Part shown: positions 1-32,444 of the stretch, one piece after another
How positions within the stretch are numbered: position 1 is the first letter of the stretch
Layout: each line of letters opens with the position of its first letter
Assembly (NCBI GenBank): GCA_018712955.1
Contig: DVGB01000075.1
Coordinates: 1-32,444, forward strand
Direction: 5' to 3'
Length of the DNA stretch: 32,444 bases
From: Candidatus Aveggerthella stercoripullorum
Lineage (GTDB): Bacteria; Actinomycetota; Coriobacteriia; Coriobacteriales; Eggerthellaceae
Notes under the pieces: generated by a model
Database searches by the model: none
Seen by the model: the letters and a program-made list of their open reading frames with translations, nothing else
Told to the model about the DNA's origin: nothing
Made by a program: the position numbers and the translations under genes

Positions 1-116
1 CAGCTCGATACGGTGGTTTGGCGCACGCCGACGCGCTTTGCCAGCTGGTCCTGGCTCAAGCCGAGGTCGAAGCGGATGGCGTTGATGTTGTCGCCGACGG
101 CATTGGCGTTGCGCAC
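1..116 (-). CDS. XRE-type helix-turn-helix regulator, N-terminal part (cut by window start)
   Basis: Reading the minus strand from a GTG at 116 gives about 38 residues, TVRNANAVGDNINAIRFDLG after the upstream Thr codon, followed by LSQDQLAKRVGVRQTTVS. The second part is the classic Cro/C1 helix-turn-helix core (LSQ-x-QLA-x-x-x-GV-x-x-x-TVS). A purine-rich ribosome site (GGGAAAGG) lies about 8 bases upstream of the GTG. The frame runs off the window edge, so the length and any C-terminal domain are unknown. It is divergent from the small helix-turn-helix gene at 368. Function inferred: DNA-binding transcriptional regulator. The start codon choice rests on the ribosome site only. Confidence 0.7.
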   Translation of the reverse strand, partial: MRNANAVGDNINAIRFDLGLSQDQLAKRVGVRQTTVSS

Positions 117-313
117 GGTCGTTTCCTTTCCCGTATGCGTGCAGAGGCTGGAAGCATGCTTGGGCATAGTTCGCTCTCGCGGCATCGCGCGACGCTTGCA
201 TCTCCATGCCCAAAGGGGCGGCGTACGGCTAAGAATGCGGGCGGCATACGCGTCCGCAGCCGTCTGACCTCCTGCTCCTTATTCGAATGCTAGCAGGCTT
301 GTCGCAACGAAAG

Positions 314-347
314 TTGCCGGTCAGCATGAATACCATTTAAAATGGTA
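314..347 (+). promoter_or_regulatory. Promoter with overlapping 17-base palindromic operator candidate
   Basis: Positions 331-347 read TACCATTT-A-AAATGGTA, two perfect 8-base arms around one base. A possible -35 (TTGCCG, 314-319) and -10 (TAAAAT, 338-343) are 18 bases apart, so the -10 lies inside the right half of the palindrome. The next gene, a small helix-turn-helix protein, starts 20 bases downstream. A repressor bound here would block RNA polymerase. The palindrome is directly visible; its binding by either neighbouring regulator is inference. Confidence 0.5.
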
Positions 348-367
348 GGCAAATCGAGGAGGCGGGG

Positions 368-580
368 ATGGATAACTGGCTGGTCAAAGCGCGCAAGGCT
401 TCGGGACTGACGGCTGAGAGGTGCGCTGAGGTGCTTGGGTGTCCGTGCGCCGACTACCTCCATTTAGAACGGCATCCTGGCGACATTACGCTCAACGAGC
501 TTCATGCGCTTCGGCGCGAGTTCAACGCCGAAGCACGCCGCATTGTCTGGGGATGGCTGAGAGAGTTCGAAGCGCAGTAA
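368..580 (+). CDS. Small helix-turn-helix (XRE-like) protein, 70 aa
   Basis: A 70-residue protein starting at ATG 368 with a strong ribosome site (GAGGAGG) about 7 bases upstream. Residues 5-45 (VKARKASGLTAERCAEVLGC and the following segment to LNELHALRREF) fit a Cro/C1-like helix-turn-helix: helix 1 RKASGLT, helix 2 AERCAEVLG, recognition helix in CADYLHLERHPGDIT, then a capping helix. No other domain fits in this length. It sits just downstream of a palindrome at 331-347, which points to autoregulation. The partner regulator at 1-116 is divergent. What it regulates beyond itself cannot be told from the window. Confidence 0.75.
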   Translation: MDNWLVKARKASGLTAERCAEVLGCPCADYLHLERHPGDITLNELHALRREFNAEARRIVWGWLREFEAQ

Positions 581-678
581 CGAGAGCAGGCTTCTGGTGC
601 ACGTTCGGCTGCTAGAGCGCGCTTGAGCTGTGCCGTGGAATCTCTGTGCGGTCGCCTTTCTGCCGCCGTGCGCTCGTC

Positions 679-684
679 TACAAT
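679..684 (+). promoter_or_regulatory. -10 hexamer TACAAT upstream of the 707 gene
   Basis: TACAAT lies 22 bases before the ATG at 707. No convincing -35 is visible at the usual distance. Low-information call that rests on the hexamer and its position only. Confidence 0.3.
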
Positions 685-706
685 GCTCGCGAAAGAAAGG
701 GGACGC

Positions 707-1111
707 ATGGCAGAGGACAAGCGCTATTCCATCATTTCGGTTGCCGACGACGAAGATGAGGACGTAGTCATTCAAGCAGGGGTTGTGGCCGGTGCGGAGG
801 ATGTGCCTGCTTCGGAAGAAGGAGGCGTGACGGCGGCCGCCGCATCTGCGGCAGACGCGGTCCAAACGGTTCGAAATGATTCGCCCGATCGACCGGAAAC
901 GCCTTCTGACGTGCCCGAACTTACCCCCGAAGAGAAACGCCGTCTCGCGCGCGCAGCAGCGCGCGAAGAGGAGCTCGAGCGCCTGCGCGAGACCGAGCGG
1001 CAGTTGGCGGCAAAGCCTGAGCAGTCAAGGATGCACAAGATAGTACTGGCGTTATTCGCCCTTGGCGTAGTGGTCTTCGCCGTGTGCTACTACGTCTTTT
1101 TCATGGCATAG
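707..1111 (+). CDS. Hypothetical protein with acidic N-terminus and C-terminal membrane anchor
   Basis: 134 residues. The ATG at 707 was chosen because GAAAGAAAGGGG lies just before it; an upstream in-frame GTG-type start at 623 has no ribosome site. The first 80 residues are acidic and low in complexity (clusters such as DDEDED, and many Ala, Glu and Asp). Residues about 75-105 are Glu/Arg-rich and probably helical. Residues about 112-133 (IVLALFALGVVVFAVCYYVF) form a single transmembrane segment that ends almost at the C-terminus, so the bulk should face the cytoplasm as a tail-anchored protein. No family recognised. It precedes another single-span protein with an acidic N-terminus (1251), and the two may be functionally linked. 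Confidence 0.75.
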   Translation: MAEDKRYSIISVADDEDEDVVIQAGVVAGAEDVPASEEGGVTAAAASAADAVQTVRNDSPDRPETPSDVPELTPEEKRRLARAAAREEELERLRETERQLAAKPEQSRMHKIVLALFALGVVVFAVCYYVFFMA

Positions 1112-1250
1112 GCAGCCTTGCGATAAAATAAGCTATCTATTCGCTTCGACATGTGGACCGCACGTTGTCTTGCCAGGCGGTCTTTCGGTCGATTGCGCAC
1201 AGCCACCAGGCTGCTTTGAGTACTGTCCGAAAATCAAGGAGGGCCGGCGG

Positions 1251-2561
1251 ATGTTCAAACGCACGCGCAAAAACGAAGAAGACGTCTTCGACCCGAATTC
1301 CGAGAGGGCGGACGAAGGTGCGGAGGCTCAAAAGCGTTCGGAAACCCTTCGCGACGATGCTGATATCGCGCTCGATACGCTGTATGAGGATGCAGAGGAG
1401 ACGCTTGCGGAGCCCGTTGTTCCGAAAAGCGTTGACTCCGCAGAGGATGGAGAGGAATTCTCGACGACGGACGTAGGTTACTGGCCTGACGACCAGGAGG
1501 CCGAAGTGTCCGAGGGGGGTGCCTACGCTGTCTACGACGGCGCAGAAGAGCCCGCTCCGGTGTACGAGGGCGCTCATGCAGCTTCGGACGACGAAGAGTC
1601 GACGCTTGGCTTCGGGGACCATTATCAGGACTATTACAACCAATCCTACGATGATGCCCAGGCGGGACCCGATGCGCTCACGAGCTTGGAGCCCATGAAG
1701 ACTACGAGCTTCCAGCCTATTGGCAAGCAGCAGCGCCCGCCGCGCGGCAGCCATGCGAAGCCCGAGCCTCAGCTTTCTGAACGTCAGCTTAAATCGCGCC
1801 GTATGCGCCGTGTGCTCATTGCCGTGATCCTGGTCATCATTGCGCTCATGGTCGTTCTTGGCATCTTGCTCTTCCAGTTTGTTCGCGTAAGCCAGAATGC
1901 CGTGATTCAGCAGGTGCAGCAGGAAGGCTCTCAGACCATCGAGTCGACGGAAGGAACGGGCGACGCCACTGACGCTACCTCTGCTGCCGTGCGCACGACT
2001 GAAGTTCCCTTGCTCACGTCGGTTATGGGCATGGGCCAGGATGAGGCCATTGCCGCCATCGGGCATGGTGCCGTGGTGTCCGGTTCTCTTGACGTGAACG
2101 AAGAAGGCAACCCCATCCGCCAGCGCGTCACGGTCGTTCTGACCGAAGAGCCCGCCGACGCCCTTTCCGGAACGCCGACGGTCTACCTCGGATTGAACGA
2201 AGAGGGCAAGGTCATCATGGCGGGCTATTCCGCTGCGACTGCAAGTCTTGGCTACGGCAACTTGAGCTTTGCGGACGCCGTCCAGAACGAGAACATCGTG
2301 GAGAAGACGCTCGACGAAGCCGGGCTCTCGGTTCCTGCTGGTTCTGCCGTCCTGCCTGAAGACCGGGCTGCGTACTGCACCTATGCAAGCGACGGAACCA
2401 CGCTCGTCGAAGAGAACTGCACGTTCAATGGCGAGGCGGACGTGAACGGGACGCGTTACACCTGGTCGTCCATGCTGATGTACAACTACACGGCTGCGAA
2501 CGCCTCCGGCAATCTTGCGGACACCATCCGCCAGATTTACATCTACATTAACGCGGCCTAG
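1251..2561 (+). CDS. Hypothetical single-pass membrane protein with extracytoplasmic C-terminal domain
   Basis: 436 residues from ATG 1251, preceded by AAGGAGG with 8-base spacing; longer in-frame extensions lack a ribosome site. Residues 1-180 are acidic and low in complexity (many Glu, Asp, Ala and Tyr, with a run of DYYNQSYDD type). Arg/Lys-rich residues 176-184 precede a hydrophobic segment at about 185-210 (VLIAVILVIIALMVVLGILL), which by the positive-inside rule puts the N-terminal part in the cytoplasm. The remaining 220 residues, with Thr/Ser/Gly-rich linker and mixed alpha/beta character, would lie outside. The C-terminal part has two Cys (in YCTYA and ENCTF) that could form a disulfide. 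No family recognised. A strong hairpin terminator follows. Confidence 0.8.
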   Translation: MFKRTRKNEEDVFDPNSERADEGAEAQKRSETLRDDADIALDTLYEDAEETLAEPVVPKSVDSAEDGEEFSTTDVGYWPDDQEAEVSEGGAYAVYDGAEEPAPVYEGAHAASDDEESTLGFGDHYQDYYNQSYDDAQAGPDALTSLEPMKTTSFQPIGKQQRPPRGSHAKPEPQLSERQLKSRRMRRVLIAVILVIIALMVVLGILLFQFVRVSQNAVIQQVQQEGSQTIESTEGTGDATDATSAAVRTTEVPLLTSVMGMGQDEAIAAIGHGAVVSGSLDVNEEGNPIRQRVTVVLTEEPADALSGTPTVYLGLNEEGKVIMAGYSAATASLGYGNLSFADAVQNENIVEKTLDEAGLSVPAGSAVLPEDRAAYCTYASDGTTLVEENCTFNGEADVNGTRYTWSSMLMYNYTAANASGNLADTIRQIYIYINAA

Positions 2562-2593
2562 CCGTTGCCTGCGCATCAGGCTTCCGAAAACGC

Positions 2594-2640
2594 GACGCCC
2601 GCGCCATGCCGTCGTCAGACGTGCGTGGCGCGGGCGTTTT
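2594..2640 (+). terminator. Intrinsic terminator after the 1251-2561 gene
   Basis: CGCCCGCGCCATGC (2596-2609) pairs with GCGTGGCGCGGGCG (2624-2637) with one G-T wobble, and TTTT follows (2637-2640). It lies between convergent genes, so it may also stop transcripts from the minus-strand ATPase gene, although the minus side has only a short T run. Confidence 0.75.
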
Positions 2641-2682
2641 GCCTGCAGGGGGGGGCAACGTTGCCGCTGTGCGGTGGCTTTC

Positions 2683-4233
2683 TTACTTTTTCAGGCCGCC
2701 GAACAGGCCGCGCAGAAGCTGGCGGCCGGCTTCTTTGCCGATCTGACCGATGATGGACGACGCGGTGCGGCTTACGTCCTTCATGACCTGAGCTTGGACT
2801 TTCTGGCGTTCGCGCTCTTCGCGCTCTGCCGCCTTCTCCGCTTCGCGCTCTGCTTTGGCGGCAGCTTTCGCCTCCTCTTCGGCGCGCTTTTCATCCTCTT
2901 CCTGGCGCGCCTGCTCTTCGGCTGCCTGCTGCGCTTCCGCCGCGGCGGCTTCGGCCTCTCCCTGAATGGTCTCGAAGGCGGATTCGCGGTCGACTGCCGT
3001 GCCGTACTTTTCCATGAGCTGTGACTGCGCTGCGCGAGCAGCCTGCATGGTCTCGGCGGATGCAGCGGCCATCAAGCACTGGGGTGGCAGGATCTTCGCG
3101 TTCTCCACCACGCTCGGGCGGCCTTCCGCATCGAGGAAGGACACGAGCGCCTCGCCCGTGCCGAGCTCCAGGATGACGTCTTCGGACTTGAACGCCGGGT
3201 TCTCGCGGAAGGATTCCGCTGCAGCGCGCACGGACTTCTGCTCGGCGGGCGTGTAGGCGCGCAGTCCGTGCTGGATGCGGTTGGACAGCTGGGCGAGCAC
3301 TTCGTCGGGGATGTCGCTCGGGGACTGCGTGATGAAGTAGACGCCTACGCCTTTCGAGCGAATGAGCTTGACCACTTGGACCATCTTGTCGAGCAGCTCC
3401 TTCGGCATGCCGTTGAACAGCAGGTGCGCTTCGTCGAAGAAGAACACGAACTTCGGCTTGTCCATGTCGCCTACTTCCGGCAGCGTTTCGAACAGCTCGG
3501 AGAGCATCCACAGGAGGAACATCGCGTAGATTTGCGGGCTTTGAATGAGCTTTGCGGCATTCAGCACATTTACATAGCCCTTGCCGTTTTCATCGCACGC
3601 GAACCAGTCCGCCAGATCGAGCGCCGGCTCGCCGAAGAATTTGTCTCCGCCTTCGTCCTCGATAGAGATGAGCGCGCGCAGGATGGCGCCAGTCGACTGC
3701 GAGGAGACTTTGCCGTACGTGGTCTCGAACTCTTTCGCATGCTCGGCGGAGTAGTTGAGCATGGCGCGCAGATCTTTCAGGTCGATAAGCAGAAGCTGCT
3801 TGTCGTCGGCAATGCGGAAAACGATGTTGAGCACGCCTTCCTGCACTTCCGTCAGGCCGAGCAGGCGGGAGAGCAGGGTGGGGCCCATGTCGGAGATGGT
3901 GATGCGCACGGGGATGTCTTCGCCGTCCAGCATGTCCCAGAAACGGCAAGGGCAGCCGGTCAGAGACCAGTTTTCGATGCCGAACCTCTCGACGCGCTCG
4001 CGGATGTTGTCAGTGTCGTCGCCTGCCTGGCACATGCCGGTGATATCGCCTTTGACGTCCGCCATGAACACCGGTACGCCTGCGTGGGAGAACCCTTCTG
4101 CGAGCACTTTGAGCGTGACGGTCTTTCCCGTGCCGGACGCGCCGGCGATGAGACCGTGGCGGTTGGCCTGGTTCAGCAGCAGGTAGCAGGGATTCTCTCC
4201 CTGGGCGACCCAAAGTTTGTCATCAAGCAGCAT
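2683..4233 (-). CDS. HerA/YjgR-type (DUF853) P-loop ATPase
   Basis: 516 residues, close to the usual length of the YjgR/DUF853 family. Walker A is GASGTGKT at residues 31-38. Walker B is FVFFFDEAHLLF near residue 260-270. A helicase-like SKGVGVYFITQSPSDIP motif follows, as in HerA/FtsK-type hexameric ATPases. Residues about 415-490 are a highly charged Glu/Ala/Lys/Arg coiled coil (EEAKAAAKAEREAEKAAERE type), and the C-terminus is basic and glycine-rich (QLLRGLFGGLKK). AAGGAGG sits 5-6 bases before the ATG, and a perfect TATAAT lies about 50 bases upstream on the same strand. It is monocistronic. The family is widely conserved but its physiological substrate is not established; DNA translocation is inferred from homology. 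Confidence 0.9.
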   Translation of the reverse strand: MLLDDKLWVAQGENPCYLLLNQANRHGLIAGASGTGKTVTLKVLAEGFSHAGVPVFMADVKGDITGMCQAGDDTDNIRERVERFGIENWSLTGCPCRFWDMLDGEDIPVRITISDMGPTLLSRLLGLTEVQEGVLNIVFRIADDKQLLLIDLKDLRAMLNYSAEHAKEFETTYGKVSSQSTGAILRALISIEDEGGDKFFGEPALDLADWFACDENGKGYVNVLNAAKLIQSPQIYAMFLLWMLSELFETLPEVGDMDKPKFVFFFDEAHLLFNGMPKELLDKMVQVVKLIRSKGVGVYFITQSPSDIPDEVLAQLSNRIQHGLRAYTPAEQKSVRAAAESFRENPAFKSEDVILELGTGEALVSFLDAEGRPSVVENAKILPPQCLMAAASAETMQAARAAQSQLMEKYGTAVDRESAFETIQGEAEAAAAEAQQAAEEQARQEEDEKRAEEEAKAAAKAEREAEKAAEREERERQKVQAQVMKDVSRTASSIIGQIGKEAGRQLLRGLFGGLKK

Positions 4234-4283
4234 GGTTCCTCCTTGAAGGGCGCTTGGCGCCCGCGTGGTTTCTGTTCGGGGAG

Positions 4284-4289
4284 ATTATA
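4284..4289 (-). promoter_or_regulatory. -10 element TATAAT for the DUF853 ATPase gene
   Basis: On the minus strand positions 4289-4284 read TATAAT, a perfect -10 hexamer about 50 bases upstream of the ATPase start. No good -35 is visible. Confidence 0.5.
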
Positions 4290-4557
4290 CGTGCTTGGCG
4301 ACGAAACGCCGTGTAGGGGGCCTATCGGGGTAAAAGAGAGCCTTTTGCTAAACGGGTGCTTGAACCAAGCGTGGGCGCCCGAGTCTCCTCGCAAAATGGC
4401 AGGGGATAGCGCAGTCGGCCGCTCAAGGCGCGGTGTCGGGCGCGTTGCCAGGACAAGAGGCGCTGAGGGCTTGCGGACACAGGGGAGCGGTGCAGGCCGG
4501 GCGTGCGACATTCCGAGCGTGCAACCCCATAAAATCTCCTCTTGCAGGGGAGGTTTC

Positions 4558-4665
4558 GTGCTGGTAATCTATAGCAGCTGTCAACAAGCGGGGGTAGTTC
4601 CCTCCACCTGGTTCGGCAAAGCCGATGGGTCGCATGAATACGAAGCTTTCTGCGAAAGCATCTGA
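4558..4665 (+). CDS. Possible 35-residue leader peptide ahead of infC
   Basis: GTG 4558 is preceded by GGGGAGG (4547-4553) with 4 bases between. It opens a frame of 35 codons that stops with TGA at 4663-4665, 12 bases before the terminator hairpin at 4678. The predicted peptide (starting MLVIYSSCQQ, ending EAFCESI) resembles nothing I know and has no run of one amino acid that would suggest classic amino-acid attenuation. The ribosome site could be fortuitous, since this stretch also folds into hairpins (4613-4625 and 4645-4659). It is listed because a translated leader stopping next to a terminator would be a plausible control device. Confidence 0.25.
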   Translation: MLVIYSSCQQAGVVPSTWFGKADGSHEYEAFCESI

Positions 4666-4702
4666 TGAAACATGGGGACCCGCGGCATACCGCGGGTTTT
4701 TT
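4613..4702 (+). promoter_or_regulatory. Structured infC leader with hairpins and attenuator-like terminator
   Basis: Three stem-loops follow in order: TCGGC/GCCGA (4613-4617 with 4621-4625), GCTTTC/GAAAGC (4645-4650 with 4654-4659), and a terminator ACCCGCGG/CCGCGGGT (4678-4685 with 4690-4697) followed by six T. Only 39 bases separate the terminator from the infC start, and no second promoter is obvious between them. In other bacteria this operon is controlled by L20 binding to its own leader, by transcription attenuation in Bacillus. An L20-type or other attenuator is therefore plausible here; which one is not shown by the sequence. Confidence 0.5.
4678..4702 (+). terminator. Intrinsic terminator in the infC leader
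   Basis: A perfect 8-base stem, ACCCGCGG (4678-4685) and CCGCGGGT (4690-4697), with a 4-base loop and TTTTTT at 4697-4702. There is no upstream gene on this strand within 2 kb whose end it would mark, which supports a role as an attenuator. Confidence 0.85.
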
Positions 4703-4741
4703 GTTGACTGCAGGCATCGCATACGCAAGGAGGTGAGCGCG

Positions 4742-5302
4742 ATAGCTGCTCAGGAGCCACGGCTCAACGAAGAGATTGATGTCAAAGAATGCCGCCTCAT
4801 CGGCTACGATGGCGCCCAGCTGGGCATTTACGCCATCTCGGAGGCTCAGCGCATCGCTGACAACCAGTCTCTGGATTTGGTGGAGATTGCACCGAATGCG
4901 GACCCGCCAGTCTGCCGCATCATGGACTACGGGAAGTTCAAGTACGACCAGGCTATCAAGGCGAAGCAGGCGCGCAAGAACCAGAGCAGGGTGGAAACGA
5001 AGGAAATGAAGTTCCGCCCGAAGATCGATGTCGGCGACTACACCACCAAGAAGAAGCATGTCCTGCGATTCTTGGAAGCCGGCAGCAAGGTGAAGATCAC
5101 CATCATGTTCCGCGGTCGCGAAATGGCCCATCCCGAACAGGGCTTGACGATCCTGGAGCGTTTGGCGGACGACCTGAAGGACGTGGCGGTCATTGAGAAC
5201 CAGCCCAAGATGGAAGGCCGCAACATGCACATGCTGATTGCTCCGCTGCCCGCTGCGGCGAAGAAAAAGAAAGAACAGGAAAAGCAGGAAGGAAAGGAAT
5301 AG
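4742..5302 (+). CDS. infC: Translation initiation factor IF-3, apparently with an ATA start codon
   Basis: IF-3 binds the 30S subunit, proofreads start-codon selection and keeps subunits apart. The protein shows the N-terminal domain ([20 protein letters not shown], then [25 protein letters not shown] split over two segments) and the C-terminal domain ([20 protein letters not shown], then [19 protein letters not shown]), with a Lys/Glu tail. No ATG precedes the conserved region in frame closely. AAGGAGGTGA at 4727-4736 is a near-complete anti-Shine-Dalgarno match; the in-frame GTG at 4733 lies inside it, whereas ATA at 4742 sits at ideal spacing. Rare starts (ATT, ATC, ATA) are well known for infC, where IF-3 represses its own translation. 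With this start it has 186 residues. It heads infC-rpmI-rplT. Confidence 0.92.
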
Positions 5303-5306
5303 CCTT

Positions 5307-5504
5307 ATGCCCAAGATGAAGACCCACCGCGGTACCGCTAAGCGCTTCCGCGTGACCGGTTCCGGCAAGATCATGCGTGCCAAGGCGTACAAAAGCCACA
5401 TCATGACCAAGAAAAGCCCGAAGCGCAAGCGCAACTTCCGCAAAGAGACGGAGCTGGCTACCGCTGATCGCAAGGTAGTCGCGCGCAACCTCGGCCTTCG
5501 CTAA
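5307..5504 (+). CDS. rpmI: Large ribosomal subunit protein bL35
   Basis: 65 residues starting [20 protein letters not shown], the standard length and N-terminus of bL35, with the conserved basic stretch [16 protein letters not shown] in the middle and LG near the end. ATG 5307 lies 4 bases after the infC stop and is preceded by GGAAAGGA within the infC coding end, so translation is probably coupled. bL35 is a basic structural protein of the 50S subunit. It is the second gene of infC-rpmI-rplT. Nothing unusual. Confidence 0.97.
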
Positions 5505-5526
5505 GCAGATAAAAAGGAGATAAGAC

Positions 5527-5883
5527 ATGGCTCGTATCAAGCGCGCAGTTCATGCGCATAAGAAGCGTCGCACCATCCTCAAGCGTGCGAAGGGTTACTA
5601 TGGCGCGAAATCGCGTTCGTACACCGCTGCGAAGGAACAGGTCCAGCACTCGCTGCAGTACATGTACCGCGACCGTCGCAACAAGAAGCGCGAAATCCGT
5701 CGTCTCTGGATCACCCGCATCAACGCGGGCGCTCGCCTGAACGGCATCTCCTATTCCCGCTTCATGAACGGTCTGAAGCGTGCGGGCGTGGAGCTTGACC
5801 GCAAGGTCCTCTCCGACATGGCCATCGCCGACCCGCAGGCCTTCTCCGCCATCTGCGAGATCGCCAAGGCTGCCCTCAAGTAA
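5527..5883 (+). CDS. rplT: Large ribosomal subunit protein bL20
   Basis: 118 residues, the standard bL20 length. The N-terminus [20 protein letters not shown] is the long basic extension that threads through 23S rRNA. The segment [20 protein letters not shown] and the C-terminal globular part ([20 protein letters not shown]) are typical. AAAAGGAGATA precedes the ATG. bL20 is needed for early 50S assembly and, in bacteria studied, represses its own operon by binding the infC leader; the leader here is structured, so the same loop is possible. It is last in the operon and followed by a hairpin. Confidence 0.97.
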
Positions 5884-5912
5884 ACAAGCGTGCAGCCAAA
5901 GCCACGATTGTG

Positions 5913-5943
5913 AAGAATGCGTCGCTTCCAGGGCGCATTCTTT
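5913..5943 (+). terminator. Probable terminator of infC-rpmI-rplT
   Basis: AAGAATGCG (5913-5921) pairs perfectly with CGCATTCTT (5934-5942), loop 12 bases, followed by only one or two more T. It separates the ribosomal operon from the tRNA promoter. Confidence 0.55.
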
Positions 5944-5954
5944 GCGTCATGGCG

Positions 5955-5960
5955 TATAAT
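5955..5960 (+). promoter_or_regulatory. -10 element TATAAT of the tRNA-Arg gene
   Basis: A perfect TATAAT ends 11 bases before the first base of the tRNA. No clear -35 at 16-18 bases upstream. Confidence 0.6.
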
Positions 5961-5971
5961 GCTTTCGTTTC

Positions 5972-6047
5972 GCCCTTGTAGCTCAGGGGATAGAGCGTCT
6001 GCCTCCGGAGCAGAAAGCCGCAGGTTCGAATCCTGTCAAGGGCACCA
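5972..6047 (+). tRNA. tRNA-Arg, anticodon CCG
   Basis: All four arms can be drawn. Acceptor GCCCTTG (5972-5978) pairs with CAAGGGC (6037-6043). D arm GCTC/GAGC is 5981-5984 with 5993-5996. The anticodon stem is TCTGC/GCAGA (5998-6002 with 6010-6014), its loop reads CTCCGGA with anticodon CCG at 6005-6007, and the T arm GCAGG/CCTGT encloses TTCGAAT. The discriminator is A6044, and CCA is encoded at 6045-6047. It decodes CGG. A promoter -10 lies just upstream and a strong terminator follows, so it is a single-gene transcript. Confidence 0.97.
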
Positions 6048-6057
6048 GCGAAACACC

Positions 6058-6086
6058 AGGTCAGAGGGTAAACCTCTGACCTTTTT
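6058..6086 (+). terminator. Strong intrinsic terminator after tRNA-Arg
   Basis: AGGTCAGAGG (6058-6067) and CCTCTGACCT (6073-6082) form a perfect 10-base stem with a 5-base loop, followed by a run of T to 6086. Confidence 0.92.
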
Positions 6087-6097
6087 GCGATTTTGAG

Positions 6098-6113
6098 CCA
6101 AATTTGGACCAAA
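6098..6113. repeat. Overlapping short palindromes
   Basis: CCAAATTTGG (6098-6107) is a perfect 10-base palindrome, and TTTGG-A-CCAAA (6103-6113) overlaps it. They lie between the tRNA terminator and the small double-glycine gene at 6270. Possible operator; no regulator is assigned. Confidence 0.35.
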
Positions 6114-6269
6114 CTGTTCGGCGTTCTGTCGCTTGGCTGCAAGCTCACACTTGTCGAAACAAGGATTTTGCATGCGGATGGCACGTTGCCGATAGCTCGC
6201 GTTGCGGCGCGTCAAAACGTCATGGTAAGCTCGATGCAAAGCTGTCTGCCGCGAGAGGGGGAGGACCCC

Positions 6270-6566
6270 ATGGAGGATCTGAAGCGCAACGACCTTGTCA
6301 CCTCCGACGACGGAATGGCCGAGTGCACCATTCCTGACAGCGAGCTGGCTGACGTGTCGGGTGGCATCTACGTTGGCCAGTATGCCTACGTGAGCGGCCC
6401 GGTCTACCTGACGCGCTATGCGGAAGAGGGCGAGCAGCGAGGAAGCGTCGACGGCTATTTCCACGTCGTCAAGTACTATCGCGGCTACAAGGCGCCTGCC
6501 TGTATCAGCCCCGACGGAATAAGCTATCGTGGCTGGGTGAAGGAAGAGTCGGTTCATAAGGGCTAA
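6270..6566 (+). CDS. Small Tyr-rich protein with double-glycine-like leader (candidate secreted peptide)
   Basis: 98 residues from ATG 6270, with GGGGGAGGA a few bases upstream. Residues 23-32 (DSELADVSGG) match the double-glycine leader pattern of bacteriocin and related peptides (E-L-x-x-V-x-G-G), where a C39-type peptidase/ABC exporter cuts after GG. That would leave a 66-residue mature part (33-98) rich in Tyr and Gly (IYVGQYAYVSGPVYLTRYAE, then YFHVVKYYRGYKAPAC, and GWVKEESV near the end). The mature part has one Cys. The final GWVKEESV looks like the last strand of a bacterial SH3-like fold. No transporter, modification enzyme or immunity gene is nearby. Alternatives: a cytoplasmic SH3-like protein with a coincidental motif. 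Function unknown. Confidence 0.7.
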   Translation: MEDLKRNDLVTSDDGMAECTIPDSELADVSGGIYVGQYAYVSGPVYLTRYAEEGEQRGSVDGYFHVVKYYRGYKAPACISPDGISYRGWVKEESVHKG

Positions 6567-6672
6567 TGTTCCGTTCCGCCGAACCGGCGCGCCTTGCGCC
6601 GCCTCGCTGCCCTGTTTGGTCGAGGAGCTGCGGTAGGGGCGTTCAGGGTTGGATAGGATCAAGGAGAACTGC

Positions 6673-7989
6673 ATGGAACAGACGGTGCGCATCGACGCGC
6701 TGACGTACGGAGAGGCCGGCATCGGCCGTTTGGACGACGGCAAGGCCGTTTTCGTGCCCCATACTACGCCGGGCGACGTGGTGCGCATAGAGGTCACGGA
6801 AGACAAGAAGACCTTCGCGCATGCGCGCTTGCTCGATATCGTGGAGGCCTCTCCTGACCGTGTGGCGCCCGCCTGCCCGTACGCGGGCGTGTGCGGCGGC
6901 TGCCAGTGGATGCACGTCTCCTACGAAGCCCAGCTGAAGGCAAAGCGAGATAACGTTGTCTCGGCGCTCTCGCACCTTGCACGCTGGGATGTCGAAACGG
7001 CAGAAGCCATGGTTGCTGCGTGCGTGCCTTCGAAACGCGAGCTGGGCTATCGCAACAAGCTGGAGCTTGGTGCCGAACGAGATGCCCAAGGCCGCTTCAC
7101 GCTCGGCTTCCGGTCCGAATCCAGCCATCAGTTCGTCTCCCCGGACGCCTGCCTGCTGGCCCATAAGACCATTCAGAAGGCCCCGAAGGCCTTGCGCGGC
7201 GCGCTGCGCTTCCTTGAGGGCAACAAAGACCTCGGCATCTACCGGGTCGGGGTGCGCCACAGCTTCCGCACGGGCAATGTGGAGGTAGCGCTTTGGACGC
7301 CCCCGTCCGCTTTCCCGCGCGCCCAGGTGGCGAACACCCTTTCTTCCGCCCTCAAGACCACGGGCATCGTGCGCGTGCTTGCAGATCCCGGCAAAGCGCG
7401 CAAAGTGAAGGGCGTGGAAGTGCTCGCGGGGCACGGAAAGTGGCGCGAGCGCCTGGGGGACAACGAATTCTCGGTGAGCGCCCCGTCGTTTTTCCAGGTG
7501 AACACCGAGCAGGCAGAGAATATGATCGACTGCGTAATCGAAGGGCTTGAGCTGGACGAGGATGCGGTCGTCGCGGACCTTTATGCGGGGGCGGGCACCT
7601 TCTCGCTCGCGCTTTCCGAGCAGGTCGACATGGTCTACGCGGTGGAGTCCGCAGCATCTTCCGTGCGCGATTTGCGCCACAATGCCGATGCGAACGGTGC
7701 GTGGATCGAGGTCGTAGGCGGCGACGCCGCGCACGAGCTGCCCGAGCTTGGTGCGCTCGATGCGCTTGTCGTGGACCCGCCGCGTGCGGGGCTGGCGGAA
7801 GGCGTACCGGAGCTTATCGCCGCCGCTGGGCCTGAACGGATAGCGTACGTGAGCTGCAACCCGTCTACGTGGGCGCGCGATGTCGTGCGGCTTGAGGAGG
7901 CGGGCTATGCGCTTGCGAGCGTCACGCCGCTCGATCTTTTCCCGCAAACCTACCATGCGGAGCTGGTAAGCATATTCAAGCGCCTTTAG
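6673..7989 (+). CDS. RNA uracil-C5 methyltransferase, TrmA/RlmD/RlmCD family
   Basis: S-adenosylmethionine-dependent formation of 5-methyluridine in rRNA or tRNA. 438 residues from ATG 6673 (AAGGAG with 6-base spacing). An N-terminal TRAM domain (about 1-58) is followed by an iron-sulfur motif C68-x5-C74-x2-C77, with a likely fourth Cys in SPDACLL. The SAM site is DLYAGAGTFSLAL, then VVDPPRAGL, and the catalytic nucleophile is in YVSCNPSTW (C395). The C-terminal general base segment is FPQTYHAELVSIF, as usual in this family. Family membership is clear, but the exact target uridine (U747, U1939 or tRNA U54) cannot be read from sequence alone. It stands alone, followed by a GC-rich hairpin. Confidence 0.92.
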   Translation: MEQTVRIDALTYGEAGIGRLDDGKAVFVPHTTPGDVVRIEVTEDKKTFAHARLLDIVEASPDRVAPACPYAGVCGGCQWMHVSYEAQLKAKRDNVVSALSHLARWDVETAEAMVAACVPSKRELGYRNKLELGAERDAQGRFTLGFRSESSHQFVSPDACLLAHKTIQKAPKALRGALRFLEGNKDLGIYRVGVRHSFRTGNVEVALWTPPSAFPRAQVANTLSSALKTTGIVRVLADPGKARKVKGVEVLAGHGKWRERLGDNEFSVSAPSFFQVNTEQAENMIDCVIEGLELDEDAVVADLYAGAGTFSLALSEQVDMVYAVESAASSVRDLRHNADANGAWIEVVGGDAAHELPELGALDALVVDPPRAGLAEGVPELIAAAGPERIAYVSCNPSTWARDVVRLEEAGYALASVTPLDLFPQTYHAELVSIFKRL

Positions 7990-8000
7990 CCTTGCAAAAT

Positions 8001-8035
8001 GAGCGCGGCAAGGGAAGGGCTCTGCTGCCGCGCTC
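8001..8035 (+). terminator. GC-rich hairpin after the uracil methyltransferase gene
   Basis: GAGCGCGGCA (8001-8010) pairs perfectly with TGCCGCGCTC (8026-8035), 10 base pairs with a 15-base loop. No T tract follows, so it may be a weak or factor-assisted terminator. Confidence 0.4.
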
Positions 8036-8211
8036 TTCGCGCACGCGCTGCCGTTGGCGGTGCACACCATGCCGCTCGCCCGGGGTAACCGCACGTCGGA
8101 AGTCCCATTCGTCCGCTGGGCGAAACCGCTCTGCGCCCACGCTCAAGTGACGCTACCTTAATGCTGAACGCCAGTCGAGGGACGGTTTGATGCTCGGGCT
8201 GAGGAGGGCGC

Positions 8212-8547
8212 ATGATCATCGCGATTGCAAGTGACGGTTTGAACGTTTCCTGCCATTTCGGACGCTGCTCCAGCTATAGCTGCTATACGGTTGAGGACGG
8301 CGCCGTCGTGGCGTTCCAGAACATGCCCAACCTTTCACGCCCGTGCTCGGAGATGGCGCCCCTTTTGCGCGAACTGAGCGTCGATGTGCTTATCGTCGGA
8401 AGCATCGGGTCTTCGGCGAAAGGGTTCTTCGATCGCGCGGGCATTACCGTCGTCACCGGGGCCGAAGGCACGGTGCGCGATGCGCTTGAAGACTACCTCG
8501 GAGGAAGGCTCGACTCCACCGACGCTGTCTGCGCAATCGACTGCTAG
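8212..8547 (+). CDS. NifX/NifB-C-terminal-like (dinitrogenase cofactor family) protein
   Basis: 111 residues starting at ATG 8212 after GAGGAGGG. It has the small ribonuclease-H-like fold signature of the NifX/NafY/VnfX family: IAIASDGLNVSCHFGRCSSY at the N-terminus, LLRELSVDVLIVGSIGSSAK in the middle, and AGITVVTGAEGTVRDALEDY near the end. Members bind iron-sulfur or iron-molybdenum cofactors or their precursors. Stand-alone copies in non-fixing anaerobes are common and mostly uncharacterised. Cys residues at C14, C19 and C24, and CAIDC at the C-terminus, could bind metal. No nitrogenase genes are present in the window, so a role in iron-sulfur trafficking is only an inference. Confidence 0.85.
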   Translation: MIIAIASDGLNVSCHFGRCSSYSCYTVEDGAVVAFQNMPNLSRPCSEMAPLLRELSVDVLIVGSIGSSAKGFFDRAGITVVTGAEGTVRDALEDYLGGRLDSTDAVCAIDC

Positions 8548-8569
8548 AGAGCGGACGATCAAGCCGCGC

Positions 8570-8611
8570 AAGCGGGCGGCGTGCGCACGAGCGGGGTTTT
8601 CCGCCCGCTTT
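8570..8611 (+). terminator. Probable terminator after the NifX-like gene
   Basis: AAGCGGGCGG (8570-8579) pairs with CCGCCCGCTT (8601-8610) around a 21-base loop, with just a few T after it. Stem is strong, T tract is weak. Confidence 0.45.
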
Positions 8612-8720
8612 CGTGCGGTCGTGCATTGCACAACATGCCAGCTCATGGCTTTCTTTCATACGGGGCAGCCCCTACTTCAAATGGAACTTGTACGCATTTG
8701 TCGCGGCTCCATTCCATACC

Positions 8721-8729
8721 TGCTAGAAT
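8721..8729 (+). promoter_or_regulatory. Extended -10 promoter of the cyclophilin gene
   Basis: TGCTAGAAT fits an extended -10 (TGn plus TAGAAT), 29 bases upstream of the start codon at 8758. No good -35 is seen. Confidence 0.5.
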
Positions 8730-8757
8730 GGCAGGTCGAATTGAAGAAAGGAGCCTC

Positions 8758-9291
8758 ATGGCACTCTATACCCCTGAATACCAGCCGACTGGCGATGAAA
8801 TCGCGGTTATCGAAACCTCCCAGGGCACCATTCGCGTGCAGCTGGCGGGCAAGGATGCCCCTATCCATGTGGGCAACTTCGTCGAGCTTGCCCAGAAGGG
8901 CTTTTACGACAACCTGAAGTTCCACCGCTACGTCCCCGGGTTCGTCATCCAGGGTGGCTGCCCGAACACGCGTGACCTCGACCCCGATCAGGTGCGTGCG
9001 GCGGAAGGCAATCCCTTCGCAGGCCTCGGCACGGGCGGTCCTGGCTACACCATCAAGCAGGAGTACACCACCAACCCGAACAACAAGCACCTGGACGGGA
9101 CCCTTGCCATGGCGCGTTCCCAGAACCCGGATTCGGCCGGTTCCCAGTTCTACTTCTGCCTGGGCGCCCAGCCCTTCCTAGATTCCGGCTACACCGTCTT
9201 CGGTCAGACCGTCGAAGGCCTCGACGTCATCTCCAAACTGCGCGTCGGCGACGTGATCGAGCACATCGAGATCGAGAACGCAGCGCAGTAG
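8758..9291 (+). CDS. Cyclophilin-type peptidyl-prolyl cis-trans isomerase
   Basis: 177 residues from ATG 8758 (GAAAGGAG upstream). Cyclophilin motifs are intact: FHRYVPGFVIQGG with the catalytic Arg, then LAMARSQNPDSAGSQFYFCL with the Gln-Phe active-site segment, and GYTVFGQTVEGLDVI. A short insert around residues 71-100 (NTRDLDPDQVRAAEGNPFAG) is common in bacterial members. There is no signal peptide or lipobox, so it should act in the cytoplasm as a folding helper. A TPR membrane protein gene follows after 33 bases and is probably co-transcribed. Confidence 0.95.
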   Translation: MALYTPEYQPTGDEIAVIETSQGTIRVQLAGKDAPIHVGNFVELAQKGFYDNLKFHRYVPGFVIQGGCPNTRDLDPDQVRAAEGNPFAGLGTGGPGYTIKQEYTTNPNNKHLDGTLAMARSQNPDSAGSQFYFCLGAQPFLDSGYTVFGQTVEGLDVISKLRVGDVIEHIEIENAAQ

Positions 9292-9324
9292 GGTTGCGGC
9301 GTCAGCCCAGAACAGAAGGACCTT

Positions 9325-10674
9325 ATGAACAACGAGATTTTCCAGAGCGCGCGGAGCGCCTACCAGGATAAGGACTATGAGGGCGCACTGAGCGCCTTCA
9401 CCCAATGCCTGGAAGAGGATCCCTCCGCGCTCCAGCCGGGCGAAATCGGCCTGCTCTACCACCAGATCGGCAACTGCCTGGTGAAGCTTGGCGACTTCAA
9501 CGAGGCCATCCACGCCTACACCCAGGCGACAGCGGACGCCGCCTATTCGCAGGTTGGTGCCGTGAACTGCAATCTTGGCAATGCGTATGCCGCCCTGCAT
9601 GACTACGAGGACGCCGTGCAGCATTTCGAGATTGCCGCCTCGGATGCGAAGTACGACGCAAAGTACCGTGCATATACCGGCATGGGCAACGCCTACCTGA
9701 AGCTGGGCAAATCTGCCGAGGCGGGCGCTGCCTTTCGCTCTGCCGCTCTCGATGAAGCGAATCCGGAGCCGACGAAGGCGCTGCTGAACCTGGGCATCTG
9801 CTTCATGGCGCTGAACCGTCCGAACGATGCGGTGACCTCGTACGAGAACGCACTCCAGTTCGACATGCCTGCCGCTACGCGCAACAAGCTGTGCGCGAAT
9901 CTCGGGCAGGCTTACGTCGCCAGCGGCCAGATGCAGAAGGCGGTCTCCGCGTTCGAGTCAGCGCTCGCGGACAAGACGTACTTCCTGAGCGACTCTGCCA
10001 GCGTCGACTACCAGCGCGCCATCGCGCAGGTGTCCACGGGCACCGCAGAGCTTACCCCCGTCGACGTGGCCGGGACCGATACTTCGGGCCTTGATGTCGC
10101 GGCGGACGGCTCTCCGCTTGAGGACGTCTCCGCTCAGCAGACTCAGGCTCTCGACCCGTACTACTACCCGGAAGTCTACGAAGAGGCTCCGCTCGACGGC
10201 TATGCTTCGAGCGACGACCGCTTCTTCAACGCGAGCGATGAAGAGCTCGAACGCTGGTCGAAGGGCGTCGCAAAGCGCGAGCGCAAGCGTCGCAACGTCG
10301 GCCTGAAGATCCTGGTGTTCATCTTCGTGCTGCTGCTCATCGCCTTTGCAGGAGCAGTCTTCGCCTATACGCAGGGCTACGGCTATCCGCAGCAGCAGAC
10401 GGTCGTCGAAGAGCTGTTCGCGAACCCTGACAATGCGTCCAGCCTCTTCTCGAGCGAGCTGTCCGCTGAGACCGTGGAGCAGAAGATGGCGCCCGTCGCC
10501 CAGGACGACTCCATCACCGTGAACGCGGTAGAGCGTTCCATGACCAATTCTGAGGTCTATGTGACGGCTCAGACAGCCGAGGGTGGGGACGTCCAGTATT
10601 GGGTATCCTTGGTGCGCGACGGAATCGGCTGGAAGGTCACGGACGTCCAGCTGTATTTCGCGAGCCAGAATTAA
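9325..10674 (+). CDS. TPR-repeat protein with single membrane span and outer C-terminal domain
   Basis: 449 residues from ATG 9325 (AGAAGGA upstream). Residues about 1-225 hold five to six tetratricopeptide-like repeats (for example YEGALSAFTQCLEEDP, FNEAIHAYTQA, YEDAVQHFEIA, PNDAVTSYENALQ, MQKAVSAFESALADK). An acidic linker of about 90 residues follows. A basic patch (KRERKRRN) leads into a hydrophobic segment near 327-349 (LKILVFIFVLLLIAFAGAVF). About 100 C-terminal residues lie beyond it, with strand-like pattern ending in GWKVTDVQLYF. By the positive-inside rule the TPR part is cytoplasmic and the small domain outside. Likely a protein-interaction scaffold; no specific family recognised. 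It follows the cyclophilin gene closely. Confidence 0.88.
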   Translation: MNNEIFQSARSAYQDKDYEGALSAFTQCLEEDPSALQPGEIGLLYHQIGNCLVKLGDFNEAIHAYTQATADAAYSQVGAVNCNLGNAYAALHDYEDAVQHFEIAASDAKYDAKYRAYTGMGNAYLKLGKSAEAGAAFRSAALDEANPEPTKALLNLGICFMALNRPNDAVTSYENALQFDMPAATRNKLCANLGQAYVASGQMQKAVSAFESALADKTYFLSDSASVDYQRAIAQVSTGTAELTPVDVAGTDTSGLDVAADGSPLEDVSAQQTQALDPYYYPEVYEEAPLDGYASSDDRFFNASDEELERWSKGVAKRERKRRNVGLKILVFIFVLLLIAFAGAVFAYTQGYGYPQQQTVVEELFANPDNASSLFSSELSAETVEQKMAPVAQDDSITVNAVERSMTNSEVYVTAQTAEGGDVQYWVSLVRDGIGWKVTDVQLYFASQN

Positions 10675-10689
10675 CGGACAAGCAAACGG

Positions 10690-10717
10690 ACGGACGGGCA
10701 TGATGCCCGTCCGTTTC
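10690..10717 (+). terminator. Probable terminator between the TPR gene and ndk
   Basis: ACGGACGGGCA (10690-10700) and TGCCCGTCCGT (10704-10714) form a perfect 11-base stem with a 3-base loop; TTT then C follows. Confidence 0.6.
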
Positions 10718-10814
10718 GCTGGCAAGAGGCGGGCGTGCGTCCACCCTCTGTGTCAGAAGCAGCGTGGGCGCCCGGCGCGCTTGCGCGAAAGAACTGCGAA
10801 AGGAAGGAAAACAC

Positions 10815-11219
10815 ATGGCAGTCCAGAAGACCTACAGCATGATCAAGCCCGACGGCGTGCGCAACGGCCACATCGGCGAGATTATCTCCCGCTTCGAGCG
10901 TGCGGGCCTGACCATCGAGCGCATGGAGCTGGGCATGGTCACCCCCGAGCAGGCGAAGGCGAACTACGCTGAGCACGAGGGCAAGCCGTTCTACGAGGGT
11001 CTTATCAGCTACATCACCTCCGGTCCGGTCGTGAAGATGGTCATCTCCGGCGAGGGCGCCGTTGCCAAGTGCCGTTCCCTCATGGGCGCCACTAACCCGG
11101 CCGAAGCGGCCCCCGGCACGATTCGTGGCGATTTCGGTCTCATTATGGATGAGAATGTTATTCATGGCTCGGACTCCCCGGAATCCGCCGAGCGCGAAAT
11201 CGGCATCTTCTTCGCGTAG
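10815..11219 (+). CDS. ndk: Nucleoside diphosphate kinase
   Basis: Transfers the gamma phosphate between nucleoside tri- and diphosphates by way of a phospho-histidine. 134 residues, the usual bacterial length. [13 protein letters not shown] at the N-terminus is typical, and the active-site motif [12 protein letters not shown] is intact with catalytic His117. ATG 10815 follows AGGAAGGAAAAC. It is flanked by a hairpin upstream and the hydrogenase operon downstream (82 bases to the first hydrogenase gene); no strong terminator is visible between them, so some read-through into the hydrogenase genes is possible. Confidence 0.97.
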
Positions 11220-11301
11220 GCCGTAAGAAGACGCAACGAAAGATAGCGGTTCCGCGCTCGCATCCCGTCCAGCCGAAAGCCAAGACGAGAAAGGGCATCT
11301 C

Positions 11302-12339
11302 ATGTTGTATCGAGTGATCGACGCGACGGAGCTCCCAGCCCTGGTGGAAGCGTTCATGGAATCGTACGAAGTGGTAGCTCCGGTCAAACGCGACCGGGGC
11401 TACGCTTTTGAGGCCATCGAATCGTTCGACCAGGTGGTCCTGGACTATGTCTCCACCATCGTGTCGCCGAAGAAGTACTTCCTGCCGCCCCAAGAGCCCC
11501 TGTTCGCCTTCGACCGCCAATCCAACGATGTGGCGGAGTTCTCCGCCGAGGTCACACCGCGCGTTATCTTCGGCGCGCATGCGTGCGACATCAATGCGCT
11601 GTGCCGTCTGGACACGGTATTCCGCGACGGTCGCTACCCTGACCCGTACTATTGCGCACGGCGCGAGGCAACGCTTATCGTGGGCATTAGCTGCATGCCG
11701 GGTCCCGATTGCTTCTGCCACCTGCTCGGCAGCGACGAGGCGCGCTTCGGCTACGACCTTTTCCTGCAGGATATCGGAGGCAAATACCTCGTCAGCATTT
11801 CGAGCGTCGAGGCGGCGAACATTCTGGAAGCAGCCTGCAACGTGCGCGAAGCAACCGACGAGGACCGCATCGAGTTCCGCCACGCTACCCGTCGTCGTCA
11901 GGCGGCCTTCAATCCCGACATCCCCAACATCCAAGAGATCGCCATGCTCATGGACGCGTTCCATGAGGACGCATTCTGGGAGGAGCTTGGCGGGCGTTGC
12001 CTGTCATGCGGCGCATGCGCGGCGGTATGCCCCACGTGCCACTGTTTCGATATTCGCGATGTGCTGGAGCCTGACGGAAAGTCAGGCCAGCGTGTCCGCA
12101 TTTCCGACTGCTGCACGGACCCGCAGTTCGCGCTTGTTGCGGGAGGCCATAATTTCCGCGAGTCCAGCGACCTGCGCGTGCGGCATCGCTTCTATCACAA
12201 GCTCAACGGTTTCCTGGCGAACCACGACCGCATGCTGTGCGTAGGCTGCGGCCGTTGCGTGACGGCGTGCAAGGCCGACATCAATCCCATCGAAGTGCTG
12301 AAGTTCTTCGCGAGGAAGGGGGCCGAGAATGCTGAATAG
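11302..12339 (+). CDS. hydB: [NiFe] hydrogenase (group 3b-like) beta subunit, 4Fe-4S electron-transfer protein
   Basis: 345 residues related to sulfhydrogenase beta and anaerobic sulfite reductase subunit A. It carries electrons between the hydrogenase core and the flavin subunit. Two [4Fe-4S] motifs are seen: C233-x2-C236-x2-C239-x3-C243 (CLSCGACAAVCPTCHCF, with extra Cys 246 and 248) and C313-x2-C316-x2-C319-x3-C323 (CVGCGRCVTACKADINP). The N-terminal half holds the family domain with GAHACDINALCRLD and ISCMPGPDCFCHLLGSD. The ribosome site is AAAGGG about 6 bases before the ATG. Its end overlaps the next gene by 11 bases, a sign of translational coupling. Confidence 0.9.
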   Translation: MLYRVIDATELPALVEAFMESYEVVAPVKRDRGYAFEAIESFDQVVLDYVSTIVSPKKYFLPPQEPLFAFDRQSNDVAEFSAEVTPRVIFGAHACDINALCRLDTVFRDGRYPDPYYCARREATLIVGISCMPGPDCFCHLLGSDEARFGYDLFLQDIGGKYLVSISSVEAANILEAACNVREATDEDRIEFRHATRRRQAAFNPDIPNIQEIAMLMDAFHEDAFWEELGGRCLSCGACAAVCPTCHCFDIRDVLEPDGKSGQRVRISDCCTDPQFALVAGGHNFRESSDLRVRHRFYHKLNGFLANHDRMLCVGCGRCVTACKADINPIEVLKFFARKGAENAE

Positions 12340-13240
12340 CTGCGCTGTTTCCACCGTCCACGTCTCTCCGCTCGCTGAGTACACGCCCGAGCTTACGGGC
12401 GCCCAGATGATCGCGGCGAATCCTTACCGGCCTTGGCCTGCGCGCATCACGTCCATCCAGGAGCTCACCGCGACCGAGAAGCTGTTCGAAATGCGCATCG
12501 TGGACGAGCGTATCCGCGAGGCGTTCCGCCATCAGCCGGGCCAGTTCGTGGAAGTGAGCATCTTCGGGGTGGGCGAAGCTCCCATCTCCATCACGAGCTC
12601 GCCGACCAAGCAGGGCTTTATCGAGCTGTGCATTCGCAACACAGGTGCGTTCACGAGCCGTTTGCACCAGCTGCAGTGCGGCGACATCGTCGGCCTGCGC
12701 GGCCCGTACGGCAGGGGATTTCCTGTCGAACAGATGAAGGGCAGCGACATCCTGCTCGTCGCGGGCGGCATCGGCATCGCACCGTTGCGCTCGCTTATCA
12801 ACAACATCCATGACGAGCGTTCGGAGTTCGGCAAGGTCACTATCATCTATGGCTCGCGTTCGCCCAAAGAGGTCATGTTCCGCGACCAGTTCGAAATGTG
12901 GCGTCATCGCAAAGACTTCGACCTTCACTTGACCGTCGACCACCCCGATGACACGTGGGATGCGGAGGTAGGCGTGGTCACCAAACCGCTCGAGTCGTTG
13001 GAGATCGATCCGGCGAACACGTACGGCGCCGTGTGCGGGCCGCCGGTCATGTACCGGTTCGTCATCGACGCCATGCGTCGCCAGGGCGTGAGCTACGACC
13101 ATATCTACTGCAGTTTCGAGCGCCATATGAAGTGCGGCATGGGCAAATGCGGCCATTGCCAGATCGGGCATCAGTACGTCTGCTTGGACGGGCCGGTGTT
13201 CAACTACTGGGAAGCCAAGAACATTCAGGGGTCGATGTAA
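12329..13240 (+). CDS. hydG: [NiFe] hydrogenase gamma subunit, FAD/NAD(P)-binding reductase
   Basis: 303 residues of the ferredoxin-NADP reductase fold, as in sulfhydrogenase gamma and sulfite reductase subunit B. FAD-binding part: PGQFVEVSIFG and ITSSPTKQGFIELCIRNTG. Nucleotide part: ILLVAGGIGIAPLRSLI and YGSRSPKEVMFRDQ. A C-terminal [2Fe-2S] site is C269-x4-C274-x2-C277 with C285 (KCGMGKCGHCQIG then YVC). It passes electrons between the iron-sulfur chain and NAD(P)(H). The start lies inside the last codons of the beta gene, with GAGGAAGGGGG as ribosome site. The next gene begins directly after its stop. NAD versus NADP preference cannot be read safely. Confidence 0.92.
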   Translation: MLNSCAVSTVHVSPLAEYTPELTGAQMIAANPYRPWPARITSIQELTATEKLFEMRIVDERIREAFRHQPGQFVEVSIFGVGEAPISITSSPTKQGFIELCIRNTGAFTSRLHQLQCGDIVGLRGPYGRGFPVEQMKGSDILLVAGGIGIAPLRSLINNIHDERSEFGKVTIIYGSRSPKEVMFRDQFEMWRHRKDFDLHLTVDHPDDTWDAEVGVVTKPLESLEIDPANTYGAVCGPPVMYRFVIDAMRRQGVSYDHIYCSFERHMKCGMGKCGHCQIGHQYVCLDGPVFNYWEAKNIQGSM

Positions 13241-14026
13241 ATGAGCGGATACGAAAACGTTGCTTACGACAGCCCGCGTCCGCCGCGGGTGGTCGTCTTC
13301 AGCCTGGCAAGCTGCTTCGGCTGCCAGGTCATGATCACGAACATCGAATCGCACCTGCTCGATGTGCTGGGACAGATCGACCTGCGCTATTGGCAGCTGG
13401 CTTCCAGCGTGCCGATGCCGGAGGACTACGACGTCGCCGTCATCGAGGGCGCAGTGACCACCGAAGAGTCCGAAGCTCTCGTGCGCAAGATCCGTGCGAC
13501 CGCTAAGACGGTCATATCCATCGGAGCCTGTGCGAACACGGCGGGCATTCCCGGCATGGCGGCAGACCACTACTACGAGCGGCCTATCGAGGTCTACGAC
13601 GAGGTTCCGGAAGCTGCCGGCACCATCATCCAGCCGCGCAGCGTGCCGTCCGTCATCAAAGTGGACGGCCAGGTGCTTTGCTGCCCGATCGACCCGCTCG
13701 ATTTCGTCGCGACGCTCCAGAGCGCGCTCTACGGCTCGAACCGCATGAACTCCACGAAGACTCTCTGCGGCGACTGCAAACTGAACGGCACGTCGTGCTT
13801 CTACGGCAAGGGCATCGTCTGCCTGGGCATGGTGACGCAGGCAGGATGCGGGGCGCGCTGCGTGAACCTCGGCCGTCCGTGCAACGGATGTGCAGGGTTG
13901 TCCGTTGATGCGAACCTCGACTCTGCGCGCGAGGCCTGCGAGCGCTACGGTGTGAGCGTCCAGGAATTCGACGAGGCGCTTGAGATGTTCAACCAGACGA
14001 ATTCCGCCCTCAAGGCGAGGAGGTAG
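13241..14026 (+). CDS. hydD: [NiFe] hydrogenase delta (small) subunit
   Basis: 261 residues, related to the 20-kDa/PSST subunit of complex I and to small subunits of group 3 hydrogenases. The proximal [4Fe-4S] ligands start with C25-x2-C28 (SLASCFGCQVM), then the Cys in SIGACANTAGIPGM. The C-terminal half has further Cys clusters (LCGDCKLNGTSC, and CLGMVTQAGCGARCVNLGR then PCNGCAG) for medial and distal clusters. It relays electrons from the nickel-iron site to beta and gamma. There is no twin-arginine signal peptide, so the enzyme is cytoplasmic. The ATG directly abuts the gamma stop codon, and the alpha gene begins 3 bases after its own stop. Confidence 0.92.
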   Translation: MSGYENVAYDSPRPPRVVVFSLASCFGCQVMITNIESHLLDVLGQIDLRYWQLASSVPMPEDYDVAVIEGAVTTEESEALVRKIRATAKTVISIGACANTAGIPGMAADHYYERPIEVYDEVPEAAGTIIQPRSVPSVIKVDGQVLCCPIDPLDFVATLQSALYGSNRMNSTKTLCGDCKLNGTSCFYGKGIVCLGMVTQAGCGARCVNLGRPCNGCAGLSVDANLDSAREACERYGVSVQEFDEALEMFNQTNSALKARR

Positions 14027-14029
14027 GCT

Positions 14030-15319
14030 ATGGCGAAGTCCACGATCAACGTCGACCACGTCGCGCGCGTGGAAGGCCACGGCGACATTCGCGTGGTCAT
14101 CTCTGACGGCGCGGTCGAGTCTGTCCAGATGCGCGTGGTTGAGCCCGCCCGCCTGTTCGAGAGCATGGTCCGCGGCAGGAGCTTCAACGAGGTCTCTTAT
14201 ATTGCCTCCCGTATTTGCGGCATTTGCTCGGCAACGCACGTCGTGACCGACCTTAAGGCCGTCGAGGCGGCATTTGGCGTCGAGGTGACCGAACGCACGA
14301 AAGACCTGCGCGAGCTCATGGTCTACGGCTCTTACATCCAAAACCATGCCACGCATCTGTTCGTGTTCGCTGCGCCGGACTTCATCGGGCAGGAGAGCGT
14401 GTTCCCGTTGGCGGAGACCGATCGGGAGCTCTTCGACCAGGCGCTGGCGCTCAAAGCGCTCGGAAACGAGCTTTCCACGAAGGTGGGAGGGCGCCCGGTC
14501 CACCCCATCACGGCGGTGGTAGGCGGCTTTACCTCCGAAATCGCGCCGGACGAATACCGGAAGCTGGCAGACAAGCTCATGGCCGCCATTCCGTTTGCGC
14601 TTAAGACGGTCGACCTGTTCCGTTCGTTCAGGGTGCAGCCGCTTTCGACCGAAGGCGACATGCTGGCAATGGTGGACGCCGACCATTACGCTATCGAGCG
14701 CGCCGACACGGCGCGGTTCTTGAAGGCCCAGGAAGACTTCCATGCATCCGATTACGCAGAACACCTGGAAGAATACCTGGTCGACCATTCGTCCGCGAAA
14801 TTTGCGCGCGTGCGCTCGACGGGGACGCCGTACATGACGGGCGCCTTGGCGCGCGTCAACGCCTCGTGGGACCTTCTCTGCCCGCAGGCGAAAGTGGCGG
14901 CCGCGAAGGCGGGGCTGCGTCCTCCGGAGCTGAATCCGATGATGAACAACGTTGCCCAGGCGGTCGAGATTGTCGACGCGCTCGAGCGGTGTGCCGCCTT
15001 GTGCTTGAAGCTGGCGGACACGGCAGGGGAGGAGACCTCCGAGCCGGTTCCGTTCGAAGTGCGGGCAGGCCGCGGTGTCGGATTCACCGAAGCACCGCGC
15101 GGTGCCGCGTTCCACGACCTGGAGTTCGACGAGGAAGGCCGTGTGGTGCATGCGTCCATCCTTACGCCGACGGCGCAGAACGTCGCGAACCTTGAGGCGG
15201 ACATGCTGCAGCTTGCAAACCTGCTCGTGAACGAAGGCGCTCCCGAGGACGTGGTGAAGCTCGAGGTCGAAAAGCTCGTGCGCGCCTACGACCCGTGCTT
15301 GAGCTGCTCTGTCCATTGA
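14030..15319 (+). CDS. hydA: [NiFe] hydrogenase alpha (large, catalytic) subunit lacking a C-terminal tail
   Basis: 429 residues; H2 activation at the Ni-Fe centre. The N-terminal signature RVEGHGDI is near residue 11, and the first metal motif RICGICSATHV gives C63 and C66. The last motif is DPCLSCSVH with C423, C426 and H429, and H429 is the final residue before TGA. Most large subunits carry a further tail of several to about 30 residues, which a dedicated endopeptidase cuts off after nickel insertion; none is encoded here in frame before the stop. GAGGAGG precedes the ATG. No hyp maturation genes or protease gene occur in the window. A perfect 11-base hairpin overlaps the stop codon. Confidence 0.93.
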   Translation: MAKSTINVDHVARVEGHGDIRVVISDGAVESVQMRVVEPARLFESMVRGRSFNEVSYIASRICGICSATHVVTDLKAVEAAFGVEVTERTKDLRELMVYGSYIQNHATHLFVFAAPDFIGQESVFPLAETDRELFDQALALKALGNELSTKVGGRPVHPITAVVGGFTSEIAPDEYRKLADKLMAAIPFALKTVDLFRSFRVQPLSTEGDMLAMVDADHYAIERADTARFLKAQEDFHASDYAEHLEEYLVDHSSAKFARVRSTGTPYMTGALARVNASWDLLCPQAKVAAAKAGLRPPELNPMMNNVAQAVEIVDALERCAALCLKLADTAGEETSEPVPFEVRAGRGVGFTEAPRGAAFHDLEFDEEGRVVHASILTPTAQNVANLEADMLQLANLLVNEGAPEDVVKLEVEKLVRAYDPCLSCSVH

Positions 15320-15336
15320 TCTGACGATCAATGGAC
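15311..15336 (+). repeat. Perfect stem-loop overlapping the hydrogenase alpha stop codon
   Basis: GTCCATTGATC (15311-15321) and GATCAATGGAC (15326-15336) are exact inverse complements around TGAC. The last His codon (15314-15316) and the TGA (15317-15319) lie inside the left arm. No T tract follows. It could protect the mRNA 3' end or slow terminating ribosomes. Confidence 0.7.
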
Positions 15337-15349
15337 GGGCCGACGCTGC

Positions 15350-15450
15350 GAAGCGCGGAGAGGCCCCATCTTGTCGTTCAAACGCCCTGCGGCGGACTGA
15401 AGTCCAGCCGCAGGGCGTTTTCGCGCTAATCTGGGGCCTCTCCGTGCTTC
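15350..15450. repeat. Nested inverted repeat with 19-base outer arms
   Basis: Positions 15350-15368 (GAAGCGCGGAGAGGCCCCA) and 15432-15450 (TGGGGCCTCTCCGTGCTTC) are inverse complements except for one G-T wobble. The 63 bases between them hold a second, independent strong hairpin (15380-15421). Transcribed, the whole would fold into a long stem enclosing a second stem. No transposase or target-site duplication is seen. Confidence 0.75.
15380..15422 (+). terminator. Intrinsic terminator of the hydrogenase operon
   Basis: AAACGCCCTGCGGC (15380-15393) pairs with GCCGCAGGGCGTTT (15407-15420); GGACT/AGTCC extends the stem inward with one bulged A. Four T end the right arm (15418-15421). It is nearly symmetrical, so it could also act on the minus strand. 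Confidence 0.75.
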
Positions 15451-15489
15451 TCGCTGAGTCTTAGGGCGGCCAGGGCGACAAAAGAGCAG

Positions 15490-15524
15490 GTGTGAAAAGG
15501 GGTCAGGCACCTTTTCACACTTTT
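15490..15524. repeat. REP-like palindromic element with GGGTCAGGCACC core
   Basis: GTGTGAAAAGG (15490-15500) and CCTTTTCACAC (15510-15520) are exact inverse complements; the loop lies in GGTCAGGCA. TTTT follows (15521-15524), so it may double as a terminator. I recall a similar AAAAGGGGTCAGGCACC motif as an intergenic palindrome in other bacterial genomes, but could not check this. Confidence 0.6.
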
Positions 15525-15590
15525 CGCATTAAGGCCCAAAGCAACGCTCTCGTGACGGGCGGGCGGTAGGGTGCGGGCGTTCGCCCGTTT

Positions 15591-15599
15591 TGGTATGCT
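15591..15599 (+). promoter_or_regulatory. Extended -10 promoter of the M42 peptidase operon
   Basis: TGGTATGCT fits TGn plus a -10 (TATGCT), 36 bases before the ATG at 15635. No clear -35; a small GC-rich hairpin (15574-15587) lies directly upstream. Confidence 0.4.
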
Positions 15600-15634
15600 A
15601 GATAAGTTACACCGCATACTAGAGGAGACATCCT

Positions 15635-16702
15635 ATGGAAAAGAACGACCGCGCTTACCTGAAGCGCTTGCTGGAGACGCCTTCCGTCACTGGGTCGGAA
15701 GTGCCTGTTGCGAGCCTTGTGCGCGAACGCCTGGCCGACACGGCCGACGAAATTGCCACCGATGTCATGGGCTCGGTTCATGCCACGCTGAAAGGAACGG
15801 CAGACGGCCCGTCCGTCATGCTCGCCGCCCACATGGACGAAATCGGCCTGATGGTCACCTACGTGAGCGACGATGGTTTTTTGAGCGTCTCTGCCGTCGG
15901 CGGCGTGGATGCCGCAATCCTGCCCGGCATGCGCGTTGACGTGCACACGGCGAAAGGTCCGCTGCGCGGCGTGGTCGGCCGCAAGCCCATTCACCTGATC
16001 GAGGCGGACGAGCGCAAAAAGGTCACGCCGATCAGCGATCTGGTAATCGATTTGGGCATGTCGGCAAAAAAGGTCAAAAAGCGCGTGCGCATCGGCGATG
16101 TCATCACCTTCGGCGTTGGGTTCGAGCAGTTCGGCCGTGGCATGGCCGTCTCGCGTGCATTCGACGACAAATGCGGAGTCTGGATTGCCACGCGCGTTCT
16201 GGAGGAGCTCAAAGCGCAGGGTGGCGCGCCAGGCGACTTCATCGCTGCCGCTACCGTGCAGGAAGAGATTGGCACGCGCGGTGCCGTCACGACCACGTAC
16301 GGTGTAAACCCTGATGTGGGGCTCGCTTTCGACGTGACGCACGCCACTGACTACCCGGGCATTTCGAAGTCCAAGTACGGCGATATCCGCTGCGGGGGCG
16401 GCCCGGTCATCGCGCGCGGTCCGAACATCAATCCGGTCGTCTTCGAACGGTTGGTCGCAGCAGCAGAGGCTGAAGGCATTCCGTACCAGCTGGAGGCGGA
16501 GCCTGCGGCCACGGGCACGGACGCCCGCTCCATCCAGATAGCGCGCGAAGGCAAGGCGTGCGGCCTTATTTCGGTGCCGTTGCGGTATATGCACACGCCG
16601 ACCGAGGTCGTGGCCTTGTCGGATCTGGAGGACACGGTGCGGCTTATCGTACGCTTCGTCAAGGACCTCGAAGCCGACGTGAGCTTCGTGCCGGGGATGT
16701 AG
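15635..16702 (+). CDS. M42-family metallo-aminopeptidase (glutamyl aminopeptidase/FrvX-like)
   Basis: 355 residues, standard for the family, which forms large cytoplasmic complexes that trim peptides from the N-terminus using two divalent metals. Visible ligands: H66 and D68 in AAHMDEIGLM, D177/D178 in SRAFDDKCG, the catalytic and ligand Glu pair E210-E211 in VQEEIGTRG, D233 in AFDVTHATDYPG, and a late His in RYMHTPTEV. PVIARGPNINP is also typical. AGAGGAGA is about 6 bases before the ATG. smpB starts 3 bases after its stop, so the two are co-transcribed with the coiled-coil gene at 17183. Substrate preference cannot be predicted safely. Confidence 0.94.
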   Translation: MEKNDRAYLKRLLETPSVTGSEVPVASLVRERLADTADEIATDVMGSVHATLKGTADGPSVMLAAHMDEIGLMVTYVSDDGFLSVSAVGGVDAAILPGMRVDVHTAKGPLRGVVGRKPIHLIEADERKKVTPISDLVIDLGMSAKKVKKRVRIGDVITFGVGFEQFGRGMAVSRAFDDKCGVWIATRVLEELKAQGGAPGDFIAAATVQEEIGTRGAVTTTYGVNPDVGLAFDVTHATDYPGISKSKYGDIRCGGGPVIARGPNINPVVFERLVAAAEAEGIPYQLEAEPAATGTDARSIQIAREGKACGLISVPLRYMHTPTEVVALSDLEDTVRLIVRFVKDLEADVSFVPGM

Positions 16703-16705
16703 TCC

Positions 16706-17173
16706 ATGCAGAAGCGCGAGGAAAAGAACATCGCGAAGAACCGTCGCGCGCTCCATGAGTACGAGATTTTGGAGACGTACGAGGCAGGCATCGTGCTTTC
16801 GGGGACGGAAGTGTGCTCGTTGCGCGAGAACAACTGTCAGCTGACGGACTGCTTTGCGCTTATCCGCGATGGCGAGGTATGGCTTCACAACTTGCATATC
16901 TCGCCTTACTCGCACGGCAATCTGGCGAATCCCGATCCCGACCGCAAACGCAAGCTGCTTCTACACCGCAAGCAGATTCGCACGCTGCAGGAAGCAGTGC
17001 GCGAGCGCGGTATGGCGCTCGTGCCGTTGCGCATGTACTTTGCGCAGAACGGGCTCGTAAAGGTGGAGCTTGCCGTCGCGCGCGGTAAAAAGACCTATGA
17101 CAAGCGTCAGGACATGGCGAAGCGCGATGCGAAGCGCGAGATAGAGCGCGCGTTGAAGACGCGCTATCGGTAG
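16706..17173 (+). CDS. smpB: SsrA-binding protein SmpB
   Basis: 155 residues, usual length. SmpB carries tmRNA to stalled ribosomes in trans-translation. Conserved parts: KNRRALHEYEILETYEAGIV, LSGTEVCSLRENNCQLTDCF, LHNLHISPYSHGN, and the basic C-terminal tail starting near GKKTYDKRQDMAKRDAKREI that enters the mRNA channel. The ATG is 3 bases after the M42 peptidase stop with no good separate ribosome site, so translation is likely coupled. The ssrA gene for tmRNA is not in the window. Confidence 0.97.
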   Translation: MQKREEKNIAKNRRALHEYEILETYEAGIVLSGTEVCSLRENNCQLTDCFALIRDGEVWLHNLHISPYSHGNLANPDPDRKRKLLLHRKQIRTLQEAVRERGMALVPLRMYFAQNGLVKVELAVARGKKTYDKRQDMAKRDAKREIERALKTRYR

Positions 17174-17182
17174 GAGGGAACT

Positions 17183-17590
17183 ATGAGCGCCGAAAAAAAC
17201 GAGGTTGCTCGCATGATCCAGCAGATTCGCGATCGGCTGGACGACGTGGAGGAGAGCCTGGAAGCCTACGAAGGGGATTTGACAGGCTATGCAGAGCGGC
17301 TTGACCGCATTGACGACCGCCTGTTCGAAATCGAGGAGGAGTTCGAACAGTTGAACGAACCGTGCGAAGGCGACGACGCGCCAGCGAGCACGGAAGGGGA
17401 TGCGGGCACGGAGGAAGAGAACGAATTCGACCCGCACATCACGCGCGAAGGCGTGCAGCAGGCGACGAACGACCTGAATTCCATTTACAAGACCGGCTAC
17501 GAGACGGTCACGGAGCTCGCAGGCGCCATGAGCGACATCAAGGAAGCGTTCGACTTCAAGTCGCTCCTCAAGCCGAAAAAACCCGAGTAA
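17183..17590 (+). CDS. Hypothetical acidic coiled-coil protein, 135 aa
   Basis: Starts at ATG 17183 after TAGGAGGGAACT, 9 bases behind the smpB stop. Residues about 5-58 form a heptad-rich acidic coiled coil (MIQQIRDRLDDVEESLEAYE and YAERLDRIDDRLFEIEEEFE). An acidic, low-complexity linker (about 60-85) follows, then a second helical region to residue 125 ending in FKSLLKPKKPE. No membrane segment, no known domain. Co-transcribed with smpB, but no functional link can be claimed. Followed by two hairpins. Confidence 0.8.
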   Translation: MSAEKNEVARMIQQIRDRLDDVEESLEAYEGDLTGYAERLDRIDDRLFEIEEEFEQLNEPCEGDDAPASTEGDAGTEEENEFDPHITREGVQQATNDLNSIYKTGYETVTELAGAMSDIKEAFDFKSLLKPKKPE

Positions 17591-17605
17591 AGGCGTTTTG
17601 CGGCA

Positions 17606-17639
17606 GCAGGCACGCTCGCTTGCGAACGAACGTGCCTGC
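17606..17639 (+). terminator. Stem-loop after the coiled-coil gene
   Basis: GCAGGCACG (17606-17614) and CGTGCCTGC (17631-17639) pair perfectly around a 16-base loop; no T tract follows. Possible terminator or 3'-end stabiliser. Confidence 0.4.
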
Positions 17640-17655
17640 CCTCGAGGAACAGCAA

Positions 17656-17679
17656 AAAGCCCGCCAGTCGGCGGGCTTT
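17656..17679 (-). terminator. Bidirectional terminator between the smpB operon and rpmB
   Basis: AAAGCCCGCC (17656-17665) and GGCGGGCTTT (17670-17679), loop AGTC. On the minus strand a run of five T follows the stem (17658-17654), giving a strong terminator for rpmB. On the plus strand there are three T, so it also serves the convergent operon. Confidence 0.85.
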
Positions 17680-17709
17680 CCATTTCAAGGATGTATGTCG
17701 TCGTTCGCG

Positions 17710-17901
17710 TTAGGCGCGCTCGACCTTACCGGCCTTCATGCAGGACGTGCAGACGCGTGCCTTGCGGACATGGCCGTTCTTTTCGCGAATCGTGATCTTC
17801 TGCACGTTCGGGCGGAAGACGCGGTTCGTCACGCGGTGCGAGTGGCTGACGTTGCGGCCGGCGACAGGGTGCTTGCCGCAGATTTCACAAACTCTAGACA
17901 T
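17710..17901 (-). CDS. rpmB: Large ribosomal subunit protein bL28, zinc-ribbon (C+) form
   Basis: 63 residues from ATG 17901, with GGAG 8 bases upstream; an in-frame GTG at 17910 overlaps that ribosome site and is unlikely to be the start. The protein begins MSRVCEICGKHPVAGRNVSH and ends with KARVCTSCMKAGKVERA, so both Cys pairs (C-x2-C) of the zinc-binding form are present. It is a 50S structural protein. It stands alone on the minus strand, divergent from the Asp23/FakA genes, as in Bacillus subtilis. The promoter is at 17967-17995 and the terminator at 17656-17679. Confidence 0.96.
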   Translation of the reverse strand: MSRVCEICGKHPVAGRNVSHSHRVTNRVFRPNVQKITIREKNGHVRKARVCTSCMKAGKVERA

Positions 17902-17966
17902 ACTGATCACTCCATTACGTATCGATTCGGCTCTGGTTGCAAACCGACAATGACAAAAGCCTTGCT

Positions 17967-17995
17967 AATATAGCATACGCCCGAGGCGCTTCCAA
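17967..17995 (-). promoter_or_regulatory. Promoter of rpmB
   Basis: On the minus strand: -35 TTGGAA (17995-17990), 17-base spacer, extended -10 TGC-TATATT (17972-17967). It is about 66 bases upstream of the rpmB ATG. Best-formed promoter in the window along with that of rpmF. Confidence 0.7.
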
Positions 17996-18275
17996 GCGGT
18001 TTCAGCGAAAAATCCACGAATCACGCCACCGGGCGTATCCATGCGATGCCAAAAGTCCGACATCGTGGAAGAGCGGTGAGCAATCGGGCGGGAGCCGCGA
18101 TGATTCTGCGCCGACGACCGCAATCGTTCAGTCTAGGCGTTCGCACGGCTGTCGGCAAGGAGCTATTCGCTCGAAGGCGCGCGAAAATGATTAGGCTGTC
18201 AAAGGAGTGTGCTAGTATTTTCTGTTGATTGCCGCCGAAGCCCCGTTCAGGGACAGTGGGCGCTTTCGTGCGCGG

Positions 18276-18281
18276 TATACT
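18276..18281 (+). promoter_or_regulatory. -10 element TATACT upstream of the Asp23-family gene
   Basis: TATACT in the context CGGTATACTG, 61 bases before the ATG at 18343. The same GGTATACTG string precedes ftsY (31181-31188). No matching -35. Confidence 0.4.
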
Positions 18282-18342
18282 GCACGTTTGGACGCGAAAG
18301 AACTCGGCAATCGTGCGCGCTGCGCATCGTGAAAGGACGAAT

Positions 18343-18690
18343 ATGACGAACACGGTTCCGGGCAACCTGCATGTTGCCAACGACGTGCTGGCGGACCTCG
18401 CCGGCTTCGCTGCCTTGCAATGTTACGGCGTCGTGGGCATGTGCGCACCGAGCGCTGCCGACGGCATCGCGAAAATCCTGCCGAACTCCCGCCTGCGCCG
18501 CGGCGTCGTGGTCTCCTCCACGGACGCGGGCGTGCACGTGGACCTGTACGTGGTCATCGAGTACGGCACGAACATCAACACGGTATCGCGCAACCTTATC
18601 GAACAGGTGACCTTCGCGCTCACCGAATACGCCAAAGTGCCGATCGACGGCATCGAAGTGCATGTCCAGGGCGTCAAAGTCCGCCGCTAG
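18343..18690 (+). CDS. Asp23/Gls24-family protein (YloU-like)
   Basis: 115 residues from ATG 18343 (GAAAGGAC upstream). Family features: an N-terminal VANDVLADLAGFAALQCYGV, the strand GVHVDLYVVIEYGTNINTVS, and the C-terminal VPIDGIEVHVQGVKVR. In Firmicutes the YloU-type member is encoded directly before the FakA/YloV-type gene, exactly as here, with rpmB divergent upstream. Asp23-family proteins are linked to cell-envelope stress in staphylococci; the YloU role is not settled. It is probably co-transcribed with the downstream kinase-like gene (56-base gap). Confidence 0.92.
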   Translation: MTNTVPGNLHVANDVLADLAGFAALQCYGVVGMCAPSAADGIAKILPNSRLRRGVVVSSTDAGVHVDLYVVIEYGTNINTVSRNLIEQVTFALTEYAKVPIDGIEVHVQGVKVRR

Positions 18691-18746
18691 CCGAAACAGG
18701 AATCCGCGCGGGTTTCTGCGCGGACGACAAGGAGACACAGACACAC

Positions 18747-20396
18747 ATGTCCGAATACTACGGTAAAAACGAGATCATGAACGCTATCGCGGCGGCATCG
18801 AAGACGTTGTCCGCGCGCAAGGAAGAGGTCAACCGCCTCAACGTGTTCCCTGTCCCGGACGGCGACACGGGCACGAACATGTCGCTCACGCTCGAGATGG
18901 TCGTGGAGAACATTGCGCGCTTGCCTATCGGCTCGCGCTCTGCTGACGTGCGCAAGGCCATCACCAACGGCGCCCTTATGGGCGCGCGCGGTAACTCGGG
19001 CGTTATCACGTCCCAGATCCTTCGCGGTCTCTGCGAAGGCTTCGAAGGCGCGGAAAGCCTGAACGCCGCATCCCTTTCTGCTGCGTTCTCCCATGCGGTC
19101 GACGTGGCGTTCAAGGCGGTTCGCAAGCCGGTGGAAGGCACTATTCTCACCGTTTTGCGCGACACTGCCCAGGCCGTGAAGAAAGCTGCGAAGAAAAAGG
19201 GCGTTACCACAGACGCCGTGCTGGACGCCATGGTCGCGGAAGCGTACGCATCGGTCCAGCGCACGCCGGAGTTGCTGCCGGTCCTGAAGGAGAACAACGT
19301 CGTCGACGCGGGCGGTTTCGGCCTTGCCATCCTTTTCGACGCATTCGCGTCCGCGCTTATGGGCCGCGACGGCCAGATGGGCGATGAAATGGCGTTCGCG
19401 CGCACCGATGCGCCGAAGGTGGAGATCGAGCAGGTGAACGACTGGGAAGGTTCCCAATACCGTTACTGCACGGAGTTCCTGGTCCATTCCGACGAACTGG
19501 ACGCGCAGGAAGGCCTGGACTTCTTGGGCACTATGGGCGACTGCGAGCTTCTGGTCGGCCAGAACCCTCACTTCAAAGTGCATGTTCACACCAACACCCC
19601 GGACAAGGTCCTTGCGTACATGCTGGAGCGCGGGCAGATTTCTGAGGTGCACATCCATAACATGCAGCTCCAGAGCGCGGAGCGCACCGCCAAGCTTGCT
19701 GCGGAGGAGGGCGCTGCCACAGCGTCCGAGCCGCCTCGGCCGCTTGGGTTCGTTGCGGTGGCTGCAGGTGAAGGCAACGCGAAGATCCTCGAGTCGCTCG
19801 GCGTGGACGTCGTGGTGTCGGGCGGGCAGACCATGAATCCTTCGACGAAAGACCTGCTGGAGGCCGTCGGCCGCGTCAATGCAGAGGCGGTCGTCATCCT
19901 TCCCAATAACAAGAACATTATCATGGCTGCGCAAAGCGCCGCTCAGCTGGCCGACGTGCCGTGCGCCGTCGTGCCCACGCGCAGCGTGCCGGAAGCGTTC
20001 GCTGCGCTTTTCGGCGTCGACGATACGGCATCGCTCGAAGAGAACGTGGAGGCTATGGCAGAAGCGTTCGAGGACGTGAAGACCGGCGAGGTCACGACCG
20101 CCATCAAGGACGCCAAGGACGCCCATGGCGGAGCTATCCGCGCGGGGGACGTCATCGGCATTGCGGACGATTCTATCGAATCGGTCGGAAGCACGGTCGA
20201 GGAGGTGGTCTTCGCCCTCCTCGAGGTCATGGAGGCGGAAGACGCCGACACGCTCACGTTCCTGGCGGGCGCTGACATGTCCGACGACGAAATGGACGAC
20301 CTGGTCGCAAAGATCGAGTCGCGTTACGAGGACCTCGAGGTAGACGCCCATCGTGGCGATCAGCCGCTCTACCCGGTGGTCATGTCGGTCGAGTAG
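18747..20396 (+). CDS. DAK2-domain protein, FakA/YloV-like (fatty acid kinase catalytic subunit candidate)
   Basis: 549 residues, typical for the family. Residues about 5-205 form the DhaL/DAK2 kinase fold, with the Mg-ATP site PVPDGDTGTNMS (residues 36-46, Asp-rich) and ALMGARGNSGVITSQILRG. After it comes the middle domain, with CTEFLVHSDELDAQEG and KVHVHTNTPDKVL, and a C-terminal DegV-like part with SGGQTMNPSTKDLLEAV and PNNKNIIMAA. Characterised FakA phosphorylates fatty acids held by FakB lipid-binding proteins, giving acyl phosphate for phospholipid synthesis. No fakB gene is in the window, but plsX lies downstream in the same block. Start chosen by AAGGAGA upstream of ATG 18747. Confidence 0.9.
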   Translation: MSEYYGKNEIMNAIAAASKTLSARKEEVNRLNVFPVPDGDTGTNMSLTLEMVVENIARLPIGSRSADVRKAITNGALMGARGNSGVITSQILRGLCEGFEGAESLNAASLSAAFSHAVDVAFKAVRKPVEGTILTVLRDTAQAVKKAAKKKGVTTDAVLDAMVAEAYASVQRTPELLPVLKENNVVDAGGFGLAILFDAFASALMGRDGQMGDEMAFARTDAPKVEIEQVNDWEGSQYRYCTEFLVHSDELDAQEGLDFLGTMGDCELLVGQNPHFKVHVHTNTPDKVLAYMLERGQISEVHIHNMQLQSAERTAKLAAEEGAATASEPPRPLGFVAVAAGEGNAKILESLGVDVVVSGGQTMNPSTKDLLEAVGRVNAEAVVILPNNKNIIMAAQSAAQLADVPCAVVPTRSVPEAFAALFGVDDTASLEENVEAMAEAFEDVKTGEVTTAIKDAKDAHGGAIRAGDVIGIADDSIESVGSTVEEVVFALLEVMEAEDADTLTFLAGADMSDDEMDDLVAKIESRYEDLEVDAHRGDQPLYPVVMSVE

Positions 20397-20399
20397 GCC

Positions 20400-22598
20400 G
20401 TGCCCGCTCGGCGCGAAAAGTCGCTCGGTCGTCCGGAGCGCCTGGCCGCTACGCTCAACCTCGACGCTTCGGTTGCGCGCGTGCCCGGCGTGAGCTCGGC
20501 ACGCACATCGGCGCTTGCGAAAATGGGCATCACAACGGTGCGCGACCTTCTTGCCCACTACCCGCGCCGTTATCTTGACATGTCGCACGTTGTTACGGTG
20601 GCGGACGCGCCTATCGGCGCGCTCGTCACCGTTTCGGGCACGGTCCATGAAGTGAAGCTCAAGAAGCCGCGTCCGCGCTTGACGCTCACGGAGATCACGG
20701 TCGTCGACGCGACGGGCGTCCTGGTGGTCACGTGCTTTCGGCAGCCGTGGCTGGCCGATCGCCTGCATGCGGGGGATGCCCTTGCCGTTGCCGGCAAGGT
20801 GGAGTTCAATTACGGCTTCAAACGAATGACGAATCCGTTCCTTGAGCCCCTTGAGGAAGGGGCCTCTGCGGTCGGCATGGTCGTTCCCGTGCACCCTGCC
20901 ACCGAACGCATGCCGACGGCGCAGATTCGTCGTCTGGTTTCGGCCGCGCTTGATTTGTGCGAAGGCATGTACGATCCGCTTCCTCTGGAGCTGCGCATGA
21001 AATATCGGCTGCCGAGCCGTCTGGCAGCGATGCGGGCCGTGCACGAGCCTCACCATATGGAGGACGTTCAGGCGGCTCGCCGCCGTCTTGCTTACGAAGA
21101 ACTGCTCATGCTGGAGCTCCATCTGCTCATGCGCTCTCGCAATGCCGCACAAGACGCGCAGGCGACAGCGCACCGTACCGACGGCCCGCATCTTGCGCGG
21201 TTTCGCGAAGCGTTGCCGTTCGAGCTTACGGAAGAGCAACAGCGTGCCGCGCGCGAACTGCTGCAAGGAATGGCGCAGCAGCATTGCGTGAAGCATATGC
21301 TCCTGGGGGATGTCGGCACGGGCAAGACCGTCGTTGCAGCGCATGCTCTGTGCGCGGTTGCGGACACCGGCACGCAGGCGTTTATGATGGCGCCGACGGA
21401 AGTGCTCGCGCGCCAGTACGAGAAAAGTCTTGGCCCGCTTCTTGACCAGGCGGGCGTGACATGGGAGACCGTGACGGGCTCGACGCCCGCCCGTGAAAGG
21501 GAGGCGGTTCTTGAGCGCGCTGCGGCGGGAACCGTCGATGTGCTGTTCGGAACTCAGGCGCTTTTGGAGGACGACGTGCGCACGCCCTGCTGCTCGCTTG
21601 TCGTCATCGACGAGCAGCAGCGCTTCGGCGTAGCTCAGCGCGAGGCCCTGGTGCGCAAAGGGGTCGCGCCCGACGTGCTCACCATGACCGCCACTCCCAT
21701 TCCGCGCTCATTAGCGCTGGCCATTTACGGCGACTCCACGCTTTCGTACCTGACGGTGCGGCCGCGCAACCGTGCGGGCAACACCACGCGCGTGCTCGAC
21801 CGCTCTTCTCAAGGCGTAGCCTATGATGCGGCGTGCGAGGCCTTGCGCGAAGGACGCCAAGTCTATGTTGTCTGCCCGCTCGTTGGAAGCCCTGCGGACG
21901 GAAAGGAAGACGAAGAGCCCTCAGGCCGTGCGTACGGGGAAGAAGCCTACGAGTATGGCGTGATCGTCATCGAGGACGGCGAAATGCCCGACGAAGACCT
22001 TAAGGCGGCGTCCGCGCAAGCCCGCTTCTTGCAGGCTAAAGTGTTTCCCGACTTTAAGGTGGGACTGCTGCACGGAAAGATGAGCGGTGAGGAGAAACGC
22101 GAGGTCATGGAGCGATTCCGCGCGGGCGACGTGCGGGTCCTGGTTGCCACGACGGTCATCGAGGTGGGAGTCGACGTTCCGAACGCCACGGTGATGATCG
22201 TGGAGGACGCCGAGCGGTTCGGGCTCGCGCAGCTGCATCAGCTGCGCGGCCGCGTCGGGCGCGGCGATCATCCAGGGAGCGTGTTCTTGGTATCGGGGTC
22301 GCGGGCTCCGGCGGCGCTCGAGCGCCTTGCCGTCATGGAGCGGACCGAAGACGGCTTCGCGGTCGCGGAAAGCGACCTTGCCTTGCGCCGGGAAGGCGAC
22401 ATTCTTGGCAACCGCCAGCATGGCGCTTCGACGTTGAAGCTGGTGAACGTCGTGCGCGACAGGGCTATCGTCGAGGCGGCGCACGCCGACGCCTTGGACG
22501 TGCTTGCCGAGGATCCGGAAATGGACATGCCTGCCCATCGGGCGCTTGCGCGCGAGGTGCGCATGCTGTTTGCGCGGTGCGAGGACAAGAAAGACTGA
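20400..22598 (+). CDS. recG: ATP-dependent DNA helicase RecG
   Basis: 732 residues from GTG 20400, 3 bases after the preceding stop; the ribosome site is weak, which suggests coupling. RecG reverses stalled replication forks and moves branched DNA. An N-terminal wedge (OB-fold) domain contains VSGTVHEVKLKKPRPRLTLT. Motor motifs: LLGDVGTGKTVV (Walker A, about 301-312), VIDEQQRFGVAQ (motif II, about 402-412, DEQQ where DEQH is usual), TMTATPIPRSLAL, and EVGVDVPNATVM then QLHQLRGRVGRG. A stretch of roughly 50 residues around 498-550 (GSPADGKEDEEPSGRAYGEE and following) is longer than in many RecG proteins. Confidence 0.96.
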   Translation: MPARREKSLGRPERLAATLNLDASVARVPGVSSARTSALAKMGITTVRDLLAHYPRRYLDMSHVVTVADAPIGALVTVSGTVHEVKLKKPRPRLTLTEITVVDATGVLVVTCFRQPWLADRLHAGDALAVAGKVEFNYGFKRMTNPFLEPLEEGASAVGMVVPVHPATERMPTAQIRRLVSAALDLCEGMYDPLPLELRMKYRLPSRLAAMRAVHEPHHMEDVQAARRRLAYEELLMLELHLLMRSRNAAQDAQATAHRTDGPHLARFREALPFELTEEQQRAARELLQGMAQQHCVKHMLLGDVGTGKTVVAAHALCAVADTGTQAFMMAPTEVLARQYEKSLGPLLDQAGVTWETVTGSTPAREREAVLERAAAGTVDVLFGTQALLEDDVRTPCCSLVVIDEQQRFGVAQREALVRKGVAPDVLTMTATPIPRSLALAIYGDSTLSYLTVRPRNRAGNTTRVLDRSSQGVAYDAACEALREGRQVYVVCPLVGSPADGKEDEEPSGRAYGEEAYEYGVIVIEDGEMPDEDLKAASAQARFLQAKVFPDFKVGLLHGKMSGEEKREVMERFRAGDVRVLVATTVIEVGVDVPNATVMIVEDAERFGLAQLHQLRGRVGRGDHPGSVFLVSGSRAPAALERLAVMERTEDGFAVAESDLALRREGDILGNRQHGASTLKLVNVVRDRAIVEAAHADALDVLAEDPEMDMPAHRALAREVRMLFARCEDKKD

Positions 22599-22674
22599 GC
22601 ATTGTTCGCGGGCTGGGCGCGAAGAGCCGGCATGCCGTGCGGTCGCAGACTGCAGAGAAGAACAGGAAGGTGAC

Positions 22675-23367
22675 ATGCGAATCATAGCGGGAGAGTGGCG
22701 TGGCAGGCCGCTTGCGGCACCGAAGGGGACGGACACCAGGCCGACGGCGGACCGCGTGAGGGAATCGCTCATGAGCGCGCTTGCAAGCGAGCGCGGAGGA
22801 TTCGAGGGTGCCGTCGTCCTGGATGCGTTCGCAGGAAGCGGGGCGTTGGGGCTGGAAGCGCTTTCGCGCGGAGCATCGTGCGCCCATTTTTTCGAGAAAG
22901 ACAGCGCTGCGCTGCGGGCTCTGTGCGCCAACTTTGAAAAACTGGGGCTTGCAGCGGGCGGTCCTTCGCGCGGTGGAAGGAATGCGCGCAGGGGAGGCTT
23001 TGCGGCGGAAGGGGCCAAAACAGGCGCGCAAAGAGCGCGTTTGCATCGGGAGGACGTTCTGAAACGGCCGCCAACTTTTGTTCGCCCATCGTTTGACCTG
23101 GTGTTCTTCGACCCTCCCTACGCATACGATGCATGCGAGGTCTTGGGGGTCGTTCGTGCGCTCGAAGAGGCAGGAGCGCTCGCTAACGATGCCGTGGTCT
23201 GCTATGAGCACGACAAACGGCAGGATTTCTCCGAAGGAGCGCTTGCCGAAGAGCTCGTTCGACTACAATTGACCGTCGTGTCGCGCAAAGTGTACGGCGG
23301 CACGGTCATCGAGATCATGAGAAGACGTTTGGACGACGTTGACGGCGCAGGGGAGGAAGCGCGATGA
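22675..23367 (+). CDS. rsmD: 16S rRNA (guanine(966)-N2)-methyltransferase RsmD
   Basis: 230 residues from ATG 22675 (GGAAGG upstream). N-terminal MRIIAGEWRGRPLAAPKG and TRPTADRVRESLM are family hallmarks. SAM-binding motif LDAFAGSGALGLEALSRGA, catalytic motif FFDPPYAYD. It methylates G966 of 16S rRNA during 30S assembly. A Gly/Arg-rich insert sits at about residues 93-121 (GGPSRGGRNARRGG and following), between the third and fourth strands, where most RsmD proteins have only a short loop. coaD overlaps its stop by ATGA, the usual rsmD-coaD pairing. Confidence 0.93.
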   Translation: MRIIAGEWRGRPLAAPKGTDTRPTADRVRESLMSALASERGGFEGAVVLDAFAGSGALGLEALSRGASCAHFFEKDSAALRALCANFEKLGLAAGGPSRGGRNARRGGFAAEGAKTGAQRARLHREDVLKRPPTFVRPSFDLVFFDPPYAYDACEVLGVVRALEEAGALANDAVVCYEHDKRQDFSEGALAEELVRLQLTVVSRKVYGGTVIEIMRRRLDDVDGAGEEAR

Positions 23368-23852
23368 GCACGGCACTGGTTCCGGGTACGTTCGACCCTA
23401 TCACCAATGGTCACATGGACGTGATCGCGCGCGCAGCGCAGCTGTTCGACCAAGTGATCGTGGCGGTTGCAGCTTCCCAGAAGAAACGCCCTCTTTTTAC
23501 GCTGGAAGAGCGCGTTGCGCTTGCCCAGAAAGCGACGGCGGACATGCCGAATGTCACGGTCGAAGGCTTCGACGACCTGCTCACCACGTTTGCGCGGCGA
23601 AAAGGCGCGAACGTGGTCGTGAAAGGGCTGCGCGCGATTACGGACTTCGAGTACGAATTCCAGATGACGGCGATGAACTACCAGATGGATACGTCCATCG
23701 AAACGCTGTTTGTCATGTCGCCTCCGGAGTACATGTACCTGTCTTCTTCTATCGTGCGCGAGCTGGCAGCGCTCCATGCAGACTACGACCGTTTCGTTCC
23801 CGCGTGCGTAAAGGAGGCTTTGGAAGCGCGCTTTCCCGTCGAGGACAGCTAA
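23364..23852 (+). CDS. coaD: Phosphopantetheine adenylyltransferase
   Basis: 162 residues, standard. Penultimate step of coenzyme A synthesis: ATP plus 4'-phosphopantetheine gives dephospho-CoA and pyrophosphate. Motifs: VPGTFDPITNGHMDVIARAA with the nucleotidyltransferase TNGH, KGLRAITDFEYEFQMTAMN, and the C-terminal YLSSSIVRELA (S-S-x-x-R signature). ATG overlaps the rsmD stop (ATGA), and GGGGAGG is the ribosome site. Cytoplasmic hexamer in characterised members. Nothing unusual. Confidence 0.97.
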   Translation: MSTALVPGTFDPITNGHMDVIARAAQLFDQVIVAVAASQKKRPLFTLEERVALAQKATADMPNVTVEGFDDLLTTFARRKGANVVVKGLRAITDFEYEFQMTAMNYQMDTSIETLFVMSPPEYMYLSSSIVRELAALHADYDRFVPACVKEALEARFPVEDS

Positions 23853-23943
23853 AGGCGCTTTTGGCCGGTAAGCGGCAGAGCGCCCGCGCACAGTCTGCTT
23901 AAATGCGCGCTTTATGGGAAGGTTTTGCGCTGCTTGCAGGGCA

Positions 23944-23952
23944 TGCTACAAT
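23944..23952 (+). promoter_or_regulatory. Extended -10 promoter upstream of the SepIVA-like gene
   Basis: TGCTACAAT (TGn plus TACAAT), 77 bases before the ATG at 24029. A possible -35 TTGCGC lies 16 bases upstream of the hexamer. Confidence 0.45.
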
Positions 23953-24028
23953 AATTCGGCTTACAGACAAGAACGCGCAGAAGCGCAGCGCAACGCAGTT
24001 GAAACGCAGCAACGGAAGGAAGAGCCTA

Positions 24029-24499
24029 ATGGACGAAACGGGAGTTCTGAACCTTATCGAGGAGCTTGCTATCCTCCTGGAAGACTCTAAGCCGGTGTTC
24101 GGCAAAAGCAACATGCGGCAGGTCGATGCTGCGGCCGCCTTCGAGATCATGGACGAGATTCGCGACACGTTCCCGAGCGAATTCGCGCAGTCCCGCCAGA
24201 TCGTGCGCGAGCGCCAGGCGCTGCTTGACGACGCCGAGGCCGAGGCCAACCGTCTTATCGAAGACGCGCGCAGCCAGGCGCTCACCATCGCAAGCGAGCA
24301 GGAGATCGTGCGCATTTCCCAGCAGCAGGCCGAGACCATCATGGCTGACGCGCGCGAGCTGGAGCGTCAGACCCGCGCCGGCGCCGAAGACTACGCTGAC
24401 GAGGTGTTCTCGCATGTTGAGCAGAGCCTCGACAACCTGCTTAACAACGTGCGCCGTTGCCGCGACCGCCTGAACGCCAACTCCCTGAACCCCCGCTAG
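24029..24499 (+). CDS. Coiled-coil protein, DivIVA/SepIVA-like
   Basis: 156 residues from ATG 24029 (GGAAGGAAGAG upstream). It begins with a short conserved segment (LNLIEELAILLEDSKPVFGK and VDAAAAFEIMDEIRDTFPSE), followed by a long Ala/Glu/Arg/Gln coiled coil (about 50-140; for example ALLDDAEAEANRLIEDARSQ). This resembles DivIVA-type proteins and the b subunit of ATP synthase. In mycobacteria the septum protein SepIVA is encoded directly before the DUF177 gene and rnc, and this gene occupies the same place, so a role in septum or envelope growth is the best guess. It is shorter than SepIVA. ATP synthase origin is unlikely as there are no atp genes and no membrane segment. Confidence 0.8.
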   Translation: MDETGVLNLIEELAILLEDSKPVFGKSNMRQVDAAAAFEIMDEIRDTFPSEFAQSRQIVRERQALLDDAEAEANRLIEDARSQALTIASEQEIVRISQQQAETIMADARELERQTRAGAEDYADEVFSHVEQSLDNLLNNVRRCRDRLNANSLNPR

Positions 24500-24502
24500 T
24501 AC

Positions 24503-25051
24503 ATGAATCCTCTCATTCATATTCCTGACCGCTTGTACTCGACTGCGGAATTCCAGCAGTTCGAGGGCATGTGGGATGCAGGCGTGCTCGTTTCCGGTCC
24601 GGACGAGTATCGTTTCTCGCGTCCGCTTGCATGGAGTGTGACCGTTTCGAACACGGGCGGTGCGCTGCTTGTCGCAGGAACGGTGAAAGGCCGTGCCGAG
24701 ACCGACTGCGCGCGATGTGCCGAACCGTTCGAGCTTGATCTGGCAGGCGAGGTGGAAGGCTTCTTCCTTATTCCTGGCCTGGAAACCGAAGGCCAGGAAG
24801 AAGCGGAAGAAGAGGAGTTCGAGCTTCTTCCCGAAGATGGAACCCTCGATTTGGAGCCGCTGCTTTCCGCTGCCTTGATCGTCGAGCTTCCGCTCGTTCC
24901 CCTTCATCGCGAGGACTGCTTGGGTCTGTGCCCGCAGTGTGGAAAGAACCTCAACGACGGTCCGTGCGACTGCGAGCCCGAGGAGGCGGACGAGGAATTC
25001 GAGCTTGCGAAGAACCCCTTCGCCGCTTTGAAGAATTACCAGTTCGACTAA
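24503..25051 (+). CDS. DUF177 / YceD-family protein
   Basis: 182 residues; ATG 3 bases after the preceding stop. DUF177 proteins are linked to 23S rRNA accumulation and are commonly encoded before rpmF, as here. The hallmark central segment TDCARCAEPFELDLAGEVEG is present, followed by an acidic loop and the C-terminal Cys-rich part CLGLCPQCGKNLNDGPCDC. Four to six Cys could bind zinc, as in the actinobacterial and plastid members. A terminal tail ends NPFAALKNYQFD, a typical ending of the family. Confidence 0.93.
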   Translation: MNPLIHIPDRLYSTAEFQQFEGMWDAGVLVSGPDEYRFSRPLAWSVTVSNTGGALLVAGTVKGRAETDCARCAEPFELDLAGEVEGFFLIPGLETEGQEEAEEEEFELLPEDGTLDLEPLLSAALIVELPLVPLHREDCLGLCPQCGKNLNDGPCDCEPEEADEEFELAKNPFAALKNYQFD

Positions 25052-25125
25052 GCAGGAAGAGCGGGCTGTTCTAAATCGGGCACGAAACAGGCGCTTCGCG
25101 CTTGCGCGGGATGGCTCAGGCGTCG

Positions 25126-25159
25126 GGAAAGAACGATTTTGTGAATATTGGTTCTTTCC
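25126..25159. promoter_or_regulatory. Inverted repeat just upstream of the rpmF promoter
   Basis: GGAAAGAAC (25126-25134) and GTTCTTTCC (25151-25159) are exact inverse complements with a 16-base AT-rich centre. The right arm ends directly before the -35 at 25160. It could be an operator or a weak terminator of the DUF177 transcript. Confidence 0.45.
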
Positions 25160-25188
25160 TTGCATAACGTCTTTTCCTTTGCTAGCAT
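25160..25188 (+). promoter_or_regulatory. Promoter of rpmF
   Basis: -35 TTGCAT (25160-25165), 17-base spacer, extended -10 TGC-TAGCAT (25183-25188 for the hexamer). The ATG follows 66 bases later. Confidence 0.65.
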
Positions 25189-25254
25189 ACCGCTTTGCGT
25201 GTTTCACACAGTTATATCGAGCGCAGGCTCGTTTTGTGCAGAAGGAGAAAAGTC

Positions 25255-25434
25255 ATGGCAGTACCTAAGCAAAAAAAGGGTCGTGCTCGCACCCATGCCC
25301 GTCGCAGCATTCATGACCGCATGAACGCTCCCGCCCGTTCCACGTGCCCGCACTGCGGCGAGGTCAAGCTTCCGCATCGCGTGTGCCCGAACTGTGGCTA
25401 CTACAAGGGCCGCGAAGTCATCGTGGTCGACTAG
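25255..25434 (+). CDS. rpmF: Large ribosomal subunit protein bL32, zinc form
   Basis: 59 residues from ATG 25255 after GAAGGAGAAA. N-terminal MAVPKQKKGRARTHARRS is typical. The zinc ribbon is complete: CPHCG and CPNCG. bL32 is a 50S protein near the exit tunnel side. It has its own promoter and a strong terminator downstream, so it can be transcribed apart from DUF177 and plsX. Both bL28 and bL32 in this window are of the zinc-binding type. Confidence 0.97.
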   Translation: MAVPKQKKGRARTHARRSIHDRMNAPARSTCPHCGEVKLPHRVCPNCGYYKGREVIVVD

Positions 25435-25461
25435 TTTCTATTTCGAAATGGAATAGCATCG

Positions 25462-25485
25462 AAAAGGGCCCGCAAGGGCCTTTTT
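25462..25485 (+). terminator. Intrinsic terminator after rpmF
   Basis: AAAAGG then CCC (25462-25471, one bulged G) pairs with GGG and CCTTTT (25476-25484); loop GCAA; five T at 25481-25485. Confidence 0.85.
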
Positions 25486-25634
25486 CAATGCCATTCTTCT
25501 CACGTCGGGAAGAAGGGCCCTGTGTGGCGAATGCGCTCGTGGCAAGGCGTTTCGTTCGATATGGCAGGGTGGTCGTTTTGCGTAACTCTTTCCTGACGGT
25601 TACGGCGAGGGCGCGGTAAGCGTGCCCCTCGGCT

Positions 25635-25640
25635 TATAAT
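25635..25640 (+). promoter_or_regulatory. -10 element TATAAT upstream of plsX
   Basis: A perfect TATAAT 75 bases before the plsX ATG. It follows the rpmF terminator, so plsX, rnc and perhaps smc start here. No recognisable -35. Confidence 0.5.
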
Positions 25641-25715
25641 GTGCGAAACCACGAACACTGATTACGAAGTGAACTATGAGAAGGCGCGCAAGGTGCGTCT
25701 TTCCAAGGAGCGACC

Positions 25716-26705
25716 ATGGCTGAGAAGACTACTCTGGCTGTCGACGCTTTAGGCGGCGACGACGCGCCCGCTGTCGTGCTCGAAGGCACGGCGGAGGCTT
25801 TGAAGGAAGACCCCGACCTGGCAATCGTCCTGTGCGGACCGCGCGAGGTCGTGGAGCCTTTCGCTGCATCCCATGAGCGCTGTACCGCCCAGGTCACCAC
25901 CGAGGAAATAGCCATGGGCGAACATCCGGCGAACGCCGTGCGCACAAAGAAGGACTCGTCTATCGTGGTCGGCTGCCGTCTGGTCAAAGAGGGACAAGCA
26001 CAAGGGTTCTTCTCTGCCGGATCTACTGGTGCATGCCTGGCGGCGGCAACGTTGGTGATGGGGCGTGCAAAGGGCGTCGCCCGACCGACGCTGCTCACGG
26101 TGCTGCCGTCTCCGGTTGCCCCTGTCGTCATGTGCGATGTGGGGGCGAACGCCGATTGCAAGCCCGAATATTTGGTGCAGTTCGCCCAAATGGCAAGCGT
26201 CTATGCGCGCGAGGTCGTGGGGATTGCCGAACCGAAGGTCGGCCTGCTCAACATTGGGTCGGAAGAGGCGAAAGGCAGCGCGTTCGCCCAAGAGTGCCAC
26301 AAGCTGCTCTCTGCGCGGGTGCCCGAATTCGCAGGCAACTGTGAAGGCGGGGACATCCTGGAAGCGCGCTTCGACGTGGTGGTGACGGATGGTTTTACAG
26401 GCAATGTGTGCCTCAAGACCATTGAGGGAACGGCGTCGGTGCTGTTCAAAGCCGTTAAAGGAGCGCTTGTCAGCTCGCCGGTCGCAAAGCTCGGCGCGCT
26501 GGCGGTCAAAGGCGGGCTGACCGAGCTAAAAGGCCGCCTGAGCGCTGAAACCTACGGTGGCGCGCCGCTTTTGGGCGTGAAGGGCGCCTGCATCATCGGC
26601 CACGGCTCTTCCAGCCCGACTGCGGTGAAGAACGGTATCCACACGACGGCGAAGATTGCGCGCGGACGCGTGCCCGAACTGATTGCCCAGGCGGTGGTGA
26701 GGTAG
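25716..26705 (+). CDS. plsX: Phosphate acyltransferase PlsX
   Basis: 329 residues from ATG 25716 (AAGGAGCGACC upstream). PlsX interconverts acyl-ACP and acyl phosphate, the acyl donor for PlsY in phosphatidic acid synthesis. Family marks: LAVDALGGDDAPAVVLEGTA at the N-terminus, FFSAGSTGACLAAATLVMGR, VDVGANADCKPE-like segment (CDVGANADCKPEYLVQFAQM), DGFTGNVCLKTIEG, and GAPLLGVKGACIIGHGSSSP. In Bacillus, fabD, fabG and acpP lie between plsX and rnc; here rnc follows at once, and no fatty acid synthesis gene is in the window. Confidence 0.96.
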   Translation: MAEKTTLAVDALGGDDAPAVVLEGTAEALKEDPDLAIVLCGPREVVEPFAASHERCTAQVTTEEIAMGEHPANAVRTKKDSSIVVGCRLVKEGQAQGFFSAGSTGACLAAATLVMGRAKGVARPTLLTVLPSPVAPVVMCDVGANADCKPEYLVQFAQMASVYAREVVGIAEPKVGLLNIGSEEAKGSAFAQECHKLLSARVPEFAGNCEGGDILEARFDVVVTDGFTGNVCLKTIEGTASVLFKAVKGALVSSPVAKLGALAVKGGLTELKGRLSAETYGGAPLLGVKGACIIGHGSSSPTAVKNGIHTTAKIARGRVPELIAQAVVR

Positions 26706-26720
26706 ATGGAGGACGAGCGC

Positions 26721-27536
26721 ATGGAATGGGGCGACCCGTCGACGTTTACGCAGGAACAGATTGAAAAGCTCGAGCAGGCACAGGCCATCGTCGGCCATGT
26801 CTTCGCACAGCCAGGGTTGCTGCTCTCTGCCATCACGCACCCTTCGGCCGTGGAAGGCAAGCCGGTGAAGTTCTCGTACGAGCGGCTGGAGTTTCTAGGG
26901 GATTCGGTCCTTGGTGCTATCGTTGCCACCGAGGCCTTCCATCGCTATCCGGAGCTCGACGAAGGCGGTCTGACGCGCATCAAGGTGGCGTTGGTGGCAG
27001 GGTCGTCGCTGGCGAAGGTTGCCGAATCGCTCGGTTTCGCCGACATCATCGTGTTTGGCCTGTCGGAAGCGGGCACAGGCAGGCGCGGCTTGCATTCGGC
27101 GCTCGAGAACGTGTACGAGGCAACGGTCGCGGCACTGTACCTGGATGCCGGGATTGAGGTGGCGCAGCGTTTCGTCGCTGCCACGCTTTTAGACCACATG
27201 TCCCTTGACATGGCTAAAGAGCCGGAAAATCCAAAGAGCATCCTGCAGGAAAAACTCCAGGAGGACGGTATAACGCCGACGTACAAGCTGGTAGAGACTC
27301 AGGGTCCGCCGCACGACCGCACGTTCATCACGCAGGTCTATGCCGGACTGCAGGCGCTTGCGCGCGGCGTTGGGCGGACGAAAAAAGAATCTGAAAGCCA
27401 GGCGGCAGAAAAGGCCCTTCGCAGCATAGAGGCGGCGGATGCCGAGCTGAAAAAGACGGAGAAAGCCCGTCGCAAGGCGGAGAAGGCGCAGGCGAAGAAG
27501 GCCGAGCGCGAGGCTCGCCGCACCCAGAAGGACTAG
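26721..27536 (+). CDS. rnc: Ribonuclease III
   Basis: 271 residues from ATG 26721, chosen because GGAGGA (26708-26713) lies 7 bases upstream; an in-frame ATG at 26706, directly after the plsX stop, lacks a usable ribosome site. RNase III cuts double-stranded RNA in rRNA maturation. Nuclease signature YERLEFLGDSVLGAIVATEA with the catalytic acidic residues, later YEATVAALYLDAG. The double-stranded RNA-binding domain spans roughly 155-225 (NPKSILQEKLQEDGITPTYK and AARGVG-like end). A Lys/Ala/Glu-rich tail of about 35 residues follows, longer than in many homologues and probably helical. smc starts 6 bases after its stop. Confidence 0.96.
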   Translation: MEWGDPSTFTQEQIEKLEQAQAIVGHVFAQPGLLLSAITHPSAVEGKPVKFSYERLEFLGDSVLGAIVATEAFHRYPELDEGGLTRIKVALVAGSSLAKVAESLGFADIIVFGLSEAGTGRRGLHSALENVYEATVAALYLDAGIEVAQRFVAATLLDHMSLDMAKEPENPKSILQEKLQEDGITPTYKLVETQGPPHDRTFITQVYAGLQALARGVGRTKKESESQAAEKALRSIEAADAELKKTEKARRKAEKAQAKKAEREARRTQKD

Positions 27537-27542
27537 GAGCCC

Positions 27543-30500
27543 ATGTACCTTAAACAGCTGGTTCTCAAAGGCTTCAAGTCCTTTGCCGACCGAAGCGCGC
27601 TTTCGTTCGAGCCGGGCATTTCTGCGGTAGTAGGGCCGAATGGGTCGGGAAAGTCGAATATTTCGGACGCAGTGTTGTGGGTTCTCGGCGAGCGCAATGC
27701 GAAGAACCTGCGCGGTCAGGCCATGGAAGACGTCATCTTCGCCGGCTCCTCTGCGCGCAAGCCGGTCGGCGTTGCCGAAGTCGACTTGGTGCTGGACAAT
27801 TCGGACGGCACGCTTCCTGTCGACTTTACGGAAGTTTCCATCACGCGGCGTATGTACCGCTCGGGTGAAAGTGAATACCTGATCAACGGCGCGCTTGCGC
27901 GGCGCATGGACGTGCTCGACATTCTGCACGACACGGGGCTGGGCACCGGCACGCACTCTATCATCTCGCAGGGTAGTCTGGATTCCATTCTGCAGTCGAA
28001 GCCTGAGGACCGCCGCGCGCTTATCGAGGAAGCTGCAGGCGTGCTCAAGCATAAGCAGCGCAAGCAGAAAAGCGAGCGTAAGATCGAGCAGATGGACCAG
28101 CACGTTGCGCGCGTGAAGGACGTGGTGGGGGAAATTCAACGGCAGCTTGGGCCGCTTGAGCGCAAGGCGAAGCGTGCGGTAGCCTACCAAGAGGCCTCTG
28201 CCGAGCTGGCCGAGGCGAACCTTGCGCTTGCTGTGGACGACCTGCGCACCTTGCAGCAAAAATGGGACGTGTCCCAGGAGACGGAAGCCCGGCTTGCGGA
28301 GCGCGCCGAGGCAATACGCCAGACGGTCGAGGCGTCGGAAGCCGCCGTCGAGGCCCTGCAGCGAAAAGTGCAGGAGGAGAGCCTGGATGCCGGAGAGCTT
28401 GCAAAGCGTTATCGCGCCGCCCAGAGTGCGCAGGAGCGCTTTGATGCATTTTCCCTCGTCTTGAGAGAAAAGCGTCGGACTGCAGAACGCCAGGCGGAAC
28501 AGCTGGAGGTAAAGCTGGAGGAAAACCGCGTGAAGGCGGCATCTGCGCAGGCAGAGCTTGTGCACGCAGAAGGCCAGCTTGCCGAAGTGAAGGCCGACCT
28601 GCAGGCTGCGCAGCTGAAGTTCTCTCAGCTTTCCGGTAAGCGCGACGAGCTTGCGCGCTCATCGCGCGAGCTGGCGAATGCGCTCGCGTCTTCCCGCCAT
28701 GCCCAGAAGAAGCTGCGGACGGAAATCGACGCGGTCGGCAAGCGCCGCGCTGAGACGCAGGAGACGCTTGCGAACAGCATGGCGCACGAGAAGCTCATAG
28801 CAGGCCACAGCAAAGAGCTGGAAATTCAGCTGGAGCGCGCACTTCAGGAAGCGGACGCGCTGCGCGCCGAGGCGGCCGCTGCCGCAGAACGCGCGGACGC
28901 TCTGAAAGAAGCGGACGAGCGCGCTCGTGCGGCAGTGTCCGAGGCGCTTAACGCGGCAACGGCGGCGCGTGCTGCGCTCGACGAGGCGCGCGCGGAGTCG
29001 TCCCGCGTGTCCGCTGAGGCCCAGGCGCTCGAAGAGGTCGAACGCGCGCACATGACCGCGAATCCGGCGCTTTCGTGGATGCTCGACCATCGCGAGGAGC
29101 TTTCCGTCTCCTTGTGCCCGCTTTCGCATGAAGTGAGCGCGCCCGAAGAGTTCGATACGCTGCTGGAGACGTTGCTCGGTGCCGATTTGAACGCGCTGTT
29201 CGTGCGGGATGCGGAATCCGCCGCGGCGCTTGCCGCGTCGCTTGCGGGCGTCTTTTCGTCTGGCGACGCCTCGTTTTTGCCGCTTGACGAGATGAAGCCT
29301 TCGCGGACGTGGGCGCCGCAGGCCGCAGGCGCATCGCGCCTGGTCGACTCCCTTTCGTTTTCGGAAGACCACCGAGGCGCGATAGAGGCCTTGCTCGGCG
29401 ATGTCTACGTCTGCCGCACGCCCGAAGAGGCCCTTGCCTGCCGCCGTGCTGACGGGCGGGGTGCGCGTTTTGCCACGTCCGAAGGGTTTGTTGCCTGGGG
29501 AAACGGCAAGGTCACGCTTGCGCTCACGGGGGAGGACGAAGAAGGCGCTTTGGCACGCCATCGACGCATCGAATTGCTGCGGGCAGAGTCCGAGCGCGCG
29601 CAGCGCACTTTGGACGAAGCGGGAAGCGCGGTTGCTGCCGCCGAGTCCGCCCAAAGGGACGCGCAGGCTGAAAGCCTCAAGGCGGGCCAGGCGTACGCGC
29701 AGGCGAGAGGAGCCGCCGATGCGGCCGCCTCTGCGGTAAAAGGCGCGGAGGCGAAGCTGTCCAGCATCAGGCGCGAATTCGAGGATTTGGAGCGCCAGCG
29801 CGCTGAGGCGCAGGCTGCGCTCGAGAAAGCGCGTCCGACCGTCGAAGAGCTTGACGAGCGTCTCTCGCGGCTGAACGAAGACCTTGAGGCGGCTATCGAG
29901 CGCACGCGCAAACAGCAGCGTGACCTTGACCCGCTCCAGGAGGAATCGAGCCGTACAGGGGAAGCTTTGACGGAAGCGAAACTGCAGGTGGCAACGATGA
30001 GCGAGCGTGCTTCGTACACTGAGCGCATCGTGCTTGCGCGCCAGCATGACATCCAGGAGATCGAAGCGCAGGATAAGGCGTCCCGCACGACGCTTGCCGC
30101 CTGGCATCGTGTCGCCGACCGCACGGAGCCGCTGCTTGCGTCGTTCGCGAAGCTCGCCGACAGTGCGAGGGCGTGGACGGAGCAGCTTGAACGGGAGACC
30201 CAGCAGGCTCAAGATGCCACGAGCGGTCTGCACGCGCAGGTGAACGCCGCGCGCGAGACTGCACGCGCGGCGCACGATGCCTACGATGCGGCAAGCACGG
30301 AGCTTTCTGCCGCTCGTGTCGAGAAAGGCCGTCTCGAGGTGCAGGTGCAGGCAGCGGTGGATGCCATCGTGAAAGACTGCGGAACGTCCATGGAGAAGGC
30401 TCTTGAGCTGCCGCCGCTGGAATCGCGCGCTGACGTAGAAGAGAGGGCGTTCAAGCTGCGCCGTCGTATTGCGAACATGGGCACCATCAACCCGGATGCT

Positions 30501-31067
30501 GCAGAAGAGTACGAAGAGCTCAAGAAACGTTACGATTACCTGGCATCTCAGCTTGACGATCTAGAGGGTGCGCGGCGCGCGCTCGCAAAGATCGTCCGTG
30601 CGATTGACGCCCGCATGCGCGACGATTTCGCACGCACGTTCGAGCAGGTCGACCGGAACTTCCAAGAAATCTTTGCCGTCCTGTTCCCGGGAGGGTCCGC
30701 CAGCCTTTCGTTGGTCGATCCGGATGACATGGAGCATACGGGCGTCGAAGTAAACGCGCAGCCACGTGGCAAGCGCATTACGAAGATGATGCTCATGAGC
30801 GGCGGCGAGAAATCGTTGACGGCCCTTGCGCTGCTGTTCGCGGTCTACCGTATCCGCTCTACGCCGTTCTACATTTTGGACGAGGTCGAGGCAGCACTTG
30901 ACGACACGAACCTGCGGCGCCTGGTTGCCTACCTTGACGCGCAGCGCCACGACACGCAGCTCATCATGATCACGCACCAACGTCGCACGATGGAGATGGC
31001 GGACGCCCTGTTCGGCGTGTCCATGCAGTCGGACGGCGTGACGAAGGTCGTGTCGCAGAAGCTGTAG
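27543..31067 (+). CDS. smc: Chromosome segregation ATPase SMC
   Basis: 1174 residues, usual length. SMC forms rings with ScpA/ScpB that fold and align the chromosome. Walker A GPNGSGKSNI at 31-40, then the Q-loop region. Long coiled-coil arms extend over about 165-500 and 670-1010. The hinge is at about 507-665. The ABC signature LMSGGEKSLTALALLF is near 1083-1098, and Walker B FYILDEVEAALDDTN lies just after, with a D-loop and ITHQRRTMEMADALFGVSMQ switch at the end. The hinge is poorer in glycine than in well-known SMCs. The start follows TAGGAGCC, and it sits between rnc and ftsY as in many Gram-positive bacteria. Confidence 0.97.
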   Translation: MYLKQLVLKGFKSFADRSALSFEPGISAVVGPNGSGKSNISDAVLWVLGERNAKNLRGQAMEDVIFAGSSARKPVGVAEVDLVLDNSDGTLPVDFTEVSITRRMYRSGESEYLINGALARRMDVLDILHDTGLGTGTHSIISQGSLDSILQSKPEDRRALIEEAAGVLKHKQRKQKSERKIEQMDQHVARVKDVVGEIQRQLGPLERKAKRAVAYQEASAELAEANLALAVDDLRTLQQKWDVSQETEARLAERAEAIRQTVEASEAAVEALQRKVQEESLDAGELAKRYRAAQSAQERFDAFSLVLREKRRTAERQAEQLEVKLEENRVKAASAQAELVHAEGQLAEVKADLQAAQLKFSQLSGKRDELARSSRELANALASSRHAQKKLRTEIDAVGKRRAETQETLANSMAHEKLIAGHSKELEIQLERALQEADALRAEAAAAAERADALKEADERARAAVSEALNAATAARAALDEARAESSRVSAEAQALEEVERAHMTANPALSWMLDHREELSVSLCPLSHEVSAPEEFDTLLETLLGADLNALFVRDAESAAALAASLAGVFSSGDASFLPLDEMKPSRTWAPQAAGASRLVDSLSFSEDHRGAIEALLGDVYVCRTPEEALACRRADGRGARFATSEGFVAWGNGKVTLALTGEDEEGALARHRRIELLRAESERAQRTLDEAGSAVAAAESAQRDAQAESLKAGQAYAQARGAADAAASAVKGAEAKLSSIRREFEDLERQRAEAQAALEKARPTVEELDERLSRLNEDLEAAIERTRKQQRDLDPLQEESSRTGEALTEAKLQVATMSERASYTERIVLARQHDIQEIEAQDKASRTTLAAWHRVADRTEPLLASFAKLADSARAWTEQLERETQQAQDATSGLHAQVNAARETARAAHDAYDAASTELSAARVEKGRLEVQVQAAVDAIVKDCGTSMEKALELPPLESRADVEERAFKLRRRIANMGTINPDAAEEYEELKKRYDYLASQLDDLEGARRALAKIVRAIDARMRDDFARTFEQVDRNFQEIFAVLFPGGSASLSLVDPDDMEHTGVEVNAQPRGKRITKMMLMSGGEKSLTALALLFAVYRIRSTPFYILDEVEAALDDTNLRRLVAYLDAQRHDTQLIMITHQRRTMEMADALFGVSMQSDGVTKVVSQKL

Positions 31068-31181
31068 ACTGCCATCGCGGGCCGGCTGAAGCGCGTCGTG
31101 AGTTCGTGAGAGAAGGCGGTGTGCGGTGTCGGCGCGTGAGCGGAGCTTTCGTCTCCGGCCGCGGCGGTGCGCGGATTTCGG

Positions 31182-31187
31182 TATACT
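31182..31187 (+). promoter_or_regulatory. -10 element TATACT upstream of ftsY
   Basis: TATACT in GGTATACTGG, 37 bases before the ftsY ATG, so ftsY may have its own promoter besides read-through from smc. No clear -35. Confidence 0.4.
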
Positions 31188-31224
31188 GGCAGGTTGTACG
31201 CACATCGATAAGTAAGGAGTCCGC

Positions 31225-32444
31225 ATGGGCTTTTTCGACCGTATCAGCGAGGGGCTGCAGCGTTCGCGCGATAAGTTCAAGGAGCAAATGAACGTCCTTC
31301 TGGACCGTGGCCCGGACTTGGACGACGAATTCTGGGAGACGCTCGAGGAGACGCTCGTGCTCTCTGACGTCGGTGCGCCCGCAGCATGCGACATCGTGGA
31401 GCGCTTGCAGGATCAGGCACGCCGTCAGGCGCTTCCTGATGCGTATGCGGTGCTCGATCTGCTGAAAGACCATATCGCCGAAACCTTCACGCCCGGAGGC
31501 GACGAAATCCTAAGCGGCGATCCGGCGCTCGTGCTTTTCGTGGGCATCAACGGTACGGGCAAAACCACCACGGTCGGCAAGATAGCGAAAGAGTCCGTCG
31601 ACAAAGGCCGTGCGGTCATCCTCGGCTCTGCCGACACGTTCCGTGCGGCCGCCATCGAGCAGTTGGAGGTCTGGGCAGAGCGCGCGAACGTCGAGATGGT
31701 CACGCGCGAGCGCGGCAGCGATCCGGCGAGCGTTTGCTACGACACTATCGAGCGTGCTGAGGAAATCGGCGCTGACCTGGTGCTCATCGACACGGCAGGT
31801 CGTCTTCACACGTCTGCCGACCTTATGCGCGAGCTGGAGAAAGTCGTCACGGTGGTGCGCAAGCGCTCGAGCCTGCCGGTGTACACGGTGCTTGTCATCG
31901 ACGCGACGACCGGGCAGAACGGCTTGCAGCAGGCGCGCGAGTTCAACCGTGCGCTGCAGCTGGACGCGCTCATCGTCACGAAGCTTGACGGAACGGCAAA
32001 AGGCGGCATTGCGCTTGCGGTCTCGCACGAGCTGGAGCTTCCTATCATCAAGATCGGCGTGGGAGAGCGCATCGAAGACCTGCGCGATTTCAATGCGCTC
32101 GATTTCGCGGCAGCGCTCATAGGCGACTTTGACGAGCGTTACGACGAGGAGTCTGACGGTCTGGCTGCCGAACGCGAAGGCGGTCCGCTGCCCGTCTATC
32201 TCGAGGCGGAAGAGCGTGCGGCGAAAGCGGCGGAGGCAGAGGCGTCCGGCGTGCCTGAAGAGGACGACGCGTTTGAAGCGCGTACAGAAGAAGTGCAGGA
32301 AGAGGGAGCCGAAGCTACCGTGCAGGATCCTGTCGGTCCTGAGGCGGAAGTCTTCGCGGAAGAAGCAAACGGCTCGGGCTTTGCCGACGAGTTCGCAGAC
32401 GTGGAAGCGGACGAAGATACGGGCGAAACGGCTTTGGAGACGCC
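31225..32444 (+). CDS. ftsY: Signal recognition particle receptor FtsY, with C-terminal acidic extension (cut by window end)
   Basis: The frame is open from ATG 31225 (AAGGAG upstream) to the window end, at least 406 residues. The NG GTPase: N domain 1-95 (MGFFDRISEGLQRSRDKFKE), G1 loop GINGTGKTTT at 107-116, SADTFRAAAIEQLEVWAERA, LIDTAGRLHTSADLM, TKLDGTAKGG, and GVGERIEDLRDFNALDFAAA near 278-297. FtsY docks the signal recognition particle and ribosome at the membrane. Usual FtsY has an acidic A domain ahead of the N domain; here the N domain starts at residue 2, and an acidic Glu/Asp/Ala-rich segment (from about residue 307) follows the GTPase instead. Its end is outside the window. Confidence 0.95.
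   Translation, partial: MGFFDRISEGLQRSRDKFKEQMNVLLDRGPDLDDEFWETLEETLVLSDVGAPAACDIVERLQDQARRQALPDAYAVLDLLKDHIAETFTPGGDEILSGDPALVLFVGINGTGKTTTVGKIAKESVDKGRAVILGSADTFRAAAIEQLEVWAERANVEMVTRERGSDPASVCYDTIERAEEIGADLVLIDTAGRLHTSADLMRELEKVVTVVRKRSSLPVYTVLVIDATTGQNGLQQAREFNRALQLDALIVTKLDGTAKGGIALAVSHELELPIIKIGVGERIEDLRDFNALDFAAALIGDFDERYDEESDGLAAEREGGPLPVYLEAEERAAKAAEAEASGVPEEDDAFEARTEEVQEEGAEATVQDPVGPEAEVFAEEANGSGFADEFADVEADEDTGETALET

Follow-up and report, generated by a model that had tools for sequence, protein, structure and literature searches.

Background

The large subunit of a [NiFe] hydrogenase is normally made with an end piece, which a dedicated protease then cuts off. Two views of what this tail does both come from group 3b enzymes. 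In SHI of Pyrococcus furiosus, the tail VVRL is cut by FrxA, and no activity is seen when both proteases are absent (PMC2865534). In HyhL of T. kodakarensis, the C-terminal peptide keeps the site open by strand pairing with the N-terminal region (reviewed in PMC12134894).

The effect of removing the tail genetically depends on the enzyme. The MBH of R. eutropha stays active, whereas E. coli Hyd-2 and the SH of R. eutropha are left without a complete cofactor (PMC7294309). Other hydrogenases are naturally tail-less, namely those of groups 2b, 2d, 4c, 4e, and 4g (PMC7294309; partly repeated in PMC12134894), and their maturation apparently runs through the canonical machinery (PMC7294309). In the open-access literature, group 3b does not appear on the published tail-less lists (PMC7294309, PMC12134894). 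A group 3b enzyme has been reported from a Coriobacteriia isolate (PMC9686372).

The DNA described here, called the window, is a stretch of 32,444 nucleotides from Candidatus Aveggerthella stercoripullorum, a member of the Coriobacteriia. It contains a hydrogenase operon whose large subunit gene stops directly after its C-terminal metal motif.

A group 3b operon

The operon at 11302-15319 is predicted from its sequence to be a group 3b, NAD(P)-linked [NiFe] hydrogenase of the sulfhydrogenase type. Its genes lie on the forward strand in the order beta-gamma-delta-alpha, alpha being the last of four. The beta subunit (11302-12339) is a 4Fe-4S dicluster protein resembling ShyB, HydB, and AsrA (NCBIfam ShyB, 3.9e-75; Pfam Fer4_22). 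The gamma subunit (12329-13240) is an FAD- and NAD(P)-binding reductase resembling ShyC, HydG, and AsrB. It matches NCBIfam PRK08345, named “cytochrome-c3 hydrogenase subunit gamma” (5e-94), and ShyC (3.5e-79), together with Pfam NAD_binding_1 and FAD_binding_6. The delta subunit (13241-14026) is the small, Fe-S subunit and is HydD/ShyD-like (NCBIfam HydD, 2.5e-39; Pfam Oxidored_q6). The alpha subunit (14030-15319) is the large, nickel-iron subunit, 429 residues long and without a C-terminal extension. Thus all four subunit types expected of a group 3b operon are present, with the expected NCBIfam and Pfam domains.

Within the family, alpha lies closest to SHI, ShyA, and HyhL rather than to groups 3a, 3c, 3d, or 1: its best NCBIfam match is ShyA (8.3e-83) and its second HydA, at scores below the equivalog cut-offs, which are set for the Pyrococcus enzymes (for ShyA, 278 against 700 bits). 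A phylogenetic tree likewise places alpha on the side of SHI and apart from 3c-type sequences, the SHI row standing on a long branch. The enzyme is predicted to be a cytoplasmic group 3b hydrogenase with NADP(H)-linked H2 activity.

Structure prediction points the same way. An AlphaFold2 model of alpha (mean pLDDT 90) has the alpha subunit of P. furiosus SHI as its best Foldseek match (TM 0.90, 2.8 A), and fits immature T. kodakarensis HyhL (5yxy) more poorly, at 4.3-5.4 A. The low-confidence residues are 11-14 and 424-429; in a metal-free model with no tailed control, the latter weakly hint at a flexible end in cofactor-free alpha.

The operon is flanked by a nucleoside diphosphate kinase gene upstream and an M42 peptidase gene downstream. 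We know of no tie between either of these and hydrogenase maturation.

The end of the large subunit

The alpha reading frame ends in LVRAYDPCLSCSVH, and a TGA stop (15317-15319, forward strand) follows immediately 3' of the codon for the terminal His. The C-terminal metal motif is DPCLSCSVH (15290-15316, forward strand), with Cys423, Cys426, and the terminal His429. In an alignment of 30 rows, D421, P422, C423, S425, C426, and H429 are invariant. An earlier, sequence-only reading of this DNA had already described the motif followed by TGA, with nothing after the His, and the reading frame at 14030-15319 bears this out. Its span for the feature, 15287-15319, is right at the end but not at the start: position 15287 belongs to the preceding Tyr codon, and the motif begins at 15290.

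Homologues were sought in 398 genomes of the class and found in 150. The short cleavable tail that is typical of group 3b, though not strictly defining, is absent from the Coriobacteriia clade, in which 93 of 93 distinct homologues have a tail of 0 residues and end at the same His. The first three relatives found (91, 90, and 61% identity) all end in SVH, with the stops TAG, TAA, and TAA and with different DNA downstream. Among named records, Candidatus Aveggerthella excrementigallinarum has 90% protein identity to alpha. Naturally tail-less hydrogenases are recognized by a stop directly after the C-terminal motif that is conserved in homologues, and this is the pattern found. The C-termini of close homologues, whose comparison the sequence-only reading had named as one way to check its claim, contain no tail that aligns with the bases after 15319.

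Two observations on the motif concern single residues. Three clade members (L102, L106, and L124) end in DLCLSCSVH, in which the Pro of the DPC motif, elsewhere conserved, is replaced by Leu. The Val that precedes the His was rejected as a sign of tail loss, as it mostly tracks the clade and has exceptions in both directions.

Location of maturation proteases

Searching with a profile of 31 protease ORFs from the class reveals no protease gene in the window, and none near any of the 88 clade loci whose downstream sequence reaches 1 kb or more. Of the 63 tailed group 3b loci of other lineages, 49 have one within the flanks retrieved; for the other 14, the protease may be unlinked, the locus may be close to the end of a contig, or the profile may have missed the gene. 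Over loci of all subgroups with at least 1 kb downstream, a Fisher test compares 47 of 62 with 0 of 93 (p 7e-27, the sequences being related to one another). A phylogeny-aware test of independent pairs has no more than 4 to 5 pairs to work with; those among them that are informative all point the expected way, with a sign test p of about 0.25.

The absence of a protease holds for the surroundings of the operon but not for the genome. One HyaD/HycI-type gene is present, on contig C7, where its neighbours are a cytochrome b-like gene and the gene of a group 1 large subunit with a canonical tail, VTEPATGKHFETVTSPWGVK, after the residues AVH. Two same-genus genomes each carry a pair of proteases: the first lies by the group 1 cytochrome b gene, and the second shares a cluster with HycH, a NuoB-like subunit, and FocA, which is a group 4 locus of the formate-hydrogenlyase type. 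Because they are placed by group 1 and group 4 loci, the protease genes follow other hydrogenases and not the tail-less group 3b enzyme.

Most genomes with a tail-less group 3b enzyme also carry a HycI-family gene. Seven have the enzyme and no HycI-family match (G017, G023, G038, G041, G113, G340, and G381); they are drafts, 59-96% complete, and several have a group 1 enzyme. The genome-wide candidates, including G381, G023, and G041, are draft assemblies, and the class survey found no complete genome with solely tail-less large subunits and no protease.

One alternative is that alpha has no tail and nevertheless needs the genome's group 1-type protease, as a chaperone or nickel checkpoint that does not cleave. 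To our knowledge, such a role for a protease of this kind has no precedent. The presence of a HycI-family gene in most carriers of the enzyme would suit it, as would the case of T. kodakarensis, where two hydrogenases can share one endopeptidase (PMC7654741), but within the genus, those proteases that were examined go with other hydrogenases, and this alternative is considered improbable.

Three further observations concern the same genomes. In genome G199 (locus L277), a HycI-family protease gene lies by recO, and no group 1 large subunit was detected in that genome. In the genome from which the window comes (G000), contig C74 carries a third large-subunit-like gene (L004, 745-1860, reverse strand), which is group 4/NuoD-like, has no tail, and ends in DPCISCTER, with Arg in place of the terminal His. 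Finally, HypD was not found in the assembly from which the window comes (2.18 Mb in 115 contigs, 86% complete), which probably reflects a gap in the assembly. HypD is present in both same-genus genomes, so the cofactor machinery exists in the genus.

Integrity of the operon and of the stop codon

A decaying or inactive operon that lost its tail through truncation is a still less probable explanation. A single genome with a lost 3' end would look the same as the window does. Across the clade, however, the four-gene set is complete and in order at 64 of the 66 loci examined, the residues of the metal motif do not vary in the 30-row alignment, and every member ends exactly at the mature C-terminus.

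The least probable alternative is an artefact, in which a mistake in sequencing or assembly, or else recoding of the TGA, hides a real protein with a 26-residue tail; it has almost nothing left in its favour once the stops and the downstream DNA of relatives are compared. Read-through past the TGA would give SDDQWTGRRCEARRGPILSFKRPAAD before the next TGA at 15398-15400. The gain of 26 codons, first counted in the sequence-only reading and reproduced here, is a normal tail length. A check for recoding was needed because an in-frame TGA occurs in group 1 large subunits of the same class. In many Coriobacteriia, these have TGA at the first Cys of the motif (DP*IGCGVH or DP*VGCGVH, where the asterisk is the TGA) and canonical tails; L149, L152, and L153 (genomes G043, G113, and G017) are examples among many others. 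That TGA is probably selenocysteine, as in enzymes of the [NiFeSe] type.

The alpha stop behaves differently. At 102 distinct tail-less loci, nearly all of this clade, the stop right after the motif is TAG in 53, TAA in 32, and TGA in 17. For two same-genus relatives, identity was followed along the DNA in 30-base windows: it is 0.73-0.97 across the gene's last 300 bases and falls from 0.9 in the last 30 bases to 0.17 and 0.6 directly past the stop. The read-through peptide is not conserved. Because the stop codons vary and identity collapses past the stop, sequence comparison rules out a sequencing error, read-through, and a recoding of the stop as selenocysteine. The caution in the sequence-only reading about a sequencing or stop-codon effect is thereby settled. 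A conserved tail encoded downstream of 15319 was also rejected, since the downstream DNA is unrelated among near relatives.

Repeats downstream of the stop

A perfect hairpin with an 11-bp stem and a 4-nt loop (15311-15336) spans the last two codons and the stop. It is absent from the two nearest relatives. The hairpin is probably incidental or a local structure at the 3' end of the RNA. Whether this inverted repeat marks an insertion or truncation was also weighed; no meaning is claimed for it, as the window holds a handful of perfect hairpins of at least 10 bp and the nearest relatives lack this one.

Further downstream, a long inverted repeat (15350-15450) has 44-nt arms that are 82% complementary, and its inner part, AACGCCCTGCGGC...GCCGCAGGGCGTTTT, ends in a run of T. 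From its sequence, it is likely to be the terminator of the operon. It was not among the hits of a simple terminator scan, which was limited to loops of 3-8 bases. Another perfect 11-bp hairpin lies in the intergenic region (15490-15520, GTGTGAAAAGG...CCTTTTCACAC). Since the genome has a single copy of its core, GGGGTCAGGCACC, it is no dispersed repeat there. The hairpin GTGTGAAAAGGGGTCAGGCACCTTTTCACAC was tried as a dispersed repeat and rejected, its core being single-copy in the genome.

Evolution of the tail

Outside the clade, 63 of the 70 group 3b-type alpha subunits of other lineages have a tail, nearly all of them from other Actinomycetota. These tails are mostly 8 or 9 residues long and start with FL or YL. 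Two plasmids from Burkholderiales and one from Rhodococcus have the same type of tail, and in these an annotated hydrogenase maturation protease gene overlaps the end of alpha. In this sampling of group 3b, which covers Actinomycetota and reaches other phyla through plasmids alone, a tail-less end appears to be unusual.

There are seven tail-less exceptions outside the clade of the window (L142, L143, L144, L216, L218, L221, and L271). The tail is treated here as a variable feature of group 3b because such tail-less members exist in other 3b branches too. The first three of the seven (genomes G043, G191, and G267) end in DPCISCSTH and lack both a tail and an adjacent protease gene within a branch that otherwise has 8-residue tails. 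They represent a possible case of recent and independent tail loss.

A tree of alpha built without the last nine residues keeps the clade of the window together (SH-aLRT 100) and needs five changes of tail state. When tailed sequences of the 3c type serve as the root, it is simpler to assume that an ancestral tail was lost, in a tree where some long branches are poorly placed. A bolder and more tentative scenario, which we regard as somewhat less likely to be right than wrong, is that tail and protease were lost jointly more than once in group 3b, once at the base of the Coriobacteriia-wide clade. It would imply a different nickel checkpoint, free of the protease.

A model for maturation

The favoured reading is that this group 3b alpha subunit is translated at its mature length and matures without a C-terminal protease, which the sequence data make very probable. 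Maturation without the endopeptidase had been proposed in the sequence-only reading; it gains support from the tail-less homologues and from the lack of a protease gene in the window or near the clade loci.

In this model, alpha would be made directly at its finished length, ending at the His of the metal motif. Next, the Hyp machinery would supply the apo-subunit with Fe(CN)2CO and Ni, following the route of the tail-less RH, CooH, and Ech. The last segment, with Cys423, Cys426, and His429, would then close over the site without proteolysis. The fidelity of nickel insertion would have to be checked otherwise, for instance by a small (delta) subunit that refuses an empty large subunit. For RH, it has been suggested that the small subunit turns away large subunits that are empty (PMC7294309).

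The tail-opening model, from HyhL, and the dependence on a protease, from SHI, were both established in group 3b enzymes. A large tail-less clade in the same subgroup would offer matched pairs from nature in which the function of the tail can be studied. If tail and protease were indeed lost jointly, a protease-free nickel checkpoint could be compared directly with that of tailed sisters. Such an operon could perhaps also be produced in E. coli without a co-expressed protease.

Comparison with known hydrogenases

Pyrococcus SHI (HydBGDA) and SHII (ShyBCDA) have the same four subunit types and domains as the Coriobacteriia operon and provide its best NCBIfam and structural matches. The mature end of P. 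furiosus SHI alpha, SVH, is equivalent to the end of the tail-less alpha; in the PDB, the SHI subunit is 428 residues long in 9nez and 424 in 9e15, the latter ending in SVH. The difference is that SHI alpha reaches this end after FrxA removes a 4-residue tail, whereas the Coriobacteriia alpha has none to remove. HyhL of T. kodakarensis, known from an immature structure bound to HypA (5yxy), belongs to the same subgroup and has the same fold, but the C-terminal peptide that holds its site open is missing from the Coriobacteriia alpha.

The tailed group 3b enzymes of other Actinomycetota and of Burkholderiales plasmids have homologous alpha subunits, with roughly 33-42% identity. They differ in having tails, mostly of 8-9 residues (FLDLTVER is one), and in most of them a protease gene lies near alpha or directly after it.

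The H2-sensing RH (2b), the 2d enzymes, the CODH-linked CooH (4c), Ech (4e), and the 4g enzymes likewise have no extension for an endopeptidase to cleave. These are sensors or membrane complexes of other groups, while the Coriobacteriia enzyme belongs to group 3b. Tail-less large subunits as such are already known, and the general picture that some hydrogenases lack tails is unchanged; what appears to be new, relative to the published lists, is a class-wide tail-less branch within group 3b.
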